Shown here piece after piece: positions 1 to 64,000 of a stretch of DNA of 64,000 nucleotides. The translations under genes were made by a program, and so were the position numbers. The stretch is from Dokdonia sp. 4H-3-7-5. GTDB lineage: Bacteria; Bacteroidota; Bacteroidia; Flavobacteriales; Flavobacteriaceae. Location of the stretch: NCBI RefSeq assembly GCF_000212355.1, contig NC_015496.1:2058501-2122500 (forward strand). Direction: 5' to 3'. The notes below the pieces were generated by a model. It searched no databases, was not told the DNA's origin, and was given only the letters and a program-made list of their open reading frames with translations. Position 1 is the first letter of the stretch. The number at the start of each line of letters is the position of its first letter.

Positions 1-152
1 GTAGCATTATGATAGGCGATACTTATGAAGCAGATGTTGTAGGTGCTATTAATGTAGGTATGGATGCAATTTGTTTTAATTACCACAAACTAGTGTTACC
101 GCAAGGAATAAAAGAAGTCAATAGTATCATTCAGCTTAGAGATCATTTATAG
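1..152 (+). CDS. HAD-family hydrolase, C-terminal end (partial)
   Basis: An open frame enters the window at base 3 and stops at TAG 150-152, giving the last 49 residues. It contains MIGDTYEADVVGA followed by a Gly-Met-Asp-Ala stretch. This is the typical motif IV of HAD-superfamily hydrolases (G-D-x3-D-x2-G-A), which binds Mg2+ in phosphatases of the YjjG type. The catalytic N-terminal DxD motif lies outside the window. The family members that resemble this most are nucleotide 5'-phosphatases, but the substrate cannot be decided from the tail alone. Confidence 0.7.
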   Translation, partial: SIMIGDTYEADVVGAINVGMDAICFNYHKLVLPQGIKEVNSIIQLRDHL

Positions 153-208
153 CAATAATAAATGCGTAACTATCGTTTTAATCATTCATGGCATAATACG
201 TATCATAT

Positions 209-769
209 ATGGGTTATTATAGACGGTTAAATTTTTTTATTGTAGTAGTGTTTCAGCTATTAGTAATTACTTCTTGTGTAAGTGATATAGACCTAGACCG
301 TATTGATGAGGTTATTCTTACTCCAAAAATAGATGCAGACCTTGTTTTCTTTACCCTCAACGCTTCAGATTTTGAAACTGCAAATACAAATACTGCTCAG
401 TTAGTTGTGAGAGATACAACTAGACTCGAGTTTCTTGATGATAATGTGGTTCAAGAAAATTTAAAAGAAATAGAGCTCACATATCGTTCTGATAATACAT
501 TTAATAGTGCTCTTGTAAATAGATCTTTATTTTTAGACAATACTGGAGCCATTCAATATGAAGTGAGCTTTCCTATAACCGCATCACAAAATGGGGAGGT
601 AGCTACTACAAGGTATCAAGTGATTCTTTCTGAAAACGATATAGAAGCTATTAGAAATTCCATACAGCTAGTAAATGAAGTGACATTATTTACTAATGGA
701 GTTGTAAATGAGGGAATTTTAACCTTGCAGAGTAAAGCAACTTATTCATTAGAACTTTCAGATCTTTAG
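209..769 (+). CDS. Predicted lipoprotein of unknown function
   Basis: 186 aa. The N-terminus has basic residues (Tyr-Arg-Arg), a hydrophobic stretch and a lipobox ITSC with Cys at about residue 23, so the protein is predicted to be exported and lipid-anchored. The rest is acidic and rich in Thr, Asn and Ser with predicted beta strands, and no catalytic motif is visible. The stop is followed one base later by the next start (771), and 2185 follows closely, so the three genes probably form one operon of envelope proteins. I do not recognise a named family. Confidence 0.75.
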   Translation: MGYYRRLNFFIVVVFQLLVITSCVSDIDLDRIDEVILTPKIDADLVFFTLNASDFETANTNTAQLVVRDTTRLEFLDDNVVQENLKEIELTYRSDNTFNSALVNRSLFLDNTGAIQYEVSFPITASQNGEVATTRYQVILSENDIEAIRNSIQLVNEVTLFTNGVVNEGILTLQSKATYSLELSDL

Positions 770-770
770 T

Positions 771-2177
771 ATGCGCATACTAGCAATTATAATCTTTCTA
801 GTATCATTTAATACGTTGTCTGCACAAAACAGACAACTTTTGTATAATGTTCAAGAGTTGCCTCAATCACTACTAAGTAATCCTGCAAGCGTCATTAATT
901 TTGATAAACATATAGGTATACCAATTTTATCAGGCTTTTCTGTTGAGGTAGGATCTTCTGGAGTAAGCGCTTACGACCTCTTTAGGTCAGATCGTGATAT
1001 TAATACCTCTGTCGATATTGCAATCGCCGAGCTTGATAATAAGGATTATTTTAGCTTAAATCAGCAGCTAGAGATTTTATCTTTTGGTTGGAGATCAAGA
1101 AAGTCTGAGATTTATTACTCTGGAGGTTTGTATCATGAGACAGATGCACTCATCTATTTCCCTAAAGACATCGCAGTGCTAGCCTATAGAGGTAATGCAG
1201 ACTACATTGATAAGGCATTTGACTTTTCTGATCTTTCATTTACAACAGAGTCACTCTCTGTATATCACTTTGGATTACAGAAACAAGTAAATGACTCTTG
1301 GCAATTAGGTATAAGAGCTAAAGTTTACATGAGCGTAGCAAATGTAAATAGCATAGATAACACTGGAACCTTTGTCACTAGAAGTACGCCGGAAGGTCCT
1401 AATTTTTATAGTCATCAACTTCGTAACGCAAAATTAGGAGTTAATACATCTGGAATTGCATCATTATTTGATGATCAGGAGTCTACTGATGTTGGTGAAA
1501 TTGCTAGTAATGCTTTCCTAAGTGATAACATTGGAATGGGATTAGATATAGGGTTTACACATTTTCTCAATGATCAATGGACAGTTACAGGAAGTTTTAT
1601 AGATATTGGTTTTGTGAAACATAAAGAAGATGTGAGAAATTTTAGTGCGATAGGAAATTACGAGACAAGTGGTATTGAGCTTGAATTTCCAGGTTCTATA
1701 CAAGGAGTCGAGACAACTTCATATTGGCAAGAGCTAGAAGATGAGTTTGAGGATGCAGTTACCCTTGAAGATAGCTTGTCTAATCCTTATACAAGTTGGC
1801 GTCCCTTAAAAATAAATGGCTCTGTACAATATTCCTTTGGAGAGGATAGGGGAGAGGCTTGTAATTGTACATCACAATTAAAAAGAATTTACAACAATAG
1901 AGTAGGTGCTCATTTATATAGTGCAAAAAGGCCTAGAGGTTTTCAAACAGCCTTAACGGGTTACTATGAAAAACAGTGGGGCAATAAGTTGCTATCGCGA
2001 GTTACATATACTTATGACAAACGTTCTAGTAAAAACATAGGACTTTTAATGAGTGCAAAAATTGATAAATTTAATCTCTATCTTGCTGCAGATAATTTAT
2101 TAGAATATACAAATCTAGCAAAAGCAAAAGGCGCGAGTTTGCAGCTTGGAATGCAGCTAGTCTTCAACAACAAATAA
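771..2177 (+). CDS. DUF5723-like outer-membrane protein
   Basis: 468 aa with a cleavable signal peptide ending at LSAQ (about residue 19). The mature start, with NVQELPQSLLSNPAS, and the alternating aromatic/polar beta-strand pattern over its whole length resemble the Bacteroidota DUF5723 family, predicted beta-barrel proteins related to the PorV/FadL fold. A CNCTS cysteine pair lies near residue 363. It is the middle gene of the tight set 209-3015. Function unknown; an outer-membrane location is inferred from signal peptide and strand pattern. Confidence 0.7.
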   Translation: MRILAIIIFLVSFNTLSAQNRQLLYNVQELPQSLLSNPASVINFDKHIGIPILSGFSVEVGSSGVSAYDLFRSDRDINTSVDIAIAELDNKDYFSLNQQLEILSFGWRSRKSEIYYSGGLYHETDALIYFPKDIAVLAYRGNADYIDKAFDFSDLSFTTESLSVYHFGLQKQVNDSWQLGIRAKVYMSVANVNSIDNTGTFVTRSTPEGPNFYSHQLRNAKLGVNTSGIASLFDDQESTDVGEIASNAFLSDNIGMGLDIGFTHFLNDQWTVTGSFIDIGFVKHKEDVRNFSAIGNYETSGIELEFPGSIQGVETTSYWQELEDEFEDAVTLEDSLSNPYTSWRPLKINGSVQYSFGEDRGEACNCTSQLKRIYNNRVGAHLYSAKRPRGFQTALTGYYEKQWGNKLLSRVTYTYDKRSSKNIGLLMSAKIDKFNLYLAADNLLEYTNLAKAKGASLQLGMQLVFNNK

Positions 2178-2184
2178 TCCCAAA

Positions 2185-3015
2185 ATGAAATTATTACTTA
2201 GCTTATTATTTACTGTATTTGTAGGGTCTTCTTTAATATCCCAATCTGTAAACGATTACAAGTACGTTATTGTGCCTGAGAAATTTGATTTTTTAAATGA
2301 AAAAGATCAATATCAAATGAATAGCTTAACTACATTTCTTTTCAATAAGTACGGTTTTAAGGCTTATGTCGCAAAAAGTGATGACCTTCCTTTAGATTAT
2401 ACGCGTAATGGTTGTAATGTACTCTATGCTGATGTTACTGAATCTTCAGGAATGCTTAGAACCAAATTGCAAGTAAAATTATTAGATTGTAATGATGCCG
2501 TAGTCTTTATTTCAGAAGAAGGTTCTAGCAAGCTTAAAGAGTATAAGAAAAGTTATCATGAGGCTTTAAGAAGGGCTTTTGAATCTATTGAAGAGCTTAA
2601 TTATGCGTATCAAGAAAATATCACTGTGGTAGTTGACGAAAAACCTACTGTGACAGAAAAAGTTGAGAGACCTACAGTAAATAAAACTCCTAAGGTAGAT
2701 AACATATTTAAGTCTACTACTTCTAGTCAAGAGCAAGAAGGTAATAAGTCACTTGTCGAAATAGCTGTGTTCGCGGTACAATCTTATGTAAGTACAGATG
2801 GCGCTTATGAGGCACTTACGGCTGGTTCTTCTATTCAGTTTTTTGAAAATTCTCAAAAAATAGGTGAGGTGATCAATGTAAATGTAGGCGCTCCTTTTAA
2901 AGTGAATACAACGCAATTTAGTGGTAAAGGATATTTAAAGGAAGGACGACTTATTGTAGAACGTATTATAAAAGGTATTGCAGATCCTATTGAAATGATC
3001 TTTATAAAGAAGTAG
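2185..3015 (+). CDS. Conserved exported hypothetical protein
   Basis: 276 aa. Signal peptide of about 19 residues ending near SLISQS. The first half (residues about 25-145) is a mixed alpha/beta domain beginning YKYVIVPEKFDFL, a start I associate with a flavobacterial family of unknown function. A Thr/Val/Lys-rich linker (about 150-190) follows, then a second beta-rich domain (about 190-276). It starts 7 bp after the DUF5723-like gene and ends 7 bp before the convergent rarA gene. No enzyme motif is visible. It may be a periplasmic partner of the two upstream envelope proteins (inference from operon position). Confidence 0.6.
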   Translation: MKLLLSLLFTVFVGSSLISQSVNDYKYVIVPEKFDFLNEKDQYQMNSLTTFLFNKYGFKAYVAKSDDLPLDYTRNGCNVLYADVTESSGMLRTKLQVKLLDCNDAVVFISEEGSSKLKEYKKSYHEALRRAFESIEELNYAYQENITVVVDEKPTVTEKVERPTVNKTPKVDNIFKSTTSSQEQEGNKSLVEIAVFAVQSYVSTDGAYEALTAGSSIQFFENSQKIGEVINVNVGAPFKVNTTQFSGKGYLKEGRLIVERIIKGIADPIEMIFIKK

Positions 3016-3022
3016 GATAATT

Positions 3023-4300
3023 TTAATATCCATATTTAGAGCCCCATTTTTCTTTTAAGCTTTCGCGTAAAGATTTTTCGCGGGCATTATTAGTAGGTTC
3101 ATAAAATCTGGTGCCACTTATTTCGGGTGGCATAAATTCTTGCTTTACAAAACTGCCTGGGAAGTCATGTGAATACTTGTAATCATCACCATACCCTATT
3201 TCTTTCATTAACTTCGTTGGAGCATTCCGTAACGGAAGTGGTACAGAGAGATCTCCTGTTTGTTTTACTAGCTGCTGCGCTTTTCCAATTGCAAGGTATG
3301 AGGCATTACTTTTTGGTGAGGTGGCAAGATAAGTCACACATTGGCTTAGTATAATACGTGCTTCTGGATATCCGATTGTAGTTACTGCTTGAAAACAATT
3401 ATTAGCAATTACCAATGCCGTAGGGTTTGCATTCCCAATATCTTCAGAAGCTGCAATAATAAGACGGCGAGCAATAAATTTAACATCTTCTCCACCTTCT
3501 ATCATACGGGCAAGCCAATAAACTGCCGCATTAGGATCACTACCGCGTATTGATTTTATAAAAGCAGAAATTATGTCGTAATGCTGCTCTCCAGTCTTGT
3601 CATAACGTACAATATTCTGTTGCACTTTAGATCGGACCATATCATTAGTAACAATTACCTCCTTTTGAGGCTCTGTAGTTACTATAAGTTCAAATATATT
3701 GAGCAATTTACGAGCATCTCCACCACTTAAGAATAGTAGTGCTTCCGTTTCTTTAAGTGTGATATCTTTCTTCTTGAGAATGCTATCTTCTGTAATCGCT
3801 CTGTTAAGTAGTAATTCTAAATCTTTCTTGTCAAAAGGTTTTAGGATATATACTTGACAACGGGATAGCAGTGCGGGAATAACCTCAAAACTTGGATTTT
3901 CTGTAGTAGCGCCTATTAATGTGACCCAACCACGCTCTACTGCGCCTAGTAGTGAGTCTTGTTGAGATTTTGAAAATCTATGAATCTCGTCTATAAAAAG
4001 GATAGGGTTTTTTTGTGTAAAAAGCCCTCCGCTTTGCTTTGCTTTATCAATGACGTCACGTATATCTTTAACTCCGCTGTTTATAGCGCTCAAGGTGTAG
4101 AAAGGTCTGTTGGACTCTTCGGAGATAATAGTTGCAAGAGTCGTTTTTCCTATACCTGGAGGTCCCCACAAAATAAGCGACGGTATTATACCCGCCTTTA
4201 ACGCCTGTTGTAGTGATCCGTTAGGGCCTACAAGGTGTTGCTGGCTGAGGTAATCTTCTAATTTTTTTGGGCGTAACCTTTCTGCAAGTGGAGTATTCAT
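3023..4300 (-). CDS. rarA: Replication-associated recombination ATPase RarA (MgsA)
   Basis: 425 aa, full length for the family. RarA is a clamp-loader-like AAA+ ATPase that acts at stalled replication forks with SSB and the recombination machinery. Visible: the family N-terminus PLAERLRPKKLEDYLSQQHL, Walker A GPPGIGKT (residues 46-53), Walker B with ILFIDEIHRF (about 100-109), sensor 1 ATTENPSFEV, and an arginine finger in LLSRCQVY. The C-terminal tetramerisation half contains IKSIRGSDPNAAVYWLARM, typical of RarA. The gene stands alone, converging with 2185-3015 and diverging from the rhomboid gene. Its upstream 99 bp hold a possible -7 box TATTTTTG on the minus strand (4312-4305). Confidence 0.95.
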   Translation of the reverse strand: MNTPLAERLRPKKLEDYLSQQHLVGPNGSLQQALKAGIIPSLILWGPPGIGKTTLATIISEESNRPFYTLSAINSGVKDIRDVIDKAKQSGGLFTQKNPILFIDEIHRFSKSQQDSLLGAVERGWVTLIGATTENPSFEVIPALLSRCQVYILKPFDKKDLELLLNRAITEDSILKKKDITLKETEALLFLSGGDARKLLNIFELIVTTEPQKEVIVTNDMVRSKVQQNIVRYDKTGEQHYDIISAFIKSIRGSDPNAAVYWLARMIEGGEDVKFIARRLIIAASEDIGNANPTALVIANNCFQAVTTIGYPEARIILSQCVTYLATSPKSNASYLAIGKAQQLVKQTGDLSVPLPLRNAPTKLMKEIGYGDDYKYSHDFPGSFVKQEFMPPEISGTRFYEPTNNAREKSLRESLKEKWGSKYGY

Positions 4301-4399
4301 AGTACAAAAATAGCTATTTTGTTAAGGTCTTAAGTGACAATATTACATCTACTTCGACTATGGGCGTTAATTTGTAGTTAAAGAGATAAGCACATTCTT

Positions 4400-5155
4400 A
4401 TGAATAAAGAAGCAGATTATTTTAAGTTTTATAATGGGGTAGTAGTATTCCCATTATTCTTTGTGCTCTTAATGTGGGGAGTATTCTGGGTAGAGATAAA
4501 GTTTGGTTTAGACTTTACTAGGTGGGGAGTGAGACCACGTACGGCAACGGGAATAAAAGGTGTGATTTTCTCACCATTTATTCATTCTGGAATCAAACAT
4601 TTATGGCACAATACCGTACCATTACTCGTGCTTAGTGCCGCCTTGTTCTATTTTTATAGGAAAATATCTTGGCGTGTTCTTTTACTTCTTGTCATATTGA
4701 GCGGCACAGGTACTTGGCTAATAGGTCGGGACTCATACCATATCGGAATGAGCGGGCTTATTTATGCCTTGGTTTCTTTTCTTTTCTTTAAAGGCATTCT
4801 AGCAAAGCACTTTCGACTTATTGCACTTTCCTTAATAGTTGTCTTTCTATACGGTAGCCTCATATGGGGTACATTACCCACTAGTGAGACTATATCTTGG
4901 GAAGGACATTTATCTGGATTTATAGCTGGAGGATTGATTGCGTTATGCTTTCGCGAAAGCGTACCAAAACCACTCACATACAATTGGGAAAAACCCGATT
5001 ATGTTTCAGATGAAGATCCATTCATGCAGCAGTTTGATGAAAATGGAAATTTTTTCGAGTTACCTCCAGAAATTGACCATGATGAGGAAACGGAAACTAT
5101 TACGATTCGTTATGAGTATAAAGATCATAAAGCACCTGAGAAAGGTGATTTATGA
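4400..5155 (+). CDS. Rhomboid-family intramembrane serine protease
   Basis: 251 aa with about six hydrophobic segments. Visible catalytic features: HNT at residues 70-72 (oxyanion-side His/Asn), the serine motif GMSGL with Ser118, and the catalytic His170 in GHLSGFIAGG. These form the Ser-His dyad of rhomboid proteases, which cleave membrane proteins within the bilayer. A charged acidic tail follows residue 190. Odd point: codons for CFRES (183-187) are an exact copy of the GCTTTCGCGAAAGCG palindrome found throughout the window. The 3' end overlaps the convergent rlmB-type gene by 6 bp. Substrate unknown. Confidence 0.88.
   Translation: MNKEADYFKFYNGVVVFPLFFVLLMWGVFWVEIKFGLDFTRWGVRPRTATGIKGVIFSPFIHSGIKHLWHNTVPLLVLSAALFYFYRKISWRVLLLLVILSGTGTWLIGRDSYHIGMSGLIYALVSFLFFKGILAKHFRLIALSLIVVFLYGSLIWGTLPTSETISWEGHLSGFIAGGLIALCFRESVPKPLTYNWEKPDYVSDEDPFMQQFDENGNFFELPPEIDHDEETETITIRYEYKDHKAPEKGDL
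4947..4961. repeat. Palindromic repeat copy 1 (inside the rhomboid gene)
   Basis: Exact GCTTTCGCGAAAGCG in the coding sequence, read as tgc-ttt-cgc-gaa-agc (Cys-Phe-Arg-Glu-Ser). It lies just after the last membrane segment of the rhomboid protein. Confidence 0.9.
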
Positions 5156-5884
5156 GCGTTGTCTTACTATTTCATAAAGGAAAGCACCACAAGCTACCGA
5201 AACATTTAATGAAGCAATAGAGCCCTTAAGAGGGAGTTTTGCTTGTTTATCTACAATCTTAAGAACTCCAGGAGACACACCACTGTCTTCACGACCCATT
5301 ACTATAGCGGTAGGGGATGTAAAGTCTGTTTCAAATAAAGTAGTCTCTGTTTTTTCGGTTGCGGCCACTACTTGGACACCAGATCCTTGTAGGTAATAAA
5401 TAGCATCTTTGATGTGATCTACCTTTGCAATAGGAATATTAAAGGCAGCACCTGCCGAAGTTTTTATAGCCACACCATTTACTGGCGCACCACCTTTTTT
5501 AGGAATAATAATACCATGTACACCTGTGCACTCTGCAGTACGTATGATGGCACCAAAATTTCTCACATCAGATAATTGATCCAATAATATAAATAGGGGA
5601 GCAGCTTCAGTTTCTACAACAGCGTTTACAAGTTCTTCAAAATCATAAAATGAGATTGCACTTACTACGGCAATGGCTCCTTGGTGGTTTTGTTGCGTAA
5701 GTTTGTTAAGTTTCTCAATAGGCACATGAGAAGTCTGTACACCTTTTTTTTTGATGAGCGTATTGAGTTCACTCAATAAAGGATTATGAAGTCCTTTTTG
5801 AAGGAATACTTTATCTATTTCTTTACCAGCTTGTATAGCTTCAATTATGGCACGAGTACCAAAGATTTGTAGGTCTTTTTGCAT
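5150..5884 (-). CDS. rlmB: 23S rRNA (guanosine 2'-O) methyltransferase, RlmB/TrmH family
   Basis: 244 aa, normal length for RlmB. SPOUT-fold enzymes of this family methylate the 2'-OH of G2251 of 23S rRNA with S-adenosylmethionine. Visible: an N-terminal L30e-like substrate-binding domain starting IFGTRAIIEAI, motif 1 NFGAIIRTAE, motif 2 IVMGREDSGVSP, and the knot motif 3 LPLKGSIASLNVSVA. The 5' end abuts a short intergenic region before the terminator of the SusCD operon; the 3' end overlaps the rhomboid gene by 6 bp in convergent orientation. A TrmH-type tRNA methylase is a less likely alternative because of the N-terminal domain. Confidence 0.93.
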   Translation of the reverse strand: MQKDLQIFGTRAIIEAIQAGKEIDKVFLQKGLHNPLLSELNTLIKKKGVQTSHVPIEKLNKLTQQNHQGAIAVVSAISFYDFEELVNAVVETEAAPLFILLDQLSDVRNFGAIIRTAECTGVHGIIIPKKGGAPVNGVAIKTSAGAAFNIPIAKVDHIKDAIYYLQGSGVQVVAATEKTETTLFETDFTSPTAIVMGREDSGVSPGVLKIVDKQAKLPLKGSIASLNVSVACGAFLYEIVRQRS

Positions 5885-5943
5885 AGCGCAAAGATAGTTA
5901 AAAGGTGAGCTATTATAGAATAATTAAATGTGTGCTAATGATA

Positions 5944-5975
5944 ATAAAAAAGGGAGACCGTAATGGGTCTCCCTT
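5944..5975 (-). terminator. Intrinsic terminator of SusCD operon 1
   Basis: Nine-bp stem AGGGAGACC (5951-5959) with GGTCTCCCT (5966-5974). On the minus strand it is followed by a run of T (complement of the A run ending at 5951). It lies 25 bp after the last gene of the minus-strand operon. Confidence 0.88.
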
Positions 5976-5999
5976 AATTGCATAAACTACGACTTTAAA

Positions 6000-6866
6000 C
6001 TATAGAGCCGTAAAGTTTGTGTATGAAATTGTTCCACTTACTTCGTCTGTTACTTTCTCAAATGATCCTAGTGGAATAAAAGAGCCTTGAGGGCTTCCAG
6101 CAGGAAGTGTTCCTTCAAAAACATTAAGAGAACCATCAGGTAATGTGGAGAGCACTTGATAATCAATGGCTTCATCAGCTGGTGCAGTAAATATTACAGT
6201 ATAAAAAACATACACGCCATCTTCTCTACCGTTAGTTTGGAATAAATCACTTTCAAAACGAGAACCTGTTTCAGAATCTTCAAATATAGCAGTGAATGCT
6301 TCATCTATAACATAGAAATCAAGATCTGCATTTTGTGGATTTGACCAGTCAAAAATGCTATTCAGTCCTCCTGCAATTCCTAAAGTATCTGAAAAAATTC
6401 CAATATCAGTGGAGTTTGGAGACACAACATATGTTGTACCCTCAACTAACTCATCTAAAAGGATTGCAGTTGCTGATAGCGTCCCCGCATTTTCAGCTAC
6501 CAAGCCTTCAGGAATAAAACCATCGTCAGATGGCATAGTTAAAGATCCCGTTCCTGTAGTAGTGCCAGCAGGAACAAGTGCCGTTCCAGTACTTACATCG
6601 CCATTATCAAATGTTACTTTTACCGTAACAGTGGCATCAGAGCTAAATGAATTTCCAATTGTTACAGCAAATGGTGTTAGGTTGCCTTCTCCAACATTTG
6701 GCTGGAGAGCGGTTACCGTAGCATCTACTGATACAATATTTTTTGTAAGAGGATCACCTTCTCCAGCAGAAACAGGCTCATCATCTTCACAACTTACTAC
6801 TCCAAATGCAAGCACTGCAGCGAAAGCAAATTTTCCGAAATGTTTAATATAATTAAGTTTCATCAT
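6000..6866 (-). CDS. SusCD-linked surface lipoprotein (last gene of operon 1)
   Basis: 288 aa lipoprotein: signal peptide with lipobox VVSC (Cys about residue 26) followed by acidic EDDEP, resembling the surface-export context of Bacteroidota lipoproteins. The body is Thr/Ser/Gly-rich and all-beta. Residues about 45-160 look like an Ig or Calx-beta-like domain and about 165-288 like a second beta-sandwich. Two adjacent ATGs exist (6866 and 6863); either could be used. It is fourth in the order susC-susD-lipoprotein-this gene, 9 bp after its neighbour, so it probably helps bind the operon's ligand (inference). No known family assigned. Confidence 0.7.
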   Translation of the reverse strand: MMKLNYIKHFGKFAFAAVLAFGVVSCEDDEPVSAGEGDPLTKNIVSVDATVTALQPNVGEGNLTPFAVTIGNSFSSDATVTVKVTFDNGDVSTGTALVPAGTTTGTGSLTMPSDDGFIPEGLVAENAGTLSATAILLDELVEGTTYVVSPNSTDIGIFSDTLGIAGGLNSIFDWSNPQNADLDFYVIDEAFTAIFEDSETGSRFESDLFQTNGREDGVYVFYTVIFTAPADEAIDYQVLSTLPDGSLNVFEGTLPAGSPQGSFIPLGSFEKVTDEVSGTISYTNFTAL

Positions 6867-6875
6867 TTTTATTTT

Positions 6876-7769
6876 TTAGTTTTTCTGAGCTTCAAACGCA
6901 CGGTTTCCAAATGTGAAAAGTGCACCAGTTCCTGTTTGAGGAACGATAGTACGTGCAGTAAATAGAATAGTACCAGTACAAGAAAAGTAGAATCCAGAAT
7001 CTGCCTGAATTTCGGTATCCTCAAACCCTCCACAACAGTATTCTAATGTAGAAAAAGCACGTTGTTGAGCAATACTTCCAATTCCTGTTGCTGGGTTCAC
7101 TACTATCGTAATTTCAAATGGATCATCGCCAGCATTAAGTGGAGAAGAATCATAAGGATTGATTAAAACCACTGTGTTAGGATCAGGACCAGCTACCACT
7201 TCAAATTGATTTCCAGCACATGCACCAAAACCACAATTTGTAAAAGTGTAAGTTCCTAACGCTTCTTCTGTATTGAAAGGACAAGAAATGAATGATGTAA
7301 ATTGATATGACTGTAACTGTCCTGGTTCTGCTTGTAAATCAGGATTGATTAAAGAAAAATCTGTTACACTTCCATCTGTGGAAGTACTCTTTGCTTGAAA
7401 ATCAAAACGATCACCAGCTCCAAAATCTGCAACTTCAAGCCCTAAAGCTCCAGATAAATCTTCTAAATCAATTGAAAAGTTAGCTGGGAACGTATCAGTA
7501 GTATATACTGTCACATAATCTGACAATACTCCTCCTGTAGAACGAGCAACTTGTAATTCATAAGATGCTACATTAGGAACAGGTGCTTTTAGTACACCAG
7601 TAATTGCAGTGTTATCTAGGTCAGTAACATCTAGAATAAGATTGTCAAATTCTATCGTTACGAAGGATCCATCAACCGTAGCGGGTAATGGGTATTTTTC
7701 ATTATCCTCACAGCTGAAAATACCAACTGCAACAAAGGCAATGAGAAATGATTTAATAATATTTTTCAT
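6876..7769 (-). CDS. SusCD-linked lipoprotein with Cys-rich C-terminal domain
   Basis: 297 aa. Lipobox IFSC (Cys20). Residues about 30-160 form a beta-sandwich-like N-terminal domain. Residues 163-297 begin CPFNTEEALGTYTF and contain several cysteines (CGFGAC, EYCCGGF, FSCTG). This C-terminal part clearly resembles the C-terminal part (154-284) of the lipoprotein at 18336-19190: both have C-P, G-T-Y-T, G-F-G, F-E-x2-A-G-P, N-P-x-D, I-A-x-Q and a final Cys strand. It lies 17 bp after susD and 9 bp before the next gene. Probable ligand-binding accessory on the cell surface; substrate unknown. Confidence 0.72.
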   Translation of the reverse strand: MKNIIKSFLIAFVAVGIFSCEDNEKYPLPATVDGSFVTIEFDNLILDVTDLDNTAITGVLKAPVPNVASYELQVARSTGGVLSDYVTVYTTDTFPANFSIDLEDLSGALGLEVADFGAGDRFDFQAKSTSTDGSVTDFSLINPDLQAEPGQLQSYQFTSFISCPFNTEEALGTYTFTNCGFGACAGNQFEVVAGPDPNTVVLINPYDSSPLNAGDDPFEITIVVNPATGIGSIAQQRAFSTLEYCCGGFEDTEIQADSGFYFSCTGTILFTARTIVPQTGTGALFTFGNRAFEAQKN

Positions 7770-7786
7770 TTTTTATAGTTTTGAAA

Positions 7787-9544
7787 TTAGTTAATAAATC
7801 CGGCTGGATTTTTGTCCCAAAATACTTGACGTGAAATATCAGCCTGTTGCGCATTAGGATTATTGTTTATACTCGTATCTGGATAAAATGCACTTCTATA
7901 AAAATCTCCTGGATTTGGATTTAAAGATGGTTGCATGTTATTAGGGAATCCAGTACGGCGGTAAGCGTTATAAACTTCAAGACCATTTCCAAATGATGCA
8001 ATGTGTTGTTCTTTCATTATCACATTTAATTTATCATCATTTCCAGGTGCAGCATTATATGCGTCATTTACAAAGTTCACATAATTATCAATTTGCGCTT
8101 GTGTAGCTAAGAATTCTTCTAAAAGAACTTCCTCGTTTGCAGCAGTGTCCGAATCATCAGCAATTACAACTGTAGTAGGATTTAAAGATCCAAAAGAGGT
8201 TACTTTATCCATTGAAAATCTGATCGCGTCCTCGAGGCTTGCTTGAGCATCTCCTATACCTAATTCTAAAGCAATTTCAGCTTTTATAAATGCAACGTGA
8301 GTACTCAAAAGAATTGGTTCAATTCCTGCTCCTAATAATCCGTCTGTACCTTCATTTTGAATTCCAGCAGCGTCGCCTACGTCAAAAGCTCCACCGGCAG
8401 GGTAAAGTCCCCAAACTGTTCTTTTTGTATTATCAGGTGGAATACCACTTGCGTCCCCATGATCACGCCCCCAATATCCTCTTGCAGGTACAGCAGTACA
8501 AAATGGTACTGATACATCTATATCTTCATAAATAGAAGTTACACTAGAATAGTGTCCTGGAGCTGCTTGCACAGAACATCCTAAGGTGAAGATATCTTCA
8601 TTTTGGGCATTAGTGTCTTGACGGTAGAAGTAATAAAATAATCTTGGATCATCAAAACCTTTTTCCTGAGTCATTTCCCACATTAGGTAATTAGCTAAAT
8701 ACCCAGAGGCATCGTTTTCATAGTTGCCATTATAACCAGGGTGACGAGTATTTGGGTTTAGTCTATTTGCTCCATAGTTAAATTGAAGATCTTCAGAAGC
8801 ATCATCAATCAAATTATTAGCATTTAGAAGTTCAGTGATTCTTCCTGTAACGTCAATTCCTAAATCACTTGCACCTGCTTTTGCATTGTTAAGCGCACGA
8901 AGTTCTAAGGAGTTTGCTGCGGTAATCCATTTCGCTCTAGAAGTAGAAGAATTTGCAAGGCCGTAGTAGAAATCTTCTAATGGTTCAATTCCTGTACCAC
9001 TTGCTAATAGAACTCTTCCCTGATTTAATTCTTCAAAGGCAGCTAAATAAACTGATACCTGATCAGTAAAGCTTGGACTTTGATTTTCAGCTCCAAGTAG
9101 AGCTTCTTCTAATGGAACGTCCCCAAAAAAGTCAACTAAAGTAAAAAGTACTTGTGCTTTTAAAATCTTAGAAACTCCTAGTTGGTATGAGAAGTTAGTC
9201 TCAGCTTCTGGGAAGTTTTCAAGTGTTTTAATGTCCTGAAGTAATCCGGCATAAGCATTAGACCAGATTCCATTAAAGGTTCCTGGAGAATAAGCTCCTG
9301 CATACACACTAGATCCAGTCATTGAGAATTGTCTAGTTACAGATGAGGCAAATGATCCATATCCTCCAGTAGCAGAGGCAAAACCTCTAAAATTCAATTG
9401 AATATTATTGAAGAGGAATTGTGGGTCAAGTTGGTCTTGTCCTACTTGAGTAGGACTCTCTAGTAAGTCTAACTCTGTGGTTTCACATGAGCTAGTAGCA
9501 AATATCATTGATAGTGCTAATATAGAATATATTATTTTTTTCAT
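7787..9544 (-). CDS. SusD/RagB-family outer-membrane lipoprotein (operon 1)
   Basis: 585 aa. SusD proteins cap the SusC barrel and capture nutrient. I chose the ATG at 9544 (MKKIIYSILAL...) because it gives a clean signal peptide with lipobox TSSC; the longer open frame to 9583 would add 13 non-signal residues and overlap susC. Visible: helix-rich TPR-like region, LKAQVLFTLVDFFGDVPL, SLELRALNNAKAG, and a C-terminal VYNAYRRTGFPNNMQPSLNP, typical of the SusD-like_2 branch shared with 13068-14666. Starts 10 bp after susC. No peptidase, glycosidase or sulfatase is linked, so peptide, glycan or other ligand remains open. Confidence 0.9.
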   Translation of the reverse strand: MKKIIYSILALSMIFATSSCETTELDLLESPTQVGQDQLDPQFLFNNIQLNFRGFASATGGYGSFASSVTRQFSMTGSSVYAGAYSPGTFNGIWSNAYAGLLQDIKTLENFPEAETNFSYQLGVSKILKAQVLFTLVDFFGDVPLEEALLGAENQSPSFTDQVSVYLAAFEELNQGRVLLASGTGIEPLEDFYYGLANSSTSRAKWITAANSLELRALNNAKAGASDLGIDVTGRITELLNANNLIDDASEDLQFNYGANRLNPNTRHPGYNGNYENDASGYLANYLMWEMTQEKGFDDPRLFYYFYRQDTNAQNEDIFTLGCSVQAAPGHYSSVTSIYEDIDVSVPFCTAVPARGYWGRDHGDASGIPPDNTKRTVWGLYPAGGAFDVGDAAGIQNEGTDGLLGAGIEPILLSTHVAFIKAEIALELGIGDAQASLEDAIRFSMDKVTSFGSLNPTTVVIADDSDTAANEEVLLEEFLATQAQIDNYVNFVNDAYNAAPGNDDKLNVIMKEQHIASFGNGLEVYNAYRRTGFPNNMQPSLNPNPGDFYRSAFYPDTSINNNPNAQQADISRQVFWDKNPAGFIN

Positions 9545-9554
9545 TTTCTTTTTA

Positions 9555-12500
9555 TTAGAATGTTGCATTAAGACTAAAACCAAATCTCTTAGAAGTAGGT
9601 CCAGTTAAGTAATCAAATCCTTGACCATTTCCAACACCTGTACTTGATACATCAGGATCAAAATTAAGACCGTCAGGAAAGTTTATTGCTTTAAACCATA
9701 AGTTTTGCCCAATAAAGTTAACTCTCAAGCTTCCAAGTGGAGTGCGTTCTAGTAATTTTTCTGGAAATGAGTATCCTAGTGATACTTCTCTTAAACGTAT
9801 AGAGGTCGCATCATAAATGGCTTGTTCATCAATGAAGAATCCAGAATTCACAAATCCTACGTCTGTAGCGGCGATTTGGATATTATTCGGAGCACCATCC
9901 TGTGTTACACCAGGTAGAATGTACGTTTGAGTTCTGTCAAAATTTGTATCTTCTGTTAATCCACGAGCTAATAGAGCCGCAGCAGTTGTAGAATACATAT
10001 CTCCACCATGTTGATATTCAAGTTGTGCCTGTAATGAAAAGCCCTTGTAAGAGAATTCATTAATGACTGTAGATCTCCAATCTGCATTAGGATCTCCAAT
10101 AACTGAAAGATTATTATCAACTAGATAGTTACCATCACTTCCTACTACTAAATTGTTGTTGGCATCTCTCGTAATTGAGCTACCTACAATTACACCAAAA
10201 GCTTGACCTGAAATAGCAGCGTTACCTAAATTAGTAAACCCAGCAAATACAGTAATACTTCCATCTTCACCTCCGTTATCTTCAACAATGTTTTCGTTTA
10301 CAGACCATTGTCCATTGATATCCCAGTTGAAATCTCCTTCTTCTTCTCCGCGAATTGCTTTAATGCCAAACCCTACTTCGATACCCTTGTTTGTAATTTC
10401 CCCAATATTATCTGAGGTAACGGTATAACCTGTAGCAGGATCAAGAAGTCTGTTTTGTATAATTAGATCATTAGATACTTTGTCATAAACTGATACATCT
10501 AGTGATAATCTGTTTTTAAACAAGCGAGCCTCAATTCCTGCCTCAATTTCTTGGATAAGTTCAGGTTTTAAGTCTGGATTTCCTAACACGTTAGATACAG
10601 TTAGAACGTTTACTGCACCACCGTCTTGATTTTGGAATACATTTGTACCACTTCCAAGTCCTATAGTCGTCGCATATGGATTAGGGAATCCTGCAGAGGA
10701 ACCATAACCAACTCTTAATTTTAGGTAATTTAATACATCATTACCTTTTAGTGACTCAAATGCTGACGTAGGTATTAATGATAAACTAGCAGATGGATAG
10801 AAAATGGCTCTATTTTCTTGAGGTAGCGAAGAGAACCAGTCATTTCTTCCTTGTAAGTTTAAATATGCGTAGTTGTCATATCCAAGTGTTACATTCCCGT
10901 AAAGTCCAATAATGTTTTGCTCTGCAAATCCTGTAAAACCATTTGATTCTTCAAAATTATTGTGAGTCAATAACCCGTACACAAACTGTTGATTACTAGA
11001 TACTCCTTGAAGATTTGTAACTTCTCTTCTTGGGTTAAGACCAATGTTACCATCAATATTTAACTTGTCTGAAATTGCCTTGTCAAAGTTTAAGCTTAAC
11101 GTATGATCCCAAGTTTCATTAATCCTGCTAGAAGTTGTTAAAACTCCACCTTGAATCTGTACACCTCCTTTATTAGCACCATATTGTTGTTCTTGTGAGT
11201 AGGTATCATATGCTACACGGTAGCTTACATTGAACCAATCACTGATATCGTATGAGGCAGTTATGTTAGTAAAGAAACGATTTACACGTTCATCATTTTG
11301 AATGTTGTTTAACGTCCAAAATGGATTGTCAATATCATTTCCAGCTCTATAGTAAACACTTGAATTATCTACTGGATTCTGGAAAGGAAGTCCTATTAAA
11401 TCAACACTTCTTGGTGTGTAAAGTACGTTTGCAAAAAGTGAGGCAGTTCCTGCAGCAGGGTTACTTCCTGTCGCAACAGCTGTAGGAGGTGTTGTTCTAT
11501 CAGTTCTAGTAAAGTTGAACGAACTTGAAATATTTAAGCCATTTGCTAGCTTGGTAGAACCACCAGCACTGAAGTTAATACGTTGGTATGTACTTGTTTT
11601 AACAAAACCTTCCTCGTCAGTACGTCCAAAACTTACATTGTAAGATCCCTTGTCTGAAGAAGAGTTTACACCTATAGAAGTTGTAGTTACACCACCAGTA
11701 GTAAAGAATTGTTCAACACTATCATAAGGACGATAAGCATAGTCAGCTCCCTGAAATTCAGGAAAAACATCTGCTAAAGCAGCTCTGTCATATGGGTGAG
11801 GTACATTACCGTTTTCATCTACTCCATTAGTACCTCTAGAGTCAAAGTTAGGACCCCAGTTACTAAAGGCCTGAGAGTAACTTTGATAAAATCCATTACC
11901 ATATGTGTCTTGATAATCTGGAAGGTTTGCAATCTCCGTCACAAAATATGATTGATCAACAGAAACTTCAAACTTCTTTTGTAGAGATCCTGATGTAGAT
12001 CCAGATTTAGTCGTGATAAGAACTACTCCATTACGTCCAGCCTGACCGTATAGCGTCGTTGCACTTAATCCTTTAAGAACTGAGATTTCGGCAATGTTAT
12101 TAGGATCAATATCCAAAAAACGTGATGATGCAGAGTTCCCACCTGAATTAAATCCTTGGTCAGAATTAGTAGCCGTGTTAAATGGTATACCATCAACAAC
12201 AAAAAGTGGCTGATTACTTCCATTAATAGAAGAGTAACCACGTATAATAATATTGGTACCAGACCCTGCTAGTCCAGATGTCTGTTGAATATTAACCCCA
12301 GGAGCTTTTCCTTGAAGTACACGAGCGACATCTGTTGATGGTCTAGATCCAATTGCTTCAGATTGAATCGTAGTTACTGCATAACCTACAGCTTTCTTTT
12401 CTCTTTTAATACCTTGGGCAGTCACAATAACTTCCTCCAGTGCATTATCTGAAGCGAGCCCTACATTGATGGTAGTTTGATTACCCACAGTAACTTCTTT

Positions 12501-12734
12501 TGTAGTGTATCCTACGAAGCTGAAAATAAGAACATCAGTAGGACTTGCTTGAATTGAGTAATTACCGTCAAAATCGGTTTGAGTTCCAGTAGCTGTTCCC
12601 TTTACGATGACATTTGCACCAGGCAAAGGACCATTTTCTTCGGTAACAGTTCCGGAAACTGTTGTCTGTGCAAGGGAAACTTGCACTACAAACGCTAGCA
12701 ATAGCGTTAAAATTCCACTAAACTTTGTTTTCAT
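9555..12734 (-). CDS. SusC/RagA-family TonB-linked outer-membrane transporter (operon 1)
   Basis: 1059 aa. TonB-dependent channel that imports the ligand held by SusD. Signal peptide ends at about residue 22 (VSLAQ). A carboxypeptidase-regulatory-like domain (about 24-95; GTVTEENGPLPGANVIVKG, FDGNYSI) is followed by EEVIVTAQG, the plug (about 115-230; LQGKAPGVNIQQTSG, PLFVVDGIPF, VLKGLSATTLYG, GVVLITTK) and a beta barrel ending in a C-terminal Phe. Its first 22 codons and leader are almost identical in DNA to those of the SusC at 14671-17874, although the proteins diverge after that. First gene of a four-gene operon ending at 6000. Confidence 0.95.
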   Translation of the reverse strand: MKTKFSGILTLLLAFVVQVSLAQTTVSGTVTEENGPLPGANVIVKGTATGTQTDFDGNYSIQASPTDVLIFSFVGYTTKEVTVGNQTTINVGLASDNALEEVIVTAQGIKREKKAVGYAVTTIQSEAIGSRPSTDVARVLQGKAPGVNIQQTSGLAGSGTNIIIRGYSSINGSNQPLFVVDGIPFNTATNSDQGFNSGGNSASSRFLDIDPNNIAEISVLKGLSATTLYGQAGRNGVVLITTKSGSTSGSLQKKFEVSVDQSYFVTEIANLPDYQDTYGNGFYQSYSQAFSNWGPNFDSRGTNGVDENGNVPHPYDRAALADVFPEFQGADYAYRPYDSVEQFFTTGGVTTTSIGVNSSSDKGSYNVSFGRTDEEGFVKTSTYQRINFSAGGSTKLANGLNISSSFNFTRTDRTTPPTAVATGSNPAAGTASLFANVLYTPRSVDLIGLPFQNPVDNSSVYYRAGNDIDNPFWTLNNIQNDERVNRFFTNITASYDISDWFNVSYRVAYDTYSQEQQYGANKGGVQIQGGVLTTSSRINETWDHTLSLNFDKAISDKLNIDGNIGLNPRREVTNLQGVSSNQQFVYGLLTHNNFEESNGFTGFAEQNIIGLYGNVTLGYDNYAYLNLQGRNDWFSSLPQENRAIFYPSASLSLIPTSAFESLKGNDVLNYLKLRVGYGSSAGFPNPYATTIGLGSGTNVFQNQDGGAVNVLTVSNVLGNPDLKPELIQEIEAGIEARLFKNRLSLDVSVYDKVSNDLIIQNRLLDPATGYTVTSDNIGEITNKGIEVGFGIKAIRGEEEGDFNWDINGQWSVNENIVEDNGGEDGSITVFAGFTNLGNAAISGQAFGVIVGSSITRDANNNLVVGSDGNYLVDNNLSVIGDPNADWRSTVINEFSYKGFSLQAQLEYQHGGDMYSTTAAALLARGLTEDTNFDRTQTYILPGVTQDGAPNNIQIAATDVGFVNSGFFIDEQAIYDATSIRLREVSLGYSFPEKLLERTPLGSLRVNFIGQNLWFKAINFPDGLNFDPDVSSTGVGNGQGFDYLTGPTSKRFGFSLNATF

Positions 12735-12758
12735 TTTTATAAATTATTTGAATTAGCC
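12670..12758 (-). repeat. 89-bp leader/signal-peptide block shared with the susC of operon 2, copy A
   Basis: The leader plus signal-peptide codons of this susC match 17810-17898 at all but about three of 89 positions (differences near 12674, 12675 and 12700). The identity spans the untranslated leader (GAATTAGCC side) and the first 22 codons, then falls away. Confidence 0.85.
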
Positions 12759-12786
12759 ATCGCTAAAATAACATTTTATATATAAA

Positions 12787-12805
12787 AATTAATATTTCTT
12801 TAACG
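12787..12805 (-). promoter_or_regulatory. Shared susC upstream motif, copy 1
   Basis: On the minus strand: CGTTAAA, six bases, TTAATT. The same motif with the same six-base gap occurs at 17926-17944, and a close version at 23773-23791, each upstream of a susC. It starts 53 bp before the ATG. A possible -7 box TATTTTAG lies downstream at the edge of the shared leader, so TTAATT could be the -33 side. Regulator or promoter role is inferred. Confidence 0.5.
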
Positions 12806-13013
12806 GAATGTAGGTTTTAATTAATATTAGAGCGTTGTTTTTAAGACGCATAATAAGATAAATGATATTTAATAAATTGAAAATCAATTGATTGTGAGTA
12901 AATCATAAATAGTTAATGAAATTGTAAATTTAATATGTCATTCTTGTTTATTTAACAATTTTAAGAAGTCATCCGCTTTTTAAGATAATGTTCACATTTT
13001 AATGAGCTCAAAT

Positions 13014-13046
13014 AAAAAAAGGCCACTCATGATGTGAGTGGCCTTT
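13014..13046 (-). terminator. Intrinsic terminator of SusCD operon 2
   Basis: Perfect nine-bp stem GGCCACTCA (13021-13029) with TGAGTGGCC (13035-13043), loop of five, extended by A/T pairs. A long A run before it gives a T tract on the minus strand, 22 bp after the susD stop. Confidence 0.9.
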
Positions 13047-13067
13047 ATAAATATTAATTAGAAAAGT

Positions 13068-14666
13068 TTAGTTAACGTCCCAAAATAGTTTACTTATTAT
13101 TAAGTCACCATTTGAGAGGTTTGCTGCAGCTGCATCTCTATTTGCACCGTTTAGAGTTTGTAATATTTGAGGATATCTCAATCTAAATGGTAAGTCAGAT
13201 ACAGAAGGGTCAACTGGACCAGCTTCAAAAATATAGCTTTCAACTCTGTTTTCAGGGGCTAAACCATCAATCTGTTCTTGTGGTAGGTCAACAGTTTCGT
13301 TTACTTGAACAAGAATGTTAGGGAAACCAGTTCTTCTATATTCTGTATAAGCTTGATGCGCTTGCATGTATAATGCAATATATTTTTGATTTAAAACATT
13401 TGCTTGATTTGCCGGAGGTAGGTTACCCACAAATGTTGCTATATCTGCAGCAGGAACTCCCCACTTTTCCATACTTGCTGTTACACCGTTCTCATAGTTC
13501 GCTTGCGCGAAACCGTTTCTTTCAGAGATTAAGAACTGAACTTCGGCATATTCCATTAGTATCTCGCGATAATCTGGCTTAATCACATTACTACTTGGAT
13601 ACGAATATGTTGTTCTATCTAAGAAGTTAGTATTTCTGAATGCATACGGTACTCCTAAATAATCATCATAGTCCATAGTTACTGCAGCAGTTCCAGACTT
13701 TACATCTTCAATGTCAACAGAAATTGGCACTGCCATTTGGAATAATCTTGGATCTTGATCAAAGTTTCCTCTTTCACCTTTAAGTAGTTCTACAAAAGGA
13801 GCAGCTACAGCAAAGTCAGTTCTTGTAAGAAATGCTCCCCATAATGGAGACGAGTTTGCATCTGCAGTATCATAGGCTTGTGAAGCATTATCATCATTTG
13901 ATGTCATAACTCCGCTAGCAACTGCTGCATCAAAGGCAGTCTGATATGAACCCGCATCAACACCTTTGATAGTTGTAGCAACTCTTAAAATAAGTGAATT
14001 AGCAAATTTTTTCCACTTTGTTGCATCTCCATTGAAAATGTTATCGCCATTGGTAAATACAACTTCACCTTCATTAATCATGTCTGCAGATTCTCTAAGC
14101 TCTTTAAGTATATCTGTGTAAATATCCTCTTGAGCTGCAAAAACAGGGGTGAAGTTTCCAGCTTCTAATTGTGCTGCTTGAAACGTTTCATTGTCAGAAC
14201 CGTATGAATAGTAAGGCACATCTCCAAAGAAATTTGTTAATTCATAAAACATGTAAGCTAGCATGATACGCGAAGCGGCAATTTGATTATCATTATTTCC
14301 AGACGCTGCTGCAGTACCCCTCGTTTCTTCATTAGTATTTAAATCTAAAATAGCTTTGAAGTCTGTCATCGTCAAATACGTATTGTTGTAAATTGATTCT
14401 GCAGTTGTTTCACGGTATAGAAATCTATCTTCATCAGCATAGGCTGTTTGTCCCCAGTACTGCATCCAAGGCAACGTAAGGCGACCTTCATTAAATCCAC
14501 TTCTTGAGAAATCAGTAAAAGATTTGGTTGCACTTGCAAAAATATTTGCAGTAGGAACCACCTCTGGTTGATTAGGATTGATATTTAGCTCAACTAGGTC
14601 ATCGGAGCATGATGTAAATGCACCAGCGATGACTAGCATCATAATTATAAAAAATTTAGTTTTCAT
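13068..14666 (-). CDS. SusD/RagB-family lipoprotein (operon 2)
   Basis: 532 aa. Signal peptide with lipobox FTSC (Cys about 19) followed by SDDLVELNINPNQP, characteristic of the SusD-like_2 branch. Also visible: LTLPWMQYWGQTAYADEDRF, IAASRIMLAYMFYELTNFFGDVPYYSYG, FANSLILRVATTIKG, and C-terminal AYTEYRRTGFPNILVQVNE. It starts 4 bp after its susC and ends before a strong terminator, so operon 2 has only susC and susD. The Trp/Tyr-rich N-terminal part may line the ligand pocket (inference). Substrate unknown. Confidence 0.92.
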   Translation of the reverse strand: MKTKFFIIMMLVIAGAFTSCSDDLVELNINPNQPEVVPTANIFASATKSFTDFSRSGFNEGRLTLPWMQYWGQTAYADEDRFLYRETTAESIYNNTYLTMTDFKAILDLNTNEETRGTAAASGNNDNQIAASRIMLAYMFYELTNFFGDVPYYSYGSDNETFQAAQLEAGNFTPVFAAQEDIYTDILKELRESADMINEGEVVFTNGDNIFNGDATKWKKFANSLILRVATTIKGVDAGSYQTAFDAAVASGVMTSNDDNASQAYDTADANSSPLWGAFLTRTDFAVAAPFVELLKGERGNFDQDPRLFQMAVPISVDIEDVKSGTAAVTMDYDDYLGVPYAFRNTNFLDRTTYSYPSSNVIKPDYREILMEYAEVQFLISERNGFAQANYENGVTASMEKWGVPAADIATFVGNLPPANQANVLNQKYIALYMQAHQAYTEYRRTGFPNILVQVNETVDLPQEQIDGLAPENRVESYIFEAGPVDPSVSDLPFRLRYPQILQTLNGANRDAAAANLSNGDLIISKLFWDVN

Positions 14667-14670
14667 TTTT

Positions 14671-17600
14671 TTAAAATTTTAATTGTACGTTAAAACCGTA
14701 GCTCTTTGTTGATGGAAGAGATCCTCCTTCAGAACCTTGAATGTTACCACTACCTGATGTAGCCACTTCTGGATCAAAATTATCATTGTCTAATCCCCAA
14801 ACACCTAAATTTCTACCAAATGCTGAAACCATGACGTCAGATACTCCAAGATTTTTAATCCAATCAGTAGGTACTCTATAGCTTAGAGATACTTCTCTTA
14901 ATTTAATATAATCTGCATCAAAAACGTTTGCTGCATCTGGTCCAAAGAAGTAATCAGTACCCTCTTGTTGAGCAGAGATCACTTGTGTATTTTCAGCGGT
15001 GTCTGTAACACTATAATTCCCGTTTTCATCATAGGTTACTGTTCCTGTTACTCCTTCTAAAACAGTTCCCACTTCACGTTTATTATCTGTAGCTGTTTGT
15101 TCTAGAATTCCAGAGTAGTTACCCCAAATATTTGTAAGGGATCTGTACTTTCCTCCCTCTTGTATATCAATTAGAAATCCTAAGCTGAGATTTTTGTAAC
15201 GGAAAGTATTTCTAATACCTAAATTAAAGTCTGGTAAAATAGATCCTAAGTTTTCTTGATCTCTAGTTTCAGCAAAGCTACCGTTTGAGTTTACTACTTT
15301 GTTGCCTTGAGCATCAAACACGAAATTTGTTCCTTTTATAATACCATATGATTCGCCTACAACTGCGTTTAATGTAACAGAGTTAAAAGGGAAACGTGCA
15401 ATTTGAAGAGATTCAATTCCATCCAATAGCTCTATCAGTTCATTGTTGTTTTTAGAAAAGTTAAAAGTGGTGTCCCAAGAAAAATCTTCTTTTTCAATAA
15501 TAGTTGCATTTAATAATGCTTCTATACCTCTATTTCGTAATGTACCTCCATTTGTTAGAGTAGCAGTATACCCCGTTGCGGCGGTTGTTGAAACTGGGGT
15601 AATTAGATTTGTTGTTTCTTCATTATAGTAAGTTAAATCTATACTTATTCTATTTTGTAGAAATGCCATTTCTAAACCAACCTCATAACTGTTTTTGAAT
15701 TCTGGTTCAAGATTTGGGTTTTGGCTAGTATTGGAAGTGCTAAAAGGGACATCTCCTAAGAAAGGGATTGATGCACCAAATGTTGTTGCTAATGTGTAAG
15801 GATCTGAATCACTACCAACCTCGGCATAACCTCCACGAATCTTACCAAAAGAAAGCCAATCTGCTTCTATAAATTTAGAAAATACAAAACTACCGTTGAT
15901 ACTTGGATAAAAGAATGATAGGTTATCTTCTGCTAATGATGATGACCAATCATTTCTACCTGTAAACGTCAAATATGCAAAATCATCATACCCTAAAGAA
16001 ACAGATCCAAAGACACTATTTACACGTTTTCTAGAATCAAATTCTGTTACTTGTGCAGGATCTGTAGAGTTGCTTATGTTGTAAAGTCCTGGTACAACGA
16101 GACCTCCAGAGGTTGCAGCAGAAAGTCTGTGAAATTCTGCATCTCTTCTATTAACACCAGCAAAAGAGTTGAGACTTATTTTATTGTCTAGAAATTTCTT
16201 GTCGAAGTGAACTCTGGTTTCATAATTAATTTCTTCAAAGTCACGATCAGATTCTGAATAACTTGCAATACCTTGAGAACCAACAGCTACACGTTCATTG
16301 ATTCTAAAATCATACGTGTCTGCATATACTTTCCCTACAACATATAAGTCATCAGTGATATTATAAGTTGCTCCTACATTTCCGTACCAGCGAGTACGTT
16401 TGTCATTTGCAGTGTTTTCAAATAATGTCCAGTATGGATTGTCTGAATATCTTGGATTTCCGTTTGTAGCAGAAATTCTATTCCAAGGTCTTTGAGAACC
16501 GTCAGCTAGTTTGTAATCTCTTAGGCGACCGTAGTCAAGAGAAGTCTGTCCAAATTGATATAACTGCTGTACAACACCCGCACCAGTATAACCAGAAGCG
16601 GGTCTGTTGAATCCTTCTGTAACGGTTAGGTTCACAATAGCTTCAACTTTTAATTTATCAGATATCTGACTAGTGGCATTAAAATTAATAGAGTTTTTTC
16701 TCAAGTTAGAATTTGGAACAATACCATCAGTTCTAGTATTGTTAGCACTCAAACGCATTGTTGATTTATCTGTTCCTTGTGAGAATGAAACTCCATTGTT
16801 ATAAGATACTCCAGTGTTCCAGAATGAATCTACATTGTTTTTAGGAGCAGACCATGCACGAGTTTGAAGAAAATCATCTTCAAATTCAGGGTCAAACGCA
16901 TCCCAGTGTAATACTTGTTGCCCTTCAAATCGAGGTCCCCAAGATTCATCAGTTCCATAATCTACTACGTCATACGTAGTACCATTAATAGTCGCTTGAT
17001 TGAATCCGGCTTGACCTATAGTACTAGCATCTCCAGCGCCACCACCGTATAATTTTTGGATTTTAGGAAGGATGTTTACCGTTTCAAAAGTAATTCCAGA
17101 GTTTACTGTTACCTCTGCTCTTCCTTTTTTTCCTGACTTCGTTGTTATAAGAATCACACCGTTAAGAGCACGAGATCCATAGAGAGCGGCAGCTGGTCCA
17201 CCTTTTAGTACATTCATTGTAGCAATATCATCCGGATTAATATCAAATCCAGCGTCACCATAATCTCTACCACCTCCACCAGATTGGGTAGTTGAAGAGT
17301 TATAATTACTATTATCTAATGGGATACCATCCACTACAATAAGTGGTCTGTTTTCACCTGTAATAGATGATGCTCCACGAATTACTACTCGTGTTGAGCC
17401 TCCAAGGTTACCCGTAGCATTAGAAATTTGTACACCCGCTACTTTACCCGAGATTGAGTTAAGTGCATTTGGATTTCTAGTTTCAGCAATTTCCTCACCA
17501 GACACTTCTTGAGTAGAATACCCTAAGGATTTCTTTTCTCTAGAAATACCTAAGGCAGTAATCACAACCTCATCAAGAGCATCTCCTGCAGCTAGTGTCA

Positions 17601-17874
17601 CATTAATAGTAGAAGAAGTACCTACCAATATAGTTTGGTCAGTAAAACCTACATAAGTAAAAACAAGAGATTGTCCTTGTTCTGCTTCAATTGAGTAATT
17701 ACCGTCAAAATCTGTTTGTGTACCTGTGTTAGTTCCTTTCAAAAGAACATTTGCTCCTGGAAGTGGTACGCCGGTGTCGTCTTTCACCGTTCCAGTCACT
17801 GTTAATTGTGCAAACGAAACTTGCACTACAAACGCTAGTAATAGCGTTAAAATTCCACTAAACTTTGTTTTCAT
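14671..17874 (-). CDS. SusC/RagA-family TonB-linked outer-membrane transporter (operon 2)
   Basis: 1067 aa. Signal peptide to VSFAQ, carboxypeptidase-regulatory-like domain (about 24-95, VKDDTGVPLPGANVLLKG, FDGNYSI), then LDEVVITALGISREKKSLGYS, plug (SGKVAGVQISNATG, PLIVVDGIPLDN, VLKGGPAAALYG, GVILITTK) and a long barrel ending SYGFNVQLKF. Glycine-rich insertion (SGGGGRDYG) in the plug. The signal peptide and leader DNA are nearly the same as in the susC at 9555-12734, while the rest is a distant paralogue. It pairs with the susD at 13068-14666. Confidence 0.95.
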   Translation of the reverse strand: MKTKFSGILTLLLAFVVQVSFAQLTVTGTVKDDTGVPLPGANVLLKGTNTGTQTDFDGNYSIEAEQGQSLVFTYVGFTDQTILVGTSSTINVTLAAGDALDEVVITALGISREKKSLGYSTQEVSGEEIAETRNPNALNSISGKVAGVQISNATGNLGGSTRVVIRGASSITGENRPLIVVDGIPLDNSNYNSSTTQSGGGGRDYGDAGFDINPDDIATMNVLKGGPAAALYGSRALNGVILITTKSGKKGRAEVTVNSGITFETVNILPKIQKLYGGGAGDASTIGQAGFNQATINGTTYDVVDYGTDESWGPRFEGQQVLHWDAFDPEFEDDFLQTRAWSAPKNNVDSFWNTGVSYNNGVSFSQGTDKSTMRLSANNTRTDGIVPNSNLRKNSINFNATSQISDKLKVEAIVNLTVTEGFNRPASGYTGAGVVQQLYQFGQTSLDYGRLRDYKLADGSQRPWNRISATNGNPRYSDNPYWTLFENTANDKRTRWYGNVGATYNITDDLYVVGKVYADTYDFRINERVAVGSQGIASYSESDRDFEEINYETRVHFDKKFLDNKISLNSFAGVNRRDAEFHRLSAATSGGLVVPGLYNISNSTDPAQVTEFDSRKRVNSVFGSVSLGYDDFAYLTFTGRNDWSSSLAEDNLSFFYPSINGSFVFSKFIEADWLSFGKIRGGYAEVGSDSDPYTLATTFGASIPFLGDVPFSTSNTSQNPNLEPEFKNSYEVGLEMAFLQNRISIDLTYYNEETTNLITPVSTTAATGYTATLTNGGTLRNRGIEALLNATIIEKEDFSWDTTFNFSKNNNELIELLDGIESLQIARFPFNSVTLNAVVGESYGIIKGTNFVFDAQGNKVVNSNGSFAETRDQENLGSILPDFNLGIRNTFRYKNLSLGFLIDIQEGGKYRSLTNIWGNYSGILEQTATDNKREVGTVLEGVTGTVTYDENGNYSVTDTAENTQVISAQQEGTDYFFGPDAANVFDADYIKLREVSLSYRVPTDWIKNLGVSDVMVSAFGRNLGVWGLDNDNFDPEVATSGSGNIQGSEGGSLPSTKSYGFNVQLKF

Positions 17875-17898
17875 TTTTATAAATTATTTGAATTAGCC
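17810..17898 (-). repeat. 89-bp leader/signal-peptide block shared with the susC of operon 1, copy B
   Basis: Partner of 12670-12758, matching at about 86 of 89 positions across the untranslated leader and signal-peptide codons. Confidence 0.85.
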
Positions 17899-17925
17899 GT
17901 TCCAAATAAAGTCATAAAGAAACCT

Positions 17926-17944
17926 AATTAATACGCTTTTAACG
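17926..17944 (-). promoter_or_regulatory. Shared susC upstream motif, copy 2
   Basis: Minus strand CGTTAAA-N6-TTAATT, starting 52 bp before the ATG, almost the same distance as in operon 1. A possible -7 box TTATTTGG lies between motif and leader. Role inferred. Confidence 0.5.
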
Positions 17945-18244
17945 AAATTGGGAATGCCTTAACAAAAACGCAATAATTATAAATCTTGTTTAACATATTG
18001 AAGTGTTAAGTAGTTCTTAATGAAGACTTATGTTTCTTAAAATTTAACAAGTCAATATTTAATTATAAGATTTGTTTAACAAGTCGATCTGAAACTTTCT
18101 TGAACTTTGATAGCTCAATTTCGACTTGTTGAAAGTCGTTTTGAGAATTTAGAATTTCAAATGTTTAATACCTTTATATACGATGTTAGAAGGAAGTATG
18201 TAGAAAATTATATGTTGTTCTTAGAACTAATTAATTAATGTTTC

Positions 18245-18259
18245 GCTTTCGCGAAAGCG
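18245..18259. repeat. Palindromic repeat copy 2 (intergenic)
   Basis: Exact GCTTTCGCGAAAGCG, with C at 18244 completing a perfect 16-bp palindrome. It lies 15 bp downstream of the operon 3 terminator in the minus-strand sense. Confidence 0.9.
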
Positions 18260-18274
18260 ATTTCCAAAAAATAA

Positions 18275-18308
18275 AAAAAGGCTATCTAAATATTTAGATA
18301 GCCTTTTT
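18275..18308 (-). terminator. Terminator of SusCD operon 3
   Basis: 24-bp perfect palindrome GGCTATCTAAAT/ATTTAGATAGCC (18280-18303) flanked by A and T runs. It lies 28 bp after the last gene on the minus strand and could work in both directions. Confidence 0.85.
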
Positions 18309-18335
18309 AAGATAATTAGATTTTATTAAATCAAA

Positions 18336-19190
18336 TTATTGTTTTTCAATGATAAAAGCAAATGATCCAAAACTTCCTGCATCAACAGTATGTCGAAGAC
18401 CTGAGAATTGAATTTGGTTAATACAAGTAAGTGCAATACCTGTTCCATCGACTCTACCTTGACCAAATCCGCAGCCAAAGTTATCACAGTGCCATGCGTC
18501 TTGACGTGCAATTCTTGAAACTCCTGAACTTGGATCTATCTCTATAATCACATTATAACTTTGTGCACCTCCATCGTTTGGATTTGGGTGATCAAATGGG
18601 TTAACCATAGTGTATTCATTTGCACCAGGTCCAGCGATAAGTTCAAATGTATTATCGCCAACAGTAGTTCCAAAACCATCCTCGATTATAGTATAAGTAC
18701 CAGGGATATTATCAGTTTCTACCGAAGGACACTGAATAGTAAGAGATATATTAAGACGATCCTCGCTCTCAGTAAGTATCTCTGACGCCTCTACAGATAC
18801 AAGATCTAAAGCGATAATGTCAGATGTACTTGGTAAATCAGAAGTACCGATAGTAGTAATTGTAATGTCTGTTGTAAATGAACCAGCAGCAATTACAGGA
18901 TTGAGTGTGCTTATCTCATAAAAAGATGAAGGAAGGGTAGTGTCGTCTTCATTAAGACTAAGCACTACAGCTCTATCTACATTTGATACTGTTGAAACTC
19001 CAACTGTGATAGTGTTCTCAAAATTTTGAGAAGGGTCAAAAACTATTTTAGGATTAGAAATAGCTCCGTTAAAGCCAGCTATTGCTCTACCGTTTTCTGT
19101 GTCCACTTGAGGAATTTCTGCGTCCTCACATGAAGTAAGAGTCATAAATCCTACTAGTAAACTAGCTGCGATATATTTTAATTTATTCAT
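18336..19190 (-). CDS. SusCD-linked lipoprotein with Cys-containing C-terminal domain (operon 3)
   Basis: 284 aa. Lipobox LTSC (Cys21). Residues about 45-150 form a beta-sandwich domain resembling the N-terminal modules of SusE-type or DUF1735-type surface proteins. Residues 154-284 start CPSVETDNIPGTYTI and match the C-terminal domain of the operon 1 lipoprotein (6876-7769), with WHCDNFGCGFGQG and LTCINQ cysteines. It starts 18 bp after susD. Probably a surface ligand-binding accessory (inference from operon position and lipidation); ligand unknown. Confidence 0.72.
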   Translation of the reverse strand: MNKLKYIAASLLVGFMTLTSCEDAEIPQVDTENGRAIAGFNGAISNPKIVFDPSQNFENTITVGVSTVSNVDRAVVLSLNEDDTTLPSSFYEISTLNPVIAAGSFTTDITITTIGTSDLPSTSDIIALDLVSVEASEILTESEDRLNISLTIQCPSVETDNIPGTYTIIEDGFGTTVGDNTFELIAGPGANEYTMVNPFDHPNPNDGGAQSYNVIIEIDPSSGVSRIARQDAWHCDNFGCGFGQGRVDGTGIALTCINQIQFSGLRHTVDAGSFGSFAFIIEKQ

Positions 19191-19208
19191 TATAAATATG
19201 TTTTAAGA

Positions 19209-20642
19209 TTAGTAACCCTCGTTTTGAGTGTAATTTGGATTTACATTGATCTCATCTTGAGGAATTGGTAACTGGAATCTAAAGTTTCCAGCTTCGATAG
19301 TTTGAGTTGTGTGAGGAGTACCAGATCCATCAGATAAATCTCCAAAAGTACCTCTTTCAATAGCTTCACCACGTCTCTTAAGATCGTAAAAACGGTGACC
19401 TTCAAAAGCAAGTTCAATTCTTCTATTTAATTGGATAGCATCTTCAAGATCTTGTCCAGTCTCTGTTCCAATTGTGAAAGGCGAGAATCGTTGAGCTCTT
19501 AGTTCATCCAATGTTTCAAGAGCATCACCTTCAAAACCTAATTCAAATTGAGCCTCAGCTTTGTTTAAAATAGCTTCTGCTACTCTCAATGCTTTAATAT
19601 CAACGCGACCGTTTACTTGACCAGTTTCTCCAATAAATTTATTTATACCGTTGTATGTATTTCCTTCATTTGAGGCAGTGAATGTAATAATATTTCTACG
19701 CACATCTGTTATGTCAAGGTCGTTAAAAAGACCAAAATCAACAACGTATTCAGATACTGTAGATCCAGATATAGTTTGGCTATAGATAACACCTACGTTA
19801 TTAAAACCACTTTCAGAACCTGTGTTCACAGCAAACTCTACAAGAAGACCTGCATCATTTTCATCTAAATAAACACCTGGAAGTTCAGCTCTAGTAGCCA
19901 AAGGTGCTGTGATGTCATCAACAATGTCAATAACATTTTGATAAGCCCCAGTGTATAAATAAACACGACTTAACATTCCGCGAACAGAGTTTTTAGTGAA
20001 TGCTCCAGTTTGGTTTTCGTCATCAATAAGAGCTAGTGCATCAGTAAGGTCTGTAATTATATTTTCATAGTTACTTCCTACTGTTTCTCTGGCTAATTGA
20101 CTTAAAGCATCTACAGGTTCTTTTATGTAAGTAATACCAAGTGATGCATTTGCATCTGCACTTTGAGTAGGTATTTTACCATAAGTACGCACAAGGTCTA
20201 GGTGAGCAAAAGCTCTACCAGCTAGGGCTTGTCCAAGAATATTATCTCTTTCAGCCTCTCCATCAATATTCTCAATTTGAGTAATCATCAAGTTTGCTCT
20301 ACGAATAGTAGTATATGCACCGTTGAAAACGTTTGTGATGTAACCACCATTATTTGCTCCGTAAGTGAAGTCAGAATAAACTTGATTTGATCCTCTTCCA
20401 GTTCTAGCTATAATTGCGTTATCCGAAAGAATGTCTGGAAGTCCTTGAACTCCAGATCCATTTGAATAGTACCCAAAGAATGAACTATACATTCCATTAA
20501 GAGCAATCTCAAAATTATTTACACTATTGTAAAAAGTATCTGCATCTCCTTGAGTAAAGGGTGCGATATCTAATTCATCATCACAAGACGTAAGTCCTAG
20601 AGTCATGATGAAAATTGTAAGTATCGTTTTTATTGTTTTCAT
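19209..20642 (-). CDS. SusD/RagB-family outer-membrane lipoprotein (operon 3)
   Basis: 477 aa. Lipobox LTSC (Cys about 20). Typical SusD N-terminus LDIAPFTQGDADTFYNSVNNFEIALNG (read in parts), a TPR-like middle with GRAFAHLDLVRTYGKIPTQ and NSVRGMLSRVYLYTGAYQNVI, and the strongly conserved C-terminus RRIELAFEGHRFYDLKRRGEA and QLPIPQDEINVNPNYTQNEGY. This is the classic SusD_RagB branch, unlike the two SusD-like_2 proteins of operons 1 and 2. It starts 13 bp after susC. It captures the ligand for the SusC channel; substrate not deducible. Confidence 0.95.
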   Translation of the reverse strand: MKTIKTILTIFIMTLGLTSCDDELDIAPFTQGDADTFYNSVNNFEIALNGMYSSFFGYYSNGSGVQGLPDILSDNAIIARTGRGSNQVYSDFTYGANNGGYITNVFNGAYTTIRRANLMITQIENIDGEAERDNILGQALAGRAFAHLDLVRTYGKIPTQSADANASLGITYIKEPVDALSQLARETVGSNYENIITDLTDALALIDDENQTGAFTKNSVRGMLSRVYLYTGAYQNVIDIVDDITAPLATRAELPGVYLDENDAGLLVEFAVNTGSESGFNNVGVIYSQTISGSTVSEYVVDFGLFNDLDITDVRRNIITFTASNEGNTYNGINKFIGETGQVNGRVDIKALRVAEAILNKAEAQFELGFEGDALETLDELRAQRFSPFTIGTETGQDLEDAIQLNRRIELAFEGHRFYDLKRRGEAIERGTFGDLSDGSGTPHTTQTIEAGNFRFQLPIPQDEINVNPNYTQNEGY

Positions 20643-20655
20643 ATTTTATTTTATT

Positions 20656-23600
20656 TTAAAATCCGATGTCAACACCAAATGTAAGTGACTTAGTTTGTGG
20701 GTAGCTAAAAAGAGAAAACTGTCCAGCAACGAATCCAGCGTTACCAGGTGCGCTATTTTCAGCAGAACCAATACCGATTTCTGGATCTCCTTCATAGTCA
20801 GTGAACGTTAGTAAGTTTTGTCCAGTTCCATAAATTCTTACAGAAGAAAGTCCTGTTTTGTCAAGAAGTTGGCTAGGGATATCATAAGAAAGAGTTAACG
20901 TTCTTAGTCTCACATAATCACCTTTTTCTAAAAATCTTGTAGAAGTCTGATCAGCTGTTGCTTGATATAGAGGGTTTGGAAGAACATTTTGATCTCCTGG
21001 TTGTTGCCAGTAATTAAATGCCTCTACTCTTTGGTTAGCGTCAATATTAGCGATGCTTACACCTGCAGATCTTTGGAAGTTTTGTATGTAGTTTCCAGCT
21101 TTGAATACGAAATCACCACGTAAACCAAAACCTTTGTAACGAATATTTCCATAAAATCCACCTTCAATGTTTGCAAGTGGTGACTTACCTTCTAATGTCT
21201 TAGCAAAATCTGCACTGTATTGATTTGTTACATCTCCATCAGCAGTAAGATAAAGCGGCTCACCATTTGCAGGATTAACTCCAGCATACTCAACTAAAAA
21301 GAAAGTGTTGATTTCCTCGCCTACACGTAATATTGTATTCCCATTGTTGATGTCTTCTCCATCTACAAGTTCTTTAACTTCGTTATCAAGGAAAGCAACA
21401 TTACCTCCTAAAGAAACTCTCCAGTCTTCAGTTTTAATGGCATCAAAATTTAAAGCAAGTTCAAGTCCTGAGTTTTCAATTTTACCAATATTAGATAAAA
21501 TTCCATTGTTTCCGTCTCCTACAAGTCCTGAGATAGGTCTGTTTAATAATAAGTCTTCAGATGTTTTAACATAGTAATCTACAACACCACTTATACGGTT
21601 GTTAAATAAACCGAATTCAACTCCAATATCTGCAAGGAATTGTTGTTCCCATTTAATATTTGGATTTGCAATGCCTCCTGGTACTGCAGAACTGTTTCCG
21701 TTGTACGTTCCAAAGCCAATAAGGTTAACAAACTGATTATTGCCTATATTTTGGTTACCTGAACTACCATAAGAAGCTCTAAGTTTTAGGTCGTTAAAAA
21801 TACTGCCTTCCATAAAATCTTCCCTAGCAATGTTCCATGCTGCACTTCCACTGTAGAAAATGGCATTTTGATTTTCAGGGCCAAAACGAGATGATCCATC
21901 ATTTCTTACCGAAGCAGAAACAAGATATTTACCATCATAATCATAATCAACGAAAAGTCCTTGTGAGAATAAACTATTACGTACTTCTGTAGATCCACCA
22001 GTAGTAAAATCTGCTGCTACATCTAAGAAAGGAATGTCTGGAGTTGGAAATCCTCTACCAGAAACATTTGTGCGAGTGAAAATTCTTTCATTGTATTCTA
22101 AAAGAAAATCGGCACTAATATTATGCTTTTCTCCAAATGTATCTTTGTATCCAAAAACATTACTTACGTTATATTGAAAATCTACATTCATAGATTCTCT
22201 TTGAGTACCAGGGAAATTTACATCACCAACGATTGGATCTAGTGTTCCTCCAGCAATTGATCTAGCAACAGTACGGCCTCTGTTAGTAGTTGTACCTACT
22301 GCAAATCTATTAGAGAATTTGTCAGAAAACTTTATATCGGCAAAGATATTACCTACAAGTAAAAAGTTTGTGTTAGTTTCCGGCTCTGTTTGTAGTGCTT
22401 GAGCAATAGGGAAACCAGAGGTTGTAGGGTTAAAGACTGGTTCACCATCTGCATTTGTTACAACCTCGTTGTTTCCATCTCTTAAGAAGAGAGTTTCATA
22501 AGGGTTGTAGTCATACATTGATCTAAAAGGGTTTTGAACATTGTTACGATCCCTTGGTAAATCTGTTGTGCTTCTAGATGCAGATATGTTTGTACCTACA
22601 GATAGCCATTCTCTAGCTTGATATGTTGTATTAAGACGAGCAGAAATTCTTTCAAAACCATCAATACGATCAATGATACCTGTGTTTTTGTCGTAACCTA
22701 GCGATAAGAAATAGTTGATTTTTTCATCAGCCCCAGATATAGCTAGGGAATTAGATTGAATATAACCTTTTCTTAATAATGCATCTTCCCAATTCGTGTC
22801 ATTTTCGATAAATGTAGCTAACTGTTCTGGTGTTGCTGTAGCTCCTGGAAGTCCTAAAGCCTGAGGTACACCAAGTTCTGCATATTGTCTTTCAAGCTCT
22901 AGTTTTTGACTAGCATTCATTAGATCAAATGGATCGGCAATTCTCTCACTAGTTCCAATAGAAGATCTAAAAACAAACTTAGCGTCTTTGCTTCTACCTC
23001 TTTTTGTTGTGATTAAGATAACCCCGTTAGCACCTCTTGAACCATATTTAGATACCGTCGCAGCATCCTTAAGTATAGTTAGCGTTTCTATATCGTTAGG
23101 GTTAATGTTATTCACGAAATCAGCCTCAATTGGCGCTCCGTCAATTACATATAAAGGAGTTGTTGCGGCGTTTATAGAACCGACACCACGAATCTGAACA
23201 AATGCAGTTTGACCTGGTCGTCCATTTGCAGCGGTTACCTGTACTCCGGCAGCTTTACCTTGAAGAATGTTATCTACACTCGTAGATGGTACAAAATCTT
23301 CAATTGATCCAGCACTTACTGTTGTTGTAGCTGCTGTAGATAAATCTCTTGAACGACTTCCGTAACCAGTAATAACAACCTCCGCTAGAGAGTTATCGGC
23401 TTCAAGTGTAGCGTTGATCGAGTTTTGATTACCAACTTGAATGTCTAAAGTTTTAAATCCAACGTAACTAAAAGAAAGAACATCACTAGATGCTGCTTCA
23501 ATAGAAAAGTTTCCGTCAAAATCCGTTTGAGTACCTGTAGAGGTACCTTTGATTACCACTGTCGCACCTGGAAGTGGTCCATTAGCCTCAGTTACCGTAC

Positions 23601-23685
23601 CCGTAATGATACGACCCTGTGCAAACAGGGCGGAGGCACTTAAAATAGTACAAAGAACAAGTACTTTTTGTAAAAGTGTTTTCAT
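20656..23685 (-). CDS. SusC/RagA-family TonB-linked outer-membrane transporter (operon 3)
   Basis: 1009 aa. Signal peptide ending ALFAQ, carboxypeptidase-regulatory-like domain (about 24-95; GTVTEANGPLPGATVVIKG), LAEVVITGYGSRSRDL with the VITGYG box usual for SusC, plug (LQGKAAGVQVTAANG, PLYVIDGAPIEA, ILKDAATVSKYGSRG, GVILITTKRG) and a barrel ending SLTFGVDIGF. Its leader and signal peptide differ from those of operons 1 and 2. It heads operon 3 (susC, susD, lipoprotein). Energy comes from TonB-ExbBD, which is not encoded in this window. Confidence 0.95.
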   Translation of the reverse strand: MKTLLQKVLVLCTILSASALFAQGRIITGTVTEANGPLPGATVVIKGTSTGTQTDFDGNFSIEAASSDVLSFSYVGFKTLDIQVGNQNSINATLEADNSLAEVVITGYGSRSRDLSTAATTTVSAGSIEDFVPSTSVDNILQGKAAGVQVTAANGRPGQTAFVQIRGVGSINAATTPLYVIDGAPIEADFVNNINPNDIETLTILKDAATVSKYGSRGANGVILITTKRGRSKDAKFVFRSSIGTSERIADPFDLMNASQKLELERQYAELGVPQALGLPGATATPEQLATFIENDTNWEDALLRKGYIQSNSLAISGADEKINYFLSLGYDKNTGIIDRIDGFERISARLNTTYQAREWLSVGTNISASRSTTDLPRDRNNVQNPFRSMYDYNPYETLFLRDGNNEVVTNADGEPVFNPTTSGFPIAQALQTEPETNTNFLLVGNIFADIKFSDKFSNRFAVGTTTNRGRTVARSIAGGTLDPIVGDVNFPGTQRESMNVDFQYNVSNVFGYKDTFGEKHNISADFLLEYNERIFTRTNVSGRGFPTPDIPFLDVAADFTTGGSTEVRNSLFSQGLFVDYDYDGKYLVSASVRNDGSSRFGPENQNAIFYSGSAAWNIAREDFMEGSIFNDLKLRASYGSSGNQNIGNNQFVNLIGFGTYNGNSSAVPGGIANPNIKWEQQFLADIGVEFGLFNNRISGVVDYYVKTSEDLLLNRPISGLVGDGNNGILSNIGKIENSGLELALNFDAIKTEDWRVSLGGNVAFLDNEVKELVDGEDINNGNTILRVGEEINTFFLVEYAGVNPANGEPLYLTADGDVTNQYSADFAKTLEGKSPLANIEGGFYGNIRYKGFGLRGDFVFKAGNYIQNFQRSAGVSIANIDANQRVEAFNYWQQPGDQNVLPNPLYQATADQTSTRFLEKGDYVRLRTLTLSYDIPSQLLDKTGLSSVRIYGTGQNLLTFTDYEGDPEIGIGSAENSAPGNAGFVAGQFSLFSYPQTKSLTFGVDIGF

Positions 23686-23772
23686 AAAAAAATTTGTTTA
23701 TTTCTAGCAAAAATCTGTAATAAGATTATTTAGATCACAACCTTTTTTGTTAAAAGAATTAAGATAAATTAA

Positions 23773-23791
23773 CTTTAACTTATCGTTAACG
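23773..23791 (-). promoter_or_regulatory. Shared susC upstream motif, copy 3 (divergent version)
   Basis: Minus strand CGTTAAC-N6-TTAAAG, 88 bp before the susC ATG. The core CGTTAA-N6-TTAA matches the copies at 12787 and 17926. A second TTAATT follows at once (23768-23773). Confidence 0.4.
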
Positions 23792-23884
23792 TAGGTTTAT
23801 GAAATCAGCACTTAAATTTTAACCTAATAAGCTTTGATTAGTCTGTTCTATTGCATAAATGTCAACTATTGTTTTATCGTTTTT

Positions 23885-25579
23885 CTAAAAATTTATCTCC
23901 AATATAATATGAAGTTTTGTGTCTGAAAACTTAAGTCGTTGATTATCAAATAGGCCGTTTGCAATATTCAATTTGAGCAAACCTGCTTTCGTCTGAATGC
24001 CAGTACCTAAGCCAAATCCGTACAGTCTTTGTTTTGATTCGGCTAATTTATTTTCTAGATAACCTATGTCAATTATGGTGTTGACATAGATATTTTTGTT
24101 GAGCTTATATCGGTACTCGGTATTTAGAGTGTTATAAAAATTTGCCAGTAGACTATTTTCCTCAAATCCTCTTAGTGTTAAAATTCCTCCAAAACGATAA
24201 AGCTCGTTAGTTAAGAAATTGTTAGAGATTAAATATCGTGTGGTGTTTTTGGCAAATATGGAGTGAGAGTTGCTTAGAGTGAAAGTATTTTCTATAATAG
24301 CTGTTAAAGAAGTTTGCGTGTTTGAGTTTCTAGTAGTTTTTCTATTTCCGTACGAAGCTTTGGCGTATAGTTGTCTTTTTATAGGAAAAAATAAATCTGA
24401 CGATAGTTCTTGATGTGCGAACGATGAAGAAATTTTGTTTGACGCATAATCTTTTGGGCTTGCTAATGAAGTTATAGTGTCGTCATCTAAGTTTTCGGAT
24501 TGTTCAGATTCGTATCCTATAGTTAGTGTATTTTTCTGGTTGAGTTGGTAAACTAAATCTAAGTTTTGTTGAGTTGTAGAAAACGTACTGTCTTTTCTAA
24601 AAAGATTGAGAGATGCCCCTATTCCTATGGGTGTTTTAAATAGATAGGGAAGGTTGGCGTTTATGTAGAGTTGTGATTGATCCCGGCCATCTGCTTTATA
24701 ATTTAGAGTGAAAGTTTCTCCATAATTGAAGTTGTTGATTAATAGTAGGTCCAGATACCCATTAAAACGGAGTGATTTGGCTTCATCGTTTGCAAACCCT
24801 ATAAACCCATCAAATTTATTTGCATTTTCCCGTTTTAAATAAAGGTAGACGGTTGTGCTGTCGATATTGAACAGAGCTTCTGGTGGTTTTGTTTGGTTAA
24901 CAAATGGAAGTAAAGATATAGCGTTGCTTTGTTTGTTGATTTTTTCACTATTGAATATAGCCCCTTCTTTTAGTTTTATATTATGTCTTAAAAAGCTTTT
25001 AGAAATATTACGGTAACCGTTAATTCTGATTTTGTCAATGCGTCTAGTTTCTTTAAAGCTATAGTTAAGTACTCCTTTAAGATTATGGTCCTTTGTTTTT
25101 GAGATGTTTGATATTTGGAAAGTTGCAAAAGGGTTTCCGCTGCTTGAGGCTATGGAGCTCAACTCTTTTAAATACGCTTTCGCGAAAGCGGTCTCTATAT
25201 ATATGCTGTCATTTTTAATTTCATAACCAGTTTGCTTTATATGGCTATATAACTTGCCCTCATCTTTTACCTTCAATGTAATGAAAGGGTAGGGTTTTTC
25301 TAAAATGAATGTCGCATTATATAAGTTATCATTCTGGGTGGTTAACGTGTATCTACTGTTTATGTGTCCCAAATTACGAAGTTGGTCGTTTAGGTTTTCG
25401 AGTTCATCAAGTGCGGACTGTCTGTCTTTAAATGTAGTCTTATAGTTTGTATTGTTTAGAATGACAGATTCTGATGGAATGCTAGTTTTGATTTCTAAAT
25501 GAATATTCACGTCACTTTTCTGTGCAGACATATGTTGTCTGACAAAGAAAATAATTAAAAGTATAGAGAGTAGTTTCAA
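23885..25579 (-). CDS. Omp85-superfamily outer-membrane barrel with POTRA-like region
   Basis: 564 aa. Signal peptide (MKLLSILLIIFF, cleavage near HMSAQ). Residues about 50-230 hold POTRA-like repeats (NLNDQLRNLGHINSRYTL; INGYRNISKSFLRHNIKLKEGAIFNSEKI, read in parts). The C-terminal part is a barrel with the loop motif RFGGILTLRGFEE, corresponding to the (V/I)RGF motif of BamA, TamA and TpsB proteins, and ends in Phe. Shorter than BamA, so more like a TamA- or secretion-type member. It is divergent from rpsL and alone. The codons for AFAKA (near residue 131) are an exact palindromic repeat. Partner substrate unknown. Confidence 0.82.
   Translation of the reverse strand: MKLLSILLIIFFVRQHMSAQKSDVNIHLEIKTSIPSESVILNNTNYKTTFKDRQSALDELENLNDQLRNLGHINSRYTLTTQNDNLYNATFILEKPYPFITLKVKDEGKLYSHIKQTGYEIKNDSIYIETAFAKAYLKELSSIASSSGNPFATFQISNISKTKDHNLKGVLNYSFKETRRIDKIRINGYRNISKSFLRHNIKLKEGAIFNSEKINKQSNAISLLPFVNQTKPPEALFNIDSTTVYLYLKRENANKFDGFIGFANDEAKSLRFNGYLDLLLINNFNYGETFTLNYKADGRDQSQLYINANLPYLFKTPIGIGASLNLFRKDSTFSTTQQNLDLVYQLNQKNTLTIGYESEQSENLDDDTITSLASPKDYASNKISSSFAHQELSSDLFFPIKRQLYAKASYGNRKTTRNSNTQTSLTAIIENTFTLSNSHSIFAKNTTRYLISNNFLTNELYRFGGILTLRGFEENSLLANFYNTLNTEYRYKLNKNIYVNTIIDIGYLENKLAESKQRLYGFGLGTGIQTKAGLLKLNIANGLFDNQRLKFSDTKLHIILEINF
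25176..25190. repeat. Palindromic repeat copy 3 (inside the Omp85-type gene)
   Basis: Exact GCTTTCGCGAAAGCG, read on the minus strand as gct-ttc-gcg-aaa-gcg (Ala-Phe-Ala-Lys-Ala), a different frame from copy 1. Confidence 0.9.
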
Positions 25580-25677
25580 GTAGTTTCTTTAGTGTTGTTT
25601 TTAAACGAATTTAGAATTACGAAAGTATGTTAGTTTTTTGGTATTCAGAACTTTTTCTAAATTTTAATGAAAGGGGG

Positions 25678-25708
25678 TTTGATGGTTAGTAAATTATTCT
25701 TACTTTTG
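25678..25708 (+). promoter_or_regulatory. Bacteroidota promoter of the ribosomal superoperon
   Basis: TTTG (25678-25681), exactly 19 bases, TACTTTTG (25701-25708): a full match to the TTTG-N19-TAnnTTTG consensus of the Bacteroidota housekeeping sigma factor. It lies 54 bp upstream of rpsL. A small ACCC...GGGT dyad (25712-25726) follows in the leader. Confidence 0.85.
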
Positions 25709-25762
25709 CAAACCCTAAATTTGGGTAGATTAAGAAAATTAACAATTAGGTAGAAAGAAATT

Positions 25763-26137
25763 ATGCCAACAATTTCACAATTAGTACGTAAAGGAAGAAC
25801 CAAGATTACCAAGAAGAGTAAATCTGCTGCCCTTGAATCGTGCCCACAACGACGTGGCGTATGTACTCGTGTTTACACGACTACACCTAAAAAACCAAAC
25901 TCGGCTATGCGTAAAGTTGCGCGTGTTCGTTTAACAAATGGTAAAGAGGTGAATGCATACATCGGTGGTGAAGGACACAATTTACAAGAGCACTCGATAG
26001 TATTGGTAAGAGGTGGAAGGGTAAAAGATTTGCCAGGAGTTAGATATCACATTGTACGTGGAGCCTTAGACACCGCTGGTGTTGCAGGAAGAACGCAATC
26101 AAGATCTAAGTACGGTGCAAAACGCCCTAAGAAGTAA
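25763..26137 (+). CDS. rpsL: 30S ribosomal protein uS12
   Basis: 124 aa, standard length. uS12 sits at the decoding centre and controls accuracy. Visible: N-terminus [12 protein letters not shown], the [15 protein letters not shown] loop with the conserved Lys of the streptomycin region, and [12 protein letters not shown]. The two positions usually mutated in streptomycin-resistant strains carry the wild-type Lys. First gene of the str-S10-spc-alpha superoperon, directly behind the consensus promoter at 25678. Confidence 0.98.
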
Positions 26138-26162
26138 ATCAACAACACTTTAAGAAGAAGTA

Positions 26163-26639
26163 ATGAGAAAAAAACAGGCCAAGAAGAGACCAATTCTTCC
26201 AGATCCGAAATTTAACGATCAGTTAGTGACTCGTTTCGTTAACATGATGATGTGGAGCGGTAAGAAGTCTACTGCATTCAAAGTTTTTTATGATGCAATT
26301 GATATCGTAGAAGAAAAAAACACAAACGAAGAGAAAACTGCTCTTGAATTGTGGAAAGATGCTTTATCTAATGTGATGCCACACGTAGAAGTACGTAGTC
26401 GTCGTGTAGGAGGGGCAACATATCAGATCCCAAACCAAATCCGCCCAGATCGTAAGATCTCGACGGCTATGAAGTGGTTAATTAGTTTTTCTCGTAAGAG
26501 AAATGAGAAATCAATGGCTGCAAAACTTGCAGCAGAAATTCTTGCTGCTGCAAAGGAGGAAGGTGCTGCTGTAAAGAAGCGTGTTGATACACACAAGATG
26601 GCAGAAGCAAACAAAGCATTCTCACACTTTAGATTCTAA
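26163..26639 (+). CDS. rpsG: 30S ribosomal protein uS7
   Basis: 158 aa. Assembly initiator of the 30S head domain, contacting 16S rRNA and the E site. N-terminal [17 protein letters not shown], then [15 protein letters not shown], the [14 protein letters not shown] hairpin and C-terminal [20 protein letters not shown] are typical. It follows rpsL by 25 bp and ends 3 bp before fusA. An A-rich sequence, not a GGAGG site, precedes the start. Confidence 0.98.
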
Positions 26640-26642
26640 GAA

Positions 26643-28769
26643 ATGGCTAGAGACTTAAAATTTACTAGAAATATAGGTATTGCAGCTCACATTGATGCTG
26701 GAAAAACTACGACTACAGAGCGTATCCTTTATTATACAGGTGTAAGTCACAAGATTGGTGAAGTGCATGATGGTGCTGCAACAATGGACTGGATGGAGCA
26801 AGAGCAGGAGCGTGGTATTACAATTACCTCTGCTGCTACTACTTGTACTTGGAAGTTTCCAATGGAGAACGCGCAAACGCTTCCTGATACTAAGGACTAC
26901 CACTTTAATATTATAGATACTCCTGGTCACGTTGATTTTACTGTAGAGGTGAATCGTTCTTTACGTGTACTTGATGGTTTAGTGTTTTTGTTTAGTGCTG
27001 TTGATGGTGTTGAGCCACAATCAGAAACTAACTGGAGACTTGCAGATAATTACAAAGTGCCACGTATCGGTTTTGTAAATAAAATGGACCGTCAAGGTTC
27101 AAACTTCTTAGAGGTTTGTACTCAGGTTAAGGAAATGTTAGGTTCAAATGCTGTGCCTATCGTTCTTAACATAGGTGACGAAGAAGATTTTAAAGGAATT
27201 GTCGATCTTGTTAAGAACCGTGCTATTGTTTGGCATGAAGAAGGAATGGGGGCAACATTTGATGTTGTTGATATTCCAGAAAACTTAAAAGAAGAAGCAA
27301 GAATGCTTCGTGGTAAACTTATTGAAGAAGTTGCTGCGTATGATGAAAACTTGCTAGAAAAATATATGGAAGATGAGGATTCAATTACAGAAGATGAAGT
27401 GCACGCTGCGCTTCGTGCTGCTGTGATGGATATGTCTATCATTCCTATGATCTGTGGATCTGCATTTAAGAATAAAGGAGTTCAATTCCTTCTTGATGCT
27501 GTCTGTCGTTACTTACCTTCTCCTATGGATAAGGAAGGTATCGTAGGTGTAAACCCAGATACAGAAAAAGAAGAATTACGTAAGCCAGATGTAAAGGAGC
27601 CTTTTGCTGCACTTGCATTTAAAATTGCAACAGATCCTTTTGTAGGGCGTCTTGCATTTTTTAGGGCGTACTCAGGCCGTTTAGATGCTGGATCTTATGT
27701 ATTAAACAATCGTTCTGGTAAAAAAGAACGTATCTCACGTATATATCAAATGCACGCTAACAAGCAAAATGCAATTGATTATATAGAAGCTGGAGATATT
27801 GGAGCAGCTGTAGGTTTTAAGTCTATTAAGACTGGAGATACACTTTCTGATGAGAAGCACCCTATTGTTTTAGAATCTATGGACTTCCCAGATCCGGTAA
27901 TCGGTATCGCGGTTGAGCCTAAGACTAAGGCAGATGTAGATAAATTAGGAATGGGCTTAGCAAAACTTGCTGAAGAAGATCCTACGTTTACAGTGCGTTC
28001 AGACGAGGCTTCAGGTCAAACTATTATATCAGGAATGGGTGAGCTTCACTTAGATGTAATTGTAGACCGTTTAAGAAGAGAATTTAAAGTAGAGGTTAAC
28101 CAAGGTCAACCACAAGTTGAGTATAAGGAAGCAATTACAAGAGCTGCAGAACACAGAGAAACTTACAAAAAGCAATCTGGTGGACGTGGTAAATTTGCTG
28201 ACATCGTATTTACAATTGAGCCTGCAGACGAAGGTGTTGTAGGATTGCAATTTGAATCAGTAATTAAGGGTGGTAACGTTCCTAAGGAATTTATTCCGTC
28301 TATTGAGAAAGGATTCAAAATGGCAATGGTAAACGGACCTCTTGCTGGTTATGAAGTAGATGCAATTAAAGTAACATTGAGAGATGGATCTTACCACGAT
28401 GTGGATTCTGATCAACTTTCTTTTGAGCTTGCTGCTAAGCTTGGATTCAAAAACTCTGCAAAAGCTGCCAAAGCTGTTATTATGGAGCCTATCATGAAGC
28501 TTGAGGTGATTACACCAGAAGAGAACATGGGTGATATTGTAGGAGATTTGAACCGTCGTCGTGGTCAAATGGCAAGTATGGGTGACCGTGCTGGTGCAAA
28601 GACTATCAAGGCAACAGTGCCACTTTCTGAGATGTTTGGTTATGTAACAACTTTACGTACGCTATCATCTGGACGTGCAACTTCTACTATGGAATTTTCT
28701 CACTACGAGGAAACTCCTGCAAATATTGCAGCAGAAGTTATTGCAGCATCTAAAGGTACAAACGATTAA
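26643..28769 (+). CDS. fusA: Elongation factor G
   Basis: 708 aa GTPase that drives translocation. G1 [15 protein letters not shown] (about 16-30), switch [14 protein letters not shown]3 DTPGHVDF, G4 NKMDRQG and G5 CGSAFKNKG are visible, followed by domains II-V, including [14 protein letters not shown] and the C-terminal [13 protein letters not shown]. Standard length for a full EF-G. It lies between rpsG and rpsJ; tuf, which follows fusA in many bacteria, is absent here. Confidence 0.98.
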
Positions 28770-28780
28770 TTACTAAGGAA

Positions 28781-29086
28781 ATGAGTCAAAAAATTAGAAT
28801 TAAACTAAAATCTTACGATCACAACTTAGTAGATAAAAGTGCTGAGAAAATTGTAAGAACTGTGAAGACAACAGGAGCTGTAGTAACAGGGCCTATTCCT
28901 CTTCCAACACATAAGAAAATTTTTACTGTATTACGTTCTCCACACGTAAACAAGAAATCACGTGAGCAGTTTGAGCTTAGCTCTTACAAGCGTTTGCTTG
29001 ATATCTATTCTTCTTCATCAAAGACTATTGATGCCTTGATGAAATTAGAGTTACCATCTGGAGTAGAGGTAGAAATTAAGGTGTGA
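28781..29086 (+). CDS. rpsJ: 30S ribosomal protein uS10
   Basis: 101 aa. 30S head protein and, in other bacteria, the NusE antitermination factor. [20 protein letters not shown] (read in parts), [29 protein letters not shown] and C-terminal [11 protein letters not shown] are typical. It starts 11 bp after fusA. The following gap to rplC is unusually long for this operon (153 bp) and contains a palindromic repeat and a terminator-like hairpin. The stop codon itself lies in the left arm of a possible hairpin (29081-29127). Confidence 0.98.
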
Positions 29087-29239
29087 TAGGTTTTTACGCT
29101 TTCGCGAAAGCGTATTAATTACCACACTAATTTGTCCTGAGCTGCGTGCGAGGGAAAAACGGAAACACACATTCAAGGTCGAACGTGTTCGGCCTTGTTT
29201 TATTTAGAATAGAATTTTTAATAACAAATATTTATAATT
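29087..29239 (+). ncRNA. Structured rpsJ-rplC spacer; candidate ribosomal-protein leader or attenuator
   Basis: 153 bp without a gene, against 2-25 bp for most gaps in this operon. It holds a palindromic repeat (29098-29112) and a hairpin with near-perfect 11-nt arms CAAGGTCGAAC (29174-29184) and GTTCGGCCTTG (29187-29197), one G-U pair, followed by TTTTATTT. This looks like an intrinsic terminator within an essential operon, as expected for an attenuation switch before rplC-rplD. Function inferred; no homology to a named leader was recognised. Confidence 0.5.
29095..29114. repeat. Palindromic repeat copy 4 (rpsJ-rplC spacer)
   Basis: Perfect 20-bp palindrome TACGCTTTCGCGAAAGCGTA. Flanking GTGT...GGT (29081-29091) and ACCACAC (29121-29127) can pair around it. 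Confidence 0.92.
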
Positions 29240-29851
29240 ATGTCTGGGTTAATCGGAAAGAAAGTAGGTATGACTAGCATCTTTGACGAGAATGGAAAAA
29301 ACATTCCATGTACCGTTATCGAAGCAGGTCCCTGCGTTATCACCCAAGTCAGAACCAAAGAAGCTGACGGGTATGAAGCCCTTCAACTTGGTTTCGATGA
29401 CGCTAAGAAGGCAAACAAAGCTGCTGCTGGCCATGCCAAAAAAGCAGGAACTGTTGCTAAGCGTAAAGTTGTCGAATTTCAAGGATTTGAAGGAGAGTTT
29501 AAATTAGGAGATGCAATTACTGTAGATCATTTTGCTGAAGGAGAATTTGTCGATGTATCGGGAACTTCAAAAGGTAAAGGTTTTCAAGGAGTTGTAAAGC
29601 GTCACGGTTTCCGTGGTGTTGGACAAGCTACTCACGGTCAACATAACCGTCTTAGAGCGCCAGGTTCAATTGGGGCAGCATCTTACCCTGCACGTGTATT
29701 CAAAGGAATGCGTATGGCAGGTCGTATGGGTGGTGACAAAATAAAAGTTCAAAATCTTAAAGTATTGAAAGTAGTTGCTGAAAAGAATCTACTTGTAGTG
29801 AAGGGATGTGTTCCTGGTCACAAAAATGCTTATGTAATCATTCAGAAGTAA
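29240..29851 (+). CDS. rplC: 50S ribosomal protein uL3
   Basis: 203 aa. Early 23S rRNA-binding protein close to the peptidyl-transferase centre. [19 protein letters not shown] (read in parts), [29 protein letters not shown] and [14 protein letters not shown] are characteristic; the Gln-containing loop methylated by PrmB in other bacteria is present. It starts the S10-type half after the 153-bp spacer, and its stop overlaps the rplD start by one base (TAATG). Confidence 0.98.
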
Positions 29852-30480
29852 TGAAGATAGCAGTTGTAGATATCAAAGGAAAAGAAACAGGGAGAAAGGC
29901 AGACCTTTCTGATGCTGTTTTTGGAATTGAACCAAACAAGCATGCTGTGTATTTAGATGTTAAGCAATTTCTTGCAAACCAACGTCAAGGAACGCACAAG
30001 TCTAAAGAAAGAGCAGAGATTGCGGGTTCTACTCGTAAGATCAAGAAACAAAAAGGAACTGGTACAGCCCGTGCGGGTAGTATCAAGTCTGGTGTTTTTA
30101 GAGGGGGAGGACGTATGTTCGGACCAAGACCTAGAAATTACTCTTTCAAATTAAACAAAGGATTGAAGAGACTTGCACGTCGTTCGGCACTTACAATTAA
30201 GGCTAACGATAACGCAATCACTGTAATAGAAGATTTTAATCTAGACGCTCCAAAAACGAAAGATTTTGTGAATGTTTTGAAAGCCTTAGGGTTAGAGAAT
30301 AAAAAGTCACTTATAGTGTTGGGAGAGTCAAATAATAACGTATATTTGTCGTCGCGCAATTTAAAGACCGCTAAAGTCGTAAAAAGCTCAGAATTAAGCA
30401 CTTACGGAATAATGAATGCAAACAACGTTGTGTTCTTAGAGGGGTCTTTAGAAGGTGTTGAAGCAAATTTAGCAAAATAA
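29851..30480 (+). CDS. rplD: 50S ribosomal protein uL4
   Basis: 209 aa from the ATG at 29851 ([14 protein letters not shown]), preferred over an upstream in-frame ATG at 29806 because it gives the family N-terminus. uL4 lines the exit tunnel and in gamma-proteobacteria represses the S10 operon. [29 protein letters not shown] (read in parts) is the conserved tunnel loop region. The start overlaps the rplC stop by one base, indicating translational coupling. Confidence 0.97.
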
Positions 30481-30486
30481 GACACG

Positions 30487-30777
30487 ATGAGTATTTTAAT
30501 AAAGCCTGTTATTACAGAAAAAGCAACAAAAGATAGCGAGGAAATGAATCGTTTTACTTTTGAAGTGAGTATGAGAACAAATAAGGTTGAAATTAAGAAA
30601 GCGGTAGAAGCTGCTTATGGTGTTTCAGTTGAAAAAGTTCGCACAATGAATGTCCGCCCGGATCGCAAGTCTCGTCATACGAAGTCTGGTGTTCTTACTG
30701 GTAAAACAAATGCTATTAAAAAAGCAATTGTACAGCTGGCGGAAGGTGATACAATAGATTTTTATAACAACATTTAA
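30487..30777 (+). CDS. rplW: 50S ribosomal protein uL23
   Basis: 96 aa. Located at the tunnel exit, where it docks trigger factor and SRP. MSILIKPVITEKAT, YTFEV-like FTFEVSMRTNKVEIKKAVE and MNVRPDRKSRHTKSG are the family blocks. It follows rplD by 6 bp and precedes rplB by 9 bp. Confidence 0.97.
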   Translation: MSILIKPVITEKATKDSEEMNRFTFEVSMRTNKVEIKKAVEAAYGVSVEKVRTMNVRPDRKSRHTKSGVLTGKTNAIKKAIVQLAEGDTIDFYNNI

Positions 30778-30786
30778 GACAACAAA

Positions 30787-31611
30787 ATGTCAGTAAGAAA
30801 ATTAAAACCTATCACTCCAGGGCAGCGATTTAGAGTTGTAAATGGTTTCGACCAGATTACGACTGATAAGCCGGAAAAAAGCCTATTGGCTCCGAAAAAA
30901 CGCTCAGGAGGTAGAAATAATACGGGTAAGATGACCATACGCCAAGTTGGTGGAGGTCACAAAAAACGTTACCGTATTATCGATTTTAAACGTAACAAAG
31001 AAGGAGTTCCTGCAACTGTTGCGTCAATCCAATATGATCCAAATAGAACGGCGTTTATTGCTCTTCTTGATTATCAAGATGGTGAGAAGCGTTATATTAT
31101 CGCTCAGAATGGTTTGCAAGTTGGTCAGAACTTAGTTTCTGGTGCAAGCGTAGCTCCTGAGATTGGTAATGCTATGCCGCTTTCGGCGATTCCTTTGGGA
31201 ACTATAATATCTTGTATTGAGTTACGTCCAGGTCAAGGTGCTGTTATGGCGCGTTCGGCTGGTTCATTTGCTCAGTTAATGGCTCGTGATGGTAAGTTTG
31301 CTACGGTAAAACTTCCTTCTGGAGAGACAAGATTAATCTTATCAACGTGTATGGCAACAATAGGTGCTGTATCTAATAGTGATCACCAGTTACTTGTATC
31401 TGGTAAAGCTGGTAGAAGTCGTTGGTTAGGTCGTCGTCCACGTGTACGTCCAGTAGTTATGAACCCTGTCGATCACCCAATGGGAGGTGGAGAAGGTAAA
31501 TCTTCTGGAGGTCACCCTAGAAACCGTAATGGTGTACCTGCTAAAGGTTACAGAACGCGTTCTAAGACGAAGTCGAGTAATAAGTATATTGTAGAACGTA
31601 GAAAGAAATAA
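30787..31611 (+). CDS. rplB: 50S ribosomal protein uL2
   Basis: 274 aa. Highly conserved 23S rRNA-binding protein needed for subunit association and peptidyl transfer. Visible: [39 protein letters not shown] (in parts), the [14 protein letters not shown] region and the C-terminal [19 protein letters not shown] with its conserved His. A -GGHKKR basic patch lies near residue 57. Six bases separate it from rpsS. Confidence 0.98.
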
Positions 31612-31617
31612 TAAGAT

Positions 31618-31899
31618 ATGGCACGTTCATTAAAAAAAGGACCTTACGTTCACTATAAGTTAGAAAAGAAAGTTGCTGCAAACGTGGAAGGCGATAAAAA
31701 GACTGTCATCAAGACTTGGTCTAGAGCTTCTATGATTACTCCAGATTTTGTGGGGCAAACTATTGCAGTACATAATGGTCGCCAGTTTGTACCAGTATAT
31801 GTTACTGAGAACATGGTAGGGCATAAGCTAGGAGAATTTTCACCTACGCGCTCTTACAGAGGGCACGGAGCTGATAAGAAAAATAAAGGTAAAAGATAA
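31618..31899 (+). CDS. rpsS: 30S ribosomal protein uS19
   Basis: 93 aa. 30S head protein forming a pair with uS13 near the A site. [33 protein letters not shown] and [17 protein letters not shown] are typical. Follows rplB by 6 bp and precedes rplV by 6 bp. Confidence 0.98.
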
Positions 31900-31905
31900 C
31901 AGGAG

Positions 31906-32316
31906 ATGGGAGTTCGTAAAAAAGAAGCGGCTAATCGTCGCAAAGAGGCTAATAAGTCTATCGCTTTCGCGAAATTGAATAACTGCCCTACCTCTCCGCG
32001 TAAAATGCGTCTTGTAGCAGATATGGTACGAGGTACGCAAGTGGAGAGAGCACTTCAGTTGTTGAAATTTAGTAATAAAGAAGCGTCACGTAAAGTTGAG
32101 AAACTTGTTCTTTCTGCAGTTGCAAACTGGGAAGCTAAGAATGAAGATGCTAGTATCGAAGATGCTAATCTTTTTATTAAAGAGATCAAAGTTGATTCTG
32201 GAACAATGTTGAAAAGACTACGTCCAGCACCACAAGGTCGCGCGCACAGAATTAGAAAACGTTCTAATCACGTAACAGTGATTCTTGGAGCAAAAGATAA
32301 CACACAAAGCAATTAA
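31906..32316 (+). CDS. rplV: 50S ribosomal protein uL22
   Basis: 136 aa. Exit-tunnel protein whose beta hairpin forms the constriction. [19 protein letters not shown] and the C-terminal hairpin [25 protein letters not shown] (in parts) are diagnostic. The N-terminus is longer and more basic than in E. coli. Codons for IAFAK (31963-31974) match 12 bases of the palindromic repeat; this may be a truncated copy or chance. Confidence 0.97.
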
Positions 32317-32320
32317 TTAG

Positions 32321-33043
32321 ATGGGACAGAAGACAAATCCAATCGGAAATCGCCTTGGAATAATCAGAGGATGGGAATCTAACTGGTACGGAGGTAATGA
32401 CTACGGTGATAAACTTGCCGAAGACGATAAGATTAGACGTTATATTCACGCTCGTTTAAGCAAAGCTAGTGTGTCTAGAGTTATAATTGAGCGTACGCTT
32501 AAACTTGTAACCGTTACTATTACTACTGCAAGACCTGGTATTATTATCGGGAAAGGTGGTCAGGAAGTAGACAAGTTGAAAGAAGAGCTTAAGAAACTCA
32601 CAGGTAAAGAAGTACAAATTAATATCCACGAGATTAAACGTCCAGAGCTTGATGCATTTCTGGTAGGTCAAAGTGTTGCTCGTCAGATTGAAGGAAGAAT
32701 TTCTTTCCGTCGTGCAATAAAAATGGCAATCGCAGCAGCGATGCGTATGAATGCAGAGGGTATTAAAATCCAAATTTCTGGACGTTTGAATGGTGCTGAA
32801 ATGGCACGTTCGGAGTCGTATAAAGATGGACGTATTCCTTTATCTACTTTTAGAGCCGACATAGATTATGCTTTAGTTGAAGCTCACACTACTTATGGTA
32901 GATTGGGTATTAAAGTATGGATTATGAAAGGTGAAGTATATGGCAAGAGAGAACTTTCTCCTTTAGTAGGGCTGCAGAATAGCAAGTCTGGAAAAGGTGG
33001 TGGAGGTCGTAAGGACAACCGTGGGCCACGTCGTAGAAAGTAA
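32321..33043 (+). CDS. rpsC: 30S ribosomal protein uS3
   Basis: 240 aa. Part of the mRNA entry tunnel and its helicase activity. [20 protein letters not shown], a KH domain with [37 protein letters not shown] and C-terminal [19 protein letters not shown] are visible, followed by a Gly/Lys/Arg tail. Starts 4 bp after rplV. Confidence 0.98.
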
Positions 33044-33064
33044 TTTTTAAAAAGACAGTAAAAA

Positions 33065-33487
33065 ATGTTACAGCCTAGAAAAACAAAATTCCGCAAGCAG
33101 CAGAAGGGTCGTATGAAAGGACTAGCTAATAGAGGGCATTTGCTTTCTAACGGTCAGTTCGGTATAAAATCACTCGATTCATCTTTTGTAACTGCGAGAC
33201 AAATAGAAGCAGCTCGTATAGCAGCAACACGTTACATGAAAAGAGAGGGAACTCTTTGGATTAAGATCTTCCCAGATAAGCCTATTACTAAGAAGCCTTT
33301 AGAGGTACGTATGGGTAAAGGTAAAGGTGCTGTAGAATATTGGGCAGCAGTTGTAAAACCAGGACGCATTATGTTCGAATTAGGAGGGGTTCCAGAACCA
33401 GTAGCAAAAGAGGCGTTACGTCTTGCAGCTCAAAAACTTCCAGTAAGAACTAAGTATGTCGTAGCTAGAGATTTTTCAGCTGAATAA
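33065..33487 (+). CDS. rplP: 50S ribosomal protein uL16
   Basis: 140 aa. Late assembly protein contacting A- and P-site t[47 protein letters not shown] (in parts) and [15 protein letters not shown] are family signatures; the Arg hydroxylated by YcfD-type enzymes elsewhere lies in the MGKGKG region. It follows rpsC by 21 bp. Confidence 0.98.
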
Positions 33488-33498
33488 ATTATAGTACT

Positions 33499-33687
33499 AT
33501 GAAACAATCAGAGGTAAAAGGATTATCTGTAGCAGAATTGCAAGAAGAGCTTGGAAAAGCAAAAAGATCTTACATGGATCTTAAGATGGCGCACGCTATC
33601 TCTCCACTTGACAATCCTATTCAACTGCGTTCTATGAGACGTACAGTCGCTAGAATTGCAACTGAATTAACTAAAAGAGAACAATAA
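33499..33687 (+). CDS. rpmC: 50S ribosomal protein uL29
   Basis: 62 aa helical hairpin at the tunnel exit beside uL23. [19 protein letters not shown] and [26 protein letters not shown] are typical. Between rplP (11 bp) and rpsQ (11 bp). Confidence 0.96.
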
Positions 33688-33698
33688 CGCTGCTTAAG

Positions 33699-33956
33699 AT
33701 GGAAAAAAGAAATTTAAGAAAAGAGCGTGTCGGTGTAGTAACTAGTAACAAGATGCAAAAGTCTATCGTTGTTGCCGAAGTTAAAAAAGTAAAGCACCCT
33801 ATGTATGGTAAATTCGTTTTAAAGACGAAGAAGTATGTAGCACACGACGAAACAAACGACTGCAACGAAGGAGATACAGTTAGGATCATGGAAACACGTC
33901 CTATGAGTAAATCAAAGACTTGGAGACTAGTAGAAATCATTGAAAGAGCGAAGTAA
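33699..33956 (+). CDS. rpsQ: 30S ribosomal protein uS17
   Basis: 85 aa OB-fold protein binding 16S helix 11. [38 protein letters not shown] and [23 protein letters not shown] (in parts) are typical. The stop overlaps the rplN ATG by one base. Confidence 0.97.
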
Positions 33957-34324
33957 TGTTACAGCAAGAATCAAGATTAAAAGTAGCAGATAATACCGGA
34001 GCAAAAGAAGTTTTGACTATCCGTGTATTAGGAGGTACTAAGAGAAGATATGCTTCTGTAGGAGATAAGATTGTAGTGTCTGTAAAAGATGCTACACCTA
34101 ACGGTCAAATTAAAAAAGGTGCCGTATCTACAGCAGTAGTTGTACGTACTAAGAAAGAAGTACGTCGTCCAGATGGATCATATATCCGTTTTGATGATAA
34201 TGCTTGTGTTCTTTTAAATGCTCAAGGTGAGATGCGCGGTACTCGTGTATTTGGACCAGTAGCAAGAGAGCTTCGTGACAAACAGTTTATGAAGATTGTA
34301 TCATTAGCACCAGAGGTGCTTTAA
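33956..34324 (+). CDS. rplN: 50S ribosomal protein uL14
   Basis: 122 aa. Subunit-interface protein and site of RsfS binding. [39 protein letters not shown] and [20 protein letters not shown] are diagnostic. Start overlaps the rpsQ stop by one base; rplX follows after 13 bp. Confidence 0.98.
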
Positions 34325-34337
34325 TACAGACAATAAG

Positions 34338-34649
34338 ATGACAAAGCTTAAAATAAAAACGGGAGATACAGTTAAGGTTATTGCTGGAGATCATAAAGGG
34401 TCTGAAGGTAAAGTCGTAAAAGTATTTATCGAGAAGAACAAAGCAATCGTTGAGGGTGTTAACATGGTGAAGAAGCACGAAAAGCCAAGCGCCGCAAATC
34501 CTCAAGGTGGAATTAAAGAAAAAGAAGCGCCACTTCAAATTTCTAACTTATCTTTGATGGATAAGGATGGTAAGACTACGAGAGTAGGTTACCGTATGGA
34601 AGGAGATAAGAAGGTACGCTTTGCAAAGTCTAACAACGAAATATTATAG
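34338..34649 (+). CDS. rplX: 50S ribosomal protein uL24
   Basis: 103 aa with an N-terminal KOW motif ([22 protein letters not shown], read in parts) and [22 protein letters not shown]. It initiates 50S assembly. Its stop TAG overlaps a GTG by one base, but the rplE start is more likely the ATG three bases later. Confidence 0.97.
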
Positions 34650-34651
34650 TG

Positions 34652-35203
34652 ATGGGATACGTACCAAGACTAAAACAAGAGTTTAAAGACCGCGTAACGC
34701 CAGCCCTTCAAGAAGAGTTTGGTTACAAAAATATTATGCAGGTACCTCGTCTTAATAAGATTGTAGTATCTCGTGGTGTTGGAGCTGCGGTTGCAGATAA
34801 GAAGCTTGTAGAAAATGCTGTTGAGGAGCTTACGCTTATCACAGGACAGAGAGCTATCTCGACAATGTCTAAGAAGGATGTTGCGACATTTAAATTACGT
34901 AAAGGAATGCCTATTGGTGCCAAAGTTACTTTACGTGGAGAACGTATGTATGAGTTTTTAGATAGACTTGTTACTTCTGCACTACCACGTGTACGTGACT
35001 TTAACGGAATCAATGCTACTGGTTTTGATGGTCGTGGTAACTACAGTATGGGAGTTACAGAGCAGATTATCTTTCCTGAAATCAATATTGATAGAATCAA
35101 GAAAATAGATGGTATGAACATCACTTTTCAAACTTCTGCTCAAACTGATAAGGAGGCAAAATCATTACTTGCAGAACTAGGTTTACCTTTTAAAAAGAAT
35201 TAA
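34652..35203 (+). CDS. rplE: 50S ribosomal protein uL5
   Basis: 183 aa from the ATG at 34652 ([15 protein letters not shown]); a GTG at 34649 overlapping the rplX stop would add one residue. uL5 binds 5S rRNA and contacts P-site t[25 protein letters not shown], a [25 protein letters not shown] region (in parts) and [12 protein letters not shown] are typical. Confidence 0.97.
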
Positions 35204-35206
35204 GAT

Positions 35207-35476
35207 ATGGCTAAAGAATCAATGAAAGCCCGTGAGGTAAAGCGTGCTAAAACAGTTGCAAAATATGCTGAGAAACGTAAGGCTTTAAAAGAAGCTGGAG
35301 ATTACGAAGGATTGCAAAAGTTACCTAAGAACGCTTCACCTATACGTCAGCACAATCGTTGCAAACTTACAGGTCGTCCTAAGGGTTATATGCGTCAGTT
35401 CGGATTATCACGTGTGATGTTCCGTCAAATGGCAAACCAAGGATTAATACCAGGAGTTAAGAAAGCGAGCTGGTAA
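35207..35476 (+). CDS. rpsN: 30S ribosomal protein uS14, zinc-free type
   Basis: 89 aa. The longer 89-residue form without the two CxxC zinc motifs; a single Cys lies in [20 protein letters not shown]. The C-terminal [15 protein letters not shown] is typical. 30S head protein. It ends 86 bp before rpsH; this gap contains a palindromic repeat within a possible hairpin. Confidence 0.97.
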
Positions 35477-35493
35477 TACAAAGAGTATAAATT

Positions 35494-35548
35494 GGTAGAA
35501 GGTTCTTTTTATGCTTTCGCGAAAGCGAGACTAGAGAAAACCACTACC
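35494..35548 (+). other. Possible intercistronic hairpin carrying the palindromic repeat (rpsN-rpsH)
   Basis: GGTAG (35494-35498) and GGTT (35501-35504) can pair with AACC (35539-35542) and CTACC (35544-35548). The exact palindrome 35513-35527 would form the tip. This 86-bp spacer is long compared with most gaps in the operon. Confidence 0.5.
35513..35527. repeat. Palindromic repeat copy 5 (rpsN-rpsH spacer)
   Basis: Exact GCTTTCGCGAAAGCG in the 86-bp spacer, 36 bp upstream of the rpsH start. Confidence 0.92.
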
Positions 35549-35562
35549 GTAACTATAATTAA

Positions 35563-35961
35563 ATGAATACAGATACTATTGCAGATTTCCTGACACGTGT
35601 GCGTAACGCATCGGCAGCAAATCACAGAGTGGTCGAGATTCCAGCATCAAACCTTAAGAAGGCGATGACTAAAATCTTATTTGACCAAGGGTACATTCTT
35701 AGCTACAAGTTTGAAGAAGGTAAGGCGCAGGATACTATCAAGATTGCCTTGAAGTATGATCGTATTACTAAAGAAGCTGTTATTAAGGATATACAAAGAA
35801 TAAGTAAGCCTGGTTTACGTAAATATTCTTCATCAACAGAGATACCTCGTATATTGAATGGACTGGGAATTGCTATTGTTTCAACTTCTAAAGGAGTTAT
35901 GACAGGTAAGCAAGCGGCTCAACACAATGTTGGAGGAGAGGTACTTTGTTACGTTTACTAA
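35563..35961 (+). CDS. rpsH: 30S ribosomal protein uS8
   Basis: 132 aa. Binds 16S helix 21 and in E. coli represses the spc operon. MNTDTIADFLTRVRNASAA, an S-type C-terminal block STSKGVMTGKQAAQHNVGGEVLCYVY (in parts) and KPGLRKYSS are characteristic. Its upstream spacer with repeat and hairpin could be a regulatory leader (inference). Confidence 0.98.
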   Translation: MNTDTIADFLTRVRNASAANHRVVEIPASNLKKAMTKILFDQGYILSYKFEEGKAQDTIKIALKYDRITKEAVIKDIQRISKPGLRKYSSSTEIPRILNGLGIAIVSTSKGVMTGKQAAQHNVGGEVLCYVY

Positions 35962-35981
35962 TCAGATAAAAAGACAACAAG

Positions 35982-36524
35982 ATGTCAAGAATAGGTAGAA
36001 GCCCAATTACAGTTCCAGATGGTGTTACGGTAAACGTAGCAGACGGTATTGTAACGGTAAAAGGAAAATTAGGCGAGCTTACGCAAGAGTACTCTGGTAT
36101 AGATATTAAAATCGAAGACGGAACTATTACTCTTGAGCGTGACTCAGATAAGAAGGATGTTCGTGCAAAGCACGGACTATACAGGTCTTTGATTGCAAAC
36201 ATGATTGAAGGTGTATCTAAAGGTTTTGAAAAGAAATTAGAACTTGTAGGTGTAGGTTATAGAGCAAGTAACCAAGGTAATAAGCTTGATCTTGCCGTAG
36301 GATTTTCTCACAATATAGTTTTGGATATCGCTCCAGAAGTAAAAGTGGAAACAGTTTCTGATAAAGGAAAAAATCCTATTATTAAACTTACTTCACATGA
36401 TAAACAACTTGTAGGGCAAGTAGCTGCAAAAATACGCGGTTTTCGTAGACCAGAGCCTTATAAAGGTAAAGGTATCAAGTTTGTAGGAGAGATAATTAGA
36501 AGAAAAGCAGGTAAATCTGCATAA
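35982..36524 (+). CDS. rplF: 50S ribosomal protein uL6
   Basis: 180 aa, two related domains, near the sarcin-ricin loop. [38 protein letters not shown] and the C-terminal [21 protein letters not shown] are diagnostic. 20 bp after rpsH and 11 bp before rplR. Confidence 0.98.
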
Positions 36525-36535
36525 TACATAGAGAA

Positions 36536-36892
36536 ATGGCATTATCAAAAAGTGAAAAAAGAAATAGAATTCATCTTAGAATTCGTAAGACTATTTCTGG
36601 ATCTGCGGAGAGACCAAGACTCTGTGTGTTTAGAAGTAATAAAGAGATTTATGCTCAGTTAGTAGATGACCTTACGGGGAAAACTATTATGGCAGCATCG
36701 TCACGTGATAAAGATATCGCAGCTGCAAAATCAAGTAAGACTGAAACTGCAAAGCTTGTAGGTAAGGCAATCGCTGAAAAAGCTACAAAATCTGGAGTAG
36801 AGGCTGTAGTATTTGACAGAGGTGGTTACTTATATCACGGAAGAATTAAACAACTAGCAGAGGGCGCAAGAGAAGGCGGTCTTAAATTCTAA
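36536..36892 (+). CDS. rplR: 50S ribosomal protein uL18
   Basis: 118 aa 5S rRNA-binding protein. [46 protein letters not shown] (in parts) are typical. Between rplF and rpsE; 5 bp before the latter. Confidence 0.98.
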
Positions 36893-36897
36893 GAAGT

Positions 36898-37422
36898 ATG
36901 TATCAAGATTATAAAAACGTAGAGTTAGTAAAACCATCTGGGTTAGATCTTAAAGATCGTTTAGTTGGTGTACAGCGTGTTACTAAGGTAACTAAAGGAG
37001 GTAGAGCTTTTGGATTTTCTGCTATTGTTGTAGTAGGTGATGAGAATGGAGTAGTAGGTCACGGTTTAGGAAAGTCTAAAGAAGTAGCTTCTGCAATTGC
37101 AAAGGCTATGGAAGATGCTAAGAAAAACTTAGTTCGTATTCCATTAAATAAAGCAACTATACCTCACGAACAGAAAGGTAAATTTGGAGGAGCTCGTGTA
37201 CTTTTATTACCTGCAGCAGCGGGTACTGGAGTTATCGCGGGTGGTGCAATACGTGCAGTACTTGAGTCAGTTGGTATACATGATGTACTATCAAAGAATC
37301 AAGGATCTTCAAACCCACATAACGTAGTAAAGGCAACTTTTGATGCTTTACTTAAGTTAAGAAGTGCTGAAACTGTTGCAAAGCAACGTGGTATCACACT
37401 AGATAAAGTGTTTAAAGGATAA
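36898..37422 (+). CDS. rpsE: 30S ribosomal protein uS5
   Basis: 174 aa. Accuracy and mRNA-entry protein. [41 protein letters not shown] and [20 protein letters not shown] (in parts) are the conserved blocks. The spectinomycin loop (VTKGGR) is of the normal type. rpmD starts 10 bp later. Confidence 0.98.
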
Positions 37423-37432
37423 ATCAAGGACA

Positions 37433-37612
37433 ATGGCAAAAATCAAAGTAACAAAGGTTAAGAGTGCAATAAACCGCACTCAAAACCAAAAGAGAATCTT
37501 AGAATCTCTTGGATTGAGAAAAATAGGCCAGGTAAAGGTGCATGATAATACACCTAACATCCTTGGTATGGTAAGTAAAGTTAGTCACTTAGTTTCTGTA
37601 GAGGAAGCTTAA
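37433..37612 (+). CDS. rpmD: 50S ribosomal protein uL30
   Basis: 59 aa, ATG at 37433 and TAA ending 37612. MAKIKVTKVKSAINRTQNQK, LGLRKIGQVKVHDNTPNILGMV (in parts) match the small uL30 family. It fits exactly between rpsE and rplO, as in the standard spc order. Confidence 0.96.
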   Translation: MAKIKVTKVKSAINRTQNQKRILESLGLRKIGQVKVHDNTPNILGMVSKVSHLVSVEEA

Positions 37613-37624
37613 TATAAATAACAG

Positions 37625-38077
37625 ATGGAGTTAAATAACTTAAGGCCTGCAAAAGGAGCTGTTAAGAAAAACGATAGCCGTAAAGGTCGTGGTCAGGCAA
37701 CTGGTCAAGGTGGTACGGCTGGTCGTGGACACAAAGGACAGAAGTCTCGTTCAGGATACAGTAAGAAAATTGGTTTTGAAGGAGGGCAAATGCCACTTCA
37801 ACGTCGTGTTCCTAAATTTGGATTTACAAATATCAACAGAAAAGAGTATGCGGGTGTAAACCTTGATACGCTACAAGAGTATGTTGATGCTGGACGCCTG
37901 ACAGAAGAAGTATCCATAGAATCTCTTATGGAAGCTGGATTAGTTGGTAAAAACGATCTAGTGAAAATATTAGGTAGAGGAGAGCTTAAAGCGAAAATTA
38001 AAGTATCTGCACATAAATTTACTGCAACTGCAAAGGCTGCTGTTGAAGCTGCTGGCGGTGAAGCTGTAACGTTATAA
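37625..38077 (+). CDS. rplO: 50S ribosomal protein uL15
   Basis: 150 aa. MELNNLRPAKGAVKKNDSRKGRG, GQGGTAGRGHKGQKSRSG and KIGFEGGQMPLQRRVPKFGF (in parts) are diagnostic. A late-assembly protein at the base of the central protuberance. Directly precedes secY by 13 bp. Confidence 0.98.
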   Translation: MELNNLRPAKGAVKKNDSRKGRGQATGQGGTAGRGHKGQKSRSGYSKKIGFEGGQMPLQRRVPKFGFTNINRKEYAGVNLDTLQEYVDAGRLTEEVSIESLMEAGLVGKNDLVKILGRGELKAKIKVSAHKFTATAKAAVEAAGGEAVTL

Positions 38078-38090
38078 TCGATATAAGAGG

Positions 38091-39443
38091 ATGAAATTTA
38101 TAGATACAATAAAGAATATCTGGAAGATTGATGAGCTAAGGAATAGAATACTCCTTACGCTCACACTTCTCCTCGTATATCGTTTTGGTGCTCAAGTAGT
38201 ACTTCCTGGTATAGATGCTTCACAACTTGGGGGTCTTCAGGATAGTACGGACCAAGGTTTGTTAGGTCTTCTAGCTGCATTTACAGGTGGTGCATTTTCT
38301 AATGCATCAGTTTTTGCGTTGGGGATTATGCCGTATATATCTGCTTCTATTGTAGTGCAGTTGATGGGAATAGCAATACCTTATCTGCAGAAGCTACAAA
38401 AGGAGGGTGAAAGTGGACGACGAAAAATCAACCAAATAACTAGATGGTTAACTATTGCAATCTGTTTATTACAGGCGCCAGGATATCTCGCTGCGTTACC
38501 TGCATTAGGAGTTCCTTCTAGTGCTTTTGTAATGGGTTTAACACCTACATTCTATATATCATCTGTATTTATTTTAGTTACAGGTTGTGTTTTTGCTATG
38601 TGGTTAGGTGAAAAGATTACAGATAAAGGTATCGGTAATGGTATTTCACTTTTAATTATGGTGGGTATTATTGCAACAATGCCTATATCATTTGTACAAG
38701 AATGGGTAGCTCGTGTTACTGAGTCAAACGGTGGTTTAATCATGATACTCATAGAGTTAGTGATTTGGTTTGTGATAATCTTGTTGTGTATTTTACTTGT
38801 TATGGCAGTACGTCAAGTGCCGGTTTCATATGCAAGAAGAACAGCGACTGGAGCCTATGAAAAAAATGTTTTTGGTAGTAGACAATTTTTACCACTAAAA
38901 CTTAACGCTTCTGGGGTAATGCCTATTATCTTTGCGCAGGCAATTATGTTTGTTCCTGGGTTGATAGGTGGTGCAAGTTTCTTGGCAGATACCACTGCTG
39001 GAACTTGGTTACAAACCAACTTCGGGAATAATATTTTTGGTTTTTGGTACAACCTTGTGTTTGCATTATTGATTATTGTTTTTACATATTTCTATACAGC
39101 AATCACGGTGCCTACTAATAAAATGGCTGATGATTTAAAACGTAGTGGTGGCTTTATAGCTGGCATACGTCCAGGATCTGAAACTGCTGAATATTTAGAT
39201 AGAATAATGTCGCAGATTACTCTTCCGGGTTCTGTGTTTCTTGCTCTTATCGCTATATTTCCTGCAGTAGCAGTTAATGTATTAGGTATGCAACAAGGAT
39301 GGGCATTGTTTTATGGAGGTACATCACTATTAATTATGGTTGGTGTAGCTATAGATACTATGCAACAAGTAAATTCTTATCTTTTGAATAAGCACTACGA
39401 TGGTCTTATGAAATCAGGTAAAAACAGAAAAGCAGTAGCATAA
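38091..39443 (+). CDS. secY: Preprotein translocase channel subunit SecY
   Basis: 450 aa with ten hydrophobic segments. Forms the Sec channel with SecE and SecG in the inner membrane. Visible: N-terminal [24 protein letters not shown] (in parts), the plug region [40 protein letters not shown] and [22 protein letters not shown]. It lies in the usual place between rplO and infA, and its stop overlaps the infA start by one base. Confidence 0.98.
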
Positions 39444-39658
39444 TGGCAAAGCAAGCAGCAATAGAACAAGATGGATCTATAATCGAAGCATTGTCTAATG
39501 CAATGTTTAGAGTAGAGTTAGAAAACGGTCACGTTGTGACAGCGCATATCTCAGGTAAAATGCGTATGCACTATATCAAATTATTACCTGGGGATAAAGT
39601 AAAATTAGAAATGAGTCCTTACGATTTATCAAAGGCTCGTATAACTTACCGCTATTAA
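39443..39658 (+). CDS. infA: Translation initiation factor IF-1
   Basis: 71 aa OB-fold protein. [40 protein letters not shown] and RITYRY are typical. It blocks the A site during initiation. The start overlaps the secY stop by one base, suggesting coupling. Confidence 0.98.
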
Positions 39659-39675
39659 GCGGAAAAAAGCTGGAT

Positions 39676-39792
39676 ATGAAAGTAAGAGCATCCATTAAAA
39701 AAAGAAGCGCCGATTGCAAGATCGTTCGTCGCAAAGGAAGATTATACGTAATCAACAAAAAGAATCCTAGGTTTAAACAAAGACAAGGTTAA
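39676..39792 (+). CDS. rpmJ: 50S ribosomal protein bL36, ligand-poor (zinc-free) type
   Basis: 38 aa, ATG 39676, TAA ending 39792. [20 protein letters not shown] and [12 protein letters not shown]. Compared with the zinc-binding CxxC...Cx4H form, three of four ligands are replaced (first Cys by Ser, third by Asn, His by Phe); only one Cys remains. Between infA and rpsM as usual. Confidence 0.97.
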
Positions 39793-39797
39793 TAGTT

Positions 39798-40172
39798 ATG
39801 GCTAGAATTGCAGGGATAGATATCCCAAAACAAAAGAGAGGTGTAATTGCATTAACGTACATCTTTGGAATCGGAAAAAGTAGAGCAGAAGAAATTCTTG
39901 CAGCTGCTAATGTATCAGAAGATAAAAAGGTATCTGATTGGGATGACGACGAAATAGGTCGCATACGTGATGCTGTTGGTACATTTACAATAGAAGGAGA
40001 ACTTCGTTCAGAAGTTTCTTTGAACATTAAACGTTTGATGGACATCGGTTGTTACCGTGGTATTCGTCATCGTGTGGGTCTTCCTTTAAGAGGACAACGT
40101 ACAAAGAATAATTCTCGTACTAGAAAAGGAAAGCGTAAAACAGTTGCAAACAAGAAGAAAGCAACTAAATAA
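39798..40172 (+). CDS. rpsM: 30S ribosomal protein uS13
   Basis: 124 aa. Head protein at the subunit bridge. [62 protein letters not shown] (in parts) are typical. Starts 5 bp after rpmJ. Confidence 0.98.
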
Positions 40173-40181
40173 TAAGGCATA

Positions 40182-40565
40182 ATGGCAAAGCAAACTGCAA
40201 AAAAACGTAAGGTTGTTATAGAATCAGTTGGGGAAGCTCATATTACTGCTTCTTTTAATAACATCATAGTTTCGTTAACAAACAAGAAAGGAGATGTTAT
40301 CTCTTGGTCATCTGCCGGTAAAATGGGTTTCAGAGGTTCTAAAAAGAATACTCCGTATGCTGCTCAAACTGCTGCAGAAGATTGTTCTAAGGTTGCTCAC
40401 GAGGCTGGCCTTCGTAAAGTAAAAGTGTATGTTAAAGGCCCAGGTAACGGACGTGAGTCTGCTATACGTGCTGTACACAACAGTGGAATTGAAGTGACTG
40501 AGATTATTGATATCACTCCAATGCCGCACAACGGGTGTCGTCCTCCTAAGAGACGTCGCGTTTAA
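40182..40565 (+). CDS. rpsK: 30S ribosomal protein uS11
   Basis: 127 aa. Platform protein near the E site. [36 protein letters not shown] (in parts) and C-terminal [17 protein letters not shown] are diagnostic. Followed by an 87-bp structured spacer before rpsD. Confidence 0.98.
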
Positions 40566-40585
40566 TAATAAATTATAATTAATAT

Positions 40586-40640
40586 CTCGAGGGAGAACGA
40601 TTAGCAAAGGATTGACCTTAATTTCTAATCACCCTCAACA
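40586..40640 (+). ncRNA. Candidate S4 leader in front of rpsD
   Basis: GAGGG (40589-40593) and GATTAG (40599-40604) pair with CTAATC (40625-40630) and CCCTC (40632-40636) around a purine-rich internal loop (AGAAC / A) and a 20-nt loop. It lies in the 87-bp rpsK-rpsD spacer. uS4 often represses its own operon through such RNA; an S4 leader has been described for Bacteroidia, to my recollection. Match to that model is not tested. Confidence 0.55.
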
Positions 40641-40652
40641 AATACATTTAAA

Positions 40653-41258
40653 ATGGCAAGATATACTGGTCCCAAAACAAAGATCGCTCGTAAATTTGGC
40701 GAAGCAATCTTCGGAGAAGACAAATCTTTTGAAAAAAGAAATTACCCTCCAGGGCAACACGGAAACAACAGACGTAGAGGAAAGAAATCTGAATACGCTG
40801 TACAATTAGCTGAAAAGCAAAAGGCAAAGTATACTTACGGTATCCTTGAGCGTCAGTTTAGAAACATGTACGACAGAGCAAATCGTGCTCCAGGAATTAC
40901 AGGTGAAGTTTTACTTCAACTTTGTGAGTGTCGTCTTGATAATGTTGTACACAGAATGGGAATGTCTCCTTCTAGAAGTGGTGCACGTCAATTAGTAGGA
41001 CACCGTCACATTACTGTAAACGGAAGCATCGTAAACATTCCTTCATTTCAGGTTAAGCCTGGTGATGTTGTTGCGGTACGTGAGAAGTCTAAATCTTTAG
41101 AAGTAATCTCTAACTCTCTTCAAAATTCAAGTAACGTCTACGAGTGGATTTCTTGGAACAACGATAAGAAGGAAGGTACTTTTGTGGCAATACCACAACG
41201 TCTTCAGATTCCTGAAAACATCAATACCCAGTTCATCGTCGAGCTGTACTCTAAGTAA
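40653..41258 (+). CDS. rpsD: 30S ribosomal protein uS4
   Basis: 201 aa. Primary 16S binder and accuracy protein. [43 protein letters not shown] (in parts), the S4 RNA-binding domain [27 protein letters not shown] (in parts) and the C-terminal IVELYSK are typical. The N-terminal zinc cysteines of some uS4 proteins are absent. A structured spacer precedes it. Confidence 0.98.
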
Positions 41259-41283
41259 TAACCACTAAAGCTAGAAAACCGAT

Positions 41284-42276
41284 ATGGCAATATTAAATTT
41301 CCAGAAGCCCGATAAAGTCATTATGATTGACTCTACTGATTTTGAAGGTAAATTTGAGTTTAGACCTTTAGAACCAGGTTACGGTTTAACCGTAGGAAAC
41401 GCTTTACGTCGTGTATTGTTATCTTCATTAGAAGGTTTTGCAATTACATCTGTACGTATTGAAGGTGTAGATCATGAGTTTTCTACATTGGCTGGAGTAG
41501 TTGAGGATGTTACAGAAATCATCCTTAATCTTAAGCAAGTACGTTTTAAAAGACAAATAGAAGAGATAGATAACGAAACTGTAACAATTTCATTATCTGG
41601 AGTAGATCAATTAACTGCTGGTGATTTTCAAAAATTTATTTCTGGTTTCCAAGTGCTTAATCCTGATATGGTGATAGCAAACATGGACAAGAAAGTAAAT
41701 CTTAATATGGAAATTACTATCGAAAAGGGACGTGGATATGTACCTGCTGAAGAGAACAAGAAGTCTAATGCACCTCTTGGAACTATCTTTACAGACTCTA
41801 TTTATACTCCTATCCGTAATGTAAAATATAGTATAGAGAACTATCGTGTTGAGCAGAAAACTGATTATGAAAAATTAGTTTTTGAAATCATCACTGATGG
41901 ATCTATTCATCCTAAAGAAGCTCTTACTGAAGCTGCTAAGACACTTATCCACCACTTTATGTTATTCTCAGATGAGCGTATCACTTTAGAGGCAGATGAG
42001 ATAGCTCAGACTGAAACTTATGATGAAGAATCTCTACACATGCGTCAGTTGCTTAAAACTAAGCTTATCGATATGGATCTTTCCGTTCGTGCGCTTAACT
42101 GTTTAAAAGCTGCAGAAGTAGAAACATTAGGAGATCTTGTTTCTTATAACAAAAATGACTTGATGAAATTTAGAAACTTTGGTAAAAAGTCACTTACTGA
42201 GCTTGAAGAGCTTGTAAATGTAAAAGGCCTTAGTTTCGGAATGGATCTAGCTAAGTATAAATTAGATAAAGACTAG
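41284..42276 (+). CDS. rpoA: RNA polymerase alpha subunit
   Basis: 330 aa. N-terminal dimerisation domain with [32 protein letters not shown] (in parts), and C-terminal domain with [36 protein letters not shown] (in parts), which contacts UP elements and activators. Standard length. 25 bp after rpsD; rplQ follows after a 57-bp gap containing a palindromic repeat. Confidence 0.98.
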
Positions 42277-42301
42277 TTAGCTATAGCAGAAATGCATTAG
42301 C

Positions 42302-42316
42302 GCTTTCGCGAAAGCG
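42302..42316. repeat. Palindromic repeat copy 6 (rpoA-rplQ spacer)
   Basis: Exact GCTTTCGCGAAAGCG; with C at 42301 a perfect 16-bp palindrome. 17 bp upstream of the rplQ start. Confidence 0.92.
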
Positions 42317-42333
42317 GGAAAATACATATTACA

Positions 42334-42807
42334 ATGAGACACGGAAAGAAATTTAATCACTTAGGGAGAAAGACTGCACATAGAAAGTCTATGCTTGCAA
42401 ACATGGCTTGCTCTTTAATTGAACATAAAAGAATAAACACGACAGTGGCAAAGGCAAAAGCTTTAAAGCAGTTTGTTGAGCCAATGATCACAAAGTCAAA
42501 AGAAGATACTACTCATAATCGTCGTATCGTTTTTGCAAAGCTTCGCCAAAAAGATGCAGTAACTGAGTTATTCAGAGATGTAGCGGCAAAGATTGGTGAT
42601 CGTCCAGGAGGTTATACTCGTATTATCAAGATGGGTAACCGTCTTGGGGATAATGCTGATATGGCAATGATAGAACTTGTTGATTACAACGAGATTTACA
42701 GCCCAGGTAAACCAGTAAAAAAGAAGAATACTCGTCGTGGAAGTAAAAAAGCTGAAGCTGTAGCGCCTGCTGCAACTGAAGAAAAAGCTTCTAACGAAGA
42801 AGAATAG
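42334..42807 (+). CDS. rplQ: 50S ribosomal protein bL17
   Basis: 157 aa. [42 protein letters not shown] (in parts) and [21 protein letters not shown] are typical. It has the long Lys/Ala/Glu tail (about residues 125-157) seen in Bacteroidota. Located at the tunnel exit. Last gene of the superoperon, followed by a terminator. Confidence 0.98.
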
Positions 42808-42831
42808 ATAATTTTTTATCTAAACAGTTTT

Positions 42832-42865
42832 AAAAAGGCCTTGCTATTAAGCAGGGTCTTTTTTG
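42832..42865 (+). terminator. Terminator of the ribosomal superoperon
   Basis: AAAAGGCCTTGCT-ATTA-AGCAGGGTCTTTT hairpin with one or two G-U pairs, then TTTTTT, 25 bp after rplQ. Confidence 0.82.
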
Positions 42866-42961
42866 ATTTCAAAAGAGTCATAATATCTTGTTAAGATTTC
42901 GAATTCCTGTTGAGTTCCGTTGCTAGCGCATTATATTAGTAAACAAAACAACTTTATAGTT

Positions 42962-43681
42962 ATGAAATATTTCTTAATCTCCGTTTTACTTATTAATTCC
43001 CTAACAGCATTCGGTCAATCTGAAGATGTGACGTTTATGTCTAGCTTGAATTCTAATCAAGCTATCGATGGGTCATTGGTCAATTTTGATGGAGGTAACT
43101 ATTCGGGCAGAACATTTAAGGCGGCTACTAAATTAGAAGGAGATAAATTTCTTTATGATAATTGGCTTAGTTCTGCTAGGGTTATTACAAAGAATAATCA
43201 AATTATTGACATAAGAAATATAAACTTTGATATGGAGCGTGGTACATTTTCATTTAAAGAAGGGGAATATATTTTAGATGTAAATCAGTTTGTTGTGGGT
43301 TCTGTTAGTATTAACGATATGATTTTTAAAAGAACTCTTAATCCTACAGATAATATTTCTAGATTAATGGAGGTTATTTATGAGTCTGATGATTTATCAT
43401 TACTTAAAGATCACAATGTAAGAATCAGAGAGGGTAAATTTGATATACAAGTTGGTCAAGAGCCTGATGAGTTTGTGAGTAATACTAGTTATTACTTAAT
43501 TAGTGAAGGGGAGTTTAGAAAGTTTAGGCCGAAGAAATCTTCTGTTCTGTCAATATTCGGAGATTCTGAGGATGTTATGAAAGAATACATTAAGCAGAAT
43601 AAATTGTCTTATAAAGATGATGCCGGTTTAAAATCAATTTTTTCAAAATTTAATTCTGTGAGATCATCTTCTTCCAATTAA
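42962..43681 (+). CDS. Exported protein of unknown function
   Basis: 239 aa from the ATG at 42962, which gives a clean signal peptide (MKYFLISVLLINSLTAFGQS); an upstream in-frame ATG at 42920 overlaps no gene but spoils the signal. The mature protein has strand-forming blocks such as FLYDNWLSSARVITKNNQI and IRNINFDMERGTFSFKEG. It resembles small flavobacterial secreted proteins that start with a filled-in element of the kind MLRLDGSE, but I cannot name a family. It sits alone between the rplQ terminator and the carA promoter. Confidence 0.65.
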   Translation: MKYFLISVLLINSLTAFGQSEDVTFMSSLNSNQAIDGSLVNFDGGNYSGRTFKAATKLEGDKFLYDNWLSSARVITKNNQIIDIRNINFDMERGTFSFKEGEYILDVNQFVVGSVSINDMIFKRTLNPTDNISRLMEVIYESDDLSLLKDHNVRIREGKFDIQVGQEPDEFVSNTSYYLISEGEFRKFRPKKSSVLSIFGDSEDVMKEYIKQNKLSYKDDAGLKSIFSKFNSVRSSSSN

Positions 43682-43700
43682 ACCCATAATAAAACTATTC

Positions 43701-43731
43701 TTTTTTCAAAAGAGTATATTCATTACTTTTG
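43701..43731 (+). promoter_or_regulatory. carA promoter
   Basis: TTTT (43701-43704), 19 bases, TACTTTTG (43724-43731). The -7 box is identical to that of rpsL; the -33 side is a T run. It lies 24 bp before the chosen carA start. Confidence 0.6.
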
Positions 43732-43755
43732 TCTCCTGTAAGGAAAAAACATAAA

Positions 43756-44868
43756 ATGAAATATCAATCTAGAAGACCAGCCATAATATTACTTGCAGAC
43801 GGAACCATCTTTCATGGAAAATCTGTAGGAGACAAAGAAGCAACTTCTTTTGGTGAAGTTTGTTTTAATACAGGAATGACAGGATATCAAGAAATTTTTA
43901 CTGATCCATCATATTTTGGTCAGTTAATGGTAACTACAAATGCTCATATAGGTAATTATGGCGCAACAGATGTTGAGACGGAGTCTGACACTGTAAAAAT
44001 ATCTGGATTAATTTGTAGAAATTTTAGCTACACATACTCAAGAAAAGATGCAGAAGAGTCTCTGGAGTCTTTCTTAAATGACAGTAAGCTTTTCGCCATT
44101 TCAGATGTTGATACGCGAGCACTAGTTGCGCACATACGTGATAATGGCGCTATGAATGCCGTTATTTCAACCGCTGTAGATGATATTGAAGGTTTGAAAA
44201 AGCAGTTATCTGAGGTTCCTGATATGAATGGACTAGAATTGGCCTCAAAAGTATCTACCACTGAAGCTTATTATTTTGGCGAAGAAAATGCCGAGGTTAA
44301 GGTTGCGGCATTAGATATTGGTATCAAACGTAATATCTTGCGAAACCTTGCAAAGAGAGGAGCGTACGTAAAAGTCTTCCCTTATAATACTACTTATAAG
44401 GAGATGAAAGAATGGAATCCAGACGGATATTTTTTATCTAATGGACCTGGAGATCCTGAGCCACTTGAAAACGCAATACAAGTTGCAAAAGATATCATTA
44501 GTGCAAACGATCCATTATTTGGAATATGCTTAGGGCATCAAGTGATAGCACTCGCAAATGGTATTTCTACTTATAAAATGCACAACGGACACCGTGGGAT
44601 TAATCATCCTATAATGAACTTGGTTACTGGTAAAGGTGAAATTACTTCTCAAAATCATGGCTTTGCTATAAATAGAGAAGAAACAGAAGCTAATAACGAT
44701 GTAGAGATAACGCACGTTCACCTCAATGACAACACTGTTGCAGGAATTAAACTTAAGGATAAGAACTGTTTTTCAGTTCAATATCACCCAGAAGCTAGCC
44801 CTGGACCCAACGATGCAACATATTTGTTCGATCAATTCATAGATAATATAAAAAGCGTTACAGCTTAA
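43756..44868 (+). CDS. carA: Carbamoyl-phosphate synthase, small (glutaminase) subunit
   Basis: 370 aa from the ATG at 43756 (MKYQSRRPAIILLADG); an upstream ATG at 43729 overlaps the promoter. CarA hydrolyses glutamine and passes ammonia to CarB for arginine and pyrimidine synthesis. N-terminal CPSase_sm_chain domain (FGEVCFNTGMTGYQEI), then class I amidotransferase domain with nucleophile Cys about 258 in FGICLGHQ and His about 344 in VQYHPEASPGP. carB is not in this window. The position between the ribosomal operon and eno is a conserved flavobacterial arrangement to my knowledge. Confidence 0.96.
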   Translation: MKYQSRRPAIILLADGTIFHGKSVGDKEATSFGEVCFNTGMTGYQEIFTDPSYFGQLMVTTNAHIGNYGATDVETESDTVKISGLICRNFSYTYSRKDAEESLESFLNDSKLFAISDVDTRALVAHIRDNGAMNAVISTAVDDIEGLKKQLSEVPDMNGLELASKVSTTEAYYFGEENAEVKVAALDIGIKRNILRNLAKRGAYVKVFPYNTTYKEMKEWNPDGYFLSNGPGDPEPLENAIQVAKDIISANDPLFGICLGHQVIALANGISTYKMHNGHRGINHPIMNLVTGKGEITSQNHGFAINREETEANNDVEITHVHLNDNTVAGIKLKDKNCFSVQYHPEASPGPNDATYLFDQFIDNIKSVTA

Positions 44869-44874
44869 AAATTT

Positions 44875-44910
44875 ATCCCCATCTTAAAAATTAAGATGGG
44901 GATTTTTTAT
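44875..44910 (+). terminator. carA terminator
   Basis: Perfect 13-bp stem ATCCCCATCTTAA (44875-44887) and TTAAGATGGGGAT (44891-44903), loop AAA, followed by TTTTT. Confidence 0.92.
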
Positions 44911-44922
44911 TTTAAAATTTAT

Positions 44923-44937
44923 GCTTTCGCGAAAACG
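44923..44937. repeat. Palindromic repeat, near-copy (one mismatch)
   Basis: GCTTTCGCGAAAACG between the carA terminator and eno; one base differs from the exact copies. Confidence 0.7.
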
Positions 44938-45005
44938 TTATCGCTACAAAAGAACATTGACTTCACAAAATCATCATCAAAATCGTATTTTTACGTAACT
45001 AATAA

Positions 45006-46307
<1,302 letters not shown>

Positions 46308-46337
46308 CAACTGTTAATGATGTTATGCTGTTAATTA

Positions 46338-46366
46338 AATGCCTTCTCGCAGAGAAGGCATTTTTT
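46338..46366 (+). terminator. eno terminator
   Basis: Perfect 11-bp stem AATGCCTTCTC (46338-46348) / GAGAAGGCATT (46352-46362), loop GCA, followed by TTTT; 30 bp after the eno stop. Confidence 0.9.
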
Positions 46367-46595
46367 ATTTGAAGGACAGTTGGGTATCTGTTTTCACACT
46401 TGTTTATAGAAGATATCTTAATTCTAAGATAAATGCCTTCAATGCTTTTTTTTAGTATTTAAAGTTTAAGCTTCAAACAAAAAAAGTAATTAGTTATAAA
46501 GTAGGTAAAATCGTACGTAATATGTGTGGTATATGCGGTGAAATGCATTAATTTTACACTTCCAAACAATAATCTTTGGAGAATGTTTAGGTTTT

Positions 46596-46610
46596 ACTTT
46601 CGCGAAAGCG
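46596..46610. repeat. Palindromic repeat, near-copy (one mismatch)
   Basis: ACTTTCGCGAAAGCG in the eno-gltA gap; the first base is A instead of G. Confidence 0.7.
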
Positions 46611-46690
46611 AATTTTAAATCTATATAGTTCTTTAAATTTTTACCTGGCTCATTCGTTGCGTCGTTAGTGAATAAACAAGCAAGTATGAC

Positions 46691-46826
46691 TTTAAGTTGG
46701 GTAAGAGCGGGCAGTTACGCTTCGATGTTGTACACTCGCTCTTTTTTTAAATGGATTTTGGAGAAATCCAAAATCTAGATTTAAGTTGGGTAAAGGACAT
46801 GTGCTACGGTACATGTCCTTTTTTAT
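46691..46826 (+). ncRNA. Candidate tandem small-RNA or attenuator elements upstream of gltA
   Basis: TTTAAGTTGGGTAA occurs at 46691-46704 and again at 46780-46793. The first copy runs into AGAGCG...CGCTCT plus seven T (46704-46748). The second runs into a perfect 10-bp stem AAGGACATGT/ACATGTCCTT (46793-46802, 46811-46820) plus TTTT. Between them GATTTTGGA-GAAA-TCCAAAATC (46754-46775) forms a 9-bp stem closed by a GNRA-type loop. No protein frame explains this. It may be two small transcripts with terminators or a gltA leader; not matched to a known family. Confidence 0.5.
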
Positions 46827-47034
46827 TATTCTACAAACAGCATATCTGCCTTTGTGTAAAGAGCCTGTATATAAGCTTCTTCTATATTTGGAAAATTCTC
46901 TCTTATCTTATCTAGTAAGAATTTAATTAATTTTTAACCTTCTATGAAGCCTATATGTTAAAAAATGAGACTTCTTTTTTGTAATTTAGCCTAACTTCAA
47001 ACAATAGAATAAAAAAAGAAAAATATAACGATAG

Positions 47035-48321
47035 ATGGCAGATAAAGCAACCCTAACGATAGATGGAAAAAGTTACGAGTTCCCAATAATTACAGGAACT
47101 GAGAAGGAGCAGGCAATTGATATAAAGACGCTCAGAGGAGCTACTGGAGGAATCACGACGATAGATCCAGGTTATAAAAATACAGGGTCTTGTGAGAGCG
47201 CTATTACTTTTCTAGATGGGGAGAAAGGAATTCTTAGATACCGCGGTTATTCAATAGAAGAGCTTGCAGAGAAAGCAGATTTTCTTGAAACAGCTTATTT
47301 ATTGATTTTTGGAGAGCTTCCTACAAAACAACAACTAGATAAATTTCACGCAGATATCAAATCTGAATCTCACGTAGATGAAGATATGAAGAAAATCTTA
47401 GATGGTTTTCCTAAGTCTGCACACCCTATGGGTGTGTTAAGTGCGCTTACCTCTGCACTTATAGCATTTAATCCTTCTACTGTAAATGTAGATTCTGAAG
47501 AAGATATGTATGCTGCTATTGTAAAACTTCTAGCGAAGTTTCCAGTACTAGCTGCATGGGCAATGCGCAAGAAAAAGAGCCAACCTCTTGATTATGGAGA
47601 TAATTCTCTTGGTTATGTAGAGAACTTCCATAAAATGATGTTTGCAAAGCCTAATGAGGAGTATAAGGTGGATAAAGCTGTTATTGAAGCTATTGATAAG
47701 TTACTAATCTTACATGCAGATCATGAGCAAAACTGTTCTACATCTACAGTACGTATAGTAGGATCATCACATGCTGGTTTATTTGCTTCTATTTCTGCAG
47801 GAATCTCTGCATTATGGGGACCATTACACGGTGGAGCAAACCAAGCTGTAATTGAAATGCTAGAAGCAATCAAAGAAGATGGTGGTGATACTAAAAAATA
47901 TATGGCTAAAGCTAAGGATAAGGAAGATCCTTTCCGTTTAATGGGCTTTGGGCATAGAGTATATAAAAACTTTGACCCTAGAGCAAAGATTATTAAAGTA
48001 GCTGCAGATGATGTTCTTACTCAATTAGGAATAGAAGATCCTGTATTGGATATAGCTAAGGGACTTGAAAAAGAAGCTCTTGAAGATCCATATTTTGTAG
48101 ACCGTAAATTATATCCAAACGTAGATTTCTATTCAGGTATTATTTATCGTGCACTAGATATTCCAGTAGAGATGTTTACTGTGATGTTTGCAGTAGGTCG
48201 TCTTCCAGGTTGGATTGCTCAATGGAGAGAGATGAGATTAGGTAAAGAGCCTATCGGACGTCCACGTCAGGTATATACTGGTGAAAACTTAAGATCTTTT
48301 AAAGAGGTTTCAGAGAGATAA
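47035..48321 (+). CDS. gltA: Citrate synthase
   Basis: 428 aa, type II (allosteric-length) form. Condenses oxaloacetate and acetyl-CoA to open the TCA cycle. N-terminal small domain (MADKATLTIDGKSYEFPIIT in parts), GILRYRGYSIEELAE, catalytic His regions LHADHEQNCSTSTVR and FGHRVYKNFDPRAKI, GPLHGGANQAVIEML, and catalytic Asp in YPNVDFYSG. Last gene of the carA-eno-gltA series, with a long upstream non-coding region and its own terminator. The possible -7 box TAATTTAG at 46982 is weak. Confidence 0.97.
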   Translation: MADKATLTIDGKSYEFPIITGTEKEQAIDIKTLRGATGGITTIDPGYKNTGSCESAITFLDGEKGILRYRGYSIEELAEKADFLETAYLLIFGELPTKQQLDKFHADIKSESHVDEDMKKILDGFPKSAHPMGVLSALTSALIAFNPSTVNVDSEEDMYAAIVKLLAKFPVLAAWAMRKKKSQPLDYGDNSLGYVENFHKMMFAKPNEEYKVDKAVIEAIDKLLILHADHEQNCSTSTVRIVGSSHAGLFASISAGISALWGPLHGGANQAVIEMLEAIKEDGGDTKKYMAKAKDKEDPFRLMGFGHRVYKNFDPRAKIIKVAADDVLTQLGIEDPVLDIAKGLEKEALEDPYFVDRKLYPNVDFYSGIIYRALDIPVEMFTVMFAVGRLPGWIAQWREMRLGKEPIGRPRQVYTGENLRSFKEVSER

Positions 48322-48342
48322 AAACTCAGTAATAAAATATAT

Positions 48343-48372
48343 AAGAGCAAACATTTCGTTTGCTCTTTTTTT
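48343..48372 (+). terminator. gltA terminator
   Basis: AAGAGCAAAC (48343-48352) / GTTTGCTCTT (48358-48367), loop ATTTC, followed by a T run. The first ATG of the next open frame begins at 48373, right at the end of this T run. Confidence 0.9.
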
Positions 48373-48921
48373 ATGCTTAAAAAGTTAGAATTTGACTATT
48401 TAGTAATTTGTAAATTCACTTTCGTGAAAGATACCAACCATCCATTACCAGTTATTGTAGAGCAAGCAGAACTTACACTTGCAGGTTTACAGACTACAAT
48501 GTCTCTAGCTCATAATACAACAATGCAATTATGGCAAACCTTTGGACCATTAAAAAAGTCAATTCATAACAAGTCTAATGGTGGAAGTTATAGCGTGCAG
48601 TGCTATGCAGATAATTTTATGTCTATTCCTTTTACACCAGAAACCAAGTTTGTAAAATGGGCGGCAGTAGCGGTATTTAACGAAGATGATATTCCAAAGG
48701 AGTTAGAAGTGTTGAAAATCCCAAAGGGTAAATGGGCTGTTTTTTCATATAAAGGCACCATAAGTGATTTTGGAAAATTTGCTCAGTATGTCTATCAAGA
48801 GTGGCTTCCGTCATCTGGGTATCAATTGGATCATAGACCACATTATGAGTTCATGGCTTCGGATTATTTAGGGCCTAATCACCCAGATGCTCAAGAAGAA
48901 GTCTGGATTCCAATTGTATAG
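48373..48921 (+). CDS. GyrI-like small-molecule-binding domain protein
   Basis: Up to 182 aa. SOUL/GyrI-type effector-binding fold, as in the C-terminal domain of AraC-type regulators, but here without a DNA-binding domain. Typical blocks: LAGLQTTMSLAHNTTMQLWQTF, WAAVAVFNEDDIPKELEVLKIPKGKWAVFSYKG (in parts), YVYQEWLPSSGYQLDHRPHYEFM (in parts) and a final EEVWIPIV. The start is uncertain: the ATG at 48373 touches the gltA terminator, and an in-frame GTG at 48424 would give a protein starting at the family domain. The bases 48419-48430 (CTTTCGTGAAAG) look like a degraded palindromic repeat. Confidence 0.8.
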   Translation: MLKKLEFDYLVICKFTFVKDTNHPLPVIVEQAELTLAGLQTTMSLAHNTTMQLWQTFGPLKKSIHNKSNGGSYSVQCYADNFMSIPFTPETKFVKWAAVAVFNEDDIPKELEVLKIPKGKWAVFSYKGTISDFGKFAQYVYQEWLPSSGYQLDHRPHYEFMASDYLGPNHPDAQEEVWIPIV

Positions 48922-49007
48922 TTTTAGTCTTATTCAATAACTATATTTTTTATGTTACTTAATCGTAGTTGTTGGGATTTCAAGAGTGGAATTTGTAATT
49001 TCACGCT

Positions 49008-49922
49008 ATGCTTAAACTCAATGTAAAAAACGAAACGTCACGTCTTAAAGCCGTGGTTTTAGGAACTGCAGAAAGTAATGGACCTACACCATCACTAGAA
49101 GATGCTTATGACCCTAAGTCGGCACTTCATATTAAAGAAGGTACGTATCCTCTAGAAAAAGACATGGTTCCAGAGATGGAAGCAGTAGCAACTATATTCA
49201 AGAAGTATGATGTAGAGGTGTATAGACCTAAACTTATAAAAGATATGAATCAGATCTTTACTAGGGATATAGGATTTGTGATTGATGATAAGTTTTTTAA
49301 GGCTAATATCCTCCCTGATAGGGAAGAGGAAATAGAAGCTATAGAACATGTTATAAAGCAAGTGGCACCAACGCATGTATTTAGATTGCCAGAAGAAGCA
49401 CATATTGAAGGAGGAGATGTGATGCTTGCAGATGATCATATTTTTATCGGGACTTATAGAGGTGCAGACTATCCAGATTATATCATTGCACGTACAAATA
49501 TGCTCGCCGTAGGAATGATACAGGAATTATTCCCAAATAAAAAAGTAATGTCATTTGATCTTAGAAAATCAAACACAGATCCATACAGTAACGCACTTCA
49601 CTTAGATTGCTGTTTTCAACCAGTAGGTAACGGTAAAGCCATTCTACATAAAAACGGATTCCTTCAAGAAAAAGAGTATAACTGGCTGTTAAATCATTAC
49701 GGAAAGGAGAATGTATTTGAAATCTCGTCTCAAGAGATGTTTAATATGAATTCTAATATATTCAGTATATCGCCAGAAGTAGTAATTTCTGAACGTAATT
49801 TTACGAGATTAAATACGTGGCTGAGAGATCAGAATATTACCGTAGAAGAAGTTGCTTATGCAGAGATTGCAAAGCAAGAAGGATTACTAAGATGTAGTAC
49901 ACTACCGCTTATAAGAATGTAG
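49008..49922 (+). CDS. Guanidino-modifying hydrolase (arginine deiminase / DDAH-like)
   Basis: 304 aa. Pentein-fold family that hydrolyses or transfers the guanidino group of arginine or its derivatives. Visible: RDIGFVIDDKFF with the Asp pair of the substrate site, EEAHIEGGDVML (Glu-Gly-Gly-Asp), the catalytic His in ALHLDCCFQPVG, NMNSNIFSISPEVVISERNF (in parts) and the C-terminal nucleophile Cys in GLLRCSTLPLIR. Substrate cannot be told apart (arginine, methylarginines or a peptidyl-arginine relative). It stands alone with the GyrI-like gene upstream. Confidence 0.85.
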   Translation: MLKLNVKNETSRLKAVVLGTAESNGPTPSLEDAYDPKSALHIKEGTYPLEKDMVPEMEAVATIFKKYDVEVYRPKLIKDMNQIFTRDIGFVIDDKFFKANILPDREEEIEAIEHVIKQVAPTHVFRLPEEAHIEGGDVMLADDHIFIGTYRGADYPDYIIARTNMLAVGMIQELFPNKKVMSFDLRKSNTDPYSNALHLDCCFQPVGNGKAILHKNGFLQEKEYNWLLNHYGKENVFEISSQEMFNMNSNIFSISPEVVISERNFTRLNTWLRDQNITVEEVAYAEIAKQEGLLRCSTLPLIRM

Positions 49923-49946
49923 TTATTTCATTAACGCATTTTATTA

Positions 49947-50444
49947 TTATTCACAGGATTTAAAAAGAGACGTAATAAAATCTATATCTACGTCTTTACT
50001 TACTTCATAAAAATAATCTAATTGCCATTTTTTCGTGTTTAGAGCTTGTTTATTATTTGGAGTGTCCCATGCTGGATAAACTCTAAAAGCTCTTTTGCCT
50101 TCTTTAGTTTGGGTTGATATTATTCCTTTTTTGATAAGGATTGATCTAGGGAAGACAAATTGACCTAACTCATTTTCTGTCTTTACATTTACTACATAAA
50201 AATCAATAATATCACTTTCGTGAAAAGGTGAGATTTCTCCGCTTTCCAAGCGCTTCCAGAATGTTACAAATTGGCCTGTTTTTTTAGGCGTTACTTTTGC
50301 ATCTCTACATATAATATTTAATCCTGCTAGCGTAAATGTACAGGCACCGTAGGATTTGCTTTCGAGCTCGTCATGATAATCCGAAATATAAAGCGAGCAT
50401 TTGTCGTAAATGCTCGCTTTAATTTGTTGTAGGTTAGAGGTCAT
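49947..50444 (-). CDS. MepB-family protein
   Basis: 165 aa. Resembles the MepB family (named from the Staphylococcus mepRAB locus; biochemical role unknown). Typical blocks: YGACTFTLAGLNIICRDAKVTPKKTGQFVTFWKR (in parts), FPRSILIKKGIIST, GKRAFRVYPAWDTPNNKQA (in parts) and KTKKWQ-like TKKWQLDYF. It starts 6 bp before purT ends, in the same direction, so the two may share a transcript. A degraded palindromic repeat (CTTTCGTGAAAAG, about 50213-50226) lies in the coding sequence. No mepA or mepR neighbour is present. Confidence 0.82.
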   Translation of the reverse strand: MTSNLQQIKASIYDKCSLYISDYHDELESKSYGACTFTLAGLNIICRDAKVTPKKTGQFVTFWKRLESGEISPFHESDIIDFYVVNVKTENELGQFVFPRSILIKKGIISTQTKEGKRAFRVYPAWDTPNNKQALNTKKWQLDYFYEVSKDVDIDFITSLFKSCE

Positions 50445-50450
50445 TGGCTG

Positions 50451-51614
50451 TTAAATTACAGAGACTTTCGAAGCGAGCTCTTTTGCTCTTTCGGTAACGT
50501 TTGTAATATTACCATTTAGTTGGTCATAGGTTATCGCAACTCCCATACGTCTGTATGGACGGGAGGTGGGTTTTCCAAAAAGCCTGAAGTCACATTTAGA
50601 AGCTGCGGCAATATTTTCTATACCCGTAAAAGATGGATTATCAGAATCCTTAGTTGCAAGAATCACGGCACTTGCACCTATACGTTCTTGAGTAATTTCT
50701 TTTATGGGTAGTCCTAAAACCGCTCTTAAGTGTAGTTCAAACTCATTATAGTTCTGAGTGTTTGCCAGAGTTACCATACCCGTATCATGTGGTCTAGGTG
50801 AGAGTTCAGAAAAGTAAACACCATCATCTCCTACAAAGAATTCTACGCCCCATAAACCAGCTCCTCCTAAAGCAGCAGTAACTTTAGCTGCCATTTCTTG
50901 AGCGGTTTTGAGATGAGCATCCGTCATGGTTGCTGGTTGCCAGCTTTCTTGGTAGTCGCCTCGTTCTTGACGGTGACCTACAGGAGGGCAAAACAGCGTC
51001 TCACCATCTCTTTGTGTAACAGTGAGAAGTGTAATCTCGTAATTGAAATTTACAAAAGACTCCACAATCACCTCGGCGACATCTCCTCTTGATCCAGCTT
51101 GAGAGTATTCCCAAGCTCGTTGAATATCATCTGGTGTTTTGATGGTAGACTGCCCTTTCCCGCTAGAAGACATCAAGGGCTTTACTACGCAAGGAATTCC
51201 TACTTCCTTAACTGCTTTTTGCAATGTTTCTGCAGATGTTGCATAGCGATAATTTGCAGTTTTTAAGCCAAGGTCTTTAGCCGCTAAGTCGCGTATAGAT
51301 TTGCGATTCATTGTGAAGTTAGCAGCTTTTGCACTTGGGATTACTGTATATCCCTGCTTTTCATATTCATAAAAACGCTCTGTGCGAATTGCCTCTATTT
51401 CTGGAACGATAAAATCAGGTTTATGCTTCTCGACTAGTCTATCTAGAGCGTCGCCATCTAGCATATTTATCACCTCGCGACCATCTGCTACTTGCATTGC
51501 AGGAGCATTATCATAACTATCTACAGCAATTACAGTTTGACCAAGGCGTTGTGCTGCAATTACAAATTCCTTTCCCAGTTCTCCTGAGCCTAGTAATACT
51601 ATCTTTTTATTCAT
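50451..51614 (-). CDS. purT: Formate-dependent GAR transformylase
   Basis: 387 aa from the ATG at 51614 ([17 protein letters not shown]), chosen over the longer frame to 51632. PurT uses formate and ATP to formylate glycinamide ribonucleotide in purine synthesis, replacing folate-dependent PurN. ATP-grasp enzyme: [20 protein letters not shown] (in parts), [46 protein letters not shown] and [15 protein letters not shown] are visible. The upstream bases hold a partial palindromic-repeat half (GCTTTCGC, 51623-51630). Confidence 0.96.
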
Positions 51615-51674
51615 AATGTTTTGCTTTCGCACTTTGGCAAGCTCCGTGTAAACTTCACTTGCTTGAAAGTTGTA

Positions 51675-53459
51675 TTATTTACTTTCTTCTATCCAACCAT
51701 TAATTTTTTCCTCAAGTAGTGCAAGTGGGATACATCCTGTCTCAAGTACTTCTTTATGAAACTCCCTGATATCAAATTTTTCACCTAATTCTTGGGTTGC
51801 TTTTGTGCGCAACTCTCTGATTTTAAGTTGACCAATTTTATAAGAAAGCGCTTGTCCCGGATTTGCCATATAGCGCTCAATTTCTGATGTGATACCTGCT
51901 TCGCTTTCTGCTTCATTTTCTAGACAATAAGCAATCGCTTTCTCGCGGCTCCATCCTTTAGTGTGGATTCCTGTATCTACCACAAGTCTAACTGCGCGGT
52001 GCATCTCAGCTCCCAGTGTTCCAAAATATTGATAAGGATCTGTATAAAGTCCTAGCTCTTTACCAAGCGATTCTGTATACAATGCCCAGCCTTCACCATA
52101 TGCGCTATACCATAATGTTTTTCTAAACTGTGGTAGTGTCTCGCTTTCTTGTGTTAGAGAAACCTGGAAGTGGTGTCCAGGGACAGCTTCATGTAAAAAT
52201 AATGACTCGTCTGAGTATACATTATATGTACTAGCATCTGGTATAGGTGTGTAAAAAATACCTGGTCGAGTTCCATCAAGCGATCCAGGATTATACTCTG
52301 CACTTGCAGAGTTCTCTCTAAATGCTTCTGTCTGTCTCACTTCAAAAGCCGTCTTAGGTTGTACACTAAAAAGTAAATCTACTTGAGGCTTTATAGTCTC
52401 ATGCATTGCATTAAAATTTGCAATAATTTCTTCTGGGGTAGTGTACGGCATTAGCTTTTTGTTAGTGCGTACATCATCAAAAAAAGCTTTTAAGTCTCCT
52501 TTAAAGCCAACTTGCTCTTTTACTTTTTCCATCTCCGTACGTATGCGAGTAACCTCGCTCAGTCCGAGTTGGTGTATCTCGTCTGCACTCATTGTAGTAG
52601 TAGTGTAAAGTTTGATAGCATAGTCATAATAATCGCTACCTGCAGGCAAATCACTATAGCCAGAGCTATCACGACCAGCAGCTAGGTACTCATTTTGTAA
52701 AAAGTCACGCATCTTTGCATAGGCAGGGATTACTTTGCCTTCTATCATGGCAATGTAATCTGTGCGTAAAGTGTTTTTATCTTCTTCTGTTATTCCTTCT
52801 GGAAAGTTTGCTACGGGCTTGTAAAACAAGTGATTTTCTACAGTTGCTTCCGTCATAGCATCCATTTGTGGGATGATTTTTTTAATAAGCGACTTAGGAA
52901 GTACGTAGTCTTCTGTCATTCCTTGACGCATATTTTGCTCTGAACTGTTGAGCCAGATAAGGTATTCGTCTACACGTGTTTGCCAGTTTCGATAATCTTC
53001 TACAGTGTTAAATGGTTGAGCACTCGCTCCACTCGCAAGTTGGCCAAACATAAGATGTGGAGACCACATCTGGTCTATAGGAGTAAGGTCTTTTTTAAAC
53101 TCCATACCTTCTAGATTGATCGCAATATCCCAGAGTAATACCTCTTTACTCATCTTCTCTGTGTCCGTAAGGTCACTGTCGTTAAACTGCTGGATAGAGT
53201 CACGGTACGAACTATAATAAGTCTTTACTGCATCCTTATGAGATTGAGATAATGCATCTGGAAATTTGTCATTATATCTATTATCACCAGACATCGTCGC
53301 GTTAAGCGGATTAAGTTTTAGTCCATCTTCATAATAGTTGTCTAGCACATTATTAAAAGCTACTGAAGTGTCTGTCGTACTAGCTGTTTCTGTTGTGGCA
53401 TCGTTTTTACAGGCTATTAGGCTTAAGGCCATTATTCCTGCGAGTAGTGTTTTTTTCAT
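51675..53459 (-). CDS. DUF885-family lipoprotein, predicted zinc peptidase
   Basis: 594 aa. Lipobox LIAC (Cys17), so predicted to be lipid-anchored in the envelope. The DUF885 family resembles M3/M32-type metallopeptidases: the zinc-binding-type motif LHEAVPGHHFQ lies at about residue 420, followed by YGEGWALYTESLGKELG with the third ligand. C-terminal NPGQALSYKIGQLKIRELR and TGCIPLALLEEKI are family blocks. Full length. Possible role in peptide processing; substrate unknown. Two palindromic repeats flank its upstream region (53526 and 53699). Confidence 0.88.
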   Translation of the reverse strand: MKKTLLAGIMALSLIACKNDATTETASTTDTSVAFNNVLDNYYEDGLKLNPLNATMSGDNRYNDKFPDALSQSHKDAVKTYYSSYRDSIQQFNDSDLTDTEKMSKEVLLWDIAINLEGMEFKKDLTPIDQMWSPHLMFGQLASGASAQPFNTVEDYRNWQTRVDEYLIWLNSSEQNMRQGMTEDYVLPKSLIKKIIPQMDAMTEATVENHLFYKPVANFPEGITEEDKNTLRTDYIAMIEGKVIPAYAKMRDFLQNEYLAAGRDSSGYSDLPAGSDYYDYAIKLYTTTTMSADEIHQLGLSEVTRIRTEMEKVKEQVGFKGDLKAFFDDVRTNKKLMPYTTPEEIIANFNAMHETIKPQVDLLFSVQPKTAFEVRQTEAFRENSASAEYNPGSLDGTRPGIFYTPIPDASTYNVYSDESLFLHEAVPGHHFQVSLTQESETLPQFRKTLWYSAYGEGWALYTESLGKELGLYTDPYQYFGTLGAEMHRAVRLVVDTGIHTKGWSREKAIAYCLENEAESEAGITSEIERYMANPGQALSYKIGQLKIRELRTKATQELGEKFDIREFHKEVLETGCIPLALLEEKINGWIEESK

Positions 53460-53525
53460 AAGGAAGGTTATAGATGTTGCAGCTATAGTTTTCTGCAGTT
53501 TACGTTGTTTTAAGGTGTTTGTTGC

Positions 53526-53540
53526 GCTTTCGCGAAAGCG
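53526..53540. repeat. Palindromic repeat copy 7 (upstream of the DUF885 gene)
   Basis: Exact GCTTTCGCGAAAGCG in the intergenic region, 67 bp upstream of the DUF885 start. Confidence 0.92.
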
Positions 53541-53654
53541 GTATTCTCACACTCACTATTACGTTACTAAGATACTTATTCACAAGTAAATTATATGGTC
53601 GCTTGGGTGCCTTATTACGCAGAAGAATATTAAGACTTATTGTGGAATTACAGA

Positions 53655-53692
53655 TATTAAAAAACCCGCTAAGAGATTAGCGGGTTTTGTTT
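53655..53692 (-). terminator. Terminator of the aminotransferase gene
   Basis: AAAACCCGCTAA (53661-53672) / TTAGCGGGTTTT (53677-53688), loop GAGA, with a T run on the minus strand (complement of the A run at 53659-53664). Confidence 0.88.
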
Positions 53693-53698
53693 TGTTAT

Positions 53699-53713
53699 GC
53701 TTTCGCGAAAGCG
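53699..53713. repeat. Palindromic repeat copy 8 (between terminator and aminotransferase gene)
   Basis: Exact GCTTTCGCGAAAGCG between the aminotransferase stop (53727) and its terminator, so it would be transcribed in the 3' tail of that mRNA. Confidence 0.92.
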
Positions 53714-53726
53714 TAATTAATAAGAA

Positions 53727-54911
53727 CTATGAAACAGCAGCTTTAATCTGCTTCATTGCGTCTTTTATGTTGTCTACACTAGCTGCATAAGATATACGTA
53801 TACAATCTGGATTTCCAAATGCTTCACCAGTAACCGTCGCAACATTTGCCGCTTCAAGTAAGTAGAGTGAAAAATCTGATGCGTTTTCAATTTTTGTTCC
53901 ACCTAGTGTTTTTCCGAAGTAGTATGAGATATTCGGGAATACATAAAATGCACCTTCTGGCTCGTTGCATTTAAATCCTTCAATATCATTTAGTAAGTCT
54001 AGTATCAAAGTGCGACGACTTTTAAACTCGTCTATCATGTATTGCACTTTGCTTACTGGAGCTTCTAGAGCTGTTATCACAGCACGTTGAGCAATACAAT
54101 TTGTGCCACTAGTAATCTGTCCTTGCATTTTATTACACGCACGTGCAATATATTCTGGTCCGCCTATGTAACCTACACGCCATCCCGTCATTGCAAAAGC
54201 TTTTGACACACCATTTACAGTAACCGTACGATCATACATGTCTGGAAACTGAGCCATACTTGCGTGCTCACCTACATAGTTGATGTGCTCATATATCTCA
54301 TCGCTCACAACGATGATGTTTGGGTATTTTACAAGAACATCTGCTAGGCCGCGTAATTCTTCTTTACTGTAAATAGATCCTGAAGGATTACAAGGAGAGC
54401 TATACCAAAGCATCTTAGTCTTAGGAGTAATAGCCGCCTCAAGCTGCTCAGGAGTCATTTTAAAATTAGTGTCTATAGAAGTTGGTACTTCAACAGGTAC
54501 GCCTTCTGCTATTTTTACAATATCTGAGTAGCTTACCCAGTAAGGGCATGGTAGTATTACCTCGTCACCTGGGTCAAGACATACTAATGCAATATTAGCT
54601 AGTGATTGTTTTGCTCCAGTAGAAACTACAATTTGTGGTAATTTGTAATCGAGCTTGTTGTCTCTTTTAAATTTTGTGATAATAGCCTCTTTTAGCTCTA
54701 CATAACCGTCTACAGGGGTGTATGAATTATAGTTGTCATTTATAGCCTGTATTGCGGCATCCTTTATAAAGTCTGGAGTATTAAAATCTGGTTCTCCTAG
54801 GCTTAAACCTATAATATCTTTTCCTTCTGCTCTTAATTCTCTTGCTTTGGCAGCCATTGCTAGTGTTGCAGAGGTAGCCATTTCTGTTACACGGGTAGAT
54901 AGTTTATTCAT
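53727..54911 (-). CDS. Aspartate aminotransferase, class I/II PLP enzyme
   Basis: 394 aa, fold type I PLP enzyme resembling AspB/AspC subfamily 1 gamma. N-terminal LSTRVTEMATSATLAMAAKA, IIGLSLGEPDFNTP, VDGYVELKEAI, WYSSPCNPSGSIYSKEEL, and the PLP lysine at about 237 in VNGVSKAFAMTGWRVGY; C-terminal Arg in CIRISYAAS. Transfers the amino group between aspartate and 2-oxoglutarate; other amino acids or prephenate are possible. The gene symbol is left open because aspB and aatA names overlap. Monocistronic with terminator. Confidence 0.93.
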   Translation of the reverse strand: MNKLSTRVTEMATSATLAMAAKARELRAEGKDIIGLSLGEPDFNTPDFIKDAAIQAINDNYNSYTPVDGYVELKEAIITKFKRDNKLDYKLPQIVVSTGAKQSLANIALVCLDPGDEVILPCPYWVSYSDIVKIAEGVPVEVPTSIDTNFKMTPEQLEAAITPKTKMLWYSSPCNPSGSIYSKEELRGLADVLVKYPNIIVVSDEIYEHINYVGEHASMAQFPDMYDRTVTVNGVSKAFAMTGWRVGYIGGPEYIARACNKMQGQITSGTNCIAQRAVITALEAPVSKVQYMIDEFKSRRTLILDLLNDIEGFKCNEPEGAFYVFPNISYYFGKTLGGTKIENASDFSLYLLEAANVATVTGEAFGNPDCIRISYAASVDNIKDAMKQIKAAVS

Positions 54912-54961
54912 ACTAGGAGATTATAAATTATGTTGATATAAGTTTTGTACTGCAAGTTAAC

Positions 54962-54996
54962 AAAAAGTGCCAAATCCTTTAGGGATTTGGCACTTG
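54962..54996 (-). terminator. Terminator of the fatty-acid desaturase gene
   Basis: AAGTGCCAAATCC (54965-54977) / GGATTTGGCACTT (54983-54995) with loop TTTAG, and an A run (54962-54966) giving T on the minus strand; 28 bp after the desaturase stop. Confidence 0.9.
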
Positions 54997-55022
54997 ATAT
55001 TTTCTGAAAAATTAGGCTTGTT

Positions 55023-56120
55023 TTATGCAGTAATCGCAGGTTTCATTCCCATGTTTTTTAGGTGATTGAAGTGAGCAACGAGCGCCTTTCTTGTTGTTTC
55101 ATATTCATGATAAGGAAGGTTAAATTCATTTGCTGTTTCTCTTACAATCTTACTAATCTTTGTATAGTGTACGTGACTAATGTGAGGGAAAATATGGTGT
55201 TCTACTTGGTGGTTTAAACCTCCAGAAAACCAGTTCATGATTCTGTTTTTAGTAGAAAAATTAACTGTAGTAAATAATTGGTGTATCGCCCACGTATTTT
55301 TCATGGTTCCTGTTTCATCAGGTAATGGCATGTGAGCATCTTCAACCATGTGTGCAAGTTGAAAAATCACACTTAAAATTACTCCAGCTACATAATGCAT
55401 AATAAAGAATCCTATGAGAATTTTCCACCATGCAAGATCCATCACAATCATCGGGATTACAATCCACATACCTAGATAGATAGCTTTAGTAATAAGTAGT
55501 GTGCTCCATTGTCTCGCAGGACTTTGTAGTTTTCCATAAGATAGTTTGCGCTTCATGTAGCGTTTCATTTGGAAGAAATCTGTAGTGAGCGCCCAATTAA
55601 AAGTAAGGAGTCCATATAAAAATACAGAGTAATACTGCTGGAATTTATGAGCCCAATGCCACTTACCGTGTTTTGAGAAACGTAATACGCGTCCAGCTTC
55701 CATATCTTCATCATGGCCGTGTATGTTAGTATACGTGTGGTGAAGTACATTGTGTTGTACTTGCCAGTTATACACATTACCAGCTAGTATATAAATACTA
55801 CTACCCATTAATTTGTTGACCCATTTTTTACTAGAAAATGAACCGTGATTTCCATCATGCATTACATTCATACCTATTCCAGCCATTCCTACACCCATTA
55901 CAACAGTAAGAAGTAATTGTAGCCACGTAGGCATATCAAGGGTCAAGAATAAAAAATAAGGTACTAAGTATATAGCAAACATGATAATCGCCTTGAGGTA
56001 CAATTTCCAGTTACCTGTGCGTTTAATATCATTTTCTTTAAAATAAGAATTTACACGTTTATTCAGCGTTCTGAAGAATTTTGCTGAGTCCGTGCGCGAA
56101 AATTTAATTGTATTTTCCAT
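55023..56120 (-). CDS. Membrane fatty-acid desaturase (acyl-CoA/acyl-lipid desaturase family)
   Basis: 365 aa integral-membrane di-iron enzyme with about four hydrophobic segments. Three histidine boxes: HDGNH (88-92), HNVLHH (123-128) and HQVEHH (about 300-305). The third box with Gln is typical of front-end (delta-5/delta-6-type) desaturases, but the protein lacks the fused cytochrome b5 domain, as in other bacterial members. Introduces a cis double bond into fatty acids; regiospecificity cannot be read from the motifs. Monocistronic. Confidence 0.9.
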   Translation of the reverse strand: MENTIKFSRTDSAKFFRTLNKRVNSYFKENDIKRTGNWKLYLKAIIMFAIYLVPYFLFLTLDMPTWLQLLLTVVMGVGMAGIGMNVMHDGNHGSFSSKKWVNKLMGSSIYILAGNVYNWQVQHNVLHHTYTNIHGHDEDMEAGRVLRFSKHGKWHWAHKFQQYYSVFLYGLLTFNWALTTDFFQMKRYMKRKLSYGKLQSPARQWSTLLITKAIYLGMWIVIPMIVMDLAWWKILIGFFIMHYVAGVILSVIFQLAHMVEDAHMPLPDETGTMKNTWAIHQLFTTVNFSTKNRIMNWFSGGLNHQVEHHIFPHISHVHYTKISKIVRETANEFNLPYHEYETTRKALVAHFNHLKNMGMKPAITA

Positions 56121-56319
56121 AATAATGTAATTACCCTTACATAGCGCACTTTAATTCAAGATATTGCACTCTGCATAGCGTTTTTCTCTCGCTTTCGCGA
56201 AAAAGTTTTTCTTTTATAATAGCGTTGTAAAAGTAATACTTAATCCCGCTCACAGCTATGAACCTGCGTTAAAATAATAGGGAGTAAAATGGTACTTTTA
56301 CAGTCCTAATATACTACTA
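56121..56319. other. Divergent intergenic region with palindromic near-copy
   Basis: 199 bp between the desaturase and rsmG starts. It carries GCTTTCGCGAAA at 56191-56202 (12-base match; the last three bases are AAG instead of GCG). A possible -7 box TACTTTTA precedes rsmG. Confidence 0.6.
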
Positions 56320-56949
56320 ATGGATATCATATTAAAATACTTTCCTGATCTCACCGAAACTCAAATTGAGCAATTCTCAAAATTGAAGGATTTATATCAC
56401 GACTGGAATCTTAAAATCAATGTTGTGAGCCGTAAGGATATTGATGAAATATACTTACGTCATGTACTACACTCACTGGGCATTGCAAAGATACAGCGAT
56501 TTAACCCTGGAAGTAAAATTCTTGACGTGGGTACTGGAGGAGGATTTCCAGGAGTACCACTAGCGATACTACACCCAGAGGTGAATTTTCACCTAGTAGA
56601 TAGCATTGGTAAAAAAATCAAAGTAGTAAACGAGGTTGTAGAGGGTCTTGGTATTACAAATGTAAAGACAACAAACGATCGCGTTGAGACCGTAAAAGAT
56701 CAATATGACTTTGTAGTTTCTCGCGCAGTAGCCCAAATGGAAACATTTGTGCACTGGGTAAAAGGTCGTATTGCCAAAAAGTCTACTCACGAACTCAAGA
56801 ATGGAATTCTTTACTTAAAAGGTGGCGATCTTACAGAAGAGCTTCAAAAGTACACGACTACCACCATCTATGAACTTCCTTTATTTTTTGAAGAAGAGTT
56901 TTTCGAAACTAAAAAGGTAGTACACTTACCTATGAAGTTTAAGGGGTAA
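56320..56949 (+). CDS. rsmG: 16S rRNA (guanine-N7) methyltransferase
   Basis: 209 aa. Methylates G527 of 16S rRNA with S-adenosylmethionine. Visible: LYHDWNLKINVVSRKDIDEIYLRHVLHSL (in parts), motif I ILDVGTGGGFPGVPLAI at about 68-84, and DFVVSRAVAQMETF. Normal length. Not beside mnmG or parA as in many bacteria. Followed by a long hairpin terminator. Confidence 0.96.
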   Translation: MDIILKYFPDLTETQIEQFSKLKDLYHDWNLKINVVSRKDIDEIYLRHVLHSLGIAKIQRFNPGSKILDVGTGGGFPGVPLAILHPEVNFHLVDSIGKKIKVVNEVVEGLGITNVKTTNDRVETVKDQYDFVVSRAVAQMETFVHWVKGRIAKKSTHELKNGILYLKGGDLTEELQKYTTTTIYELPLFFEEEFFETKKVVHLPMKFKG

Positions 56950-56970
56950 AACTTTTATAGTCATATATTT

Positions 56971-57021
56971 AATTCCAAAGTTTATAGTAAGAATGCTTAT
57001 TGTAGACTTTGGAATTTTTTC
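56971..57021 (+). terminator. rsmG terminator
   Basis: Outer stem AATTCCAAAGT (56971-56981) / ACTTTGGAATT (57005-57015), with an inner pairing GTAAG/CTTAT-like, followed by TTTT. Confidence 0.82.
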
Positions 57022-57102
57022 ATTTTAAAACTTTTTTAAATTTACGAGGCAACCTTTTACAAAGAGCCTGCGTCTTTATAGATAGAAACCCATCAATCAA
57101 GT

Positions 57103-57672
57103 ATGAAAGTCATACAGTTTAATAACGAGAAACAGCTTATTAAAAAAGCTATAAAAGGCAATAGAGATGCTCAACGAGCACTCTATGAGCAGCACGCGCC
57201 TAAGATGCTAAGTGTGTGTCGTTATTATATAAAGGATGTTCACCAGGCAGAGGAGGCTATGTGTAATGGGTTTTTAAAAGTATTTACAAAGCTAGATAGT
57301 TTTAAAAATGCAGGAAGCTTTGAGGGATGGATACGCAGGATTATGGTAAGAGAGAGCATTTCTTACTTGCGTGCGTTAAAGAAATTGTATTTCAAAGAAG
57401 ATGGTGAGATTGAGAGTAACGATGCTATAAATAATATCCAGACAGATCTCGAGGTGGCACACATCCAGAGTTTAATAGATGATCTGCCAGAGGGATACCG
57501 TGTAGTCTTTATAATGTACGCTATAGAAGGATACAAACATAAGGAAATAGCGACTACACTAGGAATAAGTGAGAGCACCTCAAAAAGTCAATTATTTAAA
57601 GCAAGGAGGCAATTGCAAGCAAAACTTGAAGAAGAATTAATTAATAATGTGACCAATGAAGTTAGAAGATAA
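57103..57672 (+). CDS. RNA polymerase ECF-type sigma factor
   Basis: 189 aa. Sigma region 2 (about 10-85, ALYEQHAPKMLSVCRYYIKD, SFEGWIRRIMVRESISYLR in parts) and region 4 (about 120-180, LPEGYRVVFIMYAIEGYKHKEIATTLGISESTSKSQLFKAR in parts) with its helix-turn-helix. Length and absence of regions 1 and 3 fit group 4. The stop overlaps the next gene by 17 bp, and that gene looks like a membrane anti-sigma protein, so the factor probably reports an envelope signal. Target promoters are not known. Confidence 0.93.
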   Translation: MKVIQFNNEKQLIKKAIKGNRDAQRALYEQHAPKMLSVCRYYIKDVHQAEEAMCNGFLKVFTKLDSFKNAGSFEGWIRRIMVRESISYLRALKKLYFKEDGEIESNDAINNIQTDLEVAHIQSLIDDLPEGYRVVFIMYAIEGYKHKEIATTLGISESTSKSQLFKARRQLQAKLEEELINNVTNEVRR

Positions 57673-58456
57673 TTTTAAAGAAAAGTTGGAAGGTCGCCGT
57701 ATAGCACCTACCGCATCTGCTTGGGATCGTATAGAGGGTAAACTTGAGACGGAGCAGGGTAAAAAGAAAAATGGCATAGTGTTCTGGCTTGCTATTGCGG
57801 CTAGCTTTATTGCAGGTGTTTTTCTTACAGCTATCATTTTTGGAGATGATACTGATGGAATAGAAAATCAAATAGTACAAACGCCAGAAACTATTAATAA
57901 TACCATCGATAAAGAAGATGCAAGTAATATTGATGTAAGGAACACTGAGAACATACAGATGGTAGGGGTTGTAGAAAAAGATGCTGCAGCAGAGGTGGAG
58001 AAGGATGAAGTTACGCTTTCGCGAAAGCGTGATGCGAAGCAAAAAACTAATACTGCTGCTACCAAAACATACCGCAATAATTATAAGCCAACAGCCACAG
58101 TTGCTTCAACTAAAAACTATGCCGTAGCTAAGGTAGATAAGGAAAATGACGGAATGGTAAGTGATAAGTCATTTAACAAGGCTTATGTGTCTCAAGAAAA
58201 TAATGGCGTAACAGTTGCTGATGCAAGTGATTTTTCTGTAACTGATGATGAGGTCGATATGCTACTTAAAAATGCACAAACTGAAATAAAGCGACAGAAA
58301 ATCTATGAAGCACAAACTCCAGTGGTAAATGCAAACGAATTACTGCTAGATGTTGAGGCGGCTATAGATCCAGACTCTTTTAAAGATAGAATGTTCCGTA
58401 CGCTTAAAAAAGAGTTTAATAGAGCCGTAGAGGCAGTTGCAAATAAAGATAATTAA
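57656..58456 (+). CDS. Putative membrane anti-sigma factor
   Basis: 266 aa. Cytoplasmic N-terminus (MKLEDNFKEKLEGRRIAPTA, ASAWDRIEGKL), one membrane segment (about 41-62, VFWLAIAASFIAGVFLTAI), then a long charged, Ala/Asn/Val-rich periplasmic part. This resembles the one-TM proteins encoded after flavobacterial ECF sigma factors; it overlaps the sigma gene by 17 bp, so expression is coupled. A zinc HxxxCxxC motif is not present, so the name anti-sigma is an inference from position and topology. Residues 120-125 TLSRKR are encoded by an exact palindromic repeat. Confidence 0.65.
   Translation: MKLEDNFKEKLEGRRIAPTASAWDRIEGKLETEQGKKKNGIVFWLAIAASFIAGVFLTAIIFGDDTDGIENQIVQTPETINNTIDKEDASNIDVRNTENIQMVGVVEKDAAAEVEKDEVTLSRKRDAKQKTNTAATKTYRNNYKPTATVASTKNYAVAKVDKENDGMVSDKSFNKAYVSQENNGVTVADASDFSVTDDEVDMLLKNAQTEIKRQKIYEAQTPVVNANELLLDVEAAIDPDSFKDRMFRTLKKEFNRAVEAVANKDN
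58015..58029. repeat. Palindromic repeat copy 9 (inside the anti-sigma-like gene)
   Basis: Exact GCTTTCGCGAAAGCG, extended to an 18-bp perfect palindrome (58013-58030), read acg-ctt-tcg-cga-aag-cgt as Thr-Leu-Ser-Arg-Lys-Arg. Confidence 0.92.
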
Positions 58457-58507
58457 GAAAATTCATCAATAACGCGCCATCATCGAGCGCACAAAACAAA
58501 AACAATT

Positions 58508-59677
58508 ATGAAGTCAATTATTAAAATTGCCCTAGCGGCAACAGTGATCATCTTTGCCCAAAATGTGCATGCGCAAGACACAGAATCGCCTGTGGAGACA
58601 GAAAGTAAAAGAGAAAAGAAGCAACGAGAGATAAAGGAAAAACTTGTAGATTTTGAAGACAAGAATAAAGACTTAATTAGTGGATTTAGACAAGAGCAGG
58701 TTGAAGTTCTCAAAGAAAGACGAGAGCAAGTAATAGAAGACTGGAAGCAAGTTTTAAAATCTCGAATAGAGTCATTGAATAAATTTAAAAATGAGGATAC
58801 ATATTCCCTTGATGAAATCGAGCAGCGTAAGAAAGAAGCTGCCGAAGAGGTTGCTCTTAATATTGAAAACGAACTAGCAATTATTGATAACCAAATTGAA
58901 CTAGTAAAACGCACTGGACACATTAATCCATCAAAAGGAAACAATATTGAGATAGGACTGGGTAGTATGGATCAAGATGGAAATAGGGTGATAGGTATCG
59001 CTGTAAATAGGAATAAGCCCTCTACCATGAATTATGACAGGCGCACCTATGGAGAAACCGTTTTTGCAATGGGTCTTAATAATGCAATAAGTGATAATGC
59101 AGATATAGGTGATGACTTTTCTATAGGTAAATCTACGTTTGTGGAGTTAGGTTATGCTTGGAAAACGAGAGTTTTTAAAAATTCGGGAGCGCTACAGTTT
59201 AAGTACGGACTCTCCTTACAGAGCAATTTCTTATCTATTAAAGACAACAGAACTCTAGAAAGTGTTGACGGAGAAAATACTTTTCAAGAATTTCCATTTG
59301 ATCTTAAAAAGGCAAAAATCAGAGTGACAAACCTTGTGGTGCCGTTGCATTTTGAATTCGGAGGATGGAAAAAAGAACAGAAGGAAGATTATGTGCGTTA
59401 CAGAACGGGTGGTAAATTTAGAATGGGAATAGGTGGATATGCAGGGGTGCGCTTAGGAACTCAGCAAAAATTAAAATATAAAGAAAATGGCGACCGTGTA
59501 AAAACGAAATCACGTCAAGACTACGACGGTGATAACTTAGTTTACGGACTGTCAAGTTACATAAGAGTGACTGGAGACCTGAGCTTGTATGCTAAGTACG
59601 ATTTGAGTTCGGCGTTTAAAACGGTAGAGCTGGGAGAGGTAAATAACGTTTCTCTTGGATTGCGATTAGACTTATAG
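58508..59677 (+). CDS. Outer-membrane beta-barrel protein with N-terminal coiled coil
   Basis: 389 aa. Signal peptide (cleavage near NVHAQ, about residue 23), a charged coiled-coil helix (about 30-130, rich in Glu/Lys/Arg, EIKEKLVDFEDKNKDLISGF), then a strand-rich C-terminal half with FVELGYAWKTRVFKNSGAL, GGYAGVRLGTQQKLKYKE and a final SLGLRLDL, typical of a small barrel. It follows the sigma and anti-sigma-like genes by 51 bp and may be controlled by or feed signals to them (inference). No named family recognised. Followed by a repeat and a terminator. Confidence 0.72.
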   Translation: MKSIIKIALAATVIIFAQNVHAQDTESPVETESKREKKQREIKEKLVDFEDKNKDLISGFRQEQVEVLKERREQVIEDWKQVLKSRIESLNKFKNEDTYSLDEIEQRKKEAAEEVALNIENELAIIDNQIELVKRTGHINPSKGNNIEIGLGSMDQDGNRVIGIAVNRNKPSTMNYDRRTYGETVFAMGLNNAISDNADIGDDFSIGKSTFVELGYAWKTRVFKNSGALQFKYGLSLQSNFLSIKDNRTLESVDGENTFQEFPFDLKKAKIRVTNLVVPLHFEFGGWKKEQKEDYVRYRTGGKFRMGIGGYAGVRLGTQQKLKYKENGDRVKTKSRQDYDGDNLVYGLSSYIRVTGDLSLYAKYDLSSAFKTVELGEVNNVSLGLRLDL

Positions 59678-59689
59678 GTTAGTTGTTAC

Positions 59690-59704
59690 GCTTTCGCGAA
59701 AGCG
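59690..59704. repeat. Palindromic repeat copy 10 (after the barrel gene)
   Basis: Exact GCTTTCGCGAAAGCG, extended to an 18-bp palindrome (59688-59705), 12 bp after the stop and before the terminator, so transcribed in the mRNA tail. Confidence 0.9.
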
Positions 59705-59717
59705 TGATTAAAAAAAT

Positions 59718-59756
59718 AATAGCTCAGATATTTAAATGTCTGGGCTATTTCTATTT
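59718..59756 (+). terminator. Terminator of the sigma cassette
   Basis: AATAGCTCAGATAT (59718-59731) / ATGTCTGGGCTATT (59736-59749) with two G-U pairs, loop TTAA, followed by TCTATTTC. Confidence 0.75.
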
Positions 59757-59797
59757 CTAAGTGATTCGATTTTGTACACAGCTTACAGCTATTTCTA

Positions 59798-59828
59798 TTG
59801 AAAACTGTTGTATTTTGAAGTACTTTTG
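59798..59828 (+). promoter_or_regulatory. dnaG promoter
   Basis: TTGA (59798-59801), 19 bases, TACTTTTG (59821-59828), the same -7 box as rpsL and carA, 43 bp before the dnaG start. Confidence 0.65.
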
Positions 59829-59870
59829 CAGGCTGCCATTGGCACTTCTTAATTAACACGCTGTACTGTC

Positions 59871-61847
59871 TTGATATCCAAAGAAACCATAGATAAAGTT
59901 TTTGAAACTGCTCGTGTAGAGGAGGTGATAGGCGATTTTGTAGTTCTTAAAAAGTCGGGGTCAAATTTTAAAGGGCTCTCTCCATTTTCTGACGAGCGTA
60001 CGCCTAGTTTTATGGTGAGTCCTGTGAAGCAAATTTGGAAAGATTTCTCTACAGGAAAAGGAGGCTCTGCTGTTTCATTCTTAATGGAACATGAGCATTT
60101 TAGCTATCCAGAAGCCATAAAGTACCTTGCCAAAAAGTACAACATTGAGATAGAGGAGACAGAGCGTACAGATGAGCAAAAGGAGGCTGCAAATGAGCGT
60201 GAGAGTATGTATCTCGTGAGTGAGTATGCTCGTGATTACTTCCATAAAACAATGCTCAACTCTGAACAAGGAAAGGCAATAGGTCTTTCATATTTTAAGG
60301 AAAGAGGTTTTACGGCAGCAACTATTGAAAAATTTGAGTTAGGTTATAATCCTGATCAATGGGATGTTTTTACAAGTGAGGCCATACGTCAAGGATACAA
60401 ACTAGATTACTTAGAAAAAACTGGACTATCCATTGTAAAGGAGGAGAAACAATTTGACCGATTTAAAGGTCGAGTAATGTTTCCTATACACTCTATGAGT
60501 GGTCGTGTGCTTGGTTTTGGGGGTAGAATATTAGATAGTAGTAAGAAAGCTGCAAAGTATCTCAACTCGCCAGAGAGTGATATTTACCATAAGAGTAAAG
60601 TGCTTTATGGTATCTATTATGCAAAGCAATCTATAGCAAAGGAAGATAACTGTTACCTAGTAGAAGGATATACAGATGTGATACAGATGTTTCAATCTGG
60701 TATTGAGAATGTGGTTTCCTCTTCTGGAACGGCACTTACTCCAGAGCAAATACGATTAGTAAATCGTTTGACAAAAAATATTACGGTTCTCTTTGACGGT
60801 GATGCCGCAGGACAGCGAGCTGCACTAAGAGGGATTGATTTGATTCTCGAGCAGGGAATGAACGTAAAGGTGTGTTCTTTTCCAGAGGGTGAGGACCCAG
60901 ATTCTTTTTCGCGAAAGCATAGTAAAGAAGAAATCGTCGCGTTCTTTGATGAAAATGCAAAAGACTTTATACAGTACAAAGCAAATCTTCTTGTAAAAGA
61001 GGCAGCTGGTGATCCTATTAAAAAGGCAGATACTGTGCGTGATATGGTGGAGAGTATTTCAAAAATACCTGATGCCATAAAGCAAGAAATATATGTGCAA
61101 GAGTGTGCACGTATCATGGAGGTTTCTGAAACAGTTCTTTATAATACGCTTGCTCAAATACTTAAAAAAGATAAAAAGGAAACTGTAAAACAAGATCGAG
61201 GTAATCAATCACCACCACCAGAATATATGTCTGTGGTGCCAGATGAGATGCCTAATGCTGTTGAGAAAGTTAATGTGCTTTATGAACTTGAGCGCAAACT
61301 TATAGAGTCTTTACTTTTATATGGCCAGGTAGAGGAGGATTTTGAAGATCTTGTTCTCAAAGAAAATGAGGATGGTAGTCTTGAGCTAGAGCCCATCATT
61401 CATAAGGCAAGAGTTTTTGAGAAAATATATTTAGATCTTCAAGACGATGAGGTGGAATTTACAAATGACCTCTTTAAGGTGCTCTATGGTAAAATAGTGG
61501 CACAAATGCATTTGGATAATAATTTCCAGGTTCAGAACTTTATAAATGAGCTAGCTCCAGAGGAAGCTAGTGAGATATCTAATATTATTCTCAATGATGA
61601 GAAGTATGAGCTTCACCGCTGGGATACACGAGAGGTTTATGTGCGTAAGAAAGATACTTCTGTGGGGCAGTTTGTTACCGAAACAGTATTGAGTCTTAGA
61701 AAATATCTTATTACAGAAAAGATAAAAGAGTTGATGAATCAAACCAAGGATAGTACTGATAATAAAGAAATCATTAAAGATATTCTCGATTATCAATCTC
61801 TCAATACATTGCTAGGTAATAAACTAGGGCGAGTACTATCGGTCTAA
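59871..61847 (+). CDS. dnaG: DNA primase DnaG lacking zinc-finger ligands
   Basis: 658 aa, starting with TTG (59871); the family N-terminus MISKETIDKVFETARVEEVI fixes this start. DnaG makes RNA primers at the replication fork with DnaB helicase. The CHC2 zinc-finger fold is kept (KSGSNFKGLSPFSDERTPSF, in parts), but all four ligands are changed: S37, S40, D58 and T61. The TOPRIM core is intact: YLVEGYTDVIQMF, SSSGTALTPEQIRL and VLFDGDAAGQRAA. The C-terminal helicase-binding region is acidic. It converges with the next gene with a 4-bp overlap. A 12-base repeat piece lies at 60907-60918. Confidence 0.93.
   Translation: MISKETIDKVFETARVEEVIGDFVVLKKSGSNFKGLSPFSDERTPSFMVSPVKQIWKDFSTGKGGSAVSFLMEHEHFSYPEAIKYLAKKYNIEIEETERTDEQKEAANERESMYLVSEYARDYFHKTMLNSEQGKAIGLSYFKERGFTAATIEKFELGYNPDQWDVFTSEAIRQGYKLDYLEKTGLSIVKEEKQFDRFKGRVMFPIHSMSGRVLGFGGRILDSSKKAAKYLNSPESDIYHKSKVLYGIYYAKQSIAKEDNCYLVEGYTDVIQMFQSGIENVVSSSGTALTPEQIRLVNRLTKNITVLFDGDAAGQRAALRGIDLILEQGMNVKVCSFPEGEDPDSFSRKHSKEEIVAFFDENAKDFIQYKANLLVKEAAGDPIKKADTVRDMVESISKIPDAIKQEIYVQECARIMEVSETVLYNTLAQILKKDKKETVKQDRGNQSPPPEYMSVVPDEMPNAVEKVNVLYELERKLIESLLLYGQVEEDFEDLVLKENEDGSLELEPIIHKARVFEKIYLDLQDDEVEFTNDLFKVLYGKIVAQMHLDNNFQVQNFINELAPEEASEISNIILNDEKYELHRWDTREVYVRKKDTSVGQFVTETVLSLRKYLITEKIKELMNQTKDSTDNKEIIKDILDYQSLNTLLGNKLGRVLSV
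60907..60918. repeat. Palindromic repeat fragment inside dnaG
   Basis: TTTCGCGAAAGC, 12 bases of the repeat, read in frame as Phe-Ser-Arg-Lys-His (ttt-tcg-cga-aag-cat). Confidence 0.55.
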
Positions 61848-62482
61848 ACGTGACTGCTCTGTAATAATCTTGCGTGCTTTATAAGCTCTGCAACGTTTTG
61901 TGCTTCTAGTTTTTTAAGGAGTCTCATTTTATAAGTACTTACTGTCTTCTCATTAATGTCTAGCTCTGCTGCAATTTCCTTATTGCGCTTTCCATTAGAT
62001 AATAAGTTTAATACTTCTATCTCTCTACTAGAGAGTTTTTTGTACTTAAATGCTAGTCCTTGTGTTGCGTTACCATCACTTACGAGTCTCTGGCTAAGGG
62101 CTTCATTAAGATAGATTCCTCCTCGCTGTACTTGGTTTATGGCATTAAGCACGCGCTGTATAGAAGCGGTCTTTGCTACATAACCAGAAGCTCCATATTT
62201 TATAGCACTTAAAGCGTACATCTCTTCTGGATGACAACTTAATACTAGTATCTTGATGTGAGGAAATTCTCTTTTTATAGCCTTTAGTGCAGTAATACTA
62301 TTGAGGTTGGGGATGTCTATCTCGAGAATGAGGATGTCAATCTCTGTTGTAGTCAGGGTGTTAAGTAGGTCATTACCATCGTTAACATGTCCTATAACTT
62401 CATAGTTCCCTTCCGCGAGAAGTATGGAAGTAATTCCTTTACGCGTTATTGGGTGGTGGTCTGCTATTAAAACTTTGTTCAT
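61844..62482 (-). CDS. NarL/FixJ-type response regulator with Glu at the phospho-acceptor site
   Basis: 212 aa. Receiver domain (1-120) followed by a LuxR-type helix-turn-helix (about 147-208, KKLSSREIEVLNLLSNGKRNKEIA in parts). In the receiver the position of the phosphorylated Asp is Glu54 (ILILEIDIP), and the second acidic residue of the Asp pair is His9 (ADHHPITRKG). Ser82 and Lys104 are kept. So normal phosphorylation is unlikely and the protein may act as constitutively active or by another signal. No histidine kinase is adjacent. Function unknown. Confidence 0.85.
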   Translation of the reverse strand: MNKVLIADHHPITRKGITSILLAEGNYEVIGHVNDGNDLLNTLTTTEIDILILEIDIPNLNSITALKAIKREFPHIKILVLSCHPEEMYALSAIKYGASGYVAKTASIQRVLNAINQVQRGGIYLNEALSQRLVSDGNATQGLAFKYKKLSSREIEVLNLLSNGKRNKEIAAELDINEKTVSTYKMRLLKKLEAQNVAELIKHARLLQSSHV

Positions 62483-62606
62483 TAGTTATTTTGTTTAACA
62501 AGTAATGAAACAAGTGATTGAGGGGTAGTACTTGTTTGTTTGCACTGCAAAGTACGCTCAATTGTTTATAGTTTTAACCTTTTTGATGATTTATTCGTTC
62601 AAATAC

Positions 62607-63416
62607 CTACTTTTTTAGGTTAACGGGGATATTGCAGACCGGTATAGGGTTCATTTTGTGCAAATTGGCAGTGTTTAATTTCTTATAAAGATCAAAAACT
62701 CGTCGTTGTTCTGTAGTGAAAGCTTCAACAGTTTTGTTATTATCACCACTCTTAAGTAACTCATCTTGATGCATTGCCCATTCAAGTTGGTCATAAGTTG
62801 CGCCTATTTGATCTTCATCCGTACGATCATCTCCCCATAAGCCATCGGTTGGAGCTGCGTTCTGTATGCTTTCTGGAACGCCAACTGCTGCTGCAAGTTC
62901 AAAAACTTCAGATTTCATAAGGTCTGCAATAGGGCTGAGGTCAACACCGCCATCACCATACTTTGTGTAAAATCCTACGCCGAAGTCTTCTACTTTATTA
63001 CCTGTACCAGCAACGAGGTATTTATGAAGACCCGCAAAGTAATATAAGGTACTCATGCGAAGTCTAGCTCTTGTGTTTGCTAGGCTTAGGTTGAGCTGCT
63101 CGCTGTCTTCTGCAGTTGGGACTGCGCTTTTTAATTGTTCAAAGGTTTCTGTAAGATTCACCTCTAAGCTCGAGACATTTGCAAAACGCTTTTTGAGCTG
63201 GTTGATATGCTCCTTAGCACGAGTCACCTGGCGTTCATCTTGATGTATTGGCATTTCTACACAGAGAACACGTAGTCCAGTTTTTGCACAAAGTGTTGAG
63301 GTAAGTGCACTATCAATACCGCCACTTATACCTATTACAAAGCCAGTCATTCGGGCGTTTGTTGCATATTCTTTAAGCCAGTTTACAATGTGGTCTACTA
63401 CTTTATCGGTTTGCAT
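62607..63416 (-). CDS. nadE: NAD+ synthetase, ammonia-type
   Basis: 269 aa. Converts nicotinate adenine dinucleotide to NAD+ using ATP and ammonia. PP-loop SGGIDS (31-36), TLCAKTGLRVLCVEMP, the GTGNKVEDFGVGFYTKYGDGGVDLSPIAD block (in parts) and LWGDDRTDEDQIGATYDQL. It lacks the N-terminal glutaminase domain, so it uses free ammonia. It is divergent from gldB, a pairing also known from other flavobacteria to my recollection. Confidence 0.95.
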   Translation of the reverse strand: MQTDKVVDHIVNWLKEYATNARMTGFVIGISGGIDSALTSTLCAKTGLRVLCVEMPIHQDERQVTRAKEHINQLKKRFANVSSLEVNLTETFEQLKSAVPTAEDSEQLNLSLANTRARLRMSTLYYFAGLHKYLVAGTGNKVEDFGVGFYTKYGDGGVDLSPIADLMKSEVFELAAAVGVPESIQNAAPTDGLWGDDRTDEDQIGATYDQLEWAMHQDELLKSGDNNKTVEAFTTEQRRVFDLYKKLNTANLHKMNPIPVCNIPVNLKK

Positions 63417-63428
63417 AGGTTGCTCTGT

Positions 63429-63456
63429 TTTGAAGTGCTTTAAATTGGTACTTTTG
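63429..63456 (+). promoter_or_regulatory. Possible gldB promoter
   Basis: TACTTTTG (63449-63456) is a full -7 box; a TTTG lies at 63429-63432 but with only 16 bases between, so the -33 side is uncertain. Confidence 0.45.
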
Positions 63457-63528
63457 TATCCTTAAATGTATAAAATATACACTTTAAGAAAAGGACTCGT
63501 TTTTCTTGAATATAAAGATACAAACTCT

Positions 63529-64000
63529 ATGAATAAAATACTTATAATTCTGTCATTGCTGGTATGCCTTACTAGTTGTAAAGAAGACACAAAGACTCCA
63601 CCAGAAATCAAAGCAATGTCTGTAGATATGAAGGTGAGAAGATTTGATCAACTGTTTGCAGCTGCTTCAAAGGAAGATCTAGCGTCACTAAAAGCAGAGT
63701 TTCCGTATTTGTTTTCAAAAAAAATTCCTGATGAGTACTGGGCACAACGTTTTACAGATACTATACAGCTAGAAATTAACGAGGAGATTGCAAAAGTCTT
63801 TCCGGATTTTAAGAGTGAAAAAGCTTCCATAGAAGATCTTTTTCGTCATATTAAGTATTACTTCCCAGAAACTACAGTTCCTAAGATTGTAACCTTAACG
63901 ACAGAGGTAGATTATAGAAATAAAGTGGTACTTGCAGACAGCCTCTTGTTAATAGGATTAGATACGTACTTAGGTGCAGACCATCATTTTTATGTAGGTA
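63529..64000 (+). CDS. gldB: Gliding-motility lipoprotein GldB (partial, 3' end outside)
   Basis: The frame is open from ATG 63529 to the window end (157 codons). Lipobox LTSC (Cys17) gives a lipoprotein. The sequence MKVRRFDQLFAAA, LKAEFPYLFSKKIPDEYWAQR (in parts), HIKYYFPETTVPKIVTLTTEVDY and ADSLLLIGLDTYLGADH matches GldB. GldB is required for gliding and for the type IX secretion machinery in flavobacteria. The position next to nadE supports the call. Confidence 0.93.
   Translation, partial: MNKILIILSLLVCLTSCKEDTKTPPEIKAMSVDMKVRRFDQLFAAASKEDLASLKAEFPYLFSKKIPDEYWAQRFTDTIQLEINEEIAKVFPDFKSEKASIEDLFRHIKYYFPETTVPKIVTLTTEVDYRNKVVLADSLLLIGLDTYLGADHHFYVG

Follow-up and report, generated by a model that had tools for sequence, protein, structure and literature searches.

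The eno-gltA intergenic region

In Dokdonia sp. 4H-3-7-5, the enolase gene eno (45018-46307; all positions are those of the 64,000-nt stretch of DNA analyzed here, hereafter the window) and gltA, which encodes citrate synthase (47035-48321, forward strand), are separated by a spacer of 727 nt that contains a structured element on the same strand as gltA. The upstream edge of the spacer is formed by the terminator of eno, a perfect 12-bp stem with a T-run on the forward strand (46337-46370). The arm, core, motif copies, hairpins, and promoter-like boxes described below are also on the forward strand.

The element is built around an exact 14-mer, TTTAAGTTGGGTAA, that occurs at 46691-46704 (copy 1) and again at 46780-46793 (copy 2), 89 bp apart from start to start as the first-pass annotation reported, and these are its only exact matches in the 3,389,993-base genome. 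An exact direct repeat of at least 14 bases arose in 7 of 1,000 dinucleotide shuffles of the spacer (p of about 0.007), and conservation is stronger evidence than the repeat by itself. Each copy leads into a terminator-like hairpin with a T-run, again in agreement with the earlier description: T1 (46705-46748, hairpin 46705-46741), identified from the sequence, ends in 7 Ts, and T2 occupies 46793-46825 (hairpin 46793-46820). The sequences of T1 and T2 are unrelated. T1, whose loop is too large for the limit of an automatic terminator scan, was missed by it; the scan did report T2 and the middle hairpin. The middle hairpin lies between the copies (46755-46774), with the stem ATTTTGGA/TCCAAAAT and, in this strain, the GAAA loop previously noted. 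Upstream of copy 1 are a 5' arm, UUACCUGGCU (46641-46650), that is complementary to both motif copies and can pair with either, and a core, GTTAGTGAATAAAC (46664-46677), that is near-invariant in 16 of 18 Dokdonia and absent from Leeuwenhoekiella. The RNA from 46640 to 46830 is predicted to fold at −60.9 kcal/mol against a shuffle mean of −40.9 (z = −4.8); the short form ending at T1 folds by itself no better than shuffles (z = −0.57).

Further upstream, a candidate −7 box, TAATTTTA (46549-46556), is a weak match to the Bacteroidota consensus TAnnTTTG and has counterparts at a comparable position in relatives, also with weak consensus matches. If functional, it would place a transcription start near 46560. 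Ahead of this candidate promoter, and at a similar distance from it, the spacer alignment of most Dokdonia contains a partly palindromic box, GTAGGTAAAATCGTACG (GTAAGAATAATCTTAC in locus L019), at 46501-46517 in this strain, a possible site for a regulator. A separate promoter-like box of gltA, TAATTTAG (46982-46989), is kept in both genera in the same alignment.

Two further repeats were observed in this region. A palindromic sequence, CTTTCGCGAAAGCG, is found at 46597-46610, which in this strain places one copy inside the 5' part of the putative small-RNA gene, and at about 12 further places in the window (for example 18244-18259, 25175-25190, 53525-53540, and 59689-59704). Over 64 kb, 24 strand matches were counted where 0.03 would be expected, and the sequence is frequent in congeneric genomes as well. 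The gltA start codon itself lies in a 13-bp direct repeat, TAACGATAGATGG (47026-47038 and 47054-47066), the second unit of which supplies an in-frame-looking ATG 28 bases past the start codon.

Distribution in Flavobacteriaceae

A DNA search of 59 genomes recovered the element in all 17 other Dokdonia genomes, each time in the eno-gltA spacer. The element as such was not found outside Dokdonia in this search, the weak matches in other genera being the different repeat CTTTCGCGAAAGCG. A covariance model built from 18 Dokdonia sequences extended the range to a genome of the Leeuwenhoekiella group (E = 8.6e-8), where the match also lies between eno and gltA. In the genome of Dokdonia sp. 4H-3-7-5 itself, the model matched the element and no paralogous copies. 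One match in another genus (E = 2e-5; genome G103, locus L042) is not at eno-gltA and lacks the motif pair, and was taken as chance. With the spaced pattern motif-T-run-motif, 257 Gb of a GTDB-based prokaryote genome collection yielded 20 matches, from Dokdonia, Leeuwenhoekiella, and 2 metagenome-assembled genomes labelled Cytophagaceae, with no others. All 20 lie between eno and gltA, with the stretch available for locus L088 ending within the gltA start. Conservation beyond this strain, which the first-pass annotation had left to be checked, therefore extends to 2 genera.

In sampled genomes of other Flavobacteriaceae in which eno and gltA are neighbors, the motif pair was not found, and the spacer is mostly 126-301 nt, occasionally about 1 kb. 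A single gain in the common ancestor of Dokdonia and Leeuwenhoekiella would be the simplest account of these sequences. L023 and L024 have since lost copy 2 together with T2 and retain T1, and in L025 T2 is eroded; T1 alone can therefore serve.

Structural conservation and covariation

Covariance analysis, suggested in the first-pass annotation, gave strong covariation for the middle hairpin and T2. In this stretch 3' of T1, 98% of cells in the alignment are paired and 13 of 20 pairs have changed on both sides: 6 of 7 in the middle hairpin across species, and 7 of 13 in T2, where 100% of cells are paired. The covariation score of the two hairpins is 0.497 versus 0.246 for shuffled alignments; nearly all shuffles fall short of the real alignment on each measure, and the signal collapses once the partners are slid. 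The T1 stem is conserved, with fewer variable pairs, compensatory ones among them. In the middle hairpin it is the helix that is conserved and not the GNRA loop, which is replaced by GAUA, AAUU, or larger loops in other sequences.

Both motif copies are near-invariant, whereas the arms and terminators drift, a pattern that fits a motif with a partner outside the molecule. At copy 1, AAGTTGGGTAA is invariant in 18 of 18 Dokdonia, as is the motif form AAGUUGGGUAA, for which Leeuwenhoekiella has AAGUUGGGUGA. The spacing between copies ranges across species from 74 to 100 nt with no steps of three, and the ATG ahead of copy 1 is not common to all species. A coding reading, raised by an ATG-started frame that crosses copy 1 in this strain, was rejected on this lack of conserved spacing and start. 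Two features expected of a small-RNA gene are thus present: intrinsic terminators at the 3' end (T1 and T2, with T-runs and conserved or covarying stems) and the absence of a conserved reading frame.

Predicted pairing between the 5' arm and the motif

Position-fixed duplex energies indicate that in all 27 sequences an arm at a fixed distance upstream pairs with the motif over 7-11 bp, even as the arm sequence changes (UUACCUGGCU in this strain, UUGCCCAA in L016, UUACUUGACUU in L013, and ACCCAAC in L083). A compensatory change from U-A to C-G is seen in L078 and L080, whose arm has UCACC facing GGUGA; in Dokdonia, UUACC faces GGUAA. Most arm-motif changes are one-sided because the 3' (motif) side hardly changes. 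Such one-sidedness would be expected if the site had a second partner, and it leaves the covariation evidence for the arm helix weaker than for the hairpins. Pairing in L019 and L024 is not significant by itself, and the best arm in L088 is located elsewhere. The arm helix was missed by RNAalifold, since MAFFT misaligns the drifting arm.

In L013, L014, L017, L018, and L093, a second arm further upstream can pair with copy 2, giving nested helices. Dokdonia sp. 4H-3-7-5 has one arm, and its putative full transcript is predicted to favor arm:copy 1 over arm:copy 2 (−84.6 versus −81.5 kcal/mol), with the preference moving to copy 2 when the transcript is folded from a shorter start. With a difference of about 3 kcal/mol that flips with the start, the two states appear to be close and to depend on the true 5' end.

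A candidate small-RNA gene with two putative 3' ends

On the comparative evidence, we regard it as established that 2 motif-terminator modules lie behind one 5' region and are under selection. The interpretation towards which we lean, with reserve, is that they belong to a single-copy, clade-specific small-RNA gene, in which each of the 2 modules joins a seed to a terminator and a 5' arm serves to mask a seed. Such a gene, specific to the Dokdonia-Leeuwenhoekiella clade and positioned between eno and gltA, is missing from the annotation. The proposal of duplicated small-RNA genes in the first-pass annotation holds in so far as conservation, covariation, and terminators support a small-RNA gene. 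The duplication does not: only a motif of 11-14 nt is doubled, the hairpins are unrelated, and one arm and one core precede both modules, so that the arrangement looks like one gene with 2 nested 3' ends.

In the proposed scheme, the gene would be driven by its own promoter from a start near 46560, and its transcript would end at either intrinsic terminator, T1 or T2. The motif AAGUUGGGU(A/G)A just ahead of each terminator would be the probable seed, pairing with target RNAs in trans. In the short form ending at T1, copy 1 would be masked by the complementary 5' arm. In the long form of this strain, one arm would face 2 copies, leaving one of them less covered or exchanging between them, and in some relatives the second, outer arm could serve copy 2. 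What would be unusual about this RNA is that a single masking arm goes with a doubled seed. A bolder extension is that the choice of 3' end sets RNA activity by strand exchange, where a T1 end gives a single masked seed, read-through to T2 adds a second seed that the single arm cannot cover along with the first and so switches the RNA on, and clades with a second arm have re-masked it; we consider this extension speculative and improbable.

Searches for trans-encoded targets used the motif complement near start codons in Dokdonia and Leeuwenhoekiella, and among the matches listed no gene was common to genomes. Counts of the motif complement are modestly above a reversed-pattern control in Dokdonia and are not so in Leeuwenhoekiella. 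The neighboring gltA mRNA was rejected as a target: its 5' region in this strain contains CCUAACUUCAAAC, which complements much of the motif, and relatives lack this match. The target searches covered few loci, at most 30 in each, and weigh neither for nor against trans-pairing.

Alternative explanations

The main alternative to trans-pairing is a protein partner, with the doubled motif beside hairpins acting as the site of an RNA-binding protein that is sequestered by the RNA or stabilizes it. An invariant, doubled motif adjoining hairpins is what such a site might look like, and the lack of a conserved mRNA target among the matches listed points the same way, but there are only 2 copies, one of which is paired in most predicted folds, copy 2 or T2 has been lost or eroded in 3 lineages, and no candidate protein emerged. 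We consider this reading unlikely.

A two-step leader of gltA, also put forward in the first-pass annotation, found weak support. Here transcription from upstream would by default end at T1 or T2, a signal being needed for the polymerase to reach gltA, which would make the element a cis-acting attenuator. In both genera the element invariably precedes gltA directly and shares the strand of that gene, and the arm is able to pair with either copy; however, neither minimum free energy folds of the 27 sequences nor constrained folds contain a helix that excludes T1 or T2, no antiterminator overlapping these hairpins being found. Classical attenuation is unlikely in these models, where the pairing site of the arm adjoins the terminators without including them. 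The conserved promoter-like box that gltA has of its own between T2 and its start also argues against a leader, as do the widely varying distance from T2 to gltA and the 2 species that keep T1 only. Cis control of gltA seems to us unlikely, slightly more so than a protein partner.

That the hairpins are redundant terminators or chance structure in an AT-rich spacer, with no product of their own, is very improbable: T-rich hairpins are common and the promoter boxes are weak consensus matches, but eno already has its terminator, compensatory changes and an invariant motif span 2 genera, and in other genera the sampled spacers tend to be short and are without the element. A type III toxin-antitoxin RNA was rejected, as the gene downstream is gltA and not a toxin nuclease and just a 14-nt motif repeats.

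Relation to known RNAs and significance

The element has no match to any family in Rfam 15 at curated or permissive cut-offs; the only Rfam match above the gathering cut-off in the window is the S4-Flavobacteria ribosomal protein leader RF03141 (40599-40630, 41.7 bits). 6S-Flavo RNA (RF01685) resembles the putative product in being a flavobacterial structured small RNA, and was rejected as an identity for the element, which gave no RF01685 match even at E values up to 10. The probable 6S-Flavo RNA of this genome lies elsewhere (G000:C1:2450570-2450691, locus L157), and at 84.9 bits falls marginally short of the 85-bit cut-off. CsrB/RsmZ-type titrating RNAs carry many copies of a short motif repeated by hairpins, with the motif in loops. 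They share with the element a short repeated motif adjoining hairpins; the element, in contrast, has 2 copies, holds the motif in linkers ahead of the hairpins, and possesses a 5' arm able to pair with it.

By type, and not by demonstrated descent, the nearest known kind appears to be flavobacterial small RNAs such as Rfp18 of Flavobacterium psychrophilum, for which transcription and effects on mRNAs have been shown (PMC9723704). From its published description, Rfp18, too, is a structured RNA from an intergenic region; it does not depend on annotated genes and is conserved in a limited clade of Flavobacteriaceae. In this comparison of descriptions, the parts consulted mention no doubled motif with 2 terminators (PMC9723704).

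A literature search of open-access papers found none on Dokdonia small RNAs. To our knowledge, few small RNAs are known from marine flavobacteria, a group of important degraders of algal matter. Dokdonia serves in the laboratory as a model of light-using marine bacteria, and an RNA gene there that is conserved, present once, and easy to delete would offer a direct entry. Should the paired seeds and their single masking arm act as proposed, they would show how the activity of a small RNA can depend on which of 2 terminators ends it.
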